From: Catenulispora sp. MAP5-51
Lineage (GTDB): Bacteria; Actinomycetota; Actinomycetes; Streptomycetales; Catenulisporaceae
Length of the DNA stretch: 64,000 nucleotides
Direction: 5' to 3'
Assembly: GCF_041261205.1 (NCBI RefSeq)
Contig: NZ_JBGCCH010000004.1
Coordinates: 434,001-498,000, forward strand
Position numbers and translations under genes: made by a program
Shown here: one piece after another, positions 1 to 64,000 of the stretch
How positions within the stretch are numbered: position 1 is the first letter of the stretch
How the letters are laid out: each line of letters opens with the position of its first letter
Notes under the pieces: model-generated
Databases searched by the model: none
Seen by the model: only the letters and a program-made list of their open reading frames with translations
What the model was told of the DNA's origin: nothing

Positions 1-54
1 AGCGGGCGGCAGGCCGCGGGTGAACACAGGATCGATGATCAACGGAGCCGGACT

Positions 55-1170
55 GTGCGGACGTTCTGGGGCGTGTTCGGGAGCCTGATCGTGCTGGGCA
101 CCCTGATGTCGGAGGTGCGGACCCTCGTGGTGCCGCGGGTCTTCCGTCCTGGGCTGTCGAACCTCCTGGGGCGCACCGTCTACCGCACATTCCAGCTGAT
201 GGCCAACCGCTTCGACCGGTACGAGACCAAGGACCGCATCCTGGCCTACGCCGGACCGCTGTCCGTGGTCACCAAGCTGGTCGGCTGGCTCGGCGCCTTC
301 CTCATCGGCTACTCCATGCTCAACTTCTCGCTCGGCGCCCTGGGCTGGCGGGCCTCGGTCCGCGAGGCCGGGTCCTCGCTGCTCACCCTGGGTTTCGCCT
401 CCGCCGACAAGACCCGGCTGAACGCGATCGACTTCTGCGCCGCAGTCACGGGACCGGTCTCCATCGGCCTGCTGGTCGGCTACCTGCCGGCGCTCTACTC
501 CGCCTACGCCAGGCGCGAGACCGAGGTGACGATGCTGGAGGCGCGCGCCGGCGGTCCGGCCTGGGGCCCGGAGATCCTGGCGCGCTATGCGATGGTCAAC
601 CTGAACGACCAACTCCCGGACCTCTATAGAGGATGGGAGCGCTGGACGGCCGACGTGTCCGAGAGCCACACCAGCTATCCGGTTCTCATCTATTTCCGGT
701 CCCCCCGCGCGCAGCGCAACTGGCTGATCGCCCTTTTGGCCGTCATGGACGCCGCCGCCCTGCACGTGTCGTTCAACCCGTCACAGAACGTCGGCGAGAT
801 CCGCATGGCCTTGCGCAGCGGCTATGTGACCCTTCGCGAGATCGCTCGCACCGAGCGCGTGGCCTATAACCCGGACCCCTCTCCGGACGACCCGATCCTG
901 CTCACCAAGGAGGAGTTCCTCTATGGCGTGCAGCGAATGCGCGCCCAGGGCTATGAGTTTGAACGGACGCCCGATGAGGCGTGGCCGCATTTCCAGGGGT
1001 GGCGTGTGAACTACGAGGCGGTGGCGTACGCCCTGGCCTACCGCATCGACGCGGTCCCGGCCCGCTGGTCGGGCCCGCGGCGCACCTCGGAGGCACAGAT
1101 CGACGTCATCACCCCGGTGAACCGGCAGCCCGCGAAGTCCAAGCCGGTGGCGGACGACGTGCGGGGCTGA
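55..1170 (+). CDS. Ion-channel-like membrane protein, function unknown
   Basis: A 371-residue protein with a GTG start and a GGAG ribosome binding site 7 bases upstream. The frame is open to the window edge, so an upstream start cannot be excluded. Hydrophobic segments lie at about residues 4-24, 68-92 and 128-150. Between the second and third is a re-entrant-looking stretch with SSLLTLGF, placed where a potassium-channel selectivity filter would sit, but without a TVGYG signature. The remaining 220 residues are soluble and probably cytoplasmic, ending in a Pro/Lys-rich tail. I infer a two-TM pore-like module with a cytoplasmic domain, which I recall in unnamed actinobacterial proteins. Transport has not been shown and the substrate is unknown. 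The next gene follows after about 85 bases. Confidence 0.6.
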   Translation: MRTFWGVFGSLIVLGTLMSEVRTLVVPRVFRPGLSNLLGRTVYRTFQLMANRFDRYETKDRILAYAGPLSVVTKLVGWLGAFLIGYSMLNFSLGALGWRASVREAGSSLLTLGFASADKTRLNAIDFCAAVTGPVSIGLLVGYLPALYSAYARRETEVTMLEARAGGPAWGPEILARYAMVNLNDQLPDLYRGWERWTADVSESHTSYPVLIYFRSPRAQRNWLIALLAVMDAAALHVSFNPSQNVGEIRMALRSGYVTLREIARTERVAYNPDPSPDDPILLTKEEFLYGVQRMRAQGYEFERTPDEAWPHFQGWRVNYEAVAYALAYRIDAVPARWSGPRRTSEAQIDVITPVNRQPAKSKPVADDVRG

Positions 1171-1256
1171 TTTTCCGCCCCGTGGATCACCATTCCCCAG
1201 TTCATGATCACGCAGTAGGTTCCGTACGCGGCTCACGTCGACTACGGAGGGGAACC

Positions 1257-1850
1257 ATGTCTTCAGACCAGTACGGACCCGGCTATGGCCAGGGCGGGCA
1301 GGGGTACGGGCAGGGCGGGCAAGGCGGTCAGGGGTACGGCGGGCAGGGGTACGGACAAGGCGGACCCGGCTATGGGCAGCAGCCTCCCGGCTACGGCCCG
1401 CCGGCGGGCGGTCAGGGCAGTCAGGGTGGTCAGGGCGGACCCGGCTATGGGCCTCCGGCCGGCGGTCCGGGCGGACCCGTTTACGGCCCGGGTCCCGGCG
1501 GTCCCGGCGGACCCGGCTACGGCCCCGGGCCGAGCCCGTACGGCGGCCGGCCGCCGCAGGGCGCCGGCTACCCGGTGAAGGTGCAGTTCCAGTACCCGGA
1601 GAAACTGAGCCGGGGCCTCATCTTCGTCAAGATCTTCATGCTCATCCCGCACTTCATCGTGCTGTACGCCCTGGGCCTGTGCGCCGGCATCGCGAGCTTC
1701 ATCGCCTGGTGGGCGATCCTGTTCACCGGCCGCTACCCGCGGGGGCTGTGGAACTTCGTCACCGGCGTCCTCCGCTGGCAGACCCGGGTGTCGAGCTACA
1801 TGTACCTGACGCACGACGCCTACCCGCCGTTCTCGCTCGAGGACCAGTAG
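1257..1850 (+). CDS. DUF4389 membrane protein with Gly/Tyr/Gln-rich N-terminus
   Basis: 197 residues. ATG at 1257 is chosen because a strong GGAGGGG ribosome binding site lies just upstream; the open frame runs further upstream but has no comparable start. Residues 1-105 are low complexity, made of repeats such as GYGQGGQ and GGPGYGP, and are probably disordered and cytoplasmic. Residues 110-197 match the DUF4389 pattern: a YPVKVQFQYPEKLSRG lead-in, two hydrophobic helices, then the conserved WWAILFTGRYPRGLWNF stretch and a final YPPFSLED-like end. DUF4389 proteins are small membrane proteins of unknown function, often with such a flexible head in actinomycetes. The last 31 bases overlap the 3' end of the convergent phosphotransferase gene. 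Confidence 0.85.
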   Translation: MSSDQYGPGYGQGGQGYGQGGQGGQGYGGQGYGQGGPGYGQQPPGYGPPAGGQGSQGGQGGPGYGPPAGGPGGPVYGPGPGGPGGPGYGPGPSPYGGRPPQGAGYPVKVQFQYPEKLSRGLIFVKIFMLIPHFIVLYALGLCAGIASFIAWWAILFTGRYPRGLWNFVTGVLRWQTRVSSYMYLTHDAYPPFSLEDQ

Positions 1851-2986
1851 GTCCCGTCGAGCATGTGCTCGAGCGTCGCGGCGTGGTTCACCAGTCCGTC
1901 CGGTTCGGCCGGGGCCTCCTGCTCTCCGAACCGGACGCGGCGCTGGTTCACCCGGGCCATCACGATCCCGTGCCGCAGCGCGGCGTACACCTCGTAGAAC
2001 TCCCGATCGCGGACGCGGTAGCCGGTGAGCGCGGTGTACTCCTCGGCCACGTCGCCGAAGGACAGGAAGTCCGGCAGCCCGGGCAGGCCGAAGAACTCCG
2101 CGAGGTCCTGGAAGAACCGGTGGAGGAAGACGAGCCAGCCGAGGTCCACCTCGCGGGGCGCGATCCCGGCCATCTCCCAGTCCAGGACCGCCGCCGGGGC
2201 GAAGTCCCGGTACATGATGTTGCCGATGCGGGCGTCGCCCCAACTCAGGACCGGGGTGTCGACGGCGGCCGGCCAGTGCGCGTCGAGCCAGGCGAACGCC
2301 TTCTCCAGGATCGGGATCGGCTGCGCGCCGTGGGCCCAGGCGTTGTACGCGCGCCAGCCCTCGACGTGGGCGCGGAGCGCGGTGTCGCCGTCCGCTCCGA
2401 GATCACCCAGAAAGGTGACCTCCGCGGCTGTCACGGGGATGGCGTGGATGCGCGCCAGGGCGGCGACGGTCGTGTTCCGCAGGACCCGCCGCTGGTCGTC
2501 GGTGGCCTCGAAGAGCCAGTTGTCGCCGAAGGTGTAGGGCAGGATGTCCGGCGGCACCAGGCCCTCGACGCGCTCCATCACGAAGAACTCCGCGCCGAGG
2601 ACTTCCGGGTCGGATTCGTACCAAAGAGTCCGGGGCACCGGAACCGCCGTGCGTTCGCCGACCAACGCCATGACAGTGAACTGATCCCGCATCCGGTATT
2701 CGGGGAAGATGGGCATGGCGTCGGAAGCGGGCGCCAGGCGCGCGACGCATTGGGAGAACTGCGCCCGGCCGTCGGGGGAGGTCCAGTGGGCGTCGAACAA
2801 CAACGTCTCGGAGGACATCCCGTTGGTCTGAGGTGTTCGGACATCCGATATCCCGACAGCCGAACCGCCGGTCCGGCGGGACAGCCAGGGTTCGAGGGCG
2901 GCCCGCAGTGCCTCGGGGTCGCGGGTGCTGGTCTGGGGCCGGGTGGCATCCGGTCCGGCTTCGGCGTTCCTGCTCGGTTCGCTCAC
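1820..2986 (-). CDS. Aminoglycoside phosphotransferase-family (APH) kinase
   Basis: 388 residues from GTG 2986; the same frame also has a TTG at 3004. The protein has the kinase-like APH fold: an N-lobe ATP-binding region (residues about 30-150), a hinge near FVMERVEG, a catalytic loop SWGDARIGNIMYRD (GD...N) and a metal-binding VLDWEMA. Catalytic Asp, Asn and the DW motif are therefore intact. Related actinobacterial proteins include the ACAD10/11-like phosphotransferases linked to acyl-CoA metabolism, as well as antibiotic kinases, so the substrate is unknown and resistance should not be assumed. GTG 2986 is preferred because TATAGT ends 7 bases before it, which would make a leaderless mRNA; neither start has a ribosome binding site. 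It overlaps the DUF4389 gene tail to tail. Confidence 0.8.
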   Translation of the reverse strand: MSEPSRNAEAGPDATRPQTSTRDPEALRAALEPWLSRRTGGSAVGISDVRTPQTNGMSSETLLFDAHWTSPDGRAQFSQCVARLAPASDAMPIFPEYRMRDQFTVMALVGERTAVPVPRTLWYESDPEVLGAEFFVMERVEGLVPPDILPYTFGDNWLFEATDDQRRVLRNTTVAALARIHAIPVTAAEVTFLGDLGADGDTALRAHVEGWRAYNAWAHGAQPIPILEKAFAWLDAHWPAAVDTPVLSWGDARIGNIMYRDFAPAAVLDWEMAGIAPREVDLGWLVFLHRFFQDLAEFFGLPGLPDFLSFGDVAEEYTALTGYRVRDREFYEVYAALRHGIVMARVNQRRVRFGEQEAPAEPDGLVNHAATLEHMLDGTYWSSSENGG

Positions 2987-2993
2987 GGCGCGG

Positions 2994-2999
2994 ACTATA
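2994..2999 (-). promoter_or_regulatory. -10 element of a probable leaderless promoter (phosphotransferase)
   Basis: On the minus strand TATAGT is followed by seven bases and then GTG at 2986. This is the spacing expected when transcription starts on the start codon. No good -35 hexamer is seen 16-18 bases upstream. Confidence 0.4.
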
Positions 3000-3101
3000 A
3001 GCAAGGTAGCGTCAATGCGACATATACCTGTCGGGGATGGCAGTCTGTGACGGCCGAGAGCATTGCGATTGCCACTTCAGAACGACGCAGGGGGACGGAC
3101 T

Positions 3102-6100
3102 GTGAATCCGGACATCGACCACATCAGAAGACTCATCAGTGACCGTCTCACCACCGAGGACAACGGTGAGGTCGGCCTGGACCTGTCCAATCTGGGTCTG
3201 GCCGGGCTCCCCGCCGACTTCGGCCGTCTGCCGGAGCTGCGGCCCGTCACCTTCCTGAACCTTTCGGGCAACCGGCTGCTGGACCTGCCCGAGACGCTCG
3301 GCGAGCTGACGGGCCTGCGCCGGCTGTGGCTGGACGCCAACGGCTGCGAGGAACTGCCGCCTCAGGTGACGCTGCTGACCGGACTGATCGAGCTGAGCCT
3401 GACCGGCAACGGCCTGGCCACGCTGCCCGAGGAGTTCGCCCGGCTGGAGCGGCTGAGCAGCCTGTGGCTCGATGAGAACGCGTTCACCGAACTGCCCGAC
3501 GCAGTCGGGCGCCTGGGCGAGCTCACCCAGCTGTATCTGCAGAAGAACCAGCTGCCCGAACTGCCGAACTCGCTGGGCTCGCCGAACCTGCGCACCCTGG
3601 TCGTGGACGGCAACCGGCTCGCCGAGCTCCCGGACTGGATCGGCGACACGCAGACCCTGGTGTCGCTGTCGGCCGACGACAACGTCCTGACCGAGCTGCC
3701 GCCGAGCATCGGGGCCCTGATCCGGCTGCAGGAGCTGAGCCTGACCGGCAACCGGCTGCGCAAGCTGCCGACCTCGATCGGCGACATGGCCTCGCTGACC
3801 AAGCTGTACCTGCAGAAGAACCAGTTGCAGACCCTCCCGGCGTCCATCGGCAATCTCAGCGAACTGCAGACCCTCGCGCTCAGCGGCAACCACCTGGAGG
3901 AGCTCCCGGCCTCGGTCGCCGACCTGAGCCGGCTGACCGAGCTGAACCTGGCCGACAACTGGCTGACCCACGTCCCGGAGGCGATCGGCCGCCTGGCCTC
4001 GCTGGACAAGCTGAGCCTGACGTACAACCGGCTCACCGAGCTGCCCCCGTCCCTGGGCGCGCTCCGGGTCCTGACGTCCCTGGACGTCTCCCGCAACAGC
4101 CTGCGCGACCTGCCGGACAGCTTCGACGGCCTGGCCAACCTGGACACCCTGAACCTGGCCCAGAACCCGCTGACCTCCCTGCCGGCCTCGGTCGGCGCGC
4201 TCAAGCGGCTGACCTGGCTGTCGCTGGCGTACTGCGACCTGGAAGCCCTCCCGGCGGGCCTGGGCGGCCTGCACCGCCTGGAGACCCTGGACCTGGTCGG
4301 CAACAACCTGCGCGAGCTCCCGTTCCAACTGTCCGGCCTCGGCGCGCTCACCACCTTGAACCTGGCCTCGAACCAGCTGTCCTGGGTCCCGCGCACCCTG
4401 GGCCTGCTCCGCAACCTGGTGACCCTGGACCTGGCGGACAACGAGCTGTCCTCCCTCCCGCGGGCCCTGGGCGGCCTGGAGTCACTGCGCAAACTGGACG
4501 TCGCCGAGAACCAGCTGTCCTGGGTCCCGCGCTCGGTCTGCGACCTGCCGAAGCTGGAGGCCCTGGTCCTGCGCGGCAACCGCCTGGCGGACCTGCCGAC
4601 GAGCAACTGGCAGAAGCTGACCCTGAAGGAACTCGACCTCAGCGACAACCCGCTGCTGTCCGCCGTCCCGGAGAACTGGGACGTGGGCACCATGGCCCTG
4701 ACCGCCGACAAGGCCCTGTACGGCGCCCTCGGCGACCGCGTCCCGGCCGACAAGCGCGACGCCGTAGCGCAGGCCGGCGTGGAGGAGGCCGAGCGAGCCC
4801 GCCGCCACGAGGCGGACGCCATCGCCGGCATCGTCGGCGGCGTGGTGCACGCCGAGGCGGCGCTGATGGCGCACGCGGCGGAGGCCGCCGTGGAGGCCGC
4901 GGTCGAGGAGGCGTTCGCCGAGGCGGCCGCCGCGGCGCAGGGCGATGGGGAGAACGGCGAGAACGGGGACAACGGCGAGGCGGCGCACGGGGGGAACGAG
5001 GACGGCGCGGCGATCGAGGCCGCTGGCGCAGCGGAGCTGGAGCCGGAGCAGGAGATTGCGTCCGAGCAGGAGCCGGGGCTTGAGGCCGAACTGGAACCGG
5101 GGCTCGAGGCTGAGCCGGAACCCGGGCCGGGGCTCGGGGTTGAGCCGGAACCCGGGCCGGGGCTTGAGGCCGAGCTGGAATCCGGGCCGGAGCTCGAGTC
5201 GGAGCTGCAACCGGGGCTCGAGTCCGAGCTGGAATCCGGGCCAGGGCTTGAGGCCGAGCTGGCCGAGCTGGAATCCGGGCCGCACCCGCATCCGCAGCCG
5301 GAGCCCGAGCTGGAGCTCGAGGCCGAGCCGGATTTGGAGGTGGTGGCCGAGGTTGAACCGAGCCCCGAGCCCCAGCCTCAGCTAGCACCCGAACCTGAAC
5401 CGATCGAAGCCGAAGAGGTCTCCGCAGACCTCGCGGCACTCGCCTCGGCCACCGCCCTCGGCGACCCGGCGACGGCCCAAGCGCTCGCGCAGACGATCGT
5501 CTCGGAGGAGATCGACTCCGAGCTGGCCGAAGTTCTGAACGCCGGCGGGGTCCTGGACGCGGCGGTGGCTTCGGCCGAGGCGCAGGTTCTCGCCGCGCTG
5601 CATGCCGCGGACGAGAACGCGCTCCGGGCGCTGGCGCGGGCCGTCCTGGAAGAGGCGGCCGACGCGGTGCGCCGGGAGCTGGCGGCGGAAGTGATCGTCG
5701 GCGCCGGCGGGCTGGTGACGCAGACCGGCTCCCCGCGCCTGGCCGCGGAGATCGCGGAAGCGGCCGCGGAATTCGAGGACGACAAAGCGGTGCGGCTCGC
5801 CGCGCAGGCCGTGGCCGCCGCCGAAGCGGGTGACGACGACGCGGCACTGAGCGCGGCCCATGAAGCGGCCGCCGCCGAGGAGGCCGCGCTGCTTGCCGAG
5901 ATGGTGGCCCAGGCCAACCGGGCCGATGAGGCGGAGGCGGCTGCGGCGGCCGAGCAGATCGCGGCTGAGCAGGCGGCGGCTGCGGCGGCCGAGCAGGCTG
6001 CGTTTGAGCAGATTGCGGCTGAACAGGCTGCGGCTGAGCGGATCGCGGCCGAGCAGGTGGCTGCTGCGGCTGAGCAGGCGGCGGCGGAACAGGCTGCGGC

Positions 6101-6953
6101 CGAGCGGATCGCGGCCGAGCAGGCGGCTGCTGCGGCTGAACAGGCCGCGGCGGAACAGATCGCGGCTGAGCAGGCGGCGGCCGGTATCCATCTGTCGACT
6201 CATGGCACCAACGGTGCCGTGATCGAGCAGGGCCCGCACATCGCGCCGGCCGGAACCGGCTCGCACGCGGCGGTCCACGGTGCCAACGGCAATGGCGCGG
6301 TGTTCGGCGATCACTTCGACTCTCGCGCCCCGCAAGCCGATGCGCGGGCCGAAGCGCCGACCGGCTACATCGCTCCCGCCGAGCAGCAGGACCTTCGCGC
6401 CCTGTACGCCGAAGCGGTAGCGGCCGATGAGCCAACCGTCGTTCACGAGCTTGTGCCCGATGCCGACGCCGCCGAACTCGCCGACCTCGACGCCGGCGCC
6501 CAATTCGTCGAGACCCTCTCCGCCGACGAGCGCCAGGCCCGCATCGACCAGCGTGCGGCCGCGGTGTTCGGCGAGCCGCAGCAGCCGTCGATCGCCGGGT
6601 TCCCGGCGCAGCGCGGGGCCGGCACCGTCGCGGAATTCGCGGCCGCCGCGGCCGACGAGGTCATGGTGGTCGAGGAGCCGGTCGCCGTCGTGGAGGAGCC
6701 GGTGGTGGTGTTCCAGCCGGTGCCGGACCAGCCGACCGTGGTCTACGACGGGCCCGCGTTGGTGGTGGACGAGGAAGTGGTCGAGGTCGTGGAGGGCCCC
6801 GATTCCTTCGCCGCGCGCCCGATCCGGCCCGGGGCCTTCGAGGAGCGCGGGTGGCAGTCCGGCGAGTCCGATGCCGACCGCACCCACATCGGCGCGCCCC
6901 CCGGCTACGGCCCGCCGCCGGCGCCCTCGCAGCCCTGGCGCAGCGGCAGCTGA
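3102..6953 (+). CDS. Large leucine-rich-repeat protein with acidic linker and coiled-coil tail
   Basis: 1283 residues. GTG 3102 has an AGGGGG ribosome binding site. Residues about 15-515 hold roughly 21 leucine-rich repeats of the 23-residue SHOC2/ROCO-like type (pattern LxxLxLxxNxLxxLPxxIGxL). No GTPase, kinase, ligase or TIR domain follows. Residues about 530-620 are Ala-rich helix; about 640-765 is a Glu/Pro linker built of ELEPGLEAE-like units; about 770-945 is again Ala/Glu helix; about 945-1030 is a repeated AAEQ/IAAEQAAA heptad-like coiled coil; the rest is acidic and ends Pro-rich (PPGYGPPPAP). There is no signal peptide or transmembrane segment, so the protein is probably cytoplasmic. 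LRRs bind proteins, so a scaffold role is inferred; the partner is unknown. It is divergent from the phosphotransferase and ends in a strong hairpin. Confidence 0.85.
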   Translation: MNPDIDHIRRLISDRLTTEDNGEVGLDLSNLGLAGLPADFGRLPELRPVTFLNLSGNRLLDLPETLGELTGLRRLWLDANGCEELPPQVTLLTGLIELSLTGNGLATLPEEFARLERLSSLWLDENAFTELPDAVGRLGELTQLYLQKNQLPELPNSLGSPNLRTLVVDGNRLAELPDWIGDTQTLVSLSADDNVLTELPPSIGALIRLQELSLTGNRLRKLPTSIGDMASLTKLYLQKNQLQTLPASIGNLSELQTLALSGNHLEELPASVADLSRLTELNLADNWLTHVPEAIGRLASLDKLSLTYNRLTELPPSLGALRVLTSLDVSRNSLRDLPDSFDGLANLDTLNLAQNPLTSLPASVGALKRLTWLSLAYCDLEALPAGLGGLHRLETLDLVGNNLRELPFQLSGLGALTTLNLASNQLSWVPRTLGLLRNLVTLDLADNELSSLPRALGGLESLRKLDVAENQLSWVPRSVCDLPKLEALVLRGNRLADLPTSNWQKLTLKELDLSDNPLLSAVPENWDVGTMALTADKALYGALGDRVPADKRDAVAQAGVEEAERARRHEADAIAGIVGGVVHAEAALMAHAAEAAVEAAVEEAFAEAAAAAQGDGENGENGDNGEAAHGGNEDGAAIEAAGAAELEPEQEIASEQEPGLEAELEPGLEAEPEPGPGLGVEPEPGPGLEAELESGPELESELQPGLESELESGPGLEAELAELESGPHPHPQPEPELELEAEPDLEVVAEVEPSPEPQPQLAPEPEPIEAEEVSADLAALASATALGDPATAQALAQTIVSEEIDSELAEVLNAGGVLDAAVASAEAQVLAALHAADENALRALARAVLEEAADAVRRELAAEVIVGAGGLVTQTGSPRLAAEIAEAAAEFEDDKAVRLAAQAVAAAEAGDDDAALSAAHEAAAAEEAALLAEMVAQANRADEAEAAAAAEQIAAEQAAAAAAEQAAFEQIAAEQAAAERIAAEQVAAAAEQAAAEQAAAERIAAEQAAAAAEQAAAEQIAAEQAAAGIHLSTHGTNGAVIEQGPHIAPAGTGSHAAVHGANGNGAVFGDHFDSRAPQADARAEAPTGYIAPAEQQDLRALYAEAVAADEPTVVHELVPDADAAELADLDAGAQFVETLSADERQARIDQRAAAVFGEPQQPSIAGFPAQRGAGTVAEFAAAAADEVMVVEEPVAVVEEPVVVFQPVPDQPTVVYDGPALVVDEEVVEVVEGPDSFAARPIRPGAFEERGWQSGESDADRTHIGAPPGYGPPPAPSQPWRSGS
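5028..5395 (+). repeat. In-frame degenerate repeat coding the Glu/Pro/Leu linker of the LRR protein
   Basis: Imperfect tandem units coding GLEAELEPG, GLEAEPEPGPG, ELESGPELESELQPG and similar follow one another without breaking frame. The encoded segment is strongly acidic and proline-containing, so an extended flexible spacer is likely. The repetitive DNA makes copy number liable to change by slippage. Confidence 0.7.
5940..6185 (+). repeat. In-frame repeat coding the AAEQ coiled coil of the LRR protein
   Basis: Repeated 12-24-base units such as GCGGCCGAGCAG and GCTGCGGCTGAGCAGG encode AAEQ, AAERIAAEQ and AAAAEQ strings. The periodic Ala/Glu/Gln pattern with occasional Ile is typical of a long alpha-helix or coiled coil. 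All units preserve the reading frame. Confidence 0.7.
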
Positions 6954-6996
6954 CAGAAGCAGTCAGAAAGCCGACAGCAGGCTGACAAAGCCGTAC

Positions 6997-7029
6997 GCGC
7001 CCCGGTCCGGGCTTCTCGGGCCGGGGCGC
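6997..7029. terminator. Hairpin between convergent genes (LRR gene and lipoprotein gene)
   Basis: GCGCCCCGGTCCG pairs with CGGGCCGGGGCGC over 13 bp with one G-U pair and a 7-base loop. There is no U-tract, as is common for actinobacterial terminators. It lies 44 bases after the LRR stop and 71 bases after the stop of the convergent gene, so it could serve both. Confidence 0.6.
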
Positions 7030-7099
7030 GGTCCGTTGGTCCCGGAAACCGCCCGAGAGGCGCTCAGAGCCCGGCAGCCGGGTTCCAGCGGCCGCGCGC

Positions 7100-7783
7100 C
7101 TACTCCACGACGACCGTCACCTCGAACTCCATCAACGCCATCGGCGTCACGCATTTCTGCGCGGTCCCGCACGTCTCCCGCGATGCCGTGATCTCCGCCG
7201 TCCCACGCGCCCGCGCCATGAAAGTCCGCGGCGGCGCCGTGCACGTGCTCCCCGGCGGCCGGCACACGATGATCATCGGCGAGACGCCGGGGGCCAGGAC
7301 CGCGGGGTTGGTCGAAGCCGGTGCGGAGGGCCACGGGAACTGCTCGGCGACGATTTCCGTGCCGATCGCTACGTGGAGAGTTGTTCCACTCTGTGCTGGT
7401 GTGATCGTTATTGTCCCGTGTGCGGTACTGGGTGCCGAAGCAGGCGGGCTCGTATGGGGCGACGACGGCGCCGACGGCGAAGCCGGCCGCGACGGCGCCG
7501 ACGAGCTCGACGGCGCCGATGAAGACGGGCTCCCGGAAGCCGAACCGCCCTGCGCGCCCGAATCCGAAGGGGTGCTCGGCGGCGACTGCGACGCGGACCC
7601 GGAGGCGCTCCCCGGACCCGTGCCAGACCCCTGAGACGAACTCGCCGAGACCGTCCCCGTGCCCGACCCCGCCGAGGTCCGGGCGTTCACCTGATTGGCT
7701 GTCCCGGAGCAGGAAACCGTTGTGAAACCAAGGAGAACGGCGCATGCCGCGACAGAGCTAACAGAAAGCCGGCGCCGGTGCAT
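7100..7783 (-). CDS. Putative secreted lipoprotein with Ser/Pro-rich linker
   Basis: 227 residues. ATG 7783 is supported by AGGAGGA seven bases upstream; the open frame extends further but without such a site. The N-terminus is Arg-rich, then hydrophobic, then TTVSC, a plausible but not perfect lipobox because position -3 is Thr. Residues about 30-125 are a Ser/Gly/Ala/Pro-rich linker typical of proteins crossing the cell wall. The last 100 residues look like a beta-sandwich, with FMARARGTAEITASRETC and an alternating FEVTVVV end, loosely resembling Ig-like or chagasin-type folds, but no family is claimed. Two cysteine pairs in this domain could form disulfides. It is divergent from nuoA, with a 458-base region between. 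Confidence 0.65.
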   Translation of the reverse strand: MHRRRLSVSSVAACAVLLGFTTVSCSGTANQVNARTSAGSGTGTVSASSSQGSGTGPGSASGSASQSPPSTPSDSGAQGGSASGSPSSSAPSSSSAPSRPASPSAPSSPHTSPPASAPSTAHGTITITPAQSGTTLHVAIGTEIVAEQFPWPSAPASTNPAVLAPGVSPMIIVCRPPGSTCTAPPRTFMARARGTAEITASRETCGTAQKCVTPMALMEFEVTVVVE

Positions 7784-7991
7784 CACAGTCCTCCTCGTCG
7801 AAGAGCGTCCCGGAACCCCACGCCTGCAACCTACTCCCGTGCGCAACGGTGCCGAGGGCTTTGCTGCTTGCAGAGCTCAGGCGGGTGCGCAAGTCGGTCT
7901 TAGCCCACGGGAGGTGGTACCGCCTATATCACAACACCTCCGCTTTTATCCGGTTGGATGATCTTCGTGGGCTGATGATCGTTGATCTTCC

Positions 7992-8007
7992 GGTGATCTC
8001 GATCACA
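7992..8007. promoter_or_regulatory. CRP/FNR-type palindrome upstream of nuoA
   Basis: GGTGA-TCTCGA-TCACA matches the CRP family pattern TGTGA-N6-TCACA at 9 of 10 arm positions. It lies about 235 bases before nuoA and about 210 bases before the divergent lipoprotein gene, so either could be the target. This is a sequence match only. Confidence 0.45.
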
Positions 8008-8160
8008 CTTGCCCGCACCCCTGTGGCGCAGCCCACACGGCGCAGGCGTAGGATCAGCCCGAAAGAAGGCACCGACCGTTTCGTGGCGCTCACGGTCGTG
8101 CTTGTGAAACCGCCTCTCCACACACTGGGTTCACGGCACGGCACTGAACGTCGCGGGAGC

Positions 8161-8178
8161 TTGTGAAATCAGCCACAA
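8161..8178. promoter_or_regulatory. Rex-type operator upstream of nuoA
   Basis: TTGTGAA-ATCA-GCCACAA matches the Rex operator pattern TTGTGAA-N4-TTCACAA with the exact spacing: 7 of 7 bases in the left arm and 5 of 7 in the right. Rex is the NADH/NAD+-sensing repressor of actinobacterial respiratory genes, and nuoA-N is, as I recall, a reported Rex target in Streptomyces. The site lies 64 bases before the nuoA ATG, where a promoter would be expected. The palindrome and spacing are seen; binding is inferred. Confidence 0.6.
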
Positions 8179-8241
8179 GTAGCGTGAGCAGGGCCCACTC
8201 GTCCAGAAATTGACACAAACCTGCCTGACAGGACGTCACCC

Positions 8242-8601
8242 ATGAACAGTTACGCGCCGATTCTGGTGCTCGGCGGCCTGGCCGCCGGGTTCGCCGTGTT
8301 CTCGGTGGTGTCGGGGATGCTCACCGGACCGAAGCGGTACAACCGCGCCAAGCTGGAGGCCTACGAGTGCGGCATCGAGCCCACTCCGCAGCCGGTCGGC
8401 GGCGGCCGCTTCCCGGTGAAGTACTACCTGACCGCCATGCTCTTCATCATCTTCGACATCGAAATCGTGTTCCTGTACCCGTGGGCGGTGCGGTTCGACT
8501 CTCTGGGCTGGTTCGGCCTGGTCGAGATGGTGTTCTTCATCCTCACCGTCTTCGTCGCCTACGCCTACGTGTGGCGTCGCGGCGGATTGGAATGGGACTG
8601 A
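8242..8601 (+). CDS. nuoA: NADH-quinone oxidoreductase subunit A
   Basis: 119 residues with three transmembrane helices, at about 5-25, 60-80 and 88-110. NuoA is a membrane-arm subunit at the junction with the peripheral arm of complex I. The conserved YECGxEP (here YECGIEPTPQP) and the FDIEIVFLYPWA segment on helix 2 are present, which settles the identity. ATG 8242 has AGGACG upstream. It is the first gene of the operon, so its 5' region carries the operon control sites: a Rex-like operator 64 bases upstream and a CRP-like palindrome further out. Confidence 0.97.
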   Translation: MNSYAPILVLGGLAAGFAVFSVVSGMLTGPKRYNRAKLEAYECGIEPTPQPVGGGRFPVKYYLTAMLFIIFDIEIVFLYPWAVRFDSLGWFGLVEMVFFILTVFVAYAYVWRRGGLEWD

Positions 8602-8604
8602 CAG

Positions 8605-9159
8605 ATGGGCCTGGAAGAGAAACTGCCCGCAGGATTCCTCCTCACGACGGTGGAGGGCCTGGCGGGCTATATGCGCAAGTCGTCGGTCTGGCCGGCGACG
8701 TTCGGCTTGGCCTGCTGTGCCATCGAGATGATGGCCACCGGCGCCGGACGCTATGACCTGGCGCGCTTCGGCATGGAGCGGTTCTCCGCCACGCCGCGGC
8801 AGGCGGACCTGATGATCGTGGCGGGCCGGGTGAGCCAGAAGATGGCCCCGGTCCTGCGCCAGGTCTACGACCAGATGGCGAACCCCAAGTGGGTCATCGC
8901 GATGGGCGTGTGCGCCTCCAGCGGCGGCATGTTCAACAACTACGCGATCGTGCAGGGCGTGGACCACATCGTGCCGGTCGACATCTACCTGCCGGGCTGC
9001 CCGCCCCGCCCGGAGATGCTGCTGGACGCGATCTTGAAGCTCCACGAGCAGATCCAGAGCATGCCGCTGGGCGTGAACCGTAAGAAGGCCGCGGAAGAGG
9101 CCGAGAAGGCCGCGATGAACGCCAAGCCGACGATCCTGATGGAAGGGCTCCTTCGGTGA
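8605..9159 (+). CDS. nuoB: NADH-quinone oxidoreductase subunit B
   Basis: 184 residues. NuoB holds iron-sulfur cluster N2, the last electron carrier before quinone. The ligands C37 and C38 (LACCAIEM), C103 (GVCASSGG) and C132 (LPGCPPRPE) are all present. The C-terminal 35 residues are a charged Lys/Glu/Ala tail seen in actinobacterial NuoB. The gene begins three bases after nuoA, and its stop overlaps the GTG of nuoC by four bases. Confidence 0.97.
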
Positions 9160-9869
9160 CCGAAAACGTACCCGCGGTCCCGGAACAGGGTGCTGACTCC
9201 GACTCCCCGGGTGGCGAGCTGATCGCCACCCGCAAAGGCATGTTCGGGGCCCGCAACGGCGGAGACACCTCCGGCTACGGCGGCCTGGTCCGCCGGATCG
9301 AGCTGCCCGGGGCCGGCGAGCGCCCCCTCGGCGGCTACTTCGACGTCATCGCCGACGAGCTCGAGGGCGCGCTGGAGGAGCAGGGCCTGCCCCTGGAGGC
9401 CGTCAGCGGCTACGTGGTCTACCGCGGCCAGCTGACCATCCACGTGCCGCGCGAGCACCTCGTCCCGGTCGCCAAGACCCTGCGCGACGACCCCGCGCTG
9501 CGCTTCGAGATGTGCCTGGGCGTCACCGGCGTGCACTTCCCCGAGGAGGCCGGCCGCGAGCTGCACAGCGTCACCGGACTGCTGAGCATCACGCACAACC
9601 GCCGGATCCGCCTGGAGACCACCGCTCCGGACGTCGACCCGCACATGCCCTCGCTCTACGAGGTCTACCCGACGGTCGACTGGCACGAGCGCGAGACGTA
9701 CGACATGTTCGGCATCATCTACGACGGCCACCCCGGCCTGACCAGGATCCTGATGCCGGACGACTGGCTGGGGCACCCCCAGCGCAAGGACTACCCGCTC
9801 GGCGGCATCCCCGTCGAGTTCAAGGGCGCGCAGATCCCGGCTCCGGACCAGCGGAGGGCCTACTCATGA
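9156..9869 (+). CDS. nuoC: NADH-quinone oxidoreductase subunit C
   Basis: 237 residues from GTG 9156, which overlaps the nuoB stop (GTGA) and has GAAGGG upstream. NuoC is a peripheral-arm subunit that packs against NuoD. The family signature is complete: [17 protein letters not shown] followed by [24 protein letters not shown]. Residues 1-45 are a poorly conserved actinobacterial extension. The gene is separate from nuoD here, unlike the nuoCD fusion of E. coli. Its stop overlaps the nuoD start (ATGA). Confidence 0.96.
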
Positions 9870-11209
9870 CCGTCATCGACGAGACGGGCGAGTCCGTCTA
9901 CGACAGCGACAGCGAGGGCCGTGCCTTCACCGTCTCCGGCGGCGACTGGGACGAGATCCTCTCCGGGCTTCAGGAAAGCCCGGAGGAACGCATCGTCGTC
10001 AACATGGGGCCGCAGCACCCTTCCACGCACGGGGTGCTCCGCCTGATCCTGGAGATCGACGGCGAGACGGTGACCGAGGCCCGCTGCGGCATCGGCTACC
10101 TGCACACCGGCATCGAGAAGAACACCGAGTTCCGCACCTGGGTGCAGGGCACGACCTTCGTGACCCGCATGGACTACCTGACCCCGCTGTTCAACGAGAC
10201 GGCGTACTGCCTGGCGGTCGAGAACGCGCTGGACATCGAGGACCAGATCCCCGAGCGGGCCAGTGTCATCCGGGTCCTGATGATGGAGCTCAACCGGATC
10301 TCCAGCCACCTGGTGTGCCTTGCCACCGGCGGCATGGAGATGGGCGCGCTGACGATGATGACCGCGGGCTTCCGCGAGCGCGAGGAGACGCTGGACCTCT
10401 TCGAGTTCATCACCGGCCTGCGCATGAACCACGCGTACATCCGCCCCGGCGGCGTCGTGCAGGATCTGCCGCCCGGCGCGGTGGACAAGATCGGCAGCTA
10501 CATCAAGCTGATGCGCAAGCGGTTCCCGGACTACGCCAAGCTGTGCAACGAGAACCCGATCTTCAAGGGCCGCACCGAGGGCGTGGGCCACCTGGACCTG
10601 GCCGGCTGCATGGCGCTGGGCATCACCGGCCCGACGCTGCGCGCCACCGGCCTTCCGCACGACCTGCGCAAGTCCGAGCCCTACTGCGGGTACGAGACCT
10701 ACGACTTCGAGGTCGCGACCTGGGACACCTCCGACTCCTACGGCCGCTACCGGGTCCGCCTGGCCGAGATGTACGAGTCGCTGAACATCGTCGAGCAGTG
10801 CCTGGAGCGCATCCAGCGCACGCAGGGCCAGCCGGTCATGGTCGCCGACCGGAAGATCGCCTGGCCGGCGCAGCTGGCGCTGGGCAGCGACGGCATGGGC
10901 AACAGCCTGGACCACATCCGGCACATCATGGGCGACTCCATGGAGGCCCTGATCCACCACTTCAAGCTGGTGACCGAGGGCTTCCACGTCCCGGCCGGCC
11001 AGACCTACGCGGCGGTGGAGTCGGCGAAGGGCGAGCTGGGCGTGCACGTCGTCTCCGACGGCGGCACCCGGCCCTACCGGGTCCACTTCCGCGACCCGTC
11101 CTTCACGAACCTGCAGGCGACCGCGGCGATGTGCGAGGGCGGCCAGCTGGCCGACGTCATCGTCGCCATCGCCTCTCTGGACCCGGTTATGGGTGGAGTG
11201 GACCGTTGA
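9866..11209 (+). CDS. nuoD: NADH-quinone oxidoreductase subunit D
   Basis: 447 residues. ATG 9866 overlaps the nuoC stop and has GGAGGG upstream. NuoD forms much of the quinone-binding pocket with NuoB and is related to [NiFe] hydrogenase large subunits. The [12 protein letters not shown] loop that contacts quinone is intact, as is the C-terminal [15 protein letters not shown] segment. No nickel-binding cysteines are present, as expected for this branch. The gene ends in a TTGA overlap with nuoE. Confidence 0.97.
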
Positions 11210-11883
11210 GCAACTACGAACACCTCTTGAAGCTGGACGGGGAGGCGGACCAGGTCGTGGCCCGCTACCCGCAGTCCGGCTCGGCGCTGCTCCCGCTGCT
11301 GCACCTGGTGCAGAGCGAGGAGGGCTTCGTCTCCCCGGCGGGCATCGAGTACTGCGCCGACAAGCTCGGACTGTCCACCGCCGAGGTCTCGGCGGTGTCG
11401 ACGTTCTACACGATGTACAAGCGGCGCCCGGTCGGCGACTACCACGTCGGGGTGTGCACCAACACGCTGTGCGCGGTGATGGGCGGCGACGCCATCTTCG
11501 CCACGCTCAAGGAGCACCTGGGCGTCGGCAACGACGAGACCACCGAGGACGGCAAGGTCACGCTGGAGCACATCGAGTGCAACGCGGCCTGCGACTTCGC
11601 GCCGGTGATGACCGTCAACTGGGAGTTCATGGACGACATGAACCCCGACAAGGCGGTCCGGGTCGTCGACGAACTGCGCGCGGGCAAGGAAGTGCACTCC
11701 ACCCGGGGACCGGCGCTGTGCACCTTCAAGCAGGCCGAGCGGATACTGGCCGGGTTCGAGGACACCCGGCCCGGAGCCGTGGCCGGGGGCGGGGCCGCCG
11801 GCCACGCCACGCTGGCCGGCCTGCTGGTCTCGCAGGGCCGGACCCCCACGGGTCCGGCTGTCACCACGGAGGCGTCCGAGTAA
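11206..11883 (+). CDS. nuoE: NADH-quinone oxidoreductase subunit E
   Basis: 225 residues. The start is TTG 11206, overlapping the nuoD stop as TTGA, with GGTGGAG upstream; no ATG or GTG lies near in frame. NuoE carries the [2Fe-2S] cluster N1a of the NADH module. Its ligands are C84 and C89 (CTNTLC) and C125 and C129 (CNAAC). The family core ends near residue 185; the remaining tail is Gly/Ala-rich. The stop shares one base with the nuoF start (TAATG). Confidence 0.95.
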
Positions 11884-13208
11884 TGGCACCCGAACTCACT
11901 CCCGTCCTGTCCCGCGGCTGGCTGGACTCCGAGCCCTGGACGCTCGCCGGCTACCAGCGGCGCGACGGCTACACCGCGGTCAAGCAGGCGCTGCGGATGC
12001 ACCCCGACGAGGTCATCCAGCTGGTCAAGGACTCCGGTCTGCGCGGCCGCGGCGGCGCGGGCTTCCCCACCGGCATGAAGTGGGGCTTCATCCCGCAGAA
12101 CGACGGCAAGCCGCACTACCTCGTGGTGAACGCGGACGAGTCCGAGCCGGGCACGTGCAAGGACATCCCGTTCATGATGGCCAACCCGCACGAGCTCGTG
12201 GAGGGTGTGATCATCGCGTGCTACGCGATCCGCGCCAGCCACGCGTTCATCTACGTGCGCGGTGAAGTGCTGCACGTCCTGCGGCGTCTGCAGGCCGCGG
12301 TGCGCGAGGCGTACGAGGCCGGGTTCCTCGGCAAGGGCGTCTTCGGTACCGACTTCGACCTCGAACTCACGGTGCACGCCGGAGCCGGCGCCTACATCTG
12401 CGGCGAGGAGACGGCGCTGCTGGACTCCTTGGAAGGCAAGCGGGGACAGCCTCGTCTGCGTCCTCCCTTCCCGGCCGTCGCAGGGCTCTACGCCAGCCCC
12501 ACCTGTGTGAACAACGTCGAGTCCATCGGTTCGGTTCCCGCGATCGTGCGCAACGGCGTGGACTGGTTCAAGGGCATGGGCAGTGAGAAGTCCCCGGGCT
12601 TCACGCTGTACTCGCTGTCCGGCCACGTCAAGCACCCCGGCCAGTACGAGGCGCCGCTGGGCATCACCCTGCGCGAGCTGCTCGACTACGCCGGCGGCAT
12701 CCGGCCCGGGCACCGCCTGAAGTTCTGGACGCCGGGCGGCTCCTCCACGCCGATGTTCACCGAGGAGCACCTCGACGTCCCGCTGGACTACGAGGGCGTC
12801 GGCGCGGCCGGCTCGATGCTGGGCACCAAGGCGCTGCAGATCTTCGACGAGACCACCTGTGTGGTCCGCGCGGCTTTGCGCTGGACGGAGTTCTACGCGC
12901 ACGAGTCCTGCGGCAAGTGCACGCCGTGCCGCGAGGGCACCTACTGGCTCGTGCAGATCCTCAAGCGCATGGAGAAGGGCGAGGGCACCGAGGACGACCT
13001 CGGCAAGCTGCTCGACCTGTGCGACAACATCGTGGGCAAGGCCTTCTGCGCCCTCGGCGACGGTGCCGCCGCGCCGATCCAGTCCTCGCTCAAGTACTTC
13101 CGGGACGAGTACCTGGAGCACTTCGAGCGCGGCGGGTGCCCCCTCGACCCGTCTTTGTCCACCGCGTGGGCCGACGGCCCGCTGTCGTTCGCGAGGACCA
13201 GCGCATGA
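11883..13208 (+). CDS. nuoF: NADH-quinone oxidoreductase subunit F (NADH-binding)
   Basis: 441 residues. NuoF binds NADH and FMN and passes electrons to cluster N3. The glycine-rich nucleotide site [11 protein letters not shown] is at residues 54-64. ESEPGTCKD and [14 protein letters not shown] are intact. The [4Fe-4S] N3 ligands C343, C346, C349 (SCGKCTPC) and C389 are present. All features of an active NADH dehydrogenase module are therefore kept, so this complex is NADH-linked rather than a ferredoxin-driven 11-subunit form. The stop overlaps the nuoG ATG. Confidence 0.97.
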
Positions 13209-15733
13209 CCGTGACTTCTGAGAACGCGGCGAACGCCGCCGGCAGCAAGAAGGAGGTGGCCGTGCCCACACCACCTCCCGTCGAACTCGTCACCATCACC
13301 ATCGACGGCATCGAGCTGCGGGTTCCGAAAAACGAGCTGATCATCCGCTCCGCGGAGCGGATCGGCATCCAGGTGCCGCGGTTCTGCGACCACCCGCTGC
13401 TGGCCCCGGCCGGCGCCTGCCGGCAGTGCATCGTGGAGGTGGAGGGCCAGCGCAAGCCGGTGGCCTCCTGCACCGTCACGGTCGCCGACGGCATGGTGAT
13501 CAAGACCCAGCTGACCTCGCCGGTCGCCGAGAAGGCCCAGCGCGGGGTGATGGAGCTGCTGCTCATCAACCACCCGCTGGACTGCCCGGTCTGCGACAAG
13601 GGCGGCGAGTGCCCGCTGCAGAACCAGGCGATGAGCACCGGCGCCGGGGAGTCCCGGTACGAGGGCGTCAAGCGCACCTTCCCCAAGCCGATCAACATCT
13701 CCAGCCAGGTGCTGCTGGACCGCGAGCGCTGCGTGTCCTGCGCGCGCTGCACGCGGTTCGCCGACCAGATCGCCGGGGACCCGTTCATCACCCTGATCGA
13801 GCGCGGGTCCAACCAGCAGGTCGGCATCTCGGTGGCCGAGGACCAGGACTTCGCGTCCTACTTCTCCGGCAACACGGTGCAGATCTGCCCGGTCGGCGCG
13901 CTGACCGGCGCCGCCTACCGGTTCCGCTCGCGCCCCTTCGACCTGGTCTCCTCGCCGTCGGCGTGCGAGCACTGTGCTTCTGGCTGCGGCCTTCGCACGG
14001 ACCACCGCCGCGGCAAGGTCACCCGGCGCATGGCGGCCGAGGACCCGCAGGTGAACGAGGAGTGGAACTGCGACAAGGGACGCTGGGCGTTCCAGTACTC
14101 GCAGGCCCCCGCCGCCAAGCGGATCACCTCGCCGCTGATCCGCGACCGCGAGACCGGCGAGCTGCGCCCGGCCTCCTGGCCGGAGGCGCTGGCCTTCGCC
14201 GCCGAGGGCCTGGGCGCCGCGCGCGGCCGGGCCGCCGCCCTGGTGGGCGGCCGGCTGACCCTCGAGGACGCCTACGCGTACGCGAAGTTCACCCGGATCG
14301 CGCTGGAGACCAACGACATCGACTTCCGGTCCCGGCCGCACTCCGAGGAGGAGGCCGAGTTCCTGGCCTCGTACGTCGCCGGCTCCGGCCTGGCGACCAC
14401 GTACGCCGACCTCGACCTGGCCCCGGCCGCGCTGCTCGTCGGCTTCGAGCCGGAGGAGGAGTCGCCGATCGTCTTCCTGCGGCTGCGCAAGAACGTGCTC
14501 GCCCGCAAGCTGGCGGTGGCGGCCATAGCGCCGTTCGCGACGCGCGGCCTGAACAAGCTCAGGGGCGCGCTGCTGAAGGCGGCGCCGCTCACGGAGCCGG
14601 CGTTCCTGGCGGCGCTGGCCGACGGCGGCCCGGACTCCGGTCTGGACGCCGCGGGCCTGAAGGCCGCCGAGGACCTGCGCAAGCCCGGGGCGGTGATCCT
14701 GGTCGGCGAGCGGCTCGCCGCCGTGCCGGGTGCGCTCACCGCCGCGGTGCGGCTGGCCGGGGTCACCGGCGCGAAGCTCGCGTGGGTGCCGCGCCGGGCC
14801 GGCGAGCGCGGCGCGCTGGAGGCCGGCGCGCTGCCGAACCTGCTGCCCGGCGGCCGCCCGGCCACCGACCCCGAGGCCCGGACCGAGGTCGCCGCCCGCT
14901 GGGGCGTGGCCAACCTGCCGGGCGCCTTCGGGCGCGGGGCCGACCAGATCGTGGACACCGCGGTACTGGGCGGCGTCGCAGGGCTCGTGGTCGCCGGCGT
15001 CGACCCGTACGACACGGCCGACCCGCAGTCGTTCCTGGACGCGCTGGACCGGGTGCCGTGCGTGGTCTCGCTGGAGTTCCGGCACACCGCGGTCACCGAG
15101 AAGGCCCACGTGGTCTTCCCGGTCGCCCCGGTCGCTGAGAAGTCCGGGACCTTCGTGGACTGGGAGGGCCGCTCGCGGTCCTTCGACACCGCGCTGGACG
15201 CCGACGCGGTCCAGGCCGCCGGGCTCGGCGAGATGCCGGACCTGCGGGTGCTGGACCGGATCGCCGACGCCATGGACGTGCACCTGGGCCTGCCCACGGT
15301 CGGCGCGGCGCGCGCGGAGATCGCGCGGCTGGGCCTGTGGCACCGGGAGAAGACCCCGGCGCTGGCCAGCACCCCGGCCGAGCTGCCCAAGCCGGCGGTC
15401 GGCGAGGCCGTGCTGGCCACCTGGCACTTCCTGCTGGACTCCGGGTCGCTGCAGGCGCACGAGCCGTTCCTGGCCGGCACCCGCAAGCCCACGGTGGTCC
15501 ACCTGAGCAAGGAGACCGCCTCGGAGATCGGGGCTGCCGAGGGCGACCCGGTCACCGTCTCCAACGAGCACGGCTCGATCACCCTGCCGCTGCAGATCGC
15601 CGACCTGGCCGGCCGCGTGGTGTGGCTGCCCACGAACTCCAAGGGTTCGCAGGTGCGCCGCGCGCTGCGCGCGGACACCGGCTCGCTGGTCAAGATCGCA
15701 CGCGCCGCGACCGAAGTGGAGGCCACCGCGTGA
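13205..15733 (+). CDS. nuoG: NADH-quinone oxidoreductase subunit G
   Basis: 842 residues from ATG 13205 (ATGA overlap with nuoF). An internal GTG at 13262 in the same frame has a much stronger AGGAGG ribosome binding site and would give 823 residues. NuoG carries several iron-sulfur clusters: N1b ligands C61, C72, C75, C89; N5 ligands H123, C127, C130, C136; N4 ligands C176, C179, C182, C228; and the extra N7 set C254, C257, C261, C289. The rest is the molybdopterin-oxidoreductase-like domain, which has no cofactor role in complex I and is Ala-rich and divergent here. Length is normal for actinobacteria. The stop overlaps GTG of nuoH. Confidence 0.96.
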
Positions 15734-17139
15734 GCGCCCTCACGGTATTCGGGCACCTGGCCAGTGGCCCCCTCGCCGCCGACGTCACCCCGCCGACCAA
15801 CTACGAGGACCTCTCGTTCTTCGGCCGGGACCCGTGGTGGCTGATCCTGATCAAGGTCGTCGCGGTCTTCGCGTTCCTGGTCGTCGTGGTCCTGATGGCG
15901 ATCCTGTTCGAGCGCAAGATCGTCGGCTACATGCAGCAGCGCATCGGGCCCAACCGCACCGGCCCCTGGGGCATGCTCCAGTCGCTGGCCGACGGTGTGA
16001 AGCTGATGCTCAAGGAAGACATCATCCCCACCGCGGCGGACAAGATCGTCTTCATCCTGGCCCCGCTGATCTCGACCATCCCGGCGTTCCTGGCGATCGC
16101 CGTGGTGCCCTTCGGGCCGGCGAACAACCAGGTGTCGATCTTCGGACACCGGACCCCGCTGCAGCTGACCGACCTGCCGGTGGCCCTGCTGTACGTGCTG
16201 GCCGCCACCTCGATCGGGATCTACGGCATCGTGCTGGCCGGCTGGGCCTCCGGCTCGACCTACCCGCTGCTGGGCGGCCTGCGCTCGACGGCGCAGATGA
16301 TCTCCTACGAGATCGCGATGTCGCTGTCCTTCGTGGCGGTGTTCATCTACGCCGGCACGATGAGCACCTCGGGCATCGTGGCCAGCCAGCACAGCTGGTG
16401 GAACTGCCTGCCGCTGCTGCCCTCCTTCGTCATCTACGTGGTGTCGATGGTCGGCGAGACCAACCGCGCGCCCTTCGACCTCCCCGAGGCCGAGGGCGAG
16501 CTGGTCGGCGGCTTCCACACCGAGTACTCCTCGATCAAGTTCGCGCTGTTCTTCCTGGCCGAGTACATCAACATGGTCACCGTCTCCTCGCTGGCCGTGC
16601 TGATGTTCCTGGGCGGCTGGCACGCCCCCTGGGGCGTGGTCTCGGTCTGGCACGGCGCGAACAGCGGCTGGTGGCCGATCATGTGGTACGTCGGCAAGCT
16701 GGTCCTGTTCATGCTGTTCTTCTTCTGGCTGCGGGCCACGCTGCCCCGCCTGCGCTACGACCAGTTCATGAAGCTGGGCTGGAAGGTGCTGATCCCGTCC
16801 TCGCTGGTGTGGCTGCTGGCGGTGGCCATCGTGCGGACGCTGAAGAACCAGGGCGACCTGAACCGCTCGCACCTGGTCTACATCCTCGGTCCGGTGATCG
16901 CGGTACTGGTGATCGCCTGGATCGTGAGCGAGCTGCGCTACCGGCAGACCAGCGCCCAGGAGAAGGCCGAGGAGGCCGCCGCGGCGGCCAAGCCGTTCGA
17001 CCCCATGGACGGCGGGTTCCCGGTGCCGCCGCTGCCCGGCCAGGCGGTGCCGGCGTTCACGCCGCGCCGTCCTCGGGCCGCCCTGGTGGGCGCCGTGGTG
17101 GAGGCCACCGAACTCGAAGCAGGAGACTCCGATGTCTGA
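15730..17139 (+). CDS. nuoH: NADH-quinone oxidoreductase subunit H
   Basis: 469 residues from GTG 15730 (GTGA overlap with nuoG). NuoH is the membrane subunit that encloses the quinone channel. It has about eight transmembrane helices. The signatures [21 protein letters not shown] and [27 protein letters not shown] are intact. After the last helix there is a cytoplasmic extension of about 70 residues (Ala/Glu-rich, then Pro-rich), an actinobacterial trait. The 3' end overlaps nuoI by eight bases. Confidence 0.97.
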
Positions 17140-17743
17140 CGAGCAGAACCCTTACTCCGGTAAGGAGAAGCCGAAGAACCCGCTCGCCGGGGTCGCGGGG
17201 TTCGGCGTCACCTTCTCGACGATGTTCAAGAAGCGGACGACCGAGCAGTACCCCGAGGAGCCCAAGCAGACCGCGCTGCGGTTCCACGGCCGGCACCAGC
17301 TCAACCGGCACCCCGACGGGCTGGAGAAGTGCGTCGGCTGCGAGCTGTGCGCCTGGGCCTGCCCGGCGGACGCCATCTACGTGGAGGGCGCGGACAACAC
17401 CGACGACGAGCGCTACTCCCCCGGGGAGCGCTACGGCCGCGTCTACCAGATCAACTACCTGCGCTGCATCCTGTGCGGGCTGTGCATCGAGGCGTGCCCG
17501 ACCCGGGCGCTGACCATGACCAACGAGTTCGAGCTCGCGGACAGCTCTCGGGCCAGCCTCATCTACACCAAGGACGAGCTGCTCGCCGGGCTGACCGAGG
17601 GCATGGTCGAATCGCCGCACTCGATCTTCCCGGGCATGACCGCCCAGGACTACTACGAGGGCAAGGTCACCGCGGCCGCACCGGGCACCGTCCCGCAGCA
17701 GCGCAGCTCGGCCAAGCCCGACCCGGACGGGGAGGACGCGTGA
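17132..17743 (+). CDS. nuoI: NADH-quinone oxidoreductase subunit I
   Basis: 203 residues. NuoI is a ferredoxin-like subunit with two [4Fe-4S] clusters (N6a, N6b) bridging NuoG and NuoB. Ligands are C67, C70, C73, C77 and C112, C115, C118, C122, both in the CxxCxxCxxxCP arrangement. The ribosome binding site AGGAGA lies inside the end of nuoH. The C-terminal 30 residues are a variable tail. The stop TGA overlaps the nuoJ ATG. Confidence 0.97.
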
Positions 17744-18621
17744 TGAGCCTTCCGCTCGCTGTCGCCGATCAGGGTGTCACCCTGGCCGCCGGGCTGAGCA
17801 AGACCTCCGACGGCGAGGCCTTCCAGTTCTACGTCCTCGGCGCGGTCGCCCTGCTCGGGGCCCTGGGGACGGTCTTCTCCAAGAAGGCCGTGCACTCGGC
17901 GCTCTCGCTGGCCACGACCATGATCTGCCTGGCGATGTTCTACCTGGCGCAGGGGGCCTACTTCCTCGGCGTGGTGCAGATCGTCGTCTACACCGGCGCG
18001 ATCATGATGCTGTTCCTGTTCGTGCTGATGCTGGTCGGCGTCTCCAGCGCCGACTCCCTGGTGGAGACCATCAAGGGCCAGCGCAAGCTGGCGGTGCTGG
18101 CCGGGGTCGCCTTCGCGGTCCTGGTCATGGTGGCCCTGGGCCACGCGCGGCTGGGGACCTTCGTGGGCGCGGGGCAGGCCAACGCCGGCGGCGGCAACGT
18201 CAAGAACCTGGCGGACCTGATCTTCAGCAAGTACTTCTGGGCCTTCGAGGTCACCTCGGCGCTGCTGATCACCGCCGCGGTCGGCGCGATGGTGATGACC
18301 CACCGGGAGCGCCTGGTGGCCAAGAAGTCGCAGAAGGAACTGGTCGAGGAGCGGGTGCGCACCGGCAAGCGGATGACGCCGCTGCCGACGCCGGGTGTCT
18401 ACGCGCGGCACAACGCGGTGGACGTCCCCGCGCTGCTGCCCGACGGCTCGGTCGCCGAGGACTCGGTGAACGCCACGCTGGTGGCCCGCACTCCCGTGCG
18501 CGACGCGGTCGGACTGACCGCGGTGACCCGGGAGAACATGGCGCTGCCGCACCAGGGCGAGGCTCCCGAACTTGAGAACGCCTCGTCGAACGGTGCTTCT
18601 TCGAACGGAGCCGCCGAATGA
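17743..18621 (+). CDS. nuoJ: NADH-quinone oxidoreductase subunit J
   Basis: 292 residues. ATG 17743 is preferred to the adjacent in-frame GTG 17740 because GGGGAGGA is six bases upstream of it. NuoJ is a membrane subunit with five helices; the pi-bulge helix region [22 protein letters not shown] is clear. A soluble tail of about 110 residues after the last helix, ending in Asn/Ser/Ala repeats, is longer than in proteobacteria and typical of actinobacteria. ATGA overlap with nuoK. Confidence 0.95.
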
Positions 18622-18917
18622 ACCCGGCCAACTACCTGTTCCTGTCGGCGCTCCTGTTCACGATCGGCGCCTTCGGGGTGCTGATCCGCCGGAACGCCAT
18701 CGTGGTCTTCATGTGCGTGGAGCTCATGCTCAACGCCGTGAACCTGTCGCTGGTGACCTTCTCCCGCATGCACGGCGACCTCACCGGCCAGGTCATCGCC
18801 TTCTTCACGATGGTGGTGGCGGCCGCGGAGGTCGTGGTCGGACTGGCCATCATCGTGTCTGTGTTCCGCACCCGCCGCTCGGCCTCGGTCGACGACGCAA
18901 ACCTGCTGAAGTACTGA
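18618..18917 (+). CDS. nuoK: NADH-quinone oxidoreductase subunit K
   Basis: 99 residues with three transmembrane helices. NuoK belongs to the proton-pumping arm and is related to MrpC. The two buried glutamates used in proton transfer are present in [14 protein letters not shown] and in [13 protein letters not shown]. Length matches the family exactly. The gene is coupled to nuoJ and followed after 19 bases by nuoL. Confidence 0.97.
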
Positions 18918-18936
18918 GAGGCGGGCCGAGTAAGCA

Positions 18937-20892
18937 ATGGAAAGTCTCATCTGGCTTGTCCCCGGACTGCCGCTCTTCGGCGCGGCGATCCTGCTCCTGG
19001 GGGGCAAGCGAACCAACGCCTGGGGGCACCTGCTCGGGTGCCTGACGGCGCTGGGCAGCTTCGCCCTCGCGGCCGGGCTGTTCTTCACCATGCTCGGCAA
19101 GCACGGCGCCGCGCGCACCATGCACCAGCACCTGTACACCTGGATCCCGGTGCCCGGCACGGGCCAGAACCCGTTCCAGGCCGACGTGGCCTTTCAGCTC
19201 GACCAGCTCTCGGTGGTCTTCATCCTGCTGATCACGGGTGTCGGATCGCTGATCCACATCTACTCGGTCGGCTACATGAGCCACGACCCCGAGCGCCGGA
19301 AGTTCTTCAGCTACCTGAACCTCTTCCTCGCGGCGATGCTGATCCTGGTGCTGGCCGACAACTACCTGCTGCTGTACGTCGGCTGGGAGGGCGTCGGTCT
19401 GGCCTCCTACCTGCTGATCGGGTTCTGGCAGTACAAGCCCAGCGCGGCGGCCGCGGCGAAGAAGGCGTTCGTCGTCAACCGCGTCGGCGACGTCGGGCTC
19501 TCGATCGCGATCATGCTGATGTTCGTCACCTTCGGGACGTTCAACTTCTCCAACCCCGGCGGGAGCGGCCAGTCGCCGGCGAACCAGATCGGCGTGTTCG
19601 GTCTGGCGCCGGAGGCCTCCAAGGGCACGCTGACCGCGATCGGCATCATGCTGCTGCTGGCCGCCTGCGGCAAGTCGGCGCAGTTCCCGCTGCAGTCCTG
19701 GCTCGGCGACGCGATGGAGGGCCCGACCCCGGTCAGCGCCCTGATCCACGCCGCGACCATGGTGACCGCCGGCGTCTACCTGATCGTCCGCTCGCACGCG
19801 ATCTTCGACCTGTCGCCGACCGCGCGCCTGCTGGTGACCATCGTCGGCGCGATCACGCTGCTGTTCGGCGCGATCGTCGGTTGCGCCAAGGACGACATCA
19901 AGAAGAGCCTGGCCGGCTCGACGATGTCGCAGATCGGCTACATGATCCTGGCCGCGGGCCTGGGCCCGCTCGGCTACGCGTTCGCGATCATGCACCTGGT
20001 CACCCACGGCTTCTTCAAGGCCGGGCTGTTCCTGGGCGCCGGGTCGGTCATGCACGGCATGGACGACGAGGTGAACATGCGCCGCTACGGCGCCCTGCGC
20101 AAGTACATGCCGATCACCTTCGGCACGTTCTTCCTGGGCTACCTCGCGATCATCGGCTGCCCGCCGTTCTCCGGGTACTACTCCAAGGACCACATCATCG
20201 AGGCCGCGTTCAGCAAGGGCGGCACCTCGGGCTTGATCCTGGGCGGCTGTGCCCTGCTCGGCGCGCTGATCACCGCGTTCTACATGACCCGCATGGTGAT
20301 CATGACGTTCTTCGGCGAGAAGCGCTGGGAGGCCAACGCCGAAGGGCACGAGCCGCACCCGCACGAGTCGCCGTTCAGCATGGCGCTGCCGATGCTGCTG
20401 CTGGCGGTCGGTTCGGTCGCCGCGGGCTTCCTGTTCAACCTGAACAACGCCTTCGTCGACTGGCTGGAGCCGGTGACCGGGCCGCGGCCGGAGGGCAAGC
20501 TGCCCGGCGGTCTGAGCTCGGCGGAGCTGTCGATCATCATCCTGGTGGCGGTGGCCATCGGCGTCACGATCGCGATCGTCCAGTACGGGACCCGCAAGGT
20601 GCCCTCCGTCGCCCCGCGCGGCAGCTTCATCACCGTGGCGGCCCGCAAGGACCTGTACGGCGACGCCTTCAACGAGGCGGCGCTGATGCGTCCCGGCCAG
20701 TACCTGACCCGCACCCTGGTCTACACCGACAACCGCGGCGTGGACGGGGCGATCAACGGTCTGGCCGCGCTGGTCGGCGGGACGTCCGGGCGGCTGCGAC
20801 GGCTCCAGACCGGATACGTCCGCTCCTACGCCCTGTCCATGTTCGGAGGAGCGGCCGCCCTGGTCGCCGCGATCCTCTTCGCGAAGCTCTAA
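18937..20892 (+). CDS. nuoL: NADH-quinone oxidoreductase subunit L
   Basis: 651 residues, about 16 helices including the long lateral helix at the C-terminus. NuoL is the distal antiporter-like subunit. The pattern [20 protein letters not shown] carries the key glutamate, and [37 protein letters not shown] carries the conserved lysine and His region. The ribosome binding site is weak (GAGGCGGG). This gene opens the L-M-N block after the only real intergenic gap in the second half of the operon. Confidence 0.97.
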
Positions 20893-20906
20893 AGGGAGAG
20901 ATGGAG

Positions 20907-22484
20907 ATGAGCAGCTTTCCCTGGTTGACCACGCTGGGCGTCGTCCCGCTGGTCGGATCGGCCGCGGTCGCCGTGGTCGCGAAGGAGAAGAGCGAGGCCG
21001 CCAAGAAGATCGCGCTGTCCTTCAGCGTGGCCACGCTCGGCATCGGCATCGCGATGGCGACCCAGTTCAAGAAGGGCGGCGCCCGGTTCCAGTTCACCGA
21101 GAGCCACCAGTGGATCAAGGCTTTCAACATCAACTACGGGCTCGGGGTCGACGGCATCGCGCTGGTGCTGATCCTGATGACCCTGGTGCTGATGCCGGTG
21201 GTGATCCTGGCCGGCTGGCACGACGCCGACGAGGCGCAGGCCGACGGCCGCCGCTCGGTGCGCGCCTACTTCTCGCTGTACCTGCTGCTGGAGACCATGA
21301 TGATCGGGGTCTTCGCGGCCACCGATCTGTTCCTGTTCTACGTGTTCTTCGAAGCCATGCTGATCCCGATGTACTTCCTCATCGGCGGCTTCGGCGGACC
21401 GCAGCGGTCCTACGCGGCGGTGAAGTTCCTGCTGTACTCGCTGTTCGGCGGCCTGTTCATGCTGGCCGCGCTGATCGGCCTGTACGTGGCCTCGGGCAAG
21501 CACCTGGGCACCGGTACCTTCGACTTCCAGACGCTGGCCAACGCGGTGAGCTCCGGCCAGCTGGGCATCAGCCCGGGACTGGGCAAGGCGCTGTTCCTCG
21601 GGTTCTTCGTGGCCTTCGCCGTGAAGGCGCCGCTGTTCCCGTTCCACACCTGGCTGCCGGACGCCGCCGCCGAGGCCACGCCCGGCTCGGCGGTGCTGCT
21701 GGTCGGCGTGCTGGACAAGGTCGGCACCTTCGGGATGCTCCGGTACTGCCTGGAGCTGTTCCCGGGGGCGTCGAAGTTCTTCACGCCGCTGGTGATCGGG
21801 ATGGCGATCGTCGGCACCATGTACGGTGCGCTGCTGGCCATCGGCCAGACCGACATCAAGCGCCTGATCGCCTACACCTCGATCTCGCACTTCGGGCTGA
21901 TCACCCTCGGGGTGTTCGCGATGACCTCGACCGGTCAGAGCGGCGCCTCGCTGTACATGGTGAACCACGGCCTGTCGACCGGCGCGCTGTTCATCGTCGC
22001 CGGCTTCCTGATCTCCCGTCGCGGATCGCAGCTGATCGACGACTACGGAGGCGTGAACAAGGTCGCGCCGAAGCTGGCCGGCGTGTTCCTGATCGCCGGG
22101 CTGTCCTCGCTGGCGCTGCCGGGCCTGTCCTCCTTCGTCTCGGAGTTCCTGGTCCTGGTCGGCACCTTCGAGCGCTACAAGGCGGTGGCGATCGTGGCCA
22201 CCGCGGCGATCATCCTGGCCGCGCTGTACGTGCTCTGGCTCTACCAGCGGACCATGACCGGCCCGCTGAAGGCGGGGCTGGAGGGCATGAAGGACCTGCG
22301 GGCGCGTGAGGTGGTCGCCGTGGCGCCGCTGATCGCGCTGATCATCGGCCTGGGCTTCTACCCCAAGCCGGTGCTCGACATCGTGAACCCCTCCGTCAAC
22401 ACCACTCTGCAGCACGTTCACCAGCAGGACCCGGCTCCGGCCGTGAACGCGGTGCAGACTTCGGAGAAGGTGGACTCCAAGTGA
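20907..22484 (+). CDS. nuoM: NADH-quinone oxidoreductase subunit M
   Basis: 525 residues from ATG 20907, which sits eight bases after AGGGAG; an in-frame ATG at 20901 is only two bases from it and is less likely. NuoM is the middle antiporter-like subunit with about 14 helices. The FYVFFEAMLIPMYFLIG motif (key Glu) and KAPLFPFHTWLPDAAAEATPGSAVLL are intact. ATGA-type coupling links it to nuoN. Confidence 0.96.
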   Translation: MSSFPWLTTLGVVPLVGSAAVAVVAKEKSEAAKKIALSFSVATLGIGIAMATQFKKGGARFQFTESHQWIKAFNINYGLGVDGIALVLILMTLVLMPVVILAGWHDADEAQADGRRSVRAYFSLYLLLETMMIGVFAATDLFLFYVFFEAMLIPMYFLIGGFGGPQRSYAAVKFLLYSLFGGLFMLAALIGLYVASGKHLGTGTFDFQTLANAVSSGQLGISPGLGKALFLGFFVAFAVKAPLFPFHTWLPDAAAEATPGSAVLLVGVLDKVGTFGMLRYCLELFPGASKFFTPLVIGMAIVGTMYGALLAIGQTDIKRLIAYTSISHFGLITLGVFAMTSTGQSGASLYMVNHGLSTGALFIVAGFLISRRGSQLIDDYGGVNKVAPKLAGVFLIAGLSSLALPGLSSFVSEFLVLVGTFERYKAVAIVATAAIILAALYVLWLYQRTMTGPLKAGLEGMKDLRAREVVAVAPLIALIIGLGFYPKPVLDIVNPSVNTTLQHVHQQDPAPAVNAVQTSEKVDSK

Positions 22485-24157
22485 GCGCTCTGACGACTCT
22501 CCTCGCCGCCGCGCCGGGCGCTCCGTCCACACCCGGCGGCCTGACCTCCACGGCGGCGAACACCTTCACGGCGCCGCAGGTGGAGTACCGGGCGCTGATG
22601 CCGATGCTGGTGGTGTTCGGCGCGGCCACGGTCGGCATCCTCATCGAGGCCTTCCTGCCGCGCACGCGGCGCTACTGGGCCCAGGTCGCGGTGTCGCTGG
22701 CCGGGGTCCTGGTGGCCCTGGGCTTCGTGATCGCCAACCACGGCATGGCCCAGACCACCGCCTCGGACGCGGTGTCGGTGGACGGCGTGACGCTGTTCCT
22801 GCAGGGCACCATCCTGGCGCTGGCCCTGCTGGCGCTGCTGCTGGTGGCCGAGCGCGGCACCGCGGTGGTCGACCTGGACGCGTTCACCGCGCAGGGCGCC
22901 ACCACCCCGGGTTCGGGCGGCGAGCGCGCGGCGGACACCGCGGGCCTGCGGACCACCGAGGTCTTCCCGCTGATGCTGTTCTCGGTCGGCGGCATGCTGC
23001 TGTTCCCGGCCGCGAACGACCTGCTGACCTCCTTCGTGGCGCTGGAGGTGCTGTCGCTGCCGCTGTACCTGCTGTGCGGGCTGGCGCGCCGGCGCCGCCT
23101 GCTGTCGCAGGAAGCGGCGATGAAGTACTTCCTGCTCGGGGCGTTCTCCTCGGCGTTCTTCCTGTACGGCATCGCGATGCTGTACGGCTACGCCGGCTCG
23201 GTGCGGCTGTCGGACATCGCGACCGCGATCTCCTCGGCCCCGCACTCGGACGTGCTGGTGCTGGTGGGGATCGCGCTGCTGGCGGTCGGACTGCTGTTCA
23301 AGATCGGCGCGGTGCCGTTCCACTCCTGGACCCCGGACGTGTACCAGGGCGCGCCGACCCCGATCACCGGGTTCATGGCCGCCGCCACCAAGGTGGCCGC
23401 GTTCGGAGCCCTGCTGCGCATCGTCTACGTGGCGCTGCCCGGCCTGCGCTGGGACTGGCGCCCGGTGCTGTGGGGCGTGGCGGTCCTGACCATGCTGGCC
23501 GGCGCGGTGCTGGCGATCACGCAGCGCGACATCAAGCGGATGCTGGCGTACTCGGCGATCCTCAACGCCGGGTACATCCTGCTCGGCGTGATCTCCACGA
23601 CGACCAGGGGCGTCAGCGCGACGCTGTTCTACCTGGCGGCGTACGGGTTCGCCACGATCGGCGCGTTCGCCGTGGTGACGCTGGTGCGCGAGTCGGTGCG
23701 CGGCGGCTCGGAGTCCGGGGACGGCGGCGAGGACGGCTCGGTGACAATCGGCGGCGAGGCCACCGACCTGTCGTCCTGGGCGGGCCTGGGGCGCCGCTCG
23801 CCGTTGCTGGCGGCCTGTTTCACGGTGTTCCTGCTGGCCTTCGCGGGCATCCCGCTGACCTCCGGCTTCACCGGGAAGTTCGCGCTGTTCACGGCGGCGA
23901 TCGACGGCGGCGCCTGGCCGCTGGTGATCGTCGGTGTGATCGCCTCGGCCGCGGCGGCGTTCTTCTACGTCCGGGTCATCGTGCTGATGTACTTCAGCGA
24001 GCCGCTCCGGGACGAGGTCTCCGGGCCGGTCGTGGTGGTGCCCTCGCCGATGACGACGATCGCGCTCACCGTCACGGTGGTGCTCACGATCGCCCTCGGT
24101 GTCATCCCGCAGATGGCGCTGGACCTCGCGGACAAGGCGGCGTACTTCGTCCAATAG
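22481..24157 (+). CDS. nuoN: NADH-quinone oxidoreductase subunit N
   Basis: 558 residues from GTG 22481, overlapping the nuoM stop. NuoN is the third antiporter-like subunit. The motifs LEVLSLPLYLLCGLARRRR and GAVPFHSWTPDVYQGAPTPITGFMAAATKVAAFGA are clear. Two insertions, a Thr/Gly/Ala-rich loop near residue 140 and a Gly/Asp/Glu loop near residue 415, make it longer than the E. coli protein. It is the last gene of the operon; a strong terminator begins 20 bases downstream. Confidence 0.96.
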   Translation: MSALTTLLAAAPGAPSTPGGLTSTAANTFTAPQVEYRALMPMLVVFGAATVGILIEAFLPRTRRYWAQVAVSLAGVLVALGFVIANHGMAQTTASDAVSVDGVTLFLQGTILALALLALLLVAERGTAVVDLDAFTAQGATTPGSGGERAADTAGLRTTEVFPLMLFSVGGMLLFPAANDLLTSFVALEVLSLPLYLLCGLARRRRLLSQEAAMKYFLLGAFSSAFFLYGIAMLYGYAGSVRLSDIATAISSAPHSDVLVLVGIALLAVGLLFKIGAVPFHSWTPDVYQGAPTPITGFMAAATKVAAFGALLRIVYVALPGLRWDWRPVLWGVAVLTMLAGAVLAITQRDIKRMLAYSAILNAGYILLGVISTTTRGVSATLFYLAAYGFATIGAFAVVTLVRESVRGGSESGDGGEDGSVTIGGEATDLSSWAGLGRRSPLLAACFTVFLLAFAGIPLTSGFTGKFALFTAAIDGGAWPLVIVGVIASAAAAFFYVRVIVLMYFSEPLRDEVSGPVVVVPSPMTTIALTVTVVLTIALGVIPQMALDLADKAAYFVQ

Positions 24158-24176
24158 CTCCGCCACGCAGCGCGAC

Positions 24177-24210
24177 GCCCCGGACCGCCTCGGTGGTCCG
24201 GGGCTCTTTT
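24177..24210 (+). terminator. Intrinsic terminator of the nuo operon
   Basis: GCCCCGGACC pairs perfectly with GGTCCGGGGC (10 bp, 8-base loop) and is followed by TCTTTTCT. It begins 20 bases after the nuoN stop. This is the clearest U-tract terminator on the plus strand of the window. Confidence 0.9.
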
Positions 24211-24358
24211 CTGCCCGCTGGTACGTTGACCGGCCGGGGCGCCTCTTCCTTGAAAGTGCTGCCGGATAACCTAGGAGCGAACATGTGAAGCACCTGTGAC
24301 GAATGAGCGCGACCCCGACCGACCGCCCGCCACCGCCCCGACCTGGAAGGCCGCCGCA

Positions 24359-25414
24359 GTGAGTACTCCCGGCACGCTGACCCCGCCGCTTCTACAGACG
24401 TCGCAGGGCTGGGGTCCGTTCGCGATCGCCATGCAGCAGGACGAGACCCTGTCCGTGGCCCTGAAGGACGGCCTGCTGCGGGTGGAGGAGGTGCTGCTGA
24501 ACTACACCCGCAGCGACCACGCCTACATCAGCGAGATCACCTCGCACCTGGCCCAGGCCGGCGGCAAGCGCACCCGGCCGCTGCTGGTGCTGCTGGCCGC
24601 GCAGTTCGGCGACCCGGCCCTGGCCGGCGTCGTGGAGTCCGCGGTGGTGGTGGAGCTGACCCACCTGGCCACGCTCTACCACGACGACGTCATGGACGAG
24701 GCGGCGCTGCGCCGCGGCGTGGCCTCGGCGAACCAGCGCTGGGACAACTCGCTGGCCATCCTGTCCGGCGACTTCCTGTTCGCCCGCGCTTCCAGTCTGT
24801 TGTCCGAGCTGGGCCCGGACGCCGTGCGCATCCAGGCCGAGACCTTCGAGCGTCTGGTCAGCGGCCAGATCTCGGAGTCGGTGGGCCCGAAGAACGGCCA
24901 GAACCCGGTGGACCACCACCTGGAGGTCCTGGCCGGCAAGACCGGCTCGCTGATCGCCACCGCCGCCCGCTTCGGCGCGATGTTCTCCGGCTGCACCGCC
25001 GAGCAGGAGCAGATACTGGCGGAGTTCGGCGAGCAGTTCGGGGTGGCGTTCCAGCTCTCCGACGACCTGCTGGACATCGCCTCGGAGTCCGAGCAGTCCG
25101 GCAAGACGCCGGGCACGGACCTGCGCGAGGGTGTCCACACCCTGCCGATGCTGATCGCGCTGGCGATGGACGGCTCGGCCGACCGCGAGACCGCGCGGCT
25201 GCAGGAACTGCTGCGGACCGACCTGTCGGTCGACGACGCGGCCTTCGACGAGGCGCTGGCGCTGCTGCGCGCGCACCCGAGCATGGAGCAGGCGCGGGAC
25301 GTGGTGCGCGGGTACGCGGAGAAGGCGAAGGCGGTGCTGGAGCCGCTGCCGGAGATGCCGGCGAAGGAAGCGATGAAGGCGCTGTGCGACGTGGTGATCT
25401 CGCGGACGACCTGA
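24359..25414 (+). CDS. All-trans polyprenyl diphosphate synthase
   Basis: 351 residues from GTG 24359 (GGAAGG eight bases upstream); a GTG at 24296 would add 21 Pro-rich residues but has no close ribosome binding site. The enzyme condenses isopentenyl diphosphate onto an allylic diphosphate. The first Asp-rich motif DDVMD and the second DDLLD are intact, as are GGKRTRPLL and the KTGSLIATAARFGA stretch. It belongs to the hepta/octaprenyl synthase branch, whose product is the menaquinone side chain. Position directly after complex I, which reduces menaquinone, supports this role. Chain length cannot be set from the sequence alone. A 17-bp hairpin follows the stop. Confidence 0.88.
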   Translation: MSTPGTLTPPLLQTSQGWGPFAIAMQQDETLSVALKDGLLRVEEVLLNYTRSDHAYISEITSHLAQAGGKRTRPLLVLLAAQFGDPALAGVVESAVVVELTHLATLYHDDVMDEAALRRGVASANQRWDNSLAILSGDFLFARASSLLSELGPDAVRIQAETFERLVSGQISESVGPKNGQNPVDHHLEVLAGKTGSLIATAARFGAMFSGCTAEQEQILAEFGEQFGVAFQLSDDLLDIASESEQSGKTPGTDLREGVHTLPMLIALAMDGSADRETARLQELLRTDLSVDDAAFDEALALLRAHPSMEQARDVVRGYAEKAKAVLEPLPEMPAKEAMKALCDVVISRTT

Positions 25415-25430
25415 CGCCTGGTTGGTGACC

Positions 25431-25470
25431 GAAGCGCGCCGACGACCCCCCTCGGTCGTCGGCGCGCTTC
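25431..25470 (+). terminator. 17-bp perfect hairpin after the polyprenyl synthase gene
   Basis: GAAGCGCGCCGACGACC pairs without mismatch with its complement across a 6-base loop. No U-tract follows. It lies between the convergent polyprenyl synthase and hydrolase genes, 16 and 39 bases from their stops, and could stop transcription from both sides. Confidence 0.7.
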
Positions 25471-25508
25471 GTCGTCTGGCTTGGGAGATCTCCGGGCGTG
25501 CGGGATCC

Positions 25509-26321
25509 TCAGGCCAGGGCTTCGACGAACCCGATGACCGCCGCGTCGAACTCGTCGGGGTCCTCCAGGTTCGGGTAGTGCGCGGTGCCGGCGATCGTGA
25601 TCTTCCGGGCGTCCGCCACGCTGTCGGCGAGCCGCTCGGCGTTGTGCCGGTGGTCGTCGGAGTCGGCGCCGCCGATGACGGCCATGACCGGGATGGTCAG
25701 CCCGGCCGCGCGGGCCCAGGTGTCCGCGGCGTGCTCGGACCAGTCCTTCTCGTCGGCGGTGTGCTTGAGCCAGGTCTTCGTGGTCATCTCCGCGATCAGT
25801 GCCGGGATCGCGGGGTCCAGGTCGGACAGCTCGCGGTGCGGGCCGCTGGTGAACTTGTTCCAGACCTTCAGGGCGCCCGGGATGTCGCCGGCGAACAGCG
25901 GCGGCCAGACCTGCGCCAGGGTCTCGCCGGTCCAGCCGTCGACGAACCGCGGCTCGCTGGTCCCGGCGCCGCTGACCACCAGCGCGCGCACCAGATCGGG
26001 GTGCTCCAGGGCGGTGTCGGTGGCGGTCGCGGCACCCATCGAGACGCCGACCAGGACGGCCGGGCCCGCGTCCAGGTGGCGCAGCAGGGCCGCGACGTCG
26101 TCGGTGTGCCGGAAGGGGACGGCCGCGTTGGTGCTGTCGCCGTGGCCGCGGGCGTCCGGGGCGACGACGCGGCAGAGCGTCGGCAGGGTCCGCAGCTGCG
26201 GGGTCCACATGCGGTGGTCGAGGAAGCCGCCGTGGAGCAGGACGACGAGGGGCCCGGTGCCCCGGTCCCGGTAGGCCAGCCGGCCGCCGTCGGGGAGGGT
26301 CGCGTACTGAAGCTCGCTCAT
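25509..26321 (-). CDS. Alpha/beta hydrolase
   Basis: 270 residues from ATG 26321. The fold signatures are HGG (oxyanion region, VVLLHGGFLDHRMW), the nucleophile elbow GVSMGA with catalytic Ser, an acid near VIGGADSDDH, and a final His in AGTAHYPNLEDPDEF. This places it with the 3-oxoadipate enol-lactonase-like or aryl-ester hydrolases; the substrate is unknown. The start codon lies inside a 17-bp palindrome, and a MarR regulator is transcribed divergently 57 bases away, so repression by that regulator is likely. Confidence 0.85.
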   Translation of the reverse strand: MSELQYATLPDGGRLAYRDRGTGPLVVLLHGGFLDHRMWTPQLRTLPTLCRVVAPDARGHGDSTNAAVPFRHTDDVAALLRHLDAGPAVLVGVSMGAATATDTALEHPDLVRALVVSGAGTSEPRFVDGWTGETLAQVWPPLFAGDIPGALKVWNKFTSGPHRELSDLDPAIPALIAEMTTKTWLKHTADEKDWSEHAADTWARAAGLTIPVMAVIGGADSDDHRHNAERLADSVADARKITIAGTAHYPNLEDPDEFDAAVIGFVEALA

Positions 26322-26337
26322 GACACCTAAGGTGCCA
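26321..26337. promoter_or_regulatory. Probable MarR operator, site 1
   Basis: TGACACCTAAGGTGCCA is a 17-bp palindrome with one mismatched pair (core CACCT-A-AGGTG). It covers the start of the hydrolase gene. Confidence 0.55.
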
Positions 26338-26351
26338 TTCTCGCGGCGACT

Positions 26352-26368
26352 TGGCAACCGAGGTGTCA
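26352..26368. promoter_or_regulatory. Probable MarR operator, site 2
   Basis: TGGCAACCGAGGTGTCA shares both ends (TGGCA and AGGTGTCA) with the reverse complement of site 1. The two centres are 31 bases apart, about three helical turns, so two dimers could bind the same face. Confidence 0.5.
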
Positions 26369-26378
26369 TACTGCGGAG

Positions 26379-26846
26379 GTGACGGATGAACCGCTTCCCT
26401 CCGAGGAACTCGCCGTGCGGCTGGCCGAGATCTACCTGCTGGTCGGGCCGCTGTACCGGCGGGTCCTGCGCAAGGTGGAGCTCGGCGAGGAGATCGAGGG
26501 CGTCGGCGTCGGCGTGCGCGCGGTGCTGGACATGCTGCGCCTGAGCGGGCCGATGACGGTGCCGCAGATGGGCCGGGCGCAGGCGCTGAGCCGCCAGTTC
26601 GTGCAGCGCACGGTGAACGACGCCGCGGAGCGCGGGCTGGTCGAGGCGGTACCGAACCCTGCGCACCGGCGGTCTTCGCTGATCCGGCTCACCGAGGCCG
26701 GCCGCGCGGCGATCGAGCTGGTGATCGCGCGCGAGCACGGGCTGCTCGGCCAGGTCGGGGGCGGGCTGACTCAGGCCGACGTGGACGCCTGCGCCAAGGT
26801 GCTGTCGAGCATGCTGGCCGCGGTCTCGGACGTGGAGGTGGACTGA
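26379..26846 (+). CDS. MarR-family transcriptional regulator
   Basis: 155 residues from GTG 26379. A nearby ATG at 26386 has a better-spaced GGAGG but is in another frame. The protein has the winged-helix MarR pattern: an N-terminal dimerisation helix, then TVPQMGRAQALSRQFVQRTVNDAAERGLVEAVPNPAHRRSSLIRLTEAG, covering the recognition helix and beta-wing. MarR proteins bind palindromes as dimers and release DNA on binding small phenolic ligands. Context, divergent from a hydrolase with two matching palindromes between them, suggests it controls that gene and itself. Its 3' end overlaps the tail of the convergent rarD remnant by 76 bases. Confidence 0.85.
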   Translation: MTDEPLPSEELAVRLAEIYLLVGPLYRRVLRKVELGEEIEGVGVGVRAVLDMLRLSGPMTVPQMGRAQALSRQFVQRTVNDAAERGLVEAVPNPAHRRSSLIRLTEAGRAAIELVIAREHGLLGQVGGGLTQADVDACAKVLSSMLAAVSDVEVD

Positions 26847-27851
26847 GCGGGGGCGGGTTCGAGTCCGGGCCCGGATGCGGGCTCGGACGCGGGCTCGGGC
26901 TCGGCTTCGTTCTGGGCGGCTTCGTTCTGGGCGGACTGAGCGGGCCGCCTGCGGGCGGCGCGCAGCGCGTCGACCGTCAGCAGCACCAGCGCGAGCCAGA
27001 CGATCAGGAACCCGGCCAGCCGTGCCGGCGGCACCGAGCTGCACCAGCACCCCGCACAGGAACTGCAGGATCGGCGCCAGGAACTGCAGCAGACCGACCA
27101 CCGACAGCGGAAGCCGGTTGGCCGCGGCCCCGAAGCAGATCAGCGGCACGACCGTCACCGGCCCGGCGAGCACCAGCAGCGAGGTGTTCCCGGCCCCGTG
27201 GTGCGCGAAGTCGAGCGTCCCGTGCGTCCCGAGCCACACCAGGTATCCGATGGCGGGCAGGAACTGGAGCGTCGACTCCACCGCCATCGCCTCGGCGGCC
27301 GGCACCGCCGCGAGCTTCTTGAGCAGCCCGTACGTCCCGAAACTCACGGCCAGCACCAGCGCGATCCACGGCACCTTGCCGTACCCGACGGCCAGCACCA
27401 GCACGGCCACCGCCCCTACCCCCACCGCGGCCCACTGCAACCGCCGCAGCCGCTCCCGCAGCAGGAAGACCCCGAACAGCACGGTCACCAGCGGGTTGAT
27501 GAAGTACCCGAACGCGGTGTCGACGGTGTGCCCGTGGTTGACGGACCAGATGTACACGAACCAGTTGACGGAGATGGCAGCCGCGGCCCCGGCGAGCAGC
27601 GCGACCTTGCGGGGGGTCCGCAGCAACTCGCGCACCCAGCCCCACCGCGCCCCGCCGCCCGGCACCCGCCGCACGGCCAGCAGCACCAGCACGGCCAGCA
27701 GCGACCACGCCATCCGGTGCGCGAGGATCTCCCCGGCCCCGGCGGGCTCCAGCAGCGGCCAGTAGAGCGGGAAGAGCCCCCACGCTCCGTACGCCGCGAC
27801 CCCGAATCCCACCCCGAGCCGCCGCTCAGCGGCGCTCCCGCTCTCTCCCAT
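26771..27851 (-). pseudogene. rarD: rarD-like EamA transporter, frameshifted near its C-terminus
   Basis: The N-terminal 265 residues (from ATG 27851) are a clear RarD/EamA transporter with nine helices, including AYGAWGLFPLYWPLL, AHRMAWS, NWFVYIWSVNHGHTVDTAFGYFINPL and VGLLQFLAPILQFLCGVL. Directly after QLGA, near position 27035, the frame breaks: the expected continuation PPARLAGFLIVWLALVLLTVDALRAARRR (helix 10) is in the next frame and runs to a stop at 26771. One extra base or two missing bases explains it. Without correction, the first frame runs on through shadow sequence as far as the hydrolase gene. This is either a real mutation or a sequencing error in a GC run. RarD proteins are drug/metabolite-family permeases of uncertain substrate. 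Confidence 0.75.
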
Positions 27852-27858
27852 GAGGGAC

Positions 27859-27887
27859 AGGATAGGGCGGTGAGCTGGTTCTGTCAC
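27859..27887 (-). promoter_or_regulatory. Promoter of rarD, probably leaderless
   Basis: On the minus strand GTGACA, a 17-base spacer and TATCCT are followed by seven bases and the ATG at 27851. Both hexamers are close to consensus and the distance suggests transcription from the start codon. No ribosome binding site is present. Confidence 0.6.
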
Positions 27888-28008
27888 AGGTGGATCGCGG
27901 GTTGGACTGTTACAGGACACGCCGTCGGGCCGGCCGCTGCCGGACCCGTCGCCGAGCCCTGCCGCCGAGCCCTGTGCCAGCCCCGCCGCCGAGCCCCGCC
28001 ATCCACAG

Positions 28009-28041
28009 CAAAGCGCCCCCGGACCATCGGTCCGAAGGCGC
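28009..28041 (-). terminator. Terminator of the KimA-like gene
   Basis: Read on the minus strand, GCGCCTTCGGACC pairs with GGTCCGGGGGCGC over 13 bp with two G-U pairs and a 3-base loop, followed by TTTGCT. It starts 24 bases after the stop codon. Confidence 0.65.
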
Positions 28042-28064
28042 CTGCCTCACTCACCAACCCGCCG

Positions 28065-30500
28065 CTACTCGTCGTCCCCGTGCTCGCGCGGCAGCAGCTT
28101 GTACGTCGGGTTCGCCATCGCCAGGTGCCCCTCCATCTCGCCGACCATGCCCTCCACCCGCATGATCGCGCCCGGCTCGATACCCGGGATCGAGCGCCGG
28201 CCGTAGAACACCAGCGTGATCCCGCCGGAGGCGTCGTAGAGCTCGGCCTCCAGCGCGGGGGAGCCCTTGACCGGGGACACCGCGACCGAGCGGATGCGGC
28301 CCTCGACCGCGGCGCGCTGGCGCCACTGGACCGTGGAGATCGGGCTGACCGGGACCGGGACGCCGTGGCCGGGGTCGGGGATGTTCGTGCACTCGGCGTC
28401 CAGGAGCATCTTCTTCGTGGAGCGCGGCTTGCCGGCCACGGCGTCGCCCTCCTTCGCCTTGGGCTTGTGGCCCTTCTCGGCCTGCTCCAGTTCCTCGATG
28501 GCCTCGACCACGTCGAAGGGCACGATGGTGGCCACCACGTGCGGCAGCGTCGACAGGACCTCGGCCAGGCGGTCGGCTGTGCGGTCGTGCAGGAGGCGGC
28601 CGACGATCGGGGAGTACGTGCGGCGCGGGAGCAGGACCGTCACCTCGTAGCCCTCGGCGGTCTCGCGGGCGGCCAGCTCCATCGCCGCGCGGCGGATGCG
28701 GCGGTCGGGGACCTCGATGACCTCCAGCGGGATGTCCGCGGCCTGGGAGGCGTCCCACTGGTTGCGCAGATGCTCGGCGTACAGGTTGTCGACCATCAGG
28801 TGGACGGCGCGGACCTCGGTCGGGCGCAGGGAGCGCGCGTAGCGCAGCGTCTTGATGACCGCCAGGTCCACCGAGTCGACCAGGACCATGACCGAGGTCT
28901 GGGTGCGGGTCGGCAGCTCCGCCGAGGCCGGCGCCTTGGCCAGGGCCTCGGCCTCGCGGCGGTAGCGCTTGTTCAGCTGGATCAGGCCGAACACGGCCGG
29001 CGGGAAGACGATCACGACCATCCACGCGCCCTCGGTGAACTTCACCGTCGCGAAGATCACCACGACCGCGAAGGACATCACCGAGGCCGAGCCGGCCACG
29101 AACAGCTTCCACCAGCGGTGCGGCTCGTTGCGGCTCCAGTGGTACTTGAACAGACCGGCGGAGGCCATCACGAAGCCGGTGAACACCCCGATCGCGTACA
29201 GCGCCACCAGCGAGGTCAGGTTGCCGCCGGTGCCGATGAGCAGGGCCAGCGACAGGATCGTGAGCACCACGATGCCGTTGGAGAACGCCAGGCGGTGCCC
29301 GCGCACGAGGAACTGCCGGGGCAGGAAGTTGTCCTCGGCGACGAACGAGGTCAGGAACGGGAAGCCGTTGAACGAGGTGTTGCCGCCGGTGTAGAGGATC
29401 AGCGCGGTGGCCAGCTGCACCAGGGTCAGCATCACGAACCCGAAGCCCTGGCCGCCCCAGGTGATCTTGGTGATCTGGGCCAGCACCGTCGGGTTGCCGC
29501 TGCTGTAGGGGTTGGTCTTCAGCTGCCAGGCCAGGATCGAGATGCCCAGCACCAGCGAGCCCAGCGCGGTGGACATCCAGATCATCGTCTTGGCGGCGTT
29601 CCTGCCGGCCGGCTTCTTGAACACCGACACGCCGTTGGAGATGGCCTCCAGGCCGGTCAGCGAGGAGCCGCCGTTGGCGAAGCCCTTCAGGATCCACAGG
29701 ACCGCGGTGACCTGGAACAGCGTCCCGGTGTAGGTGCCCAGCGGCAGCGCGCCGCCGGCCTGGTCGTGCAGGCTGGGCGCCTGCGGCAGCCCGGTGGTGG
29801 CCAGCTTGACCAGGCCCACCAGGACGGTCACGCCGGCCATCGCGATGTAGAAGTACGCCGGCACCGCGAACGAGCGGCCGGCCTCGCGGATGCCGCGCAG
29901 GTTGCCGAAGCACAGCAGGATGATCACGAAGACCGAGACGTAGATCTTCCAGCTGTCGATGTTGACGTGGAAGGTGAACGTCATCCAGGACGCGATGGCG
30001 TCCGTCCCGGCCGCGATCTGCACCGCCACCGTCACGATGTAGTCGATGAGCAGGGCGACCGCGGCGATCTGGGCGACCTTCTGCCCGAAGTTCTCCCGGG
30101 CCACCACGTAGGCCCCGCCGGCCTTGGTGTAGTGCCGGACCACGTCGCGGTAGCACAGTGTCAGCAGGAGCAGCAGGCCCAGGATCACCCCGGTGACCGG
30201 CATGACCAGGATGAAGCCCACGGTGCCGAAGTAGGGCACGAGCTGGGTCAGCATCTGCTCGGTGCCGTACGCCGAGGAGGAGACGCAGTCCGGTGCCAGC
30301 ACCCCCAGGGCCACCGGGTTCGACAGCTTCTCCCCGTGCAGCTGGTCGTTGACCAGCGGCGTGCCCAACAGCCGCTTCTTGACCCGGTAGCCCAGGCTCT
30401 CCGGGAGGTTCACGTCCGGGGCCAGCGCCCCGGGCGTGGCGACCGGTACCTTCGCCCCCGCGCCGGCCCTCTTCGGAGCGGCCGTGCCGGTACTGCTCAT
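28065..30500 (-). CDS. KimA-like APC-superfamily potassium transporter with extra C-terminal domain
   Basis: 811 residues from ATG 30500 (GAGG nine bases upstream; in-frame ATGs at 30515 and further up lack one). Residues about 40-520 form an APC-fold transporter of about 12 helices. Stretches such as SSSAYGTEQML, GGAYVVARENFG and LLIDYIVTVAVQIAAGTDAI closely follow Bacillus KimA (YdaO), a proton-coupled potassium importer. Residues about 540-680 form the cytoplasmic USP-like domain that such proteins have. The last 110 residues add an OB-fold-like beta domain (VEGRIRSVAVSPVKGSPALEAELYD...GAIMRVEGMVGEMEGHL) absent from Bacillus KimA. KimA is inhibited by c-di-AMP; whether that applies here is unknown. 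Many annotations would call this an amino-acid permease. Confidence 0.75.
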   Translation of the reverse strand: MSSTGTAAPKRAGAGAKVPVATPGALAPDVNLPESLGYRVKKRLLGTPLVNDQLHGEKLSNPVALGVLAPDCVSSSAYGTEQMLTQLVPYFGTVGFILVMPVTGVILGLLLLLTLCYRDVVRHYTKAGGAYVVARENFGQKVAQIAAVALLIDYIVTVAVQIAAGTDAIASWMTFTFHVNIDSWKIYVSVFVIILLCFGNLRGIREAGRSFAVPAYFYIAMAGVTVLVGLVKLATTGLPQAPSLHDQAGGALPLGTYTGTLFQVTAVLWILKGFANGGSSLTGLEAISNGVSVFKKPAGRNAAKTMIWMSTALGSLVLGISILAWQLKTNPYSSGNPTVLAQITKITWGGQGFGFVMLTLVQLATALILYTGGNTSFNGFPFLTSFVAEDNFLPRQFLVRGHRLAFSNGIVVLTILSLALLIGTGGNLTSLVALYAIGVFTGFVMASAGLFKYHWSRNEPHRWWKLFVAGSASVMSFAVVVIFATVKFTEGAWMVVIVFPPAVFGLIQLNKRYRREAEALAKAPASAELPTRTQTSVMVLVDSVDLAVIKTLRYARSLRPTEVRAVHLMVDNLYAEHLRNQWDASQAADIPLEVIEVPDRRIRRAAMELAARETAEGYEVTVLLPRRTYSPIVGRLLHDRTADRLAEVLSTLPHVVATIVPFDVVEAIEELEQAEKGHKPKAKEGDAVAGKPRSTKKMLLDAECTNIPDPGHGVPVPVSPISTVQWRQRAAVEGRIRSVAVSPVKGSPALEAELYDASGGITLVFYGRRSIPGIEPGAIMRVEGMVGEMEGHLAMANPTYKLLPREHGDDE

Positions 30501-30608
30501 CGCGTGGTGCCTCATTTCGGCGCAGGTCCAAAGGTCCAACATGGTCCCTATGCCCATGCCGAAGGTCTGTCCTATCACCTCCGAGATCAGATCATCCAAC
30601 TTGGGGGC

Positions 30609-30626
30609 GTTTGCATTTTGTTTGCA
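30609..30626. promoter_or_regulatory. 11-bp-spaced direct repeat upstream of the KimA-like gene
   Basis: GTTTGCA-TTTT-GTTTGCA gives two identical 7-mers exactly 11 bases apart. One-turn direct repeats are typical of OmpR/PhoB-type response regulators. It lies 109 bases upstream of the KimA-like ATG and in an AT-rich patch unlike its surroundings. Confidence 0.35.
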
Positions 30627-30634
30627 CCAAGCGC

Positions 30635-30667
30635 GAACGCCCCTGCCCGCACGCGGGAGGGGCGTTC
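30635..30667 (-). terminator. Hairpin after the 2-oxoacid oxidoreductase genes
   Basis: GAACGCCCCT pairs with AGGGGCGTTC, and inside it CCCGC pairs with GCGGG across AC, with one bulged base. It sits 116 bases after the beta-subunit stop and just upstream of the KimA-like promoter region. There is no U-tract. Confidence 0.6.
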
Positions 30668-30782
30668 ACGATCATGGGCGAAACGTGTGCGACCAGGGCT
30701 GTCGCACCGCTGTCGAACTCATCGGCCGGGCGGGGCCGAACGGGGGAGTGTCATCGACCTCTCACGTCCCGCTCACGATCTC

Positions 30783-31802
30783 TCACGAGATCGTCCACGT
30801 GTCGGACCCGGTCAGCAGTTCGGCGAGTTTGCCCGAGCCCAGGGTGCGCGCCGACTCGTCCAACTGGGCGCTCATCAGGGCGTCGTAGGTCGGCCGGGTG
30901 ACGTCCCGGAACACGCCGATCGGGGTGGGCGAGAGCGTCGTGGGGTCGGGCAGCCGGGACAGCGCGAAGGCCAGGTCCGGCTCGGGGGCGTGGGCGTCGT
31001 GCACCAGCACCGCGTCCCCGGCCTGCTCCAGCGGCACCGCCTTCAGCGTGGCGTCGGGCATCCGGACGATCCCGTACCGCTCGGTCTCGGGGCCGAAGGC
31101 GATCGGCTTGCCGTGCTCCAGCCGGATCAGGTGCCGGTCCTTGACCGTGTTGTCCTTCAGGTTCTCGAAGGCGCCGTCGTTGAAGATGTTGCAGTTCTGG
31201 TAGATCTCGACCAGCGCCGTGCCCTGGTGCTCGGCCGCGGCCTGCAGCACCGAGGTCAGGTGCTTGCGGTCGGAGTCGATGGTGCGGGCCACGAAGGTCG
31301 CCTCGGCGCCCAGGGCCAGGGAGACCGGGTTGAACGGGGCGTCCAGCGAGCCGTACGGCGTGCTCTTGGTGATCTTGCCCAGCTCGGAGGTCGGCGAGTA
31401 CTGGCCCTTGGTCAGCCCGTAGATCCGGTTGTTGAACAGCAGGATCTTCAGATTGACGTTCCGGCGCAGCGCGTGGATCAGGTGGTTGCCGCCGATGGAC
31501 AGCGCGTCGCCGTCGCCGGTGACCACCCAGACCGACAGGTCCGGCCGGGAGGAGGCAAGTCCGGTCGCGATCGCCGGGGCGCGGCCGTGGATGGAGTGCA
31601 TCCCGTAGGTGTTCATGTAATACGGGAAGCGCGAGGAGCAGCCGATCCCGGAGACGAAGACGATGTCCTCCCGGGCGATGCCCAGGGACGGCATGAATCC
31701 CTGGACCGCGGCCAGGATGGCGTAGTCCCCGCAGCCGGGGCACCAGCGGACTTCCTGGTCTGTCTTGAAGTCCTTGGTCGTGAGCTTCAGCAATTCCGGC
31801 AT
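30783..31802 (-). CDS. korB: 2-oxoacid:ferredoxin oxidoreductase, beta subunit
   Basis: 339 residues; the ATG at 31802 shares a base with the alpha-subunit stop (TAATG). The beta subunit binds thiamine diphosphate and a [4Fe-4S] cluster. WCPGCGDYAIL and GIGCSSRFPYYMNTYG supply cluster cysteines, a further cysteine is in YQNCNIFND, and TGDGDALSIGGNHLIHALRRNVNLKILLFNN is the TPP/magnesium motif GDG-N. The enzyme oxidatively decarboxylates a 2-oxoacid, most likely 2-oxoglutarate, to acyl-CoA and reduces ferredoxin. In actinobacteria it supports the TCA cycle beside or instead of 2-oxoglutarate dehydrogenase. Substrate choice is inferred from the family. Confidence 0.92.
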   Translation of the reverse strand: MPELLKLTTKDFKTDQEVRWCPGCGDYAILAAVQGFMPSLGIAREDIVFVSGIGCSSRFPYYMNTYGMHSIHGRAPAIATGLASSRPDLSVWVVTGDGDALSIGGNHLIHALRRNVNLKILLFNNRIYGLTKGQYSPTSELGKITKSTPYGSLDAPFNPVSLALGAEATFVARTIDSDRKHLTSVLQAAAEHQGTALVEIYQNCNIFNDGAFENLKDNTVKDRHLIRLEHGKPIAFGPETERYGIVRMPDATLKAVPLEQAGDAVLVHDAHAPEPDLAFALSRLPDPTTLSPTPIGVFRDVTRPTYDALMSAQLDESARTLGSGKLAELLTGSDTWTIS

Positions 31803-33706
31803 TAGACCCCCGCCTTTTCTTCCTGGTCGACCGCGTCCGTCCCGATCAGGTCCTTGATCACTCCGGCCAGCTCGGCCGCCTTGAACGGCAGGCCGCGCAC
31901 CTGGTTGTAGCCGACCGCGTCCACGAGGTAGCGGGCGCGGACGAGCATGGAGAGCTGCCCGAGGTTCATCTCGGGGATGAGCACTCTGTCGTACTCCTTC
32001 AGTATGCGCCCGAGATTCGCCGGGAAGGGGTTCAAATGACGCAAGTGGGCGTGCGCGACGGCCTGCCCGCCCCGGCGGACCTGGCGGCAGGCCGCCTGGA
32101 TCGGGCCGAAGGTCGAGCCCCAGCCCAGGACCAGGACCTTCGCCCGGCCGGAGCCTGCTTCTGAATCGGACCCGGTGTCGACCGCCAGGTCCGGGACGTC
32201 GATGCCGGCCACCTTGGCGGCCCGGGTGCGCACCATCAGGTCGTGGTTCGCCGGGTCGTAGGAGATGTTGCCGGTGCCGTCGGCCTTCTCGATGCCGCCG
32301 ATCCGGTGCTCCAGGCCCGGGGTGCCGGGGATGGCCCACGGCCGGGCCAGGGTCTGCGGGTCGCGCAGGAACGGCCAGAACGCCTCGGTGCCGTCCTCCA
32401 GCGTCTTGTTCGGGCCGGTGGCGAAGTCCGGGGCGATCACCGGCAGGTCGGCGACGTCCGGGATGCGCCAGGGCTCCGAGCCGTTGGCCAGGTAGCCGTC
32501 GGAGAGCAGGAACACCGGGGTCCGGTAGGTGACGGCGATCCGCGCGGCCTCCAGGGCGGCGTCGAAGCAGTCGGCCGGGGACTGCGGCGCCACGATCGGC
32601 ACCGGCGCCTCGCCGTTGCGCCCGAACATGGCCAGGAACAGGTCGGACTGCTCGGTCTTGGTCGGCAGGCCCGTGCTCGGGCCGCCGCGCTGGATGTCGC
32701 AGATCACCAGCGGCAGCTCCAGGCTCACCGCCAGGCCGATGGTCTCGCCCTTGAGCGCGATGCCGGGGCCGGAGGTGGTGGTGACGCCGAGCGCGCCGCC
32801 GAAGCTGGCGCCCAGGGCCGCGCCGATGCCGGCGATCTCGTCCTCGGCCTGGAAGGTCCGCACGCCGTGGTTCTTGTGCTTGCTCAGCTCGTGCAGGATG
32901 TCCGAGGCCGGGGTGATCGGGTAGGCGCCCAGGAACATCGGCAGGCCGCTCTGGTGGCTGGCCGCGATCAGGCCGTACGCCAGTGCCAGGTTGCCGTGGA
33001 TGTTCCGGTAGGTGCCCTTGGGCATCGGCGCCGGGGCGATCTCGTAGGAGACGACGAAGTCCTCGGTCGTCTCCCCGTAGTTCCACCCGGCCCGGAAGGC
33101 CGCCACGTTCGCGGCCGCTATGGCCGGCTTCTTGGCGAACTTCTTCTCCAGGAACGCCAGCGTGGCCTCGGTCGGCCGGTGGTACAGCCAGGACAGCAGG
33201 CCGAGCGAGTACATGTTCTTCGCGCGCTCGGCGTCCTTGCGGGAGATGTCGTGGCCCTCCAGGACCTTGACCGTCTGCGTGGTCAGCGCGACCCTGTGCA
33301 CCTTGTAGGCGTCCAGGGAGCCGTCCTCCAGCGGGTCGGCGGCGTAGCCGACCTTGGTCAGCGCGCGGGGCGTGAACTCGTCGGTGTTGACGATGATCGT
33401 GCCGCCGCGCGGGACGTCCTTCAGGTTCGCCTTCAGCGCCGCCGGGTTCATCGCCACCAGCACGTCCGGCGCGTCGCCGGGGGTGAGGATGTCGTGGTCG
33501 GCGAAGTGCAGCTGGAACGCGGACACGCCGGGCAGGGTCCCGGCGGGGGCCCGGATCTCGGCGGGGAAGTCGGGCAGCGTCGACAGGTCGTTGCCGAACG
33601 CCGCGGTCTCGGAGGTGAACCGGTCGCCGGTGAGCTGCATGCCGTCGCCTGAGTCTCCGGCGAAACGGATGATGACCCGGTCGACCTTCTCAACCTGCTT
33701 GGTCAT
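31802..33706 (-). CDS. korA: 2-oxoacid:ferredoxin oxidoreductase, fused gamma-alpha subunit
   Basis: 634 residues from ATG 33706 with AGGGCGG upstream. The N-terminal 190 residues are the gamma domain (RFAGDSGDGMQLTGDRF, NTDEFTPRALTKVGY). The alpha pyrimidine-binding domain follows (GAYPITPASDILHELSKH, EDEIAGIGAALGASFGG, TTTSGPGIALKGETIGLA) and ends with a transketolase C-like domain near VLVLGWGSTFGPI. This gamma-alpha fusion is the usual actinobacterial form, coupled to korB. No separate ferredoxin gene lies beside it, so electrons must go to a ferredoxin encoded elsewhere. Confidence 0.92.
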   Translation of the reverse strand: MTKQVEKVDRVIIRFAGDSGDGMQLTGDRFTSETAAFGNDLSTLPDFPAEIRAPAGTLPGVSAFQLHFADHDILTPGDAPDVLVAMNPAALKANLKDVPRGGTIIVNTDEFTPRALTKVGYAADPLEDGSLDAYKVHRVALTTQTVKVLEGHDISRKDAERAKNMYSLGLLSWLYHRPTEATLAFLEKKFAKKPAIAAANVAAFRAGWNYGETTEDFVVSYEIAPAPMPKGTYRNIHGNLALAYGLIAASHQSGLPMFLGAYPITPASDILHELSKHKNHGVRTFQAEDEIAGIGAALGASFGGALGVTTTSGPGIALKGETIGLAVSLELPLVICDIQRGGPSTGLPTKTEQSDLFLAMFGRNGEAPVPIVAPQSPADCFDAALEAARIAVTYRTPVFLLSDGYLANGSEPWRIPDVADLPVIAPDFATGPNKTLEDGTEAFWPFLRDPQTLARPWAIPGTPGLEHRIGGIEKADGTGNISYDPANHDLMVRTRAAKVAGIDVPDLAVDTGSDSEAGSGRAKVLVLGWGSTFGPIQAACRQVRRGGQAVAHAHLRHLNPFPANLGRILKEYDRVLIPEMNLGQLSMLVRARYLVDAVGYNQVRGLPFKAAELAGVIKDLIGTDAVDQEEKAGV

Positions 33707-33833
33707 GGGAACCCGCCCTGTTGTGAAAAATAATCGTGACCCGCAGTACCAATGCTACGGCGAGTAAGTTTCCCGGAGCTGTAGTGGGATTGCTCGGATG
33801 TCTTACAACGCGGAACCGCGGTGAAAATGATGT

Positions 33834-33865
33834 AAAGAAAGGCGGGTCGCCTTGCGGCGCCCGCC
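33834..33865 (-). terminator. Intrinsic terminator of ugd
   Basis: On the minus strand GGCGGGCGCC and GGCGACCCGCC form a stem (6 bp, small internal loop, 3 bp) with loop GCAA, followed directly by TTTCTTT. It begins about 85 bases after the ugd stop and separates ugd from korA, which therefore has its own promoter. Confidence 0.75.
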
Positions 33866-33949
33866 CATGATCGGCTAATGCGGCTTCAAACCCGGGCTTT
33901 TCCCGGTTTTGGTCCCGGAATGCCTGGTCAGAGCCCGATCGGCGACTCG

Positions 33950-35269
33950 TTACGGCCGGCCCAGCGCCCGGTAGGTCCAGCCCGCGGCCCGCCAGGCCGC
34001 CGCGTCCAGCGCGTTGCGGCCGTCGATGATCCGGGCGTCCCGGACCTGCTCGCGCACCGCGACCGGGTCCACGTCCCGGAACTCCTGCCACTCGGTGAGG
34101 TGCAGGATCACGTCGGCCTGCTGCGCCGCCTCCATCGCCGAGGCGGCGTAGGACAGCGTCGGGAACATCTTGCGGGCGTTGTCCATGGCCTTCGGGTCGT
34201 AGACGGTGACCTGAGCGCCCTGCAGGTTTATCGACGCCGCGACGTTCAGCGCGGGGGAGTCGCGGATGTCGTCGGACTCCGGCTTGAACGCCGCGCCCCA
34301 GACCGCGACGCGCTTGCCGAGCAGCGAGCCGTCGCACTGTTCGCGGGCCAGGTCCACGGTGCGGGCGCGGCGCCGCATGTTGATGGCGTCGACCTCCTTC
34401 AGGAAGGCCAGCGCCTGGTCCACGCCGAGCTCGCCGGCCCGGGCCATGAACGCCCGTATGTCCTTGGGCAGGCAGCCGCCGCCGAAGCCCAGGCCCGGGA
34501 CCAGGAAGCGGCCGCCGATGCGCGGGTCGTAGGACAGCGCCTCGGACAGCTGCATGACGTCGGCGCCGGCCGCCTCGCACACCTCGGCCATCGCGTTGAT
34601 GAAGGAGATCTTGACCGCGAGGAAGGAGTTCGCGGAGACCTTGACCAGCTCGGCGGTCGGGAAGTCGGTGACCACCAGCGGCACCTCCTCCTCCAGCAGC
34701 CGCGCGTAGACCTGCCGCAGGTCCGCCTCGGCCGCGGCCGAGCGCACGCCGACGACCAGGCGGTCCGGGTGCAGAGTGTCCTTCACGGCCCAGCCCTCGC
34801 GCAGGAACTCCGGGTTCCACGCCAGTTCGGCGTTCGGCGCGAGCTCGGCGATCCGGTCGGCCAGCCGGGCGGCGGTCCCGACCGGGACCGTGGACTTGCC
34901 GACCACCAGCGAGCGGCCCTGGTGCGCGATCGCCCGCGCCACCGACTCGAACGCGGCGTCGACATAGGACATGTCGGCCGCGTACTCGCCCTTCTTCTGC
35001 GGAGTGCCCACGCTGACGAAGTGCACCGCGCCCTCGCCGGCCCACTCGGCCAGCTCGGCGTAGTCGGAGGTGAAGGACAGGCGCCCGGCGGCGATCTGCG
35101 CGCGCATCAGGTCCTGCAGGCCGGGCTCGTAGAACGGGACGTCGCCGGCGGCCAGTGCGGCGACCTTCTCCACGTCGACGTCCAGGCCCATGACCTCGAA
35201 GCCGAGTTCGGCCATGCACGCGGCGTGGGTGACACCGAGGTATCCGGTGCCGATCACCGTGATCCGCAC
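33950..35269 (-). CDS. ugd: UDP-glucose 6-dehydrogenase
   Basis: 439 residues from GTG 35269 with GGAG eight bases upstream. The enzyme oxidises UDP-glucose to UDP-glucuronate with two NAD+. The NAD-binding Rossmann motif VIGTGYLG is at residues 5-12, the catalytic cysteine is C266 in GFGGGCLPKD, and WNPEFLREG plus ANSFLAVKISFINAMAE are conserved substrate and dimer segments. UDP-glucuronate feeds extracellular polysaccharides and teichuronic-type polymers. The gene is alone, bounded by a U-tract terminator and a 433-base intergenic region; the glycosyltransferase island is 20 kb away. Confidence 0.93.
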   Translation of the reverse strand: MRITVIGTGYLGVTHAACMAELGFEVMGLDVDVEKVAALAAGDVPFYEPGLQDLMRAQIAAGRLSFTSDYAELAEWAGEGAVHFVSVGTPQKKGEYAADMSYVDAAFESVARAIAHQGRSLVVGKSTVPVGTAARLADRIAELAPNAELAWNPEFLREGWAVKDTLHPDRLVVGVRSAAAEADLRQVYARLLEEEVPLVVTDFPTAELVKVSANSFLAVKISFINAMAEVCEAAGADVMQLSEALSYDPRIGGRFLVPGLGFGGGCLPKDIRAFMARAGELGVDQALAFLKEVDAINMRRRARTVDLAREQCDGSLLGKRVAVWGAAFKPESDDIRDSPALNVAASINLQGAQVTVYDPKAMDNARKMFPTLSYAASAMEAAQQADVILHLTEWQEFRDVDPVAVREQVRDARIIDGRNALDAAAWRAAGWTYRALGRP

Positions 35270-35702
35270 TTGTGTCTCCGATCTGCTGGGATGTCCGTCG
35301 AACGACCAAAGAGTAGACGGACAGTCTATGGAGATCCCTCACGCGAAAGGACCAGATCTTCTCGGCGTTGCCGTACCTCCGGCGACGCCCCCGGTGCCCG
35401 GTCGCGCAGCGCACCGGTGTGACGCCGCATCGTGTCTTCCGTGCCGCCGGTTGAGGGCGAGAGTACAAGCGGTTGCGTGAAGGTTCGCTGAAGCGGTTCA
35501 TCGGAGTCCGCCGCCCCGGCGGTCCTCACCGGCGATTCAGGACCCTGACAGGTGATCACGCCTCGTAAGCGACTAAGGCGCAACGGGTAGGCGAACAGAT
35601 GTCCTTGGTCGGACGTTTCCCGACTCGTGGTCCGCTCCACACGCCTAGATTGATCGCTCGAGGAAACTTCGAAGATTTAGCTCGAGTGTTGGGCGGAATG
35701 CC
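35270..35702. other. Intergenic region between divergent ugd and DUF1508-like genes
   Basis: 433 bases with no convincing gene. Near its right end, GCTCGAG occurs twice (35656-35662 and 35680-35686), 24 bases apart, flanking the palindrome TTCGAA (35668-35673). This block is 17-47 bases before the DUF1508-like ATG and could be an operator. It is also relatively AT-rich. No clear -10/-35 pair was found. Confidence 0.4.
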
Positions 35703-36044
35703 ATGGACACTGTTCGGGACGAGAGCGGACGGGTGCTGGTGGACCGTGCTGAGAACGGGCGCTACCGCTGGCGGGCGAAGGCGAGCAACGGACGGATCGT
35801 GGCCATCTCCGCCCCCGCGTACTCCGCGGCGGACGAGGCGCGCCGGGCTTACTCCCGCTTACGCCGCGACGCGCCCAATCTGTCGGCGCGCATCAGCCAC
35901 GTGAAGGACGGGGCGGGCTGGACCTGGGTCCTCCAGTCGTCCAGCGGGACCCCTCTGGCCCGCTCGATCCGCTCCTATGAGCGCTACGCAACCTGTCAGA
36001 TAGCGGTCGCCAAGTTCCTGGCGCTGCTGGCCGCCGACGGCTGA
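35703..36044 (+). CDS. DUF1508/YegP-like small protein (1)
   Basis: 113 residues from ATG 35703 with GGGCGGA seven bases upstream. The sequence NGRYRWRAKASNGRIVAISAPAYSAADEARRAY is close to the DUF1508 motif (FxFxLxAxNGxxIxxSExYxSxxxAxxGI). A second, looser copy follows at GAGWTWVLQSSSGTPLARSIRSYERYATC. DUF1508 proteins are small beta-rich proteins, usually with two tandem repeats, of unclear function. It is followed one base after its stop by a sister gene. Confidence 0.6.
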   Translation: MDTVRDESGRVLVDRAENGRYRWRAKASNGRIVAISAPAYSAADEARRAYSRLRRDAPNLSARISHVKDGAGWTWVLQSSSGTPLARSIRSYERYATCQIAVAKFLALLAADG

Positions 36045-36045
36045 G

Positions 36046-36408
36046 ATGCCCGCCGCCCTGATGGTGCGCGCGGGCGGCGACGGCGACCTGACCTGGGTCC
36101 TGCTGGCCGCGAACGGCCGGCCGCTGGCCCGCTCCGCCGGCGCCTACCGGAGCGACGAGGCGCTGGACGCGGCCTGGCGCGAACTGGTCGCCGACCGCCA
36201 GGTCCTGAGCATCCGCCTGGGCCGCGACGGCGACGGCCCGGACTGGTGGTGGTCGGCGGCGCTGCCGGTGCGCGTCACCGGCACCGGCATGAGCGCCGGC
36301 GTGGTGGTGGCGCGCAGTGCCCGCGGGTATCTGCGGCCCGACCAGTGTCGTGGGGGCGCTTCGGGGTTCCTCAACGCCCTGTCGGGGTTCGCGCGGCGCG
36401 GGCGCTGA
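36046..36408 (+). CDS. DUF1508/YegP-like small protein (2)
   Basis: 120 residues. ATG 36046 follows the previous stop by one base and lacks a ribosome binding site, so translation is probably coupled. The first half repeats the same pattern (GDLTWVLLAANGRPLARSAGAYRSDEALDAAW), and the second half has WWWSAALPVRVTGTGMSAGVVVARSARGYLRPDQC, a degenerate copy with an insertion. The pair looks like a tandem duplication. No function can be assigned. Confidence 0.55.
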   Translation: MPAALMVRAGGDGDLTWVLLAANGRPLARSAGAYRSDEALDAAWRELVADRQVLSIRLGRDGDGPDWWWSAALPVRVTGTGMSAGVVVARSARGYLRPDQCRGGASGFLNALSGFARRGR

Positions 36409-36683
36409 GGCGCGCCCGGCAATCCTCCTCTCCGAAGGCCCGCCGCCGTCCCCGGCAGATGAACGCGGGACTCCGAAGACGGCACCACCGCGCCACTGCC
36501 GGAAGCACACCAGGAACCGTCCGCTGATGTATCAGGATCCTCACACGTGCCGCCAGCAGCGCATCTGTGCGCCGCGCGGTCCGCGGGGCCGGCGCGGGCG
36601 CAGATCAGCGCTCTGGTCCCGATCGTGGCGTTCGGCGAATCTCAATCCCGCAAGGACCAGTCCCCCTTGCAGGAGGAAAAGCA

Positions 36684-37727
36684 ATGCGTTCTGTCACCCG
36701 CAAGCTCGCCATCACCTCGGCGATCGCCGCGGCCGCCCTGGGCGCCGTGGTGGCGTCGAACGGCGCCGCGCTGGCCGACCCGCCGTCGGGCACCACCCCG
36801 GCCGCCACCGACATCGTGGCCGCCGGCTCGGACACCATCCAGGCGCTGGACAACGGCGTGTCGGCTGCCTACAACGCCACCAGCCCGGCCTCGAAGTTCT
36901 ACAGCTGGGACGCCACCCCGGCCGGCAACATCACGCCGAAGTCCGGCGCGAGCACGATCGCCCGGCCGAACGGTTCCGGCTCCGGCATCACCGCGCTGAA
37001 CAGCACCACCCACACGACGCTGGACATCGCCCGCTCCTCGCGCGGCCCGAACTCCGGCACCACCGACTGGTTCATCCCCTTCGCGACGGACGCGGTCGGC
37101 TGGTCCGCCTACACCGGCGGCAACGCCCCGCACGACCTGAGCAGCTCCGACCTGCAGGGCATCTACAACTGCACCATCACCAACTGGAACCAGATCACCG
37201 ACGAGGGCACCCTGCCGAACGCCCCCATCGACGTGTTCATCCCGCAGTCCGGCTCCGGCACGCGGTCCTTCTGGCTGGGCGCGCTGGGCATCACGACCAC
37301 CCCGTCGTGCTGGAAGGCCACCACGCCGGAGGAGAACGAGGGCACCGACGCGGCCTTCGCCGGCGACGTCAACGCGATCTTCCCCTACTCCCTGAGCCAC
37401 TACGTCGGCCAGGTCTACGACGGCAAGGGCACCACCACGGACGCCCCCGGGGTCCTGGACGCCAACCGCTCGATCGACGGCACCGAGCAGCTCGACACCG
37501 TCAACAAGGTGTGGAACTCGAACCTGTCGCTGACCTACACCCGCAACGTCTACCACGTCGTGCGCCAGGCCGACTGGGCCGACGCCACCGAGGGCCCGCG
37601 TCTGAAGGCCCTGCTGGGCCGCTCCGTGAACAACGGCTGGCTGTGCAAGAACGGCGCCAGCCTGATCACCAGCTACGGCTTCCAGACCCTGGGCAACGCC
37701 TGCGGCACGCTCCAGGCCGGCATCTGA
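36684..37727 (+). CDS. Secreted PstS-like substrate-binding protein (soluble)
   Basis: 347 residues from ATG 36684 with a perfect AGGAGG ribosome binding site. A Sec signal peptide (KLAITSAIAAAALGAVVASNGAALA) ends near residue 32, with no lipobox, so the protein is released or cell-wall bound. The mature protein is a type II periplasmic-binding fold of the PstS kind: AGSDTIQAL at the start of the first lobe, LDIARSSRG, DLQGIYNCTITNWNQI and VFIPQSGSGTRSFWLGALG, which matches the phosphate-contacting SGSGT loop. A C-terminal pair of cysteines may form a disulfide. Phosphate or a related oxyanion is the expected ligand, but this is inferred. It heads a Pst-type cluster but is separated from the permease genes by two genes. 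Confidence 0.78.
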   Translation: MRSVTRKLAITSAIAAAALGAVVASNGAALADPPSGTTPAATDIVAAGSDTIQALDNGVSAAYNATSPASKFYSWDATPAGNITPKSGASTIARPNGSGSGITALNSTTHTTLDIARSSRGPNSGTTDWFIPFATDAVGWSAYTGGNAPHDLSSSDLQGIYNCTITNWNQITDEGTLPNAPIDVFIPQSGSGTRSFWLGALGITTTPSCWKATTPEENEGTDAAFAGDVNAIFPYSLSHYVGQVYDGKGTTTDAPGVLDANRSIDGTEQLDTVNKVWNSNLSLTYTRNVYHVVRQADWADATEGPRLKALLGRSVNNGWLCKNGASLITSYGFQTLGNACGTLQAGI

Positions 37728-37774
37728 CGATCCCCGGGATCACAGTCCCCTGATTTACCAGAAGTGCACAACGG

Positions 37775-37818
37775 CCGGGCCCGACGCCAGGCGTCCACGG
37801 ACGTTCCGGCGGGCCCGG
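37775..37818 (+). terminator. Hairpin after the secreted PstS-like gene
   Basis: CCGGGCCCG (37775-37783) pairs with CGGGCCCGG (37810-37818), with two further C-G pairs after a bulge. It starts 47 bases after the stop. No U-tract; TCCTTCC follows. Confidence 0.5.
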
Positions 37819-37865
37819 TCCTTCCCCGTTGTCCGTCCCGCAGTACCGCCTCTCAAGGAGTCCCC

Positions 37866-38450
37866 ATGAACCGCACCGTCGTGCGCTCGCTGGCCGCCGC
37901 CGCGGCGATCGCCGCGACCGCCGTCGCGCTCCCGTCCGCCAGCGCGACCGGCACCCCGGCTTCCGGGAGCGTCGCCGTGACCGCTTCGAACACCTTCCTG
38001 ACCGCCGCGCTGCAGTCCGGCATCGCCGCGGTGCCGCTGCCGACGGCGACCGGGTCCTACGACCGCACCACCGGTGCCACCGCGACCTTCCCCGTCACCG
38101 GCGGCAACGCCGTCCTGGCGCGCTTCTACGGCACCGTCACGCTCGGCGGCGGGATCGCGTTCGCGGACGCGCTGACCGGCAAGATCGTCTGCTTCCACCA
38201 GGTGACCCTGTCCGGCAGCACCCAGGAGATCTCCGCGGTGCCCGACGGCGGCACCACGCCGGTGAACCTGTTCGCCTTCGGCGACGACACCGTGGGCAGC
38301 GCCACCGGTGCCACGCCGCAGACGCTGACCGGCGAGGCCGACATCCCCGCCGACGGTGCCGCGTACCTGAACCAGGCTCTGCACACCGCGTTCTTCACCG
38401 CCGGTCAGGCCGTCGGCTCGCTGAGCGCCAGCTACACCCCGGCCAGCTGA
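37866..38450 (+). CDS. Small secreted beta-rich protein, function unknown
   Basis: 194 residues from ATG 37866 with AAGGAG upstream. A Sec signal peptide runs to about residue 32 (AAAAAIAATAVALPSASATG). The mature part is beta-rich and low in charge; segments such as FYGTVTLGGGIAFAD and LNQALHTAFFTAGQAVGSLSASY vaguely recall HtaA-type surface domains, but the match is too weak to name. There is no membrane anchor. Position between two PstS-like genes suggests a cell-surface role with them. The 371 bases that follow contain a degenerate repeat array. Confidence 0.55.
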   Translation: MNRTVVRSLAAAAAIAATAVALPSASATGTPASGSVAVTASNTFLTAALQSGIAAVPLPTATGSYDRTTGATATFPVTGGNAVLARFYGTVTLGGGIAFADALTGKIVCFHQVTLSGSTQEISAVPDGGTTPVNLFAFGDDTVGSATGATPQTLTGEADIPADGAAYLNQALHTAFFTAGQAVGSLSASYTPAS

Positions 38451-38493
38451 GGCTGCACCGCGCCGCACCGCACCGCGACCGGCCAGCCGGCGT

Positions 38494-38660
38494 CGGCTGA
38501 GCAACGCCGGCTGAGCAATACCGGCTGACCGGCTGACCGGCACCGGCTGAGCAACACCGGCTGACCGGCTGACCGGCGCCGGCTCAGCAACACCGGCCAG
38601 CCAACCAACCGGCAAGCCAACCAACCGGCCTGCCAACCAGTCGGCCAACCGGTCGGCCGA
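38494..38660 (+). repeat. Degenerate 36-bp and 16-bp tandem repeats between secreted-protein genes
   Basis: CGGCTGAGCAA (or CGGCTCAGCAA) recurs at 38494, 38508, 38544 and 38580, the last two steps being 36 bases; each unit continues with CCGGCTGACCGGC. The array passes into 16-base units of GCCAACCAACCGGC type to about 38660. The region is non-coding in all frames that I examined and occupies most of the 371-base gap between 38450 and 38822. Its role is unknown. Confidence 0.7.
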
Positions 38661-38821
38661 CCAGCACCCACCGACCGCGAACCGGGCGCCGGGCGATCCC
38701 CGCGCCCGGGCTCGCGGTCGGACACCGTTTCCGCCTTGGCCGCGTCGTGGACGGGCTCCCGTCGTCCGCGGGCGGGCGAATTGTATGCGTCCCCTGATTT
38801 TCGACCTCGGAGGTCCTCCCC

Positions 38822-41434
38822 ATGTCGCCCCATGAAGCGGGAGCCGCCCGCCGGCGCAGAGGTCTGCGCGTCTACTGCGCGGCCGTACTCGCCTGGACGG
38901 TGAGTTTCATGACGGCCCTGGTCCTGCTGCCTCCGGGTGCGCACACCATCGCCACCGCGCACGCCGATGCCTCATCGGTCACCGTCGCGGGTCCGCCGGT
39001 CTGGATTCCGGCGACGCAGACCACCGGCGCCAAGGGCTCGGTGACTGTCTCCCAGACCGAGAACCTCGTCGACCAGATGGTCCACGTGTCCTGGACCGGG
39101 TTCACGCCGAGCACCCACGGCTCGTTCGTGGTGTTCGGGAACTCCAACGGCGGCAACTGGAACGCGGTCGGATACCCGGTCGTCGTCTACGAGTGCCGAG
39201 GCACCGACCCGAAGATCACCGACTGCTACGGCGGGTTCCACTACGGACAGGACCCCACGGCCGGATTCCAGCTCCCGTCCGAGTCCGCGGGCCTGCAGGC
39301 GCCGGACTTCCCGTCGAACGTGGTCGCGGCGGTGACCCGCGGCGACGGCACGGGCAGCGCGGACATCGAGATGTACACCGCGAGCCAGTCGCCGACCATG
39401 GGCTGCGACGCCACCCACCAGTGCTCGATCGTCGTCGAGCCCAACTACGGCGGCGACGCGCTGGGCTTCAGCACGGAGGACGGGTCGGCGGACTGCACCT
39501 ACCACGACGGCGACACGGGCCTGAGCGGCGCGGCCACCGGAGCGGAGTACGAGACCGTCGGCGCGTCCGGGTTCGAGGACGGCGAGCAGTGCGCGTGGAA
39601 CCAGCGCACGGTCGTCCCGGTCTCCTTCGCGCCGGTCCCCGCGGCGTGCCCGGCGAGCGCGACCGACGTCGCCGCCGAGGGCATGCCGATGCTCGACCGC
39701 GCCCTGACCCAGTGGGTCGTCGGCTCGTGCCTGGCCGGCGTCGACCCGGTCACCGTCCAGTACAGCAGCGACCTCACCGAGCCCGAGGCGCGTGCCGACT
39801 TCCTGCAGGGCAGGGCCGGAGCCGACGTGGCGTTCACGTCGCTGCCGGCGAGTCCCACGGCGGCCAGCGCGCGTCCCTACACCTACGTACCCCTGGGCAA
39901 CACCGGCATCGCGATCGCCTTCTTCGTCGACGATCCCAAGACCCACCTGCCGATCACGAGCATGAAGCTCAACGCCCGGCTGGTGGCCAAGCTGCTGACC
40001 CAGTCCTACGACTACGAGAACTTCGTCGGTGCCAAGAGCGACACCGCTTCGGTCGCGGGGAACCCGGGCTGCCTGTTCAAAGACCCCGAGTTCATCGCGC
40101 TGAACCCGACGAACAACGCCTTCACCTGGCCGACCTGCGCCGCCCAGGACGGCTCCGAGCCGATCGTCGCCGGCGGCCAGAGCGACCTGGTCCGCGAGCT
40201 GACGACGTGGATCATGTCCGACCCCGACGCCAGCGCGTTCCTGAGCGGGAAGCCCGACCAGTGGGGCATGCACGTCGACAGCTTCTACAAGACGTCCGTG
40301 TACCCGTACCCGATCGACAGCTTCGTGGCCCAGGACGCCAGCGGCCCGCCGGTGGACCCGGGCACCGGGCTCCCGTATGACCCGCAGGGCACGCACCGGG
40401 ACTACAACCGCCTCAAGGGATTCGAGTGGAACCCGATCCAGGCCGGGCTCGACGCCGTAGCGCGGAGCCTGGTCCTGCAGACGCCGACGTGCATCCTGCA
40501 GAACTACGAGGCGCCGGCCGGGCACGCCAAGTGCGGACCGCAGAACCTCGGCAGCCGCAGCCTGATCGCGATCATGGACAGCGGCCGCGCGGCCGCGTTC
40601 AGCTTCCCGACCGCGGCGCTGGCCAATGGCACGGGCGCCTACGTGACCCCGACCGCCCCCGGCATGGCCTCCGCGGCGCTGGACTACGTGACCGATCCCA
40701 AGACCGGCACCCAGTCGCTGCCCTGGGGCGTCGGCCACACCGGGTACGCCGGTGACACCGCCGCCTATCCGTTGACCGTCCCGAACTACGCGATGGCCCC
40801 GACGTCGGGGGTCTCGGCCGCCAAGGCCACCGACATCGCGGAGTTCCTGACCGCGGTCACCGACAGCCGCAGCGGCCAACTCCCCGGCAACCAGCCCGGG
40901 CAGCTCGCCCCCGGCTACGTCGGCGTCACTCCCGCGCAGGCTCAGCAGGCCGGCGCCGCGATCGCCAAGATCCGTGCCGGGGCCGCCCCGGGCGGCGCGC
41001 CCACCACCGTCACCGCCACCGGTCCGGTCACCGGCCAGCCGGCCACCTCCGGCAACGTCGTGGTCACCCCGGTCACCACCACGAAGAACGGCACCGCGTC
41101 GGTCTCCTACATCACCAGCACCATCGGGTCCGGGGACGCCGGGGCGAACGGCGGCACCGGCTCCGGCGGTTCCGGCTCGTCGTCGAAGGGCGCTGCCGGT
41201 CCCGCCGGCAGCGGCGGCCCCACCCACAGCCTCAGCGGCTCCACCGCCGCGGCCGCCCTGGGCAGCGTCAGCGCCGACACGGCGGGCTTCGGCCGGCTGA
41301 TCCTGCCGATCCTGCTCATCGTCGGCCTGGTGCTGGTCGCCGCCGGTCCCGCCGCCCTGCTGCTGACCACCGGCGCCGCCGGGGCGAAGCTGCGGTCCCT
41401 GTGGCCGAACTCCGCGCGCCGGTTCGGGCGGTGA
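38822..41434 (+). CDS. Large membrane-anchored surface protein with PBP-like domain
   Basis: 870 residues from ATG 38822; GGAGG lies eight bases upstream, inside the palindrome GGAGGTCCTCC. An N-terminal hydrophobic segment (about 18-40) is a signal peptide or anchor. Residues about 50-260 are beta-rich with several Cys pairs; about 270-690 resemble a PstS-type binding fold (MLDRALTQWVVGS, GADVAFTSLPASP, YVPLGNTGIAIAFFVDDP) but no SGSGT ligand loop is visible. A Thr/Gly/Ser stalk (about 720-810) leads to a transmembrane helix (about 825-848) and a basic cytoplasmic tail. No LPxTG or LAxTG motif is present. It is followed four bases later by pstC, so it is probably part of the transporter. It could be a receptor, a degenerate binding protein or an adhesin. 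Confidence 0.65.
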   Translation: MSPHEAGAARRRRGLRVYCAAVLAWTVSFMTALVLLPPGAHTIATAHADASSVTVAGPPVWIPATQTTGAKGSVTVSQTENLVDQMVHVSWTGFTPSTHGSFVVFGNSNGGNWNAVGYPVVVYECRGTDPKITDCYGGFHYGQDPTAGFQLPSESAGLQAPDFPSNVVAAVTRGDGTGSADIEMYTASQSPTMGCDATHQCSIVVEPNYGGDALGFSTEDGSADCTYHDGDTGLSGAATGAEYETVGASGFEDGEQCAWNQRTVVPVSFAPVPAACPASATDVAAEGMPMLDRALTQWVVGSCLAGVDPVTVQYSSDLTEPEARADFLQGRAGADVAFTSLPASPTAASARPYTYVPLGNTGIAIAFFVDDPKTHLPITSMKLNARLVAKLLTQSYDYENFVGAKSDTASVAGNPGCLFKDPEFIALNPTNNAFTWPTCAAQDGSEPIVAGGQSDLVRELTTWIMSDPDASAFLSGKPDQWGMHVDSFYKTSVYPYPIDSFVAQDASGPPVDPGTGLPYDPQGTHRDYNRLKGFEWNPIQAGLDAVARSLVLQTPTCILQNYEAPAGHAKCGPQNLGSRSLIAIMDSGRAAAFSFPTAALANGTGAYVTPTAPGMASAALDYVTDPKTGTQSLPWGVGHTGYAGDTAAYPLTVPNYAMAPTSGVSAAKATDIAEFLTAVTDSRSGQLPGNQPGQLAPGYVGVTPAQAQQAGAAIAKIRAGAAPGGAPTTVTATGPVTGQPATSGNVVVTPVTTTKNGTASVSYITSTIGSGDAGANGGTGSGGSGSSSKGAAGPAGSGGPTHSLSGSTAAAALGSVSADTAGFGRLILPILLIVGLVLVAAGPAALLLTTGAAGAKLRSLWPNSARRFGR

Positions 41435-41438
41435 GCGC

Positions 41439-42521
41439 ATGAGCACCGCGGACGCCGGCGCCGCGCTGGCCGACGACCTGTTCGGGCCGCCGCCGGGGGG
41501 CTCCGGATCCAGTTCCGGTTACGGCTCCGGCTCCGGCCCCACGGCGGGGCCCGCCGACGAGGACCGCCCGATCCGCATCATCCCCGGGGTGTCGCGCGGC
41601 GACCGCGTCTTCCGGATCGTGTTCCGCGCCGCCGGGCTGTCGGTGTTCGCGATCATGGGGCTGATCGCGCTGTTCCTCCTCACGCGTGGGACGCAGGCGC
41701 TGCACGCCACCGGGTGGTCGTTCCTGACCGAGCAGCGGTGGCAGACGGCCACCCACCGGTTCGGCGTCGGCGCGGTGCTGCCGGACGGGATCATCATCGC
41801 GGTCATCGCGCTGCTGATCGCGGTGCCGGTGGCGCTGTCCGCGGCCGTGTTCATCGCCGAGTACGCGCCCGCAGGGCTCCGCCGGACGCTGGTCTCGCTG
41901 GTCGACCTGATGGCGGCCGTGCCCAGCATCGTCTACGGACTGTGGGGGCTGATCTTCCTCACGCCCCGGGTCATCGGCTTCGAGCGGTGGCTGTCCACGC
42001 ATCTCGGCGGGGTGCTCCCGTTCCTGAGGGTGCGCAACGGCGAGATCGCCGCCTCGTACGCGCAGTCCGCGTTCATCGCCGGCGTCGTGGTGTCGCTGAT
42101 GGTGATCCCGATCATCTGCTCGCTGTCCCGCGAGGTGTTCTCGCAGGCCCCGGCCGGGGAGCGGGAAGGCGCGTACGCGCTGGGCGCCACGCGCTGGGGG
42201 ATGGTGCGGACCGTCGTGCTGCCGTTCGGCAAGGGCGGGGTGATCGGCGCGGTGATGCTCGGCTTCGGCCGGGCGATGGGCGAGACCATCGCGGTGGCGC
42301 TGATCATCTCGCCGGTGTTCGCGGTCACCTCGCATCCGCTGCAGGCCGGCGGCAACTCCATCTCCTCGCTGATCGCGCTGCGCTATGGCGAGTCCGACAA
42401 GCTCGCGCTGTCGGCCCTGATGGCCGCCGGGCTCGTGCTGTTCACGATCACGCTGCTGGTCAACATGGCCGCGGCGGCGATCATCTCCCGTTCGCGCTCC
42501 GGCGCCGCGACCAATGAGTGA
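41439..42521 (+). CDS. pstC: Pst-type ABC transporter permease PstC
   Basis: 360 residues, ATG 41439. A Gly/Ser/Pro-rich cytoplasmic head of about 45 residues precedes six helices. The permease signature is complete: LMAAVPSIVYGLWGLIFL and the EAA-type loop EREGAYALGATRWGMVRTVVLPFGKGGVIGAVMLGFGRAMGET, which docks the ATPase. It forms the membrane channel with PstA. The gene is four bases after the surface-protein gene and overlaps the pstA frame by up to eight bases, so one transcript is likely. Confidence 0.92.
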   Translation: MSTADAGAALADDLFGPPPGGSGSSSGYGSGSGPTAGPADEDRPIRIIPGVSRGDRVFRIVFRAAGLSVFAIMGLIALFLLTRGTQALHATGWSFLTEQRWQTATHRFGVGAVLPDGIIIAVIALLIAVPVALSAAVFIAEYAPAGLRRTLVSLVDLMAAVPSIVYGLWGLIFLTPRVIGFERWLSTHLGGVLPFLRVRNGEIAASYAQSAFIAGVVVSLMVIPIICSLSREVFSQAPAGEREGAYALGATRWGMVRTVVLPFGKGGVIGAVMLGFGRAMGETIAVALIISPVFAVTSHPLQAGGNSISSLIALRYGESDKLALSALMAAGLVLFTITLLVNMAAAAIISRSRSGAATNE

Positions 42522-42537
42522 GGGGTCTGAGGGCGCC

Positions 42538-43886
42538 ATGACGACTGTCGAATCCGCCGTGCCCGCCGCCGCTGCGGCTGCCGCCGCTCCTGGCACTGCT
42601 GCTGCTCCCGCTGCTGCTGCCATCGCCGCTCCCGGCGCCGCCGCCGCCGACCGGCCCGCCCCGGTCGGCGACGGCCCCGGCGCGGCCTACGTCGACGCCG
42701 GCAGCGGGCAGGTGCGGGTGCGCCCCGGCGCGCTCACCGCCGCCGACTACGCGACCCTGGCGGGCGCGGCCGTCGGCGCGGTCGGACTGGTCTGGCTGGT
42801 GTACGAGCGCCTCATGCCGTGGTCCGGCGCGCTGGGCTTCTGGCTGTGCTGGTACGCGGTCTACCTGGTCATGTACTGGGGCATCGCGCGCTGTCAGTGG
42901 GAGGCCCGGCACGTCCGCGAGAAGCTCGCCACGGCCCTGTTCACCGGGGCCGGGATCTTCATCCTGGTGGTGCTCGTCGACCAGGTCGCCTACGTGGCCT
43001 GGCGGGGCGAGAAGGTCATCGTCCACGGCAACTTCCTGACCTCCGACATGCAGAGCACCGGCCCGCTGGACCCGTTGACCTCCGGCGGCTGTCTGCACGC
43101 GATCGTCGGCTCGCTGGAACAGCTGGGTCTGGCGACGCTGTTCGCGGTGCCGCTGGGCATCTCCGCCGCGGTGTTCATGTCCGAGGTCGGCGGCCGGCTG
43201 GCGCGGCCGGTGCGGACCGTGGTCGAGGCGATGACGGCGCTGCCGTCGATCGTCGCGGGCCTGTTCATCCTCGGCTCGGTGATCCTGACCCTGGGCTACG
43301 ACCGCAGCGGGTTCGCCGCGTCGCTGGCGCTGACCGTGATGATGATGCCGATCGTCACCCGGGCCTCGGAGGTGGTGATCCGCGTCGTGCCGAACACCTT
43401 GCGCGAGGCCTCCTACGCGCTCGGCGCGAGCCAGTGGCGCACGGTGTGGAACGTGGTCCTGCCGACCGCGCGCTCCGGCCTGACCACCGCGATCCTGCTC
43501 GGCATGGCCCGGGCGGTCGGGGAGACCTCGCCGGTCCTGCTCACCGCCGGGTTCACCTCCGGGATGAACGCCAACGCCTTCAGCGGCCAGCAGGTCAGTC
43601 TGCCGCTCTACGTCTGGAACTACGTCCGCTATCCCCAAGAGGACATGAAGATCCGCGCGTTCGGCGCCGCGCTGACGCTGATGGCGATCGTCATGATCCT
43701 GTTCGTTGCTGCGCGCGTGGCCGGCGGCCGCCGGCCGGGCGAGCTGTCGCGCCGCCGCCAGCGGCAGATGGCCCGCGACCGGGTCCGGGCCGCCGCGAAC
43801 CCCGCCGCCTCCCACGCCCCGCGCGTGCATCCCGCACCGATATCCACCGCCGCGGCTGTGGTCCACCCGAATCCGGAGCCTGTCTC

Positions 43887-43890
<4 letters not shown>
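42538..43890 (+). CDS. pstA: Pst-type ABC transporter permease PstA
   Basis: 450 residues from ATG 42538, which has GAGGG five bases upstream. An in-frame ATG at 42514, overlapping the pstC stop, would add eight residues but lacks a ribosome binding site. The head is a run of Ala/Pro. Six or more helices follow; the core EAMTALPSIVAGLFILGS and the loop REASYALGASQWRTVWNVVLPTARSGLTTAILLGMARAVGETSPVLLTAG are diagnostic of PstA. A Pro/His-rich tail of about 50 residues ends the protein. The length is well above the usual 280-300 residues because of the head, two extra helices near the start and the tail. GTGA overlap with the next gene. Confidence 0.9.
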
Positions 43891-45712
<1,822 letters not shown>

Positions 45713-45716
<4 letters not shown>

Positions 45717-46876
45717 GCGCGCCGACGGCGGACACTGCGGCGGCTACTGCGGCTACTGCGGCTACTGCGGCAACCGGGGCGACCGAGGCGACCGGGGCGA
45801 CCGAGGTGGCTGGGGGAGCCGGGGCTACCGGGGCGACCGCGCCAGTTGCGGCGCCGGATCCGGAGACCGGGGCACTGGCCGAGGCACTGGTCGGGGCGAC
45901 GGCTGGGGCACCAGGCAATGCGCCGACCGCGCCGGAGCCGGGCACCGCGGTTCCGCAGCCTGCTGCGAAGGCGTCCTCGGCCGGAGCATCTCAGGCAGCG
46001 CAAGCGTTCGAGGCATCACAAGCAGCGCGGGCGGCCGCATTCCGCGCCGCACAGCGTGAGGGCCGGGGCCTGCGGACCGTGCGGATGGTCGGCATGGCCG
46101 CGAGCCTGACCGCCGCGCTCCTGCTGGGCTGGGCCGTTTACGCGTTCGGCTTTTCCAGGCTTCAGGAGCAGCACAGCCAGGCCGACCTCTACCGCACGCT
46201 GGCCGGTGAGCTCGGGCAGGCCACGGCGCCGGTCGGACCGGCCGCCGACGGTGCGCCGGTGGCCATCATGGACATCCCGGCGATCGGGCTGCACCAGACG
46301 GTCGTGGTGGAGGGGACCACCGGGTCCGATCTGGCGCGCGGCCCCGGGCATCTCCGCTACACGGTGCTGCCCGGACAGCCCGGTGTCAGTACTCTGCTGG
46401 GCCGCCGGGGGACCTTCGGCGCGCCGTTCGCGGAGCTGCCCCGGCTGCGCCTCGGCGACAAGATCAGCTTCACCACCGGCCAGGGCACCTTCACCTACAC
46501 GGTGAACGCGTTCGGCCAGGGCTCGAAGCCGGTCATGGACTCCTTCCCGAACCGGCTGGTGCTGGCCACCGGCGACTCGACCTGGATCCCGACCCGCGTG
46601 ATCTATGTCGGCGCCCGCCTGGACGGCGCGCCCACCGATGCCTCCGGACAACGCGGAACCAAGACCGATCTGGACAAGCCGCTGTCCTCCGACACCGACG
46701 CCTGGCCCGCGCTCCAGCTGTGGGCGCTCGCGCTGGCCCTGGCGGTGGCCGCGACGGTCGTGCTGGCCGTGGCGGGGAACCGGCGCGCCGTCTACCTCTC
46801 GACGGCGCCGGTGCTGGCCGCGCTGCTGTGGTGCGTGTACGAGAACGCCACCGTCCTGCTGCCTAACCTCTACTGA
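45713..46876 (+). CDS. Sortase-fold membrane protein lacking catalytic His and Cys (pseudo-sortase)
   Basis: 387 residues from GTG 45713. Residues 1-118 are Ala/Thr/Gly-rich and include 9-bp DNA repeats. A transmembrane helix (about 124-144) leads to a sortase domain (about 180-305) of class E type: [15 protein letters not shown], then [24 protein letters not shown], then [22 protein letters not shown]. In active enzymes the first block reads AGHR and the second TTC. Here the catalytic His is R231 (codon CGC, 46403-46405) and the catalytic Cys is G287 (codon GGC, 46571-46573); the conserved Arg remains as R295. Two more helices follow (about 337-354 and 360-378). It therefore cannot be a transpeptidase by the known mechanism. 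Context between PstS and PstB suggests a structural or sensory role in the transporter. Confidence 0.75.
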
Positions 46877-46889
46877 ACCTGGGACCACG

Positions 46890-47816
46890 ATGACCGAGAT
46901 AGACGAGTACGGCGGGGTGGCGACGGCCTCGGCCGCGGACGCCCCGACCCAGCAGCTGCCGACCGTTCCCGCCGACCCCGGCGCAAGCGCGGGCGCGGGC
47001 GGTATCGGCGGTCCCGGCACGGCCGCCGGCCGCTCGGGCCGCCTGGTCGGCCTGCAGACCCTGGACCTGTCCGCCTGGTTCGGCGACCACAAGGTGCTGG
47101 AACGCGTGTCGCTGACCATGGCGCCCGGCGAGGTGACGGCGCTGATCGGCCCGTCCGGCTGCGGCAAGTCGACGTATCTGCGGATCCTGAACCGCATGCA
47201 CGAGATGGTGAAGTCGGCGCAGCTGGCCGGCCAGGTCCTGCTGGACGGCGACGACATCTACGCGCCCGGCCGCCGCCCGGCCGACGTCCGGGCCCGCGTC
47301 GGCATGGTGTTCCAGCGCCCGAACCCGTTCCCGGCCATGTCCATCTACGACAACGTCGTCAGCGGCCTGAAGCTGGCCGGCATCAAGGCCGCCAAGGGCC
47401 GCCGCGACGAACTGGTGGAGACCAGCCTGACCCAGGCCGGCCTGTGGGCCGAGGTCCGCAACCGGCTGCGCGCCCCCGGCGGCGCCCTGTCCGGCGGCCA
47501 GCAGCAGCGGCTGTGCATCGCTCGCTCGCTGGCCGTGGAACCGGACGTGCTGCTGATGGACGAGCCCTGCTCCGCCCTGGACCCGACATCCACCCGCCGC
47601 GTCGAGGAGACCATCGCCGACCTGCGCGGCCGCCTGACGATCGTCATCGTCACGCACAACATGCAGCAGGCCGCCCGGGTGTCGCAGAACTGCGCGTTCT
47701 TCCTGGCCACCCACGACACCCCCGGCCGGATCGTGGAGGCCGGGCCGACCCGGCAGCTCTTCGAGGACCCGCAGGACGAGCGGACCTCGGACTACGTGAA
47801 CGGGCGCTTCGGGTAG
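46890..47816 (+). CDS. pstB: Phosphate ABC transporter ATP-binding protein PstB
   Basis: 308 residues from ATG 46890, 13 bases after the pseudo-sortase stop. A 50-residue Gly/Ala-rich head precedes a complete ABC ATPase: Walker A GPSGCGKS at residues 87-94, Q-loop VFQRPNPFP, signature LSGGQQQR, Walker [13 protein letters not shown] and H-loop [11 protein letters not shown]. The FQRPNPFP and SALDPTST patterns are specific to PstB. It drives the PstC/PstA channel by ATP hydrolysis. No phoU gene lies in the cluster. It is convergent with glsA, 19 bases apart. Confidence 0.93.
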
Positions 47817-47835
47817 GCCCGGCCCTAAAACGGCC

Positions 47836-48786
47836 CTAGAACACCGACCACCCCGTCGCCGCGCTGAACCGGTCCAAGGCCTCCACCCCCGCCACCGAGT
47901 TCCCATGCTGGTCCAGCGCCGGCGACCACACGCACAGCGCCGCGCGCCCCGGCACGACCGCCACGATCCCGCCGCCGACCCCGCTCTTGCCGGGCAGCCC
48001 GACGCGGAACGCGAAGTCGCCCGCGGCGTCGTACGCTCCGCACGTCATCATCAGGGCATTGACGCGCTTGGCGCCGAGCACCGGCAGCAGCCGGGTGCCG
48101 TTGGTGCGGACTCCGTGGCGGGCCAGGAACAGCGCGGCCATCGCGGTCTCGGCACAGCTCATCGCGATCGAGCAATGGCGGAAGTAGTGCTCGGCGGTGA
48201 CGTCGACGGGGTTCTCGATGTTGCCGTAGGCGGCCATGAAGTGCGCCAGCGCCAGGTTCAGGTCGCCGTGCTCGGCCTCGGAGGCGGCCACGGCGCCGTC
48301 GATGGTGACGGTGTGGTCGTCGGACTCGGTGCGCAGGAAGTCCAGGACCGTGCCTGCCGCGTCGCCGGTCTGGCTCTGCAGGATGTCGGTGACGACCAGG
48401 GCGCCGGCGTTGATGAAGGGGTTGCGCGGGATGCCGCGCTCGTACTCCAGCTGGATCAGGGAGTTGAAGGCGTTGCCGGAGGGCTCGACGCCGACCCGGC
48501 CGCGCAGCGCCCCGGCGTCGCCGGCCATCACCAGCGCCAGGGTGAACACCTTGGAGATGCTCTGCAGCGAGAAGCGCTCGCGGAAGTCGCCCACTCCGTA
48601 GAGGTGGCCGTCGACCGTGGCCAGGGCCATCCCGAAGCGGTCCGGGGGTACTTGGGCCAGCGCCGGGATGTAGTCCGCGACGCGTCCCTGGCCGACGTAG
48701 GGCGCCACCTCGTCGGCGATCCACTCCAGCAGCGCGTCGTAGGCGATGTCGTCCACCGAGACCGCCGCGCCTTCCTCATTCGCCAT
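47836..48786 (-). CDS. glsA: Glutaminase (GlsA family)
   Basis: 316 residues. The second ATG, at 48786, is chosen because GAAGG is six bases upstream; ATG 48792 abuts it. The enzyme hydrolyses glutamine to glutamate and ammonia. It has the serine beta-lactamase-like fold with the S-x-x-K catalytic pair S76-I-S-K79 (RFSLQSISKVF). Other family signatures are VEPSGNAFNSLIQLE, RNPFINAGALV, and the closing LPGKSGVGGGIVAVVPG. The length is normal and all key residues are present. It stands alone. Confidence 0.92.
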   Translation of the reverse strand: MANEEGAAVSVDDIAYDALLEWIADEVAPYVGQGRVADYIPALAQVPPDRFGMALATVDGHLYGVGDFRERFSLQSISKVFTLALVMAGDAGALRGRVGVEPSGNAFNSLIQLEYERGIPRNPFINAGALVVTDILQSQTGDAAGTVLDFLRTESDDHTVTIDGAVAASEAEHGDLNLALAHFMAAYGNIENPVDVTAEHYFRHCSIAMSCAETAMAALFLARHGVRTNGTRLLPVLGAKRVNALMMTCGAYDAAGDFAFRVGLPGKSGVGGGIVAVVPGRAALCVWSPALDQHGNSVAGVEALDRFSAATGWSVF

Positions 48787-48922
48787 GCGCATCCTTCATG
48801 AATCGGGTCGTGCCCCGGCCGGGCACGGGACACCATCCCATCCCGAGTGAGAAGGATCACGCCACCGGTGCTCTCCCTCGTTCCCCTACGAAAGTCGGAC
48901 GTGCGCCGATCCGCAGCCGACC

Positions 48923-48934
48923 TACGCTGAAGGG
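48923..48934 (+). promoter_or_regulatory. -10 element and leaderless start of the histidine kinase gene
   Basis: TACGCT is followed by GAAGGG and then GTG 48935. The 17-base string CTACGCTGAAGGGGTGA (48922-48938) occurs again, identical, at the start of the thioesterase gene (53915-53931). Confidence 0.5.
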
Positions 48935-50251
48935 GTGAAATCCCCGGCCTGGCTCCCGCGTGCCCGTGACATCGCGGTGATGTCGCTGGCCCTGCTGGAG
49001 GGGCTCGCGGACCTGTTCACGGACGCCTTCGAGCACCACGACCTGCCGATGGCGGTCCTGCAGACCTCGCTGGCGCTGGCCGGGACGGTGGCCCTGTGGT
49101 GGCGCCGGACGCACACCGAGCGCGTGACCGTGCTGTGCATGCCGCTGGCCGCGCTCGGCCAGGTGCAGGTCCCGCTGGCGATGATGCTGTTCGCGCTGGC
49201 GGTGAAGCGCCGCGACCGGGTGATGTGGACGCTGACCGCGTTCGCGGGCGGCGCGTTCCTGGCCCAGACCGCCATCGAGAAGCACGGCGACCTGACCTTC
49301 GGCGACGTGTTGGTGACCGTGCTGTGGGTGCTGGTCCTGGTCCTGTTCGGTGCCTACTTCGGTGCCCGGCACGACCGCCTGGTCGCTCTGCAGGAACGCG
49401 CCGAGCGGGCCGAGGCCGAGCAGGAGGCCCGGGCCGAGGCCGCGCGGATGGCCGAGCGCACCCGCATCGCGCGCGAGATGCACGACGTGCTGGCGCACCG
49501 GATATCGCTGATCGCGCTGCACGCCGGCGGCCTGGAGATCACCGAGCGCCCCGACCCGGACGCCGCGCGCCAGACCGCGGGCCTGATCCGGGAGACCGCG
49601 CGCTCGGCCCTGGAGGACCTGCGCGACGTGCTCGGCGTGCTGGCCAGCAGCGACACCTCGGCCCCGCTGGCGCCGCAGCCGCGCTTCGCGGACATCGCCG
49701 AGCTGGTCGAGCGCTCGGCCGCGGCCGGCGTCTCGGTACGCCTGGTGCCGAACAGCAGCCTGGGCCTGGACGCCCCGGTGCCCGAGGCCGTGGGCCGCGC
49801 CGCCTACCGGGTGGTGCAGGAGGCGCTGACCAACATCCACAAGCACGCCGCCTCGGCCGCGACCACGGTCCGGCTGTCCGGGGCCCCGGACATCGGCCTG
49901 GAGGTGCGCGTGGAGAACCAGGCGCCGCGGGCGGTGGGCACCTCGCTGCCCGGCGCGGGCTCGGGCCTGGCGGGCCTGCGCGAGCGCGTCGAGGTGGCCG
50001 GCGGCTCCTTCGAGGCCGGCCCGACGCTGCGCGGCGGCTTCCTGGTCCTGGCCTGGCTGCCGTGGCCGCAGACCGACGCCAAGGACGCCGCCGAGTACGG
50101 CGTGATCATGTCCCGCACCGGCTCCGGACGGAAGGCGGACGCCGGCGACTCGGCCCAGACCGCGTGCGTGGCCGATGATGGGAAGGACCGCACCGGATCC
50201 GCCGGTCCGGCCGACCGCCGCCTGATCCCCTTCCCGGAGCCCGCTGCATGA
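48935..50251 (+). CDS. Two-component sensor histidine kinase (NarL/DesK type)
   Basis: 438 residues from GTG 48935. The N-terminal 150 residues have about four or five hydrophobic segments with almost no extracellular loops, so the signal is probably sensed in the membrane. A short coiled coil leads to the dimerisation helix RTRIAREMHDVLAHRISLIALHAG with phospho-accepting H183. The ATPase domain follows: VVQEALTNIHKHA (N box) and GSGLAGLRERVEVAGGSFEAGP (G box). A disordered tail of 60 residues ends the protein. The response-regulator gene overlaps its stop by four bases. The signal is unknown. Confidence 0.9.
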   Translation: MKSPAWLPRARDIAVMSLALLEGLADLFTDAFEHHDLPMAVLQTSLALAGTVALWWRRTHTERVTVLCMPLAALGQVQVPLAMMLFALAVKRRDRVMWTLTAFAGGAFLAQTAIEKHGDLTFGDVLVTVLWVLVLVLFGAYFGARHDRLVALQERAERAEAEQEARAEAARMAERTRIAREMHDVLAHRISLIALHAGGLEITERPDPDAARQTAGLIRETARSALEDLRDVLGVLASSDTSAPLAPQPRFADIAELVERSAAAGVSVRLVPNSSLGLDAPVPEAVGRAAYRVVQEALTNIHKHAASAATTVRLSGAPDIGLEVRVENQAPRAVGTSLPGAGSGLAGLRERVEVAGGSFEAGPTLRGGFLVLAWLPWPQTDAKDAAEYGVIMSRTGSGRKADAGDSAQTACVADDGKDRTGSAGPADRRLIPFPEPAA

Positions 50252-50907
50252 TCCGCATCCTGCTCGTCGACGACGAGAGCCTGGTCCGCGCGGGCCTGCG
50301 CACCATCCTGGAGTCCGCCGAGGACCTGCGGGTGGTGGCCGAGGCCGAGGACGGCTCGCAGGTGGTCGACGCACTCGCCGCGCACCGTCCCGACGTGGTC
50401 CTGATGGACGTCCGCATGCCCCGCGTGGACGGCCTGGAGGCGCTGCGCCGGGTGCAGGCCACCCCCGACCCGCCGCCGGTGGTCATGCTCACCACCTTCG
50501 ACCTGGACGCGTACATCTTCGAGGCGCTGCGCCTGGGCGCCACCGGCTTCCTGCTCAAGGACACCCCGCCGCGCGACCTGATCTCGGCGATGCGCGTGGT
50601 GGCCCGGGGCGACGCGATGCTCTCCCCGCCGGTGACCAAGCGCCTGCTGGACCACTACACCGGCCTGCGGGTGGCCGACCGCGCCGAGCAGGCCGCGAAG
50701 CTGCTGGCCGAGCTGACGCCGCGGGAGCGCGACGTGCTGGCCGAGGTGGCGCGGGGCCTGTCGAACGCGCAGATCGGGCGCAGCCTGTACCTGAGCGAGG
50801 CGACGGTGAAGGCGCACGTCTCGCGGGTGATGGCCAAGCTCGGGGTGGCCAACCGGGTACAGGCGGCCTTGGTGGGACGCGACGCCGGGCTGCTCGACGA
50901 GTCCTGA
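50248..50907 (+). CDS. NarL-family response regulator
   Basis: 219 residues; ATG 50248 overlaps the kinase stop. The receiver domain (1-120) has the acidic pocket D8/D9, phospho-acceptor D54 (LMDVRMP), a Thr in LTTFD and K104 region FLLKDTP. The C-terminal LuxR-type helix-turn-helix is ELTPRERDVLAEVARGLSNAQIGRSLYLSEATVKAHVSRVMAKLGVANRVQAAL. It is the partner of the kinase above. The targets are unknown; the Pst-like cluster lies upstream but nothing in the sequence ties them. Confidence 0.93.
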   Translation: MIRILLVDDESLVRAGLRTILESAEDLRVVAEAEDGSQVVDALAAHRPDVVLMDVRMPRVDGLEALRRVQATPDPPPVVMLTTFDLDAYIFEALRLGATGFLLKDTPPRDLISAMRVVARGDAMLSPPVTKRLLDHYTGLRVADRAEQAAKLLAELTPRERDVLAEVARGLSNAQIGRSLYLSEATVKAHVSRVMAKLGVANRVQAALVGRDAGLLDES

Positions 50908-50983
50908 GTTTTTCGCCGGCCTGGCAGAATTCGCCGACCTCGCTGATCCTGCCAGCCTGGTTCAGGGTGTCGGACCACCGGGT

Positions 50984-50996
50984 TAGGGTGAAAAAC
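50984..50996 (+). promoter_or_regulatory. -10 element and leaderless start of the ECF sigma factor gene
   Basis: TAGGGT is followed by GAAAAAC and ATG 50997. The frame extends upstream to a GTG at 50967, but this arrangement favours 50997. Confidence 0.45.
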
Positions 50997-51986
50997 ATGT
51001 CCACGACCACAGAGCGCGACGCCGTCGCCGATCAGCTCGAACCCTTCCGCCGGGAGCTGACCGCCTACTGCTACCGCATGCTGGGCTCCGCCTTCGAGGC
51101 CGAGGACGCGGTGCAGGAGACGCTGCTGCGCGCCTGGTCCAAGTTCGACGGGTTCCAGGGACGCTCGCAGCTGAGGACGTGGCTGTACCGCATCGCGACG
51201 AACGTGTGCCTGGACATGGCGCCGGCGGCGCAGCGGCGGGCCCGGCCGATGGACCTGTTCTCGCCGGGCTCGGCGACGGCGCCGAACCTGGCGCAGCTGG
51301 AGGAGAACATCTGGGTCGGCCCGGTCCCGGACGACCGCGTGCTGGCCGGGGACCCCGCCGAGGTGGCGGTCGGGCGCGAGAGCATCCGGCTGGCGTTCAT
51401 AGCGGCGCTGCAGAAGCTCGCGCCGCGCCAGCGGGCGGTGCTGATCCTGCGCGAGGTGCTGGCATGGTCGGCGGCGGAGACCGCCGAGCTGCTGGACTCC
51501 ACGGTGGCCTCGGTCAACAGCGCCCTGCAGCGCGCCCGGGCCACGCTCGCCGAGGAGAGCGCCGCGAGCGGGGACACCGCCAAGCCCCTGGACGAGGAGC
51601 AGCGCGAGTTCCTGGCCAAGTACGTGAAAGCCTTCGAGGCCTTCGACATCGACGGCCTGACCGCGCTGCTGCGCGCCGACGTCTCGCTCAACATGCCGCC
51701 CTACCAGCTGTGGCTTCAGGGCATCGAGGAGTTGCAGGCTTGGTGGAACGGCGCCGGGGGCGGCTGCCGGGGCTCGCGGCTGCTGCCGGTCGAGGCCAAC
51801 GGCATGCCGGCGTTCGCGCAGTACCGGGCCGCCGAGGACGGGGACGGCTGGACGCCGTGGGCGATCATGGTCCTGGAGATCCGGGACGGGCGGCTGGCCG
51901 GCATCGGCAACTACCTGGACACCGAGCGGCTGTTCCCGCTGTTCGGCGTGCCGGCGCGGCTGCGGGCCGACGGTTCGGGGGAGTAG
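50997..51986 (+). CDS. ECF sigma factor with C-terminal SnoaL-like domain
   Basis: 329 residues. Region 2 covers residues about 15-85 (YCYRMLGSAFEAEDAVQETLLRAWSKFDGFQGRSQLRTWLYRIATNVCLD) and region 4 about 135-185 (LQKLAPRQRAVLILREVLAWSAAETAELLDSTVASVNSALQRARATL). Residues about 200-320 form a SnoaL/NTF2-like domain (FLAKYVKAFEAFDIDGLTALLRADVSLNMPPYQLWLQG). This is the SigG-like architecture, in which the C-terminal domain is thought to control the factor in place of a separate anti-sigma protein. None is encoded beside it. A small STAS-like gene faces it 98 bases away. Confidence 0.92.
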   Translation: MSTTTERDAVADQLEPFRRELTAYCYRMLGSAFEAEDAVQETLLRAWSKFDGFQGRSQLRTWLYRIATNVCLDMAPAAQRRARPMDLFSPGSATAPNLAQLEENIWVGPVPDDRVLAGDPAEVAVGRESIRLAFIAALQKLAPRQRAVLILREVLAWSAAETAELLDSTVASVNSALQRARATLAEESAASGDTAKPLDEEQREFLAKYVKAFEAFDIDGLTALLRADVSLNMPPYQLWLQGIEELQAWWNGAGGGCRGSRLLPVEANGMPAFAQYRAAEDGDGWTPWAIMVLEIRDGRLAGIGNYLDTERLFPLFGVPARLRADGSGE

Positions 51987-52084
51987 GGGCCGGACCGGCC
52001 TTCGCCGCCGCGAGCCCTGCCGCGCCGGGAGCTTTGCCACGCCACACCGCACCCCGCCCAGCCCCGCCCGGCCCAGAGCCGGCA

Positions 52085-52309
52085 TCAGCCCCCGGGTTCG
52101 GGCAAGGCCTCCGGCGGCGCCTCGCCGAGCACGAACACCTCGTCCAACCCGGTCACCGCCAACAGCAGCCGCAGCCGCTCACCGACCCCGGTGAGCACCA
52201 GCTCGCACCCCCGCCGCCGGGCTTCGAGCCGCCGTCGCGCGAGCTGTTCCAGATCCGCCCTGGTCGGCCGTTCGATCGACGACACGTCGTAGCGCTCTAT
52301 GGGTCCCAC
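52085..52309 (-). CDS. Short STAS-like protein (C-terminal half of the fold)
   Basis: 74 residues from GTG 52309; no ribosome binding site is evident. The sequence YDVSSIERPTRADLEQLARRRLEARRRGCELVLTGVGERLRLLLAVTGLDEVFVLGE follows the second half of a STAS domain. The N-terminal strands and the usual phosphorylatable DSSG are missing. STAS proteins bind anti-sigma factors; this shortened type is found singly in actinomycetes. Its placement next to an ECF sigma factor is suggestive. It could also be a remnant. Confidence 0.55.
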   Translation of the reverse strand: MGPIERYDVSSIERPTRADLEQLARRRLEARRRGCELVLTGVGERLRLLLAVTGLDEVFVLGEAPPEALPEPGG

Positions 52310-52418
52310 GCCACTACAGACCCGGTTCGCCGCCCCGATTCATCGATCCGGCGCAGAATTCCCGGCCGGCGGCGATGAGTCCGGCCCCGCCCCGCCGTCT
52401 GACCCTGTGAAGCGGCCT

Positions 52419-52467
52419 ACGACCGCGACCCACGACCTCGACCTATGACCTCGACCTACGACCTCCA
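52419..52467 (+). repeat. 13-bp tandem repeat before the DHFR-like gene
   Basis: Units ACGACCGCGACCC, ACGACCTCGACCT, ATGACCTCGACCT and a partial ACGACCTCCA follow one another directly. The array ends at the ribosome binding site of the next gene. Confidence 0.7.
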
Positions 52468-52479
52468 GGAGTCACCATC

Positions 52480-53040
52480 ATGCGCACCATCACCGCGGGC
52501 CTGTTCTCCGCCGCCGACGGCGTCGTGGCCGAGCCGCAGGACTGGCACTTCCCCTACTTCTGCGACGAGCTCGGCGGGGCCGTCGGGGAGCTGGTCGGCG
52601 GCGCCGACACCCTGCTGTTCGGACGCACGACCTACGAGGGCTTCGCCGAGGCCTGGCCGGCCCGCGAGGCGGCCGGGCAGGACCTGGAGTTCGCCAAGGC
52701 CCTGGGCGACGCGCGCAAGATCGTCGTCTCGCACGAGCAGCTGGACTTCACCTGGCGCAACTCCGAGCAGGTGCCGGGCGACCTGCTGGACTTCGTCCGC
52801 GAGCTCAAGGCCGGCGACGGCGGTCCGGTCGCGGTGTCCGGCTCGGTCTCGGTGGTGCGCCAGCTGCTGCGTGCCGGACTCATGGACGAGCTGCACCTGT
52901 TCGTCCACCCGATCGCCCTGGGCCGCGGCCTGCGGCTGTGGCAGGACGACCTCGACGAGCCGATCAAGCTGCGGCTGATCAAGTGCGACGTCTTCAAGTC
53001 CGGCACCCTGCACGTGGTGTACGGGCCGCAGGAGCAGTAG
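52480..53040 (+). CDS. DHFR-fold reductase (RibD C-terminal family)
   Basis: 186 residues from ATG 52480 with AGGAG upstream. The family pattern is clear: TAGLFSAADGVVAEPQDW at the start, LLFGRTTYEGFAEAWP, and VSGSVSVVRQLLRAGLMDELHLFVHPIALGRGLRLW near the end, covering the NADPH pocket. These stand-alone proteins reduce pteridine- or riboflavin-pathway-like substrates with NADPH, but the physiological substrate of this one is unknown. It is convergent with the membrane-protein gene, four bases apart. Confidence 0.88.
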   Translation: MRTITAGLFSAADGVVAEPQDWHFPYFCDELGGAVGELVGGADTLLFGRTTYEGFAEAWPAREAAGQDLEFAKALGDARKIVVSHEQLDFTWRNSEQVPGDLLDFVRELKAGDGGPVAVSGSVSVVRQLLRAGLMDELHLFVHPIALGRGLRLWQDDLDEPIKLRLIKCDVFKSGTLHVVYGPQEQ

Positions 53041-53044
53041 CGGC

Positions 53045-53770
53045 TCAGTAAGGACGCTCGCCGCCGTACGGGTCGTTCTCCTGCGGCGGCGTGATCTCCG
53101 TCGTCGCGCTCGCCGACTCGTAGCCGCCCGCGCCCGACGACCGCGACGAGTACGGCGACGACGGGCTGAACGAGTAGTCCGAATAGTCCTCGAGCGAGCT
53201 TGTCGGGTACTCCTGCGTCGTCCGGTCCTCCTCGTCGGCCTCGGTCGAGCCGTACACCAGCACGGCCGTGAACCCGACCAGCCAGCCCGCGAACAGCCCG
53301 AACGCCAGCCCCGTCCCGATCAGCGTGTAGTAGACGTCCCCGCGCTCGGCCTGTGTGTGCGCCATGCCGGCGATCGACGAACCCGCGATCAGCGCCACGG
53401 CCGCCGCCAGCCCGGTGACGAACCAGGAGCCCAGGAACAGCGACCAGCGGCCGCGCACGGCGCCGACGCCGCGGCAGACCAGCATCAGCAGCAGGAAGGT
53501 GAGGAAGACCGCGATCACCGGTGCGGCGAGCGTCCCGTAGAACAGCCGGCTCGGCTCGCCCGCCTCCTTGGTGGCCCGCCAGGCCAGCGCGCTCAGACCC
53601 CTGACCGGGGCGGCGATCCAGCTGTGGGTGATGTCGCCGCCTTGGGCGGAGCGGCCGTCGCGCCAATGGCCGGTCCACTGGTTGTCGAAGGCGGCGAGGA
53701 GCACCAAGAGCACCAGCGCTGCGAACCCCGCTATGGCCGCCCCGCGTCGCGCGGAGATGTTCTGAGTCAT
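53045..53770 (-). CDS. Membrane protein of unknown function
   Basis: 241 residues from ATG 53770. Four hydrophobic helices lie at about 13-30, 78-98, 112-132 and 150-170; between the first and second is a soluble stretch of about 45 residues with two Trp. The last 70 residues are acidic, Ser/Tyr/Pro-rich and probably cytoplasmic, ending in DPYGGERPY. I do not recognise a family. It stands alone, divergent from the thioesterase gene. Confidence 0.7.
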   Translation of the reverse strand: MTQNISARRGAAIAGFAALVLLVLLAAFDNQWTGHWRDGRSAQGGDITHSWIAAPVRGLSALAWRATKEAGEPSRLFYGTLAAPVIAVFLTFLLLMLVCRGVGAVRGRWSLFLGSWFVTGLAAAVALIAGSSIAGMAHTQAERGDVYYTLIGTGLAFGLFAGWLVGFTAVLVYGSTEADEEDRTTQEYPTSSLEDYSDYSFSPSSPYSSRSSGAGGYESASATTEITPPQENDPYGGERPY

Positions 53771-53915
53771 GCCAGGCGCCCCCTGTCAGTATCCGCTCCC
53801 TGACATTTTGTCTCCGGGAGCGCGGCGTTGGTAGCCCTTACCCTCCCCTCATCGGCGCTATCGTCTCCGGCGCTTCGGGACCGATGCCCGGATCGAGGCA
53901 CGTCCCGGGACGATC

Positions 53916-53927
53916 TACGCTGAAGGG
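53916..53927 (+). promoter_or_regulatory. -10 element and leaderless start of the thioesterase gene
   Basis: TACGCT is followed by GAAGGG and then GTG 53928. The element is identical to that of the histidine-kinase gene 5 kb upstream. Confidence 0.5.
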
Positions 53928-54593
53928 GTGACCGATGACGCCCCGCGCACCGCCGCCCTCGAAACCCATGCAGCTCCCGCGCCCCGCACCACCGCCGCCT
54001 CGCGCACCATGCTGTCCCACATCATGGGCCCCACCGAGGTGAACCTCCTGGGCACCGTCCACGGCGGCGTGGTCATGAAGTTCGTCGACGACGTCGCCGG
54101 CGCCGTGGCCGGCCGCCACTCCGGCGGCCCCGCGGTCACCGCCGCGATGGACGAGATGCAGTTCCTGAACCCGGTCCGGGTCGGCGACCTGGTCCACGCC
54201 TACGCGCAGGTGAACTGGGTGGGCGCGACCTCGATGGAGGTCGGCGTCCGGGTGATGGCCGAGCCCTGGAACGAGGCCGGCACCGCCCCGCGCCACGTGG
54301 CCAGCGCCTACCTGGTGTTCGTCGCCGTCGACGACAAGGGCCAGCCGCGCTCGGTGCCGCCGCTGGTCCTGGAGACCGACCTGGACCGCCGCCGGCACGG
54401 CGAGGCCGAGATCCGCCGCAGCCACCGCCTGGCCCGCCGCCGCGCCATCCAGGCCGCGCGGGCCGGGGCCGGGCAGAACGCCGCGGCTGACACGGCTGGA
54501 GCTGCTGGAACAGCGGGAGCCGCCGGAGCCGCCGGAGCTGCCGGAACAGCCGGAGCCGCGGAGGCCGCCACCCCGACGGAGGCCGGCCGGTGA
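53928..54593 (+). CDS. Acyl-CoA thioesterase, hotdog fold
   Basis: 221 residues from GTG 53928. Residues about 25-155 form the hotdog domain of the YciA/BFIT type: MLSHIMGPTEVNLLGTVHGGVVMKFVDDVAG, AAMDEMQFLNPVRVGDLV and SAYLVFVAVDDKGQPRSVPPL. It hydrolyses acyl-CoA; chain length cannot be told. Residues about 155-185 are Arg-rich, and the last 40 are an Ala/Gly/Thr repeat coded by 9-base DNA units. The stop overlaps the next start (GTGA). Confidence 0.9.
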   Translation: MTDDAPRTAALETHAAPAPRTTAASRTMLSHIMGPTEVNLLGTVHGGVVMKFVDDVAGAVAGRHSGGPAVTAAMDEMQFLNPVRVGDLVHAYAQVNWVGATSMEVGVRVMAEPWNEAGTAPRHVASAYLVFVAVDDKGQPRSVPPLVLETDLDRRRHGEAEIRRSHRLARRRAIQAARAGAGQNAAADTAGAAGTAGAAGAAGAAGTAGAAEAATPTEAGR

Positions 54594-54973
54594 CCGGCGC
54601 CGCCGACCGCGCCCAGCGCCTGCGCCTGGTCCCCGGCCGCTTCGCGGTCGAGCACCTGCCCGCCGCCGTCGCGCCGCCGAACGGCTGGATCGCGCAGGTC
54701 CGCGCGCCCGAAGGGCTGACCGTGGTCCGCGAGGTCGTCGAGCACGAGAACGGCGACGGGGCCCCCGGCCTGTGGCGCGCGCTCTACGGCGGCGACACCG
54801 CCCACGGCCTGGACCTGCCCGGCATGCTCGCCGCCCTGCTGGAGCCGCTGGCCGGCGCCGCCGTGCCGGTGTTCGTCGCCTCCACCTACCACGCCGACCT
54901 GGTGCTGGTCCCCGAAGCCGACGCCGAGCGCGCGGTCGAGGCGCTGCGTGCGGCCGGGCACACCGTCGACTGA
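54590..54973 (+). CDS. ACT-domain protein (CASTOR-like ACT_7 type)
   Basis: 127 residues from GTG 54590, overlapping the thioesterase stop. The pattern IAQVRAPEGLTVVREV in the first half and GLDLPGMLAALLEPLAGAAVPVFVASTYHADLVLVPEADAERAVEAL in the second matches stand-alone ACT proteins that bind amino acids. The first ACT half is degenerate. No catalytic domain is attached, so a sensory or regulatory role is likely. Co-transcription with the thioesterase is implied by the overlap. Confidence 0.75.
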   Translation: MTGAADRAQRLRLVPGRFAVEHLPAAVAPPNGWIAQVRAPEGLTVVREVVEHENGDGAPGLWRALYGGDTAHGLDLPGMLAALLEPLAGAAVPVFVASTYHADLVLVPEADAERAVEALRAAGHTVD

Positions 54974-55067
54974 GGGAAAGCCCGTCCGAGAACCTTCAGG
55001 TCACCGATCGGTCGCAGTCTGTTCTTCTGCTCCAAGCGTTCAGGGTCGGCCGGTAATCTGACCGACG

Positions 55068-56177
55068 ATGAACGTCTCAGAACCCTCCGCACCCTCCGCG
55101 GCGCCCGTCGAGAAGCCCGAGAAGCCCGAGAAGCCCGAGAAGCCCGTAGAGGAGCCCGGGACCGCCTGGCCCGCGGTCTCGGTGATCATGCCCGTCCTCA
55201 ACGAGGAGCGGCACCTCGCCTTCGCGGTCAACGGCGTGCTGGCCCAGGGCTACCCCGGCGAGCTGGAGCTGATCCTGGCGATCGGCCCGAGCACCGACCG
55301 CACCCAGCAGATCGCCGACGAGCTGTCGGCGGCCGATCCGCGGGTGCGCAGCGTGCCGAACCCCACCGGCCGCACCCCCGCCGCCCTGAACGCGGCGCTG
55401 GCCCAGGTCGAACACGGCATCGTGGTCCGCGTCGACGGCCACGGCGAACTGGTCCCCGGCTACATCGCCACCGCCGTCCGGCTGCTCGAGGACACCGGCG
55501 CGGCCAACGTCGGCGGCGTCATGCGCGCCGAGGGCGTCACGGTCTTCGAGCAGGCCGTCGCCCGCGCCATGACCAGCAAGCTGGGCGTCGGCAACGCCCC
55601 CAACCACACCGGCGGCGAGGGCGGCCCGGCGGACACCGTCTACCTCGGCGTGTTCCGCCGCGACGTGCTCGACGAGCTCGGCGGCTACGACGAGCACTTC
55701 ACCCGGGCCCAGGACTGGGAGCTGAACTACCGCATCCGCGAGTCCGGCCGGCTGATCTGGTTCGACCCGGGCCTGTCGGTGACCTACCGGCCGCGCCCCA
55801 CCTTCAGGGCGCTGGCCAAGCAGTACAAGGAGTACGGCCGCTGGCGGCGCGTCGTGATGCGCACCCACGCCGGCACCGCGAACCTCCGCTACCTGGCACC
55901 GCCCGGAGCGCTGCTGGCCGTCGCCACCGGCACCGTCGTCGGCCTGGCCGGCGTCACCGGCGGCCCGGGTATAGCGGCGCTCGGCTTCGTGATCCCCGTC
56001 GGCTACTTCGGTGCGCTGACCGCCGGCGCCCTGCGCGAGTCGCGCGGCCTGCCCCCCGGCGTCCGGGCCCGGCTGCCGCTGGTGCTCGCCACCATGCACG
56101 GCTCCTGGGCCTACGGCTTCCTCACCTCCCCGTCCCGGCTGGCCAAGGCCACCGGCAAGACCCCGAAGAAGAAGTAG
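55068..56177 (+). CDS. Family 2 glycosyltransferase
   Basis: 369 residues from ATG 55068; TAATCT lies eight bases upstream, so the mRNA may be leaderless. After an EKPEKPEKP repeat, the GT-A domain begins with VSVIMPVLNEERHLAFAVNGVLAQ. The metal-binding motif is VRVDGHGEL (DxH/DxD-like), and the acceptor region has GGYDEHFTRAQDWELNYRIRESG (ED-type base and RxxxG). It resembles the succinoglycan ExoA-type inverting enzymes. Two or three hydrophobic helices near the C-terminus attach it to the membrane. It opens the glycosyltransferase island. Confidence 0.9.
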   Translation: MNVSEPSAPSAAPVEKPEKPEKPEKPVEEPGTAWPAVSVIMPVLNEERHLAFAVNGVLAQGYPGELELILAIGPSTDRTQQIADELSAADPRVRSVPNPTGRTPAALNAALAQVEHGIVVRVDGHGELVPGYIATAVRLLEDTGAANVGGVMRAEGVTVFEQAVARAMTSKLGVGNAPNHTGGEGGPADTVYLGVFRRDVLDELGGYDEHFTRAQDWELNYRIRESGRLIWFDPGLSVTYRPRPTFRALAKQYKEYGRWRRVVMRTHAGTANLRYLAPPGALLAVATGTVVGLAGVTGGPGIAALGFVIPVGYFGALTAGALRESRGLPPGVRARLPLVLATMHGSWAYGFLTSPSRLAKATGKTPKKK

Positions 56178-56183
56178 CCGCGC

Positions 56184-57350
56184 ATGCGCATCCTGATGCT
56201 CGTCATCTCCAATGTCGCGACCGACACCCGGGTGATGCGCGAGGCCGCGGCACTGGCCGGCGCCGGCCACGCGGTCCACGTCATCGGCAAGGACGTCTCG
56301 ACCGGCTACGAGCCGCCGGAGGGCGTCACGGTGGCCAGCGTCGGCGCCGGCTCGGCCTTCCGCAAGCAGGGCGCCGAGTCGCTCGGCGCGCGCCGCAAGC
56401 TGCCGCCGCACCTGCGCGCCGCGCGCTGGCTGCTGCTGCCGCAGCACCGCAACTCGGCCTTCGCCTCCTGGCGCGCCAAGGCCAAGCAGCTGGCGGCCGA
56501 CCAGGAGTTCGACGTCGTGCACGCGCACGACTTCAACACCCTGTCCCTCGGCGTGGAGCTGGCGCAGGACAAGCGCGTCCCGCTCGTCTACGACACCCAC
56601 GAGCTCTGGCAGGGCCGGCCGCGCGTCGGCCGCCCGGCGCCGCTTCAGAAGCGCCGCGAGGCCAAGCAGGAGCAAGCCTGGGGGGCCCGCGCCGCCACGG
56701 TGATCACCGTCGGCCAGGGCGTGGCCGACGCGCTGCGCGAGGCGTACGGCTGGCGGCACGTCGAGGTCGTCCGCAACACCTTCCCGCTGCCCGAGGGCGG
56801 CCCGGTCGACCCGCCGACGAAGGTGACCGGGGCGGTGTACGCCGGCCGCATCGCGCCGTTCCGCGAGCTCGAGGCCATCGCCGGGGCCTCGGAACTGGTG
56901 AAGCCGCTGCGGATCGTCATCGCCGGACCCGCCGACGACACGTATCTGGGGTCGTACAACGCCAAGGCCGCCGAGGTCGTCGGCGCGCGCCCGGTGGACG
57001 AGGTGGACGCGCTCCTGCGGGAGCTGGGCATCTCCCTGGTCACGCACTCCGACAAGTGGCTGAACCACCGCCTGGCGATGCCGAACAAGCTGTTCCACGC
57101 CGTGCGCGCCGGGGTCCCGGTGGTCGGTACCGACGTGCAGGAACTGCGCCGGGTGGTCGAGGAGCACAAGCTGGGCGCCTTGTACACGCCGGGCGACGCC
57201 GCCTCGCTGGCCGCCGCGTTGCAGGAGGTCGCGGACAACTACGCGACGTACGCGGTCAACGTGCGGGCGGCGGCCCCGGCCCTGAGCTGGGAAGCCGATT
57301 CCGAAGTCCTGAGGGGGATCTATGAGCGCCTCACCCCGCGAGGCGATTGA
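56184..57350 (+). CDS. GT4-type (GT-B fold) glycosyltransferase
   Basis: 388 residues, ATG 56184, six bases after the previous stop. Residues 1-170 are the acceptor Rossmann domain (MLVISNVATDTRVMREAAALAGAGHAVHVIGKD; VVHAHDFNTLSLGVELA; YDTHELWQG). Residues 180-380 are the nucleotide-sugar domain (VYAGRIAPFRELEAIA; NKLFHAVRAGVPVVGTDVQELRRVVEE). The latter lacks a strong E-x7-E motif. The donor is unknown. The gene ends inside the next gene by 29 bases. Confidence 0.88.
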   Translation: MRILMLVISNVATDTRVMREAAALAGAGHAVHVIGKDVSTGYEPPEGVTVASVGAGSAFRKQGAESLGARRKLPPHLRAARWLLLPQHRNSAFASWRAKAKQLAADQEFDVVHAHDFNTLSLGVELAQDKRVPLVYDTHELWQGRPRVGRPAPLQKRREAKQEQAWGARAATVITVGQGVADALREAYGWRHVEVVRNTFPLPEGGPVDPPTKVTGAVYAGRIAPFRELEAIAGASELVKPLRIVIAGPADDTYLGSYNAKAAEVVGARPVDEVDALLRELGISLVTHSDKWLNHRLAMPNKLFHAVRAGVPVVGTDVQELRRVVEEHKLGALYTPGDAASLAAALQEVADNYATYAVNVRAAAPALSWEADSEVLRGIYERLTPRGD

Positions 57351-58161
57351 CTACGGCCGGTTCGCCGAGCGCCTGGCGGCGCAGCGGGCGAATCAGGACC
57401 CGGCCAAGCGCTGGGACCTGTACCGGGACTTCCACCGGGAGTGGGGCTTCGATCCGGAGGGCGTCCAGCGCCGGCACGACGGGGAGCCGGTCTACCGTGA
57501 CGGGGACGACCGCCTGGTGCCGCCGGAGAAGGTCCCGGCGGCCCTGCGCGAGTGGTGGAAGCTGCGGGACAACTCGTTCGCCGACCGCAGGGTCTGCTCC
57601 GGATGGCAGTTCGACTGGCCTCCGGAGTGGATCACCGCGCCGCCCGGGAACGGCGACGCCGAGGCGCTGGCTCCGGACAGTCCGCTGGTGGTCGATCCGG
57701 ACGACCTGCGCATGTGCAGCGTGGTGATCGAGAACCAGGGCTGCGCGTACTGGGGGTACCAGGCCGCGGAGGCCCAGCTGGACGACCCGCGGGCGTACGT
57801 CCTGGCCACCGAGGAGGGGTGGGAGGTCCAGGCGGACTCGCTGTCGGAGTTCGCGCTGCTCGTCGCGGTCCGGACGCTCTTGTTCTCCTTCGGCTGGATG
57901 GCTGAGAACTGGGACGACGAGTTCGACGCGGTGGCGGACAGGATCCGCGCGACCATGCCCGAGCTCGGTTTCCGCGTCTGGCGCGAGCTGACCTCGGAGA
58001 TCGTCTTCCACGGCGGCCCGGACACCGTGGCCTGGGTGGACCCGACCGGTGACGGCGATCAGCTGTACCTGTTCGGCCGGACCCGCGAAGCGCTGGAGCG
58101 CCTGACCGCGGACCTGGGCGGGGAGTGGAAGATCTCGCCGCCGCCGGTGCCGAGCGAGTAG
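57322..58161 (+). CDS. Uncharacterised protein, possibly SUKH-like
   Basis: 279 residues from ATG 57322 with GAGGGGG upstream, overlapping the previous gene. It is soluble, acidic and Trp-rich. The succession VPAALREWWKLRDN, then VVIENQGCAYWGYQ, DDPRAYVLATEEGWEVQADSLSEFALLVAVRTLLFSF recalls the SMI1/KNR4 (SUKH) superfamily, whose bacterial members are often immunity proteins, but no toxin gene is nearby and the match is by eye. It sits between two glycosyltransferase genes. Its stop TAG is part of the TAGGGT that precedes the next start. Confidence 0.6.
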   Translation: MSASPREAIDYGRFAERLAAQRANQDPAKRWDLYRDFHREWGFDPEGVQRRHDGEPVYRDGDDRLVPPEKVPAALREWWKLRDNSFADRRVCSGWQFDWPPEWITAPPGNGDAEALAPDSPLVVDPDDLRMCSVVIENQGCAYWGYQAAEAQLDDPRAYVLATEEGWEVQADSLSEFALLVAVRTLLFSFGWMAENWDDEFDAVADRIRATMPELGFRVWRELTSEIVFHGGPDTVAWVDPTGDGDQLYLFGRTREALERLTADLGGEWKISPPPVPSE

Positions 58162-58170
58162 GGTCGGTCC
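58159..58170 (+). promoter_or_regulatory. -10 element overlapping a stop codon
   Basis: TAGGGT begins in the stop codon of the upstream gene and is followed by CGGTCC and GTG 58171. This could be an internal leaderless promoter for the glycosyltransferase gene. Confidence 0.35.
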
Positions 58171-59433
58171 GTGTCGAAGCTCCGCGTCCTGTACGCCCCC
58201 AGGGACATCGCCGGCCAGCCGTCCGAGTGGGCCAAAGCCCTGCGCGCGCAAGGTGTGGACGCGCAGGTGTGGTCGTTCGGCGAGCCGGCGTTCGGCCTGC
58301 GCCCGGACCGCGAATGGGAGCAGGACCGGCTGCTCGCCGATCCGATGTACCGCTGGCAGGCGCTCGACGAGGCCGTCCGCGGCTTCGACGTGTGCCACCT
58401 GCAGTACGGCCGCGGCCTGCTGGACGCCAAGGAGCCGGTGCTGCCCGAGCTGTGGGACCTGCCGCTGCTGCGCTCCCTCGGCAAGCGGGTCTACATGCAC
58501 TGGCACGGCTCCGACGTGCGGCTGCCCTCGGTCCACGCCGAGCGCGAGCCGGACTCCTACCTGGCCGGCGCGACGGTCGACGAGGACGCCATCCTGGCCC
58601 GCGTCTCCGTGGCCCGCCGCTTCTGCGACGCGATGTTCGTCTCCACCGCGGGCCTGCCGGACTACGTCCCCGACGCCGAACTGGTCCCGCTGGCCCTGGA
58701 CGTCGCGGCCTGGCGCACCCCGCGCGGCGCCGAACCGGCCGTCCCGGTGGTGGTCCACATGCCCTCCCGCCGCGCCACCAAGGGCTCCGACCTGGTCGAC
58801 GCCGCGTTGCGCCCCCTGCACGACGAGGGTGTGATCGTCTACCGCCCCCTGTCCGGCCTGACCCGCGACCAGGTGAAGGCCGAGTTCGCCAAGGCGGACC
58901 TGGTGGTCGACTCCCTGACCATCGGCGACCACGGAGTGGTCTCCTGCGAGGCGATGGCCGGCGGCGCCATCGCCATCGCGCACATCCACGAGCGCGTCCG
59001 GGAGCGCGAAGCGATGCCCGGCGCGCAGGTGCAGCAGGTCCCGATCGTCGAGGCCACCGGCGCCACCCTCGCCGAGGTGGTCCGCAAGCTGGCCGCCGAC
59101 CCGGCCGAGCGCGCCCGCCTGCGCGCCGAGGGCCTGACGTGGGTGACGCAGCGCCACGACAGCAAGGTGGTGGCGGCGCAGCTGCTGGAGGCGTACCAGA
59201 GGCCGCGCGGCAAGGTGGTCAGCGCCTACCCGGAGTGGCCCGAGTCGACGGGCAAGAAGCGTGTCCGCGAGCTGGAGGCCGAGATCGAGCGGCTGCGCGC
59301 CCAGCTCGGCCCGAACGGCGAGCCGCTGCCGGGTCTGACCCGGCGCGACCGGCTGGAGGAGCGGCCCGGGCTGCACTTGGCGGTGCGGAAGGCGGACCGG
59401 GCTTATCGCGGGCTGCGGAAGAAGCTGAAGTAG
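58171..59433 (+). CDS. GT-B glycosyltransferase with C-terminal coiled coil
   Basis: 420 residues from GTG 58171. The N-domain has LYAPRDIAGQPSEWAKALRAQG and VYMHWHGSDVRLPS; the C-domain has VVVHMPSRRATKGSDLVDAALRPL and DLVVDSLTIGDHGVVSCEAMAGG. The last 70 residues are a charged helix (KKRVRELEAEIERLRAQL) and a basic tail. It is clearly related to the gene at 60244 (same HGSD, HxPSR-x3-KGSD and CxAMA blocks). The donor and acceptor are unknown. Confidence 0.8.
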   Translation: MSKLRVLYAPRDIAGQPSEWAKALRAQGVDAQVWSFGEPAFGLRPDREWEQDRLLADPMYRWQALDEAVRGFDVCHLQYGRGLLDAKEPVLPELWDLPLLRSLGKRVYMHWHGSDVRLPSVHAEREPDSYLAGATVDEDAILARVSVARRFCDAMFVSTAGLPDYVPDAELVPLALDVAAWRTPRGAEPAVPVVVHMPSRRATKGSDLVDAALRPLHDEGVIVYRPLSGLTRDQVKAEFAKADLVVDSLTIGDHGVVSCEAMAGGAIAIAHIHERVREREAMPGAQVQQVPIVEATGATLAEVVRKLAADPAERARLRAEGLTWVTQRHDSKVVAAQLLEAYQRPRGKVVSAYPEWPESTGKKRVRELEAEIERLRAQLGPNGEPLPGLTRRDRLEERPGLHLAVRKADRAYRGLRKKLK

Positions 59434-59445
59434 TCATTCGCCGAA

Positions 59446-60141
59446 TGCGTAGCGGGCGATCGCGTCGAGGTCGCCGTGCGGGCGGCGGTGCGGGCGCGGG
59501 CGGCGGGGCGGCGGGTCGCGGTGGTCTACGACTCGCACGAGTACACCGCCGGCGACATCCGGCCCGAAGACGTGACCTGGGCTCCGGTGATGACGGCGCA
59601 GGAGGCGAAGTACATCCCGATGGCCGACGGGGTGGTGACCGCCGTCGACAACTTCGCCGACAAGCTGGTCGAGCACCACGGGCTCGCGGTGCGCCCGACG
59701 GTGGTGCGCAACATGCCCGAGGCCTCGACCTTCACCGTGCCCGGCGGCCGGGGCCCCGGCGTGCGCGGGCGGCTGGGCCTGGGCCCGGAGGCGACGCTGC
59801 TGGTGTATCCGGGTTCGGTGACGCCGATCCGCGGCCTGGACACCGCGGTCCGCGCGCTGCCGCAGCCGCCGGAGACGCATCTGGCGCTGTTGGTCGGCTC
59901 GCGGTCGGGACACGTCGCCGAACTGGCCGGACTGGCGGCCGGTCTGGGCGTCGCAGAGCGCTTCCACCTGCTGGACGAGGGGCAGGTGCCGGCGCTGCTG
60001 GGGCTGTACGAGCGGGTGAGCGGGCTCCGGCCGGTTGTGGGTGATGCCAGTGATGCCAGTGGTACGGGTGGTGAGGGCGAGCCGGCTTTGGAGGTGCAGC
60101 CGATCCGCCCCGAGGCCGCCGAGAACGGTGCGCGCAGCTGA
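59446..60141 (+). pseudogene. Decayed GT4 glycosyltransferase, paralogue of the gene at 61851
   Basis: The frame from about 59446 matches the gene at 61851 from its residue ~220 onward (VAVVYDSHEYTAGD, RPEDVTWAPVM, DNFADKLVEHHGL, VRPTVVRNMPEASTFTV). The first ~220 residues are absent and no ribosome binding site or good start exists; the upstream gene's stop is 13 bases earlier in the same frame. After FHLLD the sequence jumps to EGQVPALL, which in the paralogue is 103 residues further on. That in-frame deletion removes the nucleotide-sugar site (paralogue segment with TTKYWSYIGARLPVVVSDV). An enzyme is therefore not possible; GTG 59476 would give 221 residues if translated. Confidence 0.85.
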
Positions 60142-60243
60142 GCGCATCGCGACCACCCGCCTCAGCTGAATCGGCTAACGTGGCGGCGCCGCACCGTTGA
60201 CCGGAGCGTCATCGCAGCCCGCCCGACCAGAAAGCCGCCGCGC

Positions 60244-61755
60244 ATGCCTGAGCAGGACCTGCCCGCCGCCGCCCGCAGCCGCGCCGCCGTCGTCTCCGCG
60301 GCCCCGGCCGCCGCCTCCGCGGCCGCGCGCGCCGAGGCCGATCGGCTCCTCGCCGCCGGGTACAGCGTCCTGTTCCTCACTCCCGCGTTCGGCAAGCGGA
60401 AGCCGGATGCGTCGCGCGGCGGCGTGCACGTCGTGGAGGCGCGGGTCGGGACCTCCTTCGACAGCGCGTCCGGCGCGCTCGGCAAGCTCGGCCGCAAGGC
60501 TGTGCTGACCACGCGCAACGCCCGCGGGAAGGCCCTGAACAATCCGGCGGCCACCTGGTCCGCCGCCGATGTCGCGGCCGAGATCGGGCCCTACCTCGAC
60601 GCGTTCGCCCCGGACGTCGTCGTGGCCTGCGACAAGACCGCCGAGAAGGCGGTCGCCAAGCTCGGCCGCGGCGTCACGGCGCCGGGCAAGGCGCAGCCGG
60701 CCGCCAAGAGCCCGCAGATCTCGCTGCTCATCGGCTCCAACAACAACGCCGGCATGGGCTATGCCTGGGCGTGCGCGGTGCGGGAGCACGCCGGGATCCC
60801 GGCCCGCAACATCCAGAAGAAGAGCTACGCCTTCGCCTACGGCTCCGACATCAAGGCCGAGGACAAGGACTGGGTCGAGCCGCTGTGGGGTCTGGGCCGC
60901 GTCGCCGACACCCTGGACACCGTCACGCACGTCCTGTCCGAGAGCGGCCTGGCGGTGCTCGGCCGGCTCAACGGCGGCCAGCTCGCCGACGACCTGCCGG
61001 AGCTGCGCCGCGCCGGGATCCACACCGCGCTGCTCTTCCACGGCTCCGACATCCGCTCGCCGGACCGGCACATCGAGCTCTACAAGTTCTCGCCCTTCCG
61101 CGCGCCGGCGACCGAGGAGGACCAGAAGCTCACCGAGGTGCTGCGCGGCAAGACCGCCGAGATGGCCAAGTGGGTCGAGGAGTTCGACGGCCCGGTCTTC
61201 GTCTCCACCCCGGACCTGATCGACGACGTCCCGCGCGCCACCTGGCTGCCGGTGGTCGTGGACCTGGAGCAGTGGACCGAGGGCACGCGGCCGCCGCTGG
61301 AGCGCGAGGTGCCGGTGGTCGTGCACGCGCCGTCGCGGCCGTTCATGAAGGGCTCGGACCTCATCGAGCCGACGCTGCGCGACCTGGAGTCCCGCGGCCT
61401 GATCGAGTACAAGCGGCTGGAACACATCCCGCAGGCCGAGCTGGTCGGCGTGGTGCAGGACGCCGACATCGTGCTGGACCACTTCGTGATCGGCAACTAC
61501 GGCGTCATGACCTGCCAGGCGATGGCCGCCGGGCGCGTGAGCATCGCCAACATCGACGAGCGGGTGCGCAACAGGGTGCCGGCCGAGATCCCGACCATCC
61601 AGGCCGACCCGGACTCCCTGGCCGAGGTGATCGAGGGCGTGCTGGCCGACCGGGACAAGGCGCGCGCGGTCGCCGCGACCGGGCGGGCGTTCGTCAGCGA
61701 GTTCCACGACGGGCGCAAGTCCGCCGAGGCCCTGGAGCCGTGGCTGCGCGGCTGA
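60244..61755 (+). CDS. GT-B glycosyltransferase-like protein
   Basis: 503 residues from ATG 60244 (weak AGAAAG upstream). Residues about 15-150 are an Ala-rich Rossmann-like domain (EADRLLAAGYSVLFLTPAFGKRKPD). The core from about 155 carries SLLIGSNNNAGMGYAWACAVREHAGIPA, LLFHGSDIRSPDRHIELYK, VPVVVHAPSRPFMKGSDLIEPTLRDLE and DIVLDHFVIGNYGVMTCQAMAAGRVSIANID. These match the gene at 58171 but this protein has an extra N-terminal domain. Specificity is unknown. A 488-base gap with the decayed gene precedes it only if that remnant is not counted. Confidence 0.78.
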   Translation: MPEQDLPAAARSRAAVVSAAPAAASAAARAEADRLLAAGYSVLFLTPAFGKRKPDASRGGVHVVEARVGTSFDSASGALGKLGRKAVLTTRNARGKALNNPAATWSAADVAAEIGPYLDAFAPDVVVACDKTAEKAVAKLGRGVTAPGKAQPAAKSPQISLLIGSNNNAGMGYAWACAVREHAGIPARNIQKKSYAFAYGSDIKAEDKDWVEPLWGLGRVADTLDTVTHVLSESGLAVLGRLNGGQLADDLPELRRAGIHTALLFHGSDIRSPDRHIELYKFSPFRAPATEEDQKLTEVLRGKTAEMAKWVEEFDGPVFVSTPDLIDDVPRATWLPVVVDLEQWTEGTRPPLEREVPVVVHAPSRPFMKGSDLIEPTLRDLESRGLIEYKRLEHIPQAELVGVVQDADIVLDHFVIGNYGVMTCQAMAAGRVSIANIDERVRNRVPAEIPTIQADPDSLAEVIEGVLADRDKARAVAATGRAFVSEFHDGRKSAEALEPWLRG

Positions 61756-61811
61756 CCTCTGCGGCGCGTAAAGGCCCGCCGTACCGGGCTCATGGTCATA
61801 TTCGCCGTTGC

Positions 61812-61817
61812 TAGAAT
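61812..61817 (+). promoter_or_regulatory. -10 element upstream of the last glycosyltransferase
   Basis: TAGAAT lies 33 bases before GTG 61851, leaving room for a leader with the GGAGGA ribosome binding site. No convincing -35 was found. Confidence 0.4.
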
Positions 61818-61850
61818 CCGAGCCAGCCAGCCCCTGCCTTCGGAGGAACA

Positions 61851-63473
61851 GTGACCACGTCCGACCAGCCCCGCAGTGTTCGGCGCCCGCGCGTTGTCAT
61901 GCTGGTCGGGAACTTCATCGACGGAGACTCCCGCGTCCAGAAAGAGGCGCGCTCGGCGGCCGAGGCCGGCTGGGACACCTACCTCGTGGGCCGCTCCCGC
62001 AGCGGCAAGCGCGAGGAGTCGAAGCTGGGCGAGGTCACCGTGGTCCGCGTGGCCGAGTCGATGGCCGCCACCCGCTACCGCTCCGCGCACCCGCACCGGC
62101 GCGGCGTCAAAGGCCTGATCGCCTACTCGTCCCAAGACGTGAGCCGGGTCGAGCACCAGCGGCAGCGGCTGCGGCAGATGGACCAGGCCGCCGAGCGCGA
62201 GCTCCTGGCCCGCCGGCTCAGCGCCGGCGCCGACCCGCTCGCGGCGCTGTTCGGCAAGGCCGGTCTGACGGCCGGCGGCATCCTGGTCCGGGCCCGCGGC
62301 TACTGGGTCGCGGCCCGCAAGCGCGCCTTCGACGCCAACTACCAGCTCGCTCAGCAGGCCCCGAGCTCAGCCTTCGAGCGATTGCGGGCCAAGCGCGGCG
62401 GCGACCGCTCGTCCTGGGACGTCCAGCCCCGGCTGGTCGACTTCGAGGACTCCTTCGGCCGCGCCGCCGACCAGCTGGAGCCGGACGTGATCCACGCCAA
62501 CGACGCCGAGATGCTGGGTGTCGCGGTGCGCGCCGCGGCCCGGGCCCGCGCTAAGGGCCGCAAGGTCGCGGTGGTCTATGACTCCCACGAGTACACCGCG
62601 GGCGACGTCCGCCCCGAGGACGTCACCTGGGCCCCGGTGATGTTCGCCCAGGAGCGTAAGTACATCGCCGCCGCCGACGGCGTGGTGGCCGCCGTGGACA
62701 ACTTCGCCGACAAGCTGGTCGAGCACCACGGGCTCACCGTGCGCCCCACGGTGGTCCGCAACATGCCGGAGGCCTCGACGTTCACCGTCGCCGGCGGCAA
62801 GGAGCCGGGTGTCCGGGGCCGCCTGGGCCTGGGACCGGACGCGACGATCCTGGTGTACCCGGGCGCCGTGACGCCGATCCGCGGCCTGGACACGGCCGTC
62901 CGAGCCCTCTCCAAGTTGCCCGACACGCACCTGGTCCTCATGGTCGCCTCGCGCGGCGGCCACGTCGCCGAACTGGTGGCCCTGGCCGCCGAGCTGAACG
63001 TCGCCGACCGCCTCCACGTCCTGGACTACGTCTCGGTCGAAGAGCTCACCGACTTCATCGCCTCGGCCACGATCGGCATCGACACCCTGCGCCGCATCCC
63101 CACCCAGGAACTGACCATCACCACGAAGTACTGGTCGTACATCGGCGCCCGGCTTCCGGTCGTGGTCAGCGACGTCAAGGCGGCCGGCGAGCTGACCCGT
63201 CGCCTCGGCAACGGCGAGGTGTTCGAGGTCGACGACGTGGACGACTTGGCGCGCGCGGTGCGCGTGGTGGCCGCGGACCGGGAGCGCTACGCGGCGGTGT
63301 ACACCGACGAGATGCTGGCCGAGCACAGCTGGGAGGGGCAGGTGCCGGCGCTGCTCGCGATCTATTCCGCGGTCAGCGGGCTGACGCCGGGGGCGGTGGA
63401 GACACCGGACTCGGTGGACCCGGTGGACTCGGTGGAGCCGGTGGAGCCGGAGCAGCCGGAGCAGTCGGCCTGA
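61851..63473 (+). CDS. GT4-type glycosyltransferase
   Basis: 540 residues from GTG 61851 with GGAGGA upstream. The acceptor domain starts with VVMLVGNFIDGDSRVQKEARSAAEAGWDTYLVGRSR, has an Arg-rich insertion (about 85-185) and continues with DVIHANDAEMLGVAVRAA and VVYDSHEYTAGD. The donor domain has LGPDATILVYPGAVTPIRGLDTAVRAL, SVEELTDFIASATIGIDTL and TTKYWSYIGARLPVVVSDVKAAGELT. The last 30 residues are Val/Glu/Pro/Asp repeats. It is the intact version of the remnant at 59446. The sugar transferred is unknown. Confidence 0.88.
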   Translation: MTTSDQPRSVRRPRVVMLVGNFIDGDSRVQKEARSAAEAGWDTYLVGRSRSGKREESKLGEVTVVRVAESMAATRYRSAHPHRRGVKGLIAYSSQDVSRVEHQRQRLRQMDQAAERELLARRLSAGADPLAALFGKAGLTAGGILVRARGYWVAARKRAFDANYQLAQQAPSSAFERLRAKRGGDRSSWDVQPRLVDFEDSFGRAADQLEPDVIHANDAEMLGVAVRAAARARAKGRKVAVVYDSHEYTAGDVRPEDVTWAPVMFAQERKYIAAADGVVAAVDNFADKLVEHHGLTVRPTVVRNMPEASTFTVAGGKEPGVRGRLGLGPDATILVYPGAVTPIRGLDTAVRALSKLPDTHLVLMVASRGGHVAELVALAAELNVADRLHVLDYVSVEELTDFIASATIGIDTLRRIPTQELTITTKYWSYIGARLPVVVSDVKAAGELTRRLGNGEVFEVDDVDDLARAVRVVAADRERYAAVYTDEMLAEHSWEGQVPALLAIYSAVSGLTPGAVETPDSVDPVDSVEPVEPEQPEQSA

Positions 63474-63494
63474 GCTGTCCCGGCGACATGGTGG

Positions 63495-63521
63495 CTGTGC
63501 CGGGCACGGTACCCGGCACAG
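63495..63521 (+). terminator. Hairpin after the last glycosyltransferase
   Basis: CTGTGCCGGG pairs perfectly with CCCGGCACAG across a 7-base loop, 21 bases after the stop. There is no U-tract. Confidence 0.65.
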
Positions 63522-63964
63522 CGCGTGCGACGGCTCCCGGCTGTCTCAGACCTGGAGTATGAGCGCACGGACAGTGACCAACGGGGCGGCCAGGTAAAGG
63601 TGGAAGTCAAGCAATCTGCGTACGTCCGCTGCAGCGACGCGTGGACCATGAGATCGGCGGACGGTAGACGTCCCGATGTGCTTCCACCTGGGACGGACGT
63701 GCCGAGGCTCGGCCCCCCACCCCACTGGGGAAGCCGGGCCTCGGCCTGTGTCGCGGCGTCCGCCGGCGCCCCACAACGCCGAACGTCCGCCCTTCCTACA
63801 ACACTTTGACGTTTGGGCCAGGCCGCTGGTTCCGTCTGTCGGCAACATGTTTTGGGCGACCGCCGCGCCGGGTGTGATCGAGCCCTGCAGGGCGAAGACT
63901 GGGGGCGGGGGCTGTCCGCGATCGCGTTCGCTCAAACATTCTCCAAGCCGGATCGGACCCGAAT
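63522..63964. other. Region without a recognisable gene
   Basis: About 440 bases at the right edge. A minus-strand frame (63546-63983) is open but has no recognisable domain, no good ribosome binding site and irregular codon use. I see no tRNA or repeat here. Confidence 0.5.
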
Positions 63965-63998
63965 CGGTGTTCTCTGCCCTCAAGGGCAGAGAACACCG
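63965..63998. terminator. 16-bp perfect hairpin at the window edge
   Basis: CGGTGTTCTCTGCCCT pairs with its exact complement across a two-base gap (CA). It probably ends a gene that lies to the right of the window. Confidence 0.5.
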
Positions 63999-64000
63999 TC

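Follow-up and report, generated by a model that had tools for sequence, protein, structure and literature searches.

A sortase homologue without catalytic residues in a Pst-type transporter locus of Catenulispora and other actinobacteria

The locus

The window, as we call the whole 64,000-nucleotide stretch of Catenulispora sp. MAP5-51 DNA that was analysed, contains a cluster of forward-strand genes in the order secreted binding protein, small secreted protein, SBP870, PstC, PstA, PstS, pseudo-sortase and PstB:

36687..37727, forward strand: secreted PBP_like_2 protein without a C-terminal hydrophobic segment; relatives in other such loci
37764..38450, forward strand: secreted protein without a Pfam match; relatives in the corresponding position of Catenulispora and Kitasatospora loci
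38822..41434, forward strand: SBP870, a degenerate PstS paralogue with a C-terminal hydrophobic segment; phosphate motif lost
41439..42521, forward strand: PstC-type permease
42514..43890, forward strand: PstA-type permease
43887..45716, forward strand: PstS-type binding protein with the RSDGSG motif kept and a long Gly/Ser-rich linker
45713..46876, forward strand: pseudo-sortase gene, 387 amino acids, GTG start
46890..47816, forward strand: PstB-type ATPase, 340.2 bits in TIGR00972, just below the cut-off of 343.2

Homologues of PstC, PstA and PstB stand together in one cluster, which is the combination that we took to mark an importer. The PstC, PstA, PstB and PstS families are those of the PstSCAB importer and the RSDGSG motif of PstS is shared with it. 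Unlike PstSCAB, the window cluster adds further binding proteins, a C-terminally anchored PstS with a long linker, a degenerate PstS paralogue and the pseudo-sortase. The GTG start of the pseudo-sortase gene overlaps the stop of the upstream pstS (43887-45716), and 13 bases separate its end from the ATG of pstB (46890). The open reading frame coordinates hence bear out the gene placement given in the first-pass annotation, an overlap with pstS followed by 13 bases to pstB.

The window PstS ends in a hydrophobic segment and a basic tail, and no lipobox was seen in it by eye. Inspected in the same way, 25 of 25 relatives, like the window protein, have a hydrophobic segment and basic residues near the C-terminus, and these ends lie 146 to 250 residues beyond the matched domain. 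The score of the window PstS in TIGR00975, 164.1 bits against a cut-off of 205, speaks against full membership of the Pst phosphate importers. Across 26 PstS rows, one of which is the ordinary PstS of the genome, the residues that we take to be phosphate-binding occur as follows: Arg188 in 25, Ser192 and Gly193 in 26 each, and, in the ASD motif, Asp91 in 20 (Glu replaces it in 5 and Ser in 1). From this motif and the Pst families we infer that phosphate is the putative substrate of the importer. A PHO-box scan of the window gave 8 matches against 5.0 expected, with as many in 15 of 100 shuffles and none in the operon; a count so near expectation carries no regulatory claim.

A glutaminase-like gene (47836-48792, reverse strand) and a histidine kinase/response regulator pair (48935-50907, forward strand) lie beside the cluster. 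Both are also found near the cluster in six other Catenulispora loci and are unmatched in the Kitasatospora loci. In several loci of a second type, WxLIP-domain and Ig-like surface proteins are encoded between SBP870 and the pseudo-sortase or nearby (WxLIP peptidoglycan-binding or Ig-like relatives at L053:10461-13354, L097:2521-3871, L098:14024-15440 and L099:6556-7347), and their position beside an importer recalls the WxL clusters of Firmicutes. In one genome a surface protein directly upstream of the pseudo-sortase (L061:9740-11128) ends in LASTG, a hydrophobic stretch and basic residues, which resembles a sorting signal.

The pseudo-sortase protein

The protein begins with a low-complexity part (residues about 1-120), which is rich in Ala, Thr and Gly (window 45713-46070) and much shorter in the Kitasatospora locus L044. 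Hydrophobic segments at residues 125-147 and 331-357 flank a sortase domain at about 170-305, and a weaker hydrophobic stretch runs on to the C-terminal LLPNLY. The LLP end is conserved and the C-terminal part is predicted to be membrane-embedded. The Pfam model Sortase (PF04203) is matched with 52.7 bits, above its gathering cut-off of 26.6, over profile positions 1-83 of 125, so that the part holding the catalytic Cys and Arg is left unmatched. The best sequence match is to the NCBIfam class E sortase model NF033747, at 74 bits and thus short of the cut-off of 160. Profile searches of Pfam and NCBIfam found no signalling domain. Genes from two genomes of the same genus group (L015 and L017) are identical over the domain to genes of C. 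rubra and C. pinistramenti (L043 and L041).

Catalytic residues

Four places in the gene bear on activity:

46403..46405, forward strand: codon CGC of Arg231, at the place of the catalytic His; among 37 Pst-linked homologues 36 Arg and 1 Lys
46505..46552, forward strand: shortened loop before the Cys strand, 16 residues
46571..46573, forward strand: codon GGC of Gly287, where active sortases have the catalytic Cys; the 37 hold Gly in 19, Ala in 12, Ser in 4 and Thr in 2
46598..46600, forward strand: codon of Val296, which occupies the column of the catalytic Arg; a single Pst-linked homologue out of 37 (L103) keeps Arg there

The alignment consists of 37 homologues from Pst loci and 20 other sortases. 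For the comparison set 17 loci were tried and 12 rows obtained, L004-L008, which are other sortase genes of the window's genome, being dropped. His, Cys and Arg are each present in 20/20 comparison rows, and 0/37 homologues in Pst loci keep His or Cys, the opposite of the outcome that would have refuted the first-pass annotation. Its two central readings, catalytic His changed to Arg231 and catalytic Cys to Gly287, both stand in the alignment, and the codons CGC and GGC do lie one base from active codons as it had said. The "conserved Arg" that it regarded as kept is off by one position: Arg295, replaced by His in L012, a relative of 98% identity, and by other residues in further rows, is outside the catalytic column, and Val296 is in it, so that all three catalytic residues are gone from the window protein. 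The first-pass annotation had also asked whether Arg and Gly are themselves conserved at the two sites: the first holds a basic residue in 37/37, and the second holds Gly in 19/37 (and Cys never), a pattern far beyond chance. At no other domain position do the 37 agree to 92% or more while the comparison set has a wholly different residue; at Arg231 that residue is His in 20/20. Ahead of the Cys strand, the loop measures 16 residues (median) in the 37 pseudo-sortases versus 29 in the 20 catalytically intact sortases.

The first branch of the linked group, L103 (genome G060), has Arg at the His place and Ser at the Cys place and keeps the catalytic Arg. This suggests that the catalytic Arg may have gone last in the Pst-linked group. 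Apart from the two pseudo-sortases, the eight other sortase-family genes of the window's genome keep His and Cys (8/8), and their Arg column holds 3 Arg and 5 Asn; the five with Asn are L004-L008, according to a quick alignment. Because these keep His and Cys, a missing Arg alone is no mark of inactivity.

A search of the phylum matched 201 of 396 genomes, most of them presumably with ordinary sortases. Inspection of His and Cys covered L108, L113, the second copy in the window's genome and those 30 matches for which loci were collected. The search also gave second matches above 105 bits in three genomes (G149, G241 and G161), and weaker ones. When 13 further loci from this search were aligned, His, Cys and Arg were kept in 12, the exception being L089. 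The sortase homologue of L089 and L147:8873-10237 (G304:C238) has Phe at the His place and Thr at the Cys place, keeps the Arg and sits among housekeeping-looking genes with no pst matches in 19 kb. It is possibly an independent second inactivation.

Fold

The domain was modelled with AF2 from 13 sequences, including one sortase with His and Cys, at a mean pLDDT of 69.8 and a pTM of 0.71. The full-length model (mean pLDDT 42.1) was too poor, and structure searches used the domain model only. Its best Foldseek match is 5go6 (E 5.2e-9). The overlay on class E sortases, which the first-pass annotation had proposed as a check, gave by VIA-align a Z of 15.4 to 5go5 with an rmsd of 2.1 over 122 residues, so that the sortase beta-barrel fold is kept in the predicted structure. 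The nearest known proteins, SrtE of S. avermitilis (5go5, Z 15.4) and SrtE1 of S. coelicolor (5cuw, Z 14.6), share this fold; unlike them, the pseudo-sortase has lost His, Cys and Arg, has a shortened loop and is encoded in a Pst locus. Residues 232-237 and 289-294, beside the lost catalytic positions, are of low confidence in the domain model, and hence no conclusion is drawn on the orientation of Arg231.

Descent and distribution

In 37/37 loci the pst genes adjoin the pseudo-sortase or lie near it, although contig ends leave only part of the cluster in some loci (L045, L048 and L058, for instance, show PstB alone). No pst cluster was seen near the 20 comparison sortases, within stretches of 5-19 kb for 8 of them and flanks of at most 1.5 kb for 12; L104 and L105 gave a distant ABC-ATPase match only, 28% to PstB. 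Several intact sortases of deep actinobacterial lineages share the hydrophobic C-terminal end (LLP in L104, L107-L110 and L112, YLP in L105, ALP in L113). They differ from the pseudo-sortases in that His, Cys and Arg are kept and no pst cluster is present in the stretches fetched.

A maximum-likelihood tree places the 37 on one side of one branch with support of 99/93 and in 96% of 200 bootstrap trees. The tree was built without the three catalytic columns; its bootstrap was not yet fully converged, several of its rows sit on long branches, and L111, cut short at 129 residues, was left out. Close relatives are over-represented among the 37 rows, which therefore do not stand for 37 independent events, and the tree needs one change. 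The rows span Catenulispora, another genus of its family, Kitasatospora and some Streptomyces. One more family of the same order is represented, as are two other families of the class and, deeper in the phylum, four families. Over 8 codon comparisons dN/dS ranged between 0.06 and 0.41, and 9 genes use CGC or CGG for Arg231. By these comparisons the pseudo-sortase is evidently under purifying selection. As the loss of His and Cys is shared by 37/37 Pst-locus relatives, it is old and no error. A search of a plasmid collection for relatives gave no match at E 1e-12, and in a viral collection 15 stretches matched a pattern with a relative encoded in none.

The window's genome offers a control, with three Pst loci. 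Two of them, one on contig C3 and the other, that of the window, on contig C4, have both the pseudo-sortase and SBP870. The third is an ordinary pst operon, in which a PstS with a lipoprotein-like N-terminus (LTAC) is followed by PstC, PstA and PstB, and neither pseudo-sortase nor SBP870 was matched there in 16 kb. The sortase gene L004, which is not among the 12 comparison rows, lies about 6 kb from this ordinary operon.

The companion protein SBP870

Profile comparison identifies SBP870 as a PstS paralogue (probability 98.8), and Pfam gave no match. At the aligned phosphate motif (14 rows) the Arg is kept in 1/14 and the Ser in 9/14, and the Gly has become Asp in 13/14. The C-terminus is hydrophobic in Catenulispora and most Kitasatospora loci, and in some second-type loci (for example, L053 and L059) a membrane anchor is unclear. 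The protein is widespread, and we met no description of it.

Its distribution follows that of the pseudo-sortase. In the phylum draw of 396 genomes the SBP870 profile was found in 12, including 10/10 of those in which a Pst-linked pseudo-sortase was found, with two of the ten matches weak (G060, E 1e-17; G415, 3e-13). Among 60 near genomes the pseudo-sortase occurs in 15, SBP870 in 15 and both in 14. G007, a 77% complete assembly, has a pseudo-sortase without an SBP870 match; G433, G281 and G015 weakly match the profile but gave no pseudo-sortase at the thresholds applied. In L102 pseudo-sortase and SBP870 are found together, on the opposite strand from the pst genes. Given this constant co-occurrence, the likeliest partner of the pseudo-sortase would shift from PstS towards SBP870. 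The co-occurrence itself would fit docking, assembly and sensing alike.

Discussion

The dead sortase within a Pst-type operon that the first-pass annotation had proposed is well supported, because none of the Pst-locus homologues keeps His or Cys, and pst genes lie near each of these inactive relatives. The three roles that it offered, a scaffold, a peptide-binding sensor or a clamp for the tethered binding protein, are candidates. To judge from sequence and gene neighbourhood, many actinobacteria have long retained the pseudo-sortase as a constant component of an elaborated phosphate-type uptake system. Recent inactivation with ongoing decay, or sequencing error, was considered since each change in the window is one base from an active codon, and has a negligible probability given a loss common to 37/37, synonymous changes at Arg231 and a dN/dS of 0.06-0.41.

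What, then, would the protein do? It cannot act through the known sortase mechanism. Fold, membrane segments and the near-invariant Arg are nevertheless kept and its companions are anchored, from which we infer docking or clamping: the pseudo-sortase now probably holds or organises binding proteins instead of cutting. We would give about even chances to its being a non-catalytic subunit that docks or clamps wall-spanning, membrane-anchored binding proteins beside the PstCA permease. It would bring SBP870 foremost, and the tail-anchored PstS as well, to the permease, with the old sorting-signal groove or the transmembrane segments recognising the C-terminal anchors non-covalently. The binding proteins would have no covalent link to peptidoglycan, and, once anchored, would hand phosphate, or a related oxyanion, across the wall to the transporter. 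That the pseudo-sortase and the degenerate PstS paralogue were recruited as a stable pair forming a non-covalent, wall-spanning docking module is a further reading that we hold at a little under an even chance.

Some observations sit less easily with docking. In active sortases the loop before the Cys strand forms part of the substrate groove. With the loop shortened and that part of the groove removed, sorting signals may not be bound at the former peptide site. The tails of the window PstS and SBP870 showed no LPXTG-like motif, which leaves a likeness of these tails to the ancestral substrate unsupported. The near-invariance of Arg231 speaks for a specific contact rather than a general scaffold, and so counts against docking.

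This residue leads to the alternative of a sensor or ligand-binding subunit, in which the barrel and the near-invariant Arg would bind a ligand and report it to the transporter. The ligand could be a peptidoglycan stem peptide, a phosphate-bearing glycopolymer or an oxyanion, in the wall or lipid-linked. The catalytic His has been replaced outright, by a basic residue in 37/37, and the WxLIP-domain and Ig-like surface proteins of some related loci suggest a wall-facing system. However, the reading has no known ligand to offer, no signalling domain was found in the pseudo-sortase by the profile searches, and the cytoplasmic N-terminal part consists of low-complexity sequence in the window protein and is short in that of Kitasatospora L044; we regard a sensor as possible but rather doubtful. 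More doubtful still is an assembly factor, a membrane chaperone that would assist the insertion, folding or stability of the binding proteins with C-terminal anchors and stand outside the working transporter. The close co-occurrence with SBP870, the membrane-embedded C-terminal part and the conserved LLP end are consistent with such a role, but a position between pstS and pstB calls for no chaperone, and we know of no chaperone of sortase fold. A transpeptidase of changed mechanism could draw on the kept fold and on Ser in four rows and Thr in two at the Cys position. With Gly or Ala at the nucleophile in 31/37, the catalytic Arg lost in 36/37 and the loop shortened, it is very improbable.

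The docking subunit that we propose has a partial counterpart in the Isd-type haem relay of Gram-positives, in which one cluster combines an ABC importer with surface binding proteins and a sortase gene, and the sortase is active and anchors the proteins covalently. Unlike that relay, the window cluster lacks the catalytic residues and its binding proteins have membrane tails. No pseudo-sortase of this kind was described in the literature searched on inactive and class E sortases and on sortases with PstS or WxL, which includes the excerpted text of PMC5148588. In the excerpted text of a study of Actinoplanes, five of five sortase candidates are named as class E or F sortases and a pseudo-sortase goes unmentioned (PMC13251363). 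Known folds and a known transporter type are here in a combination that was not met in the literature searched.

Interest in sortases has centred on their enzymatic activity and their use as drug targets, and family models assign proteins such as this one to them. A widespread non-catalytic group tied to one transporter type means that sortase annotations can be wrong. The near-invariant Arg231 and the constant partner SBP870 offer testable handles on its function. If true, the docking module would give a sortase pseudoenzyme a defined role, of a kind not met in the literature searched, and the sortase fold would have a second, binding-only use. It would also provide Gram-positive bacteria with an alternative route by which nutrients pass through a thick wall to an ABC importer.
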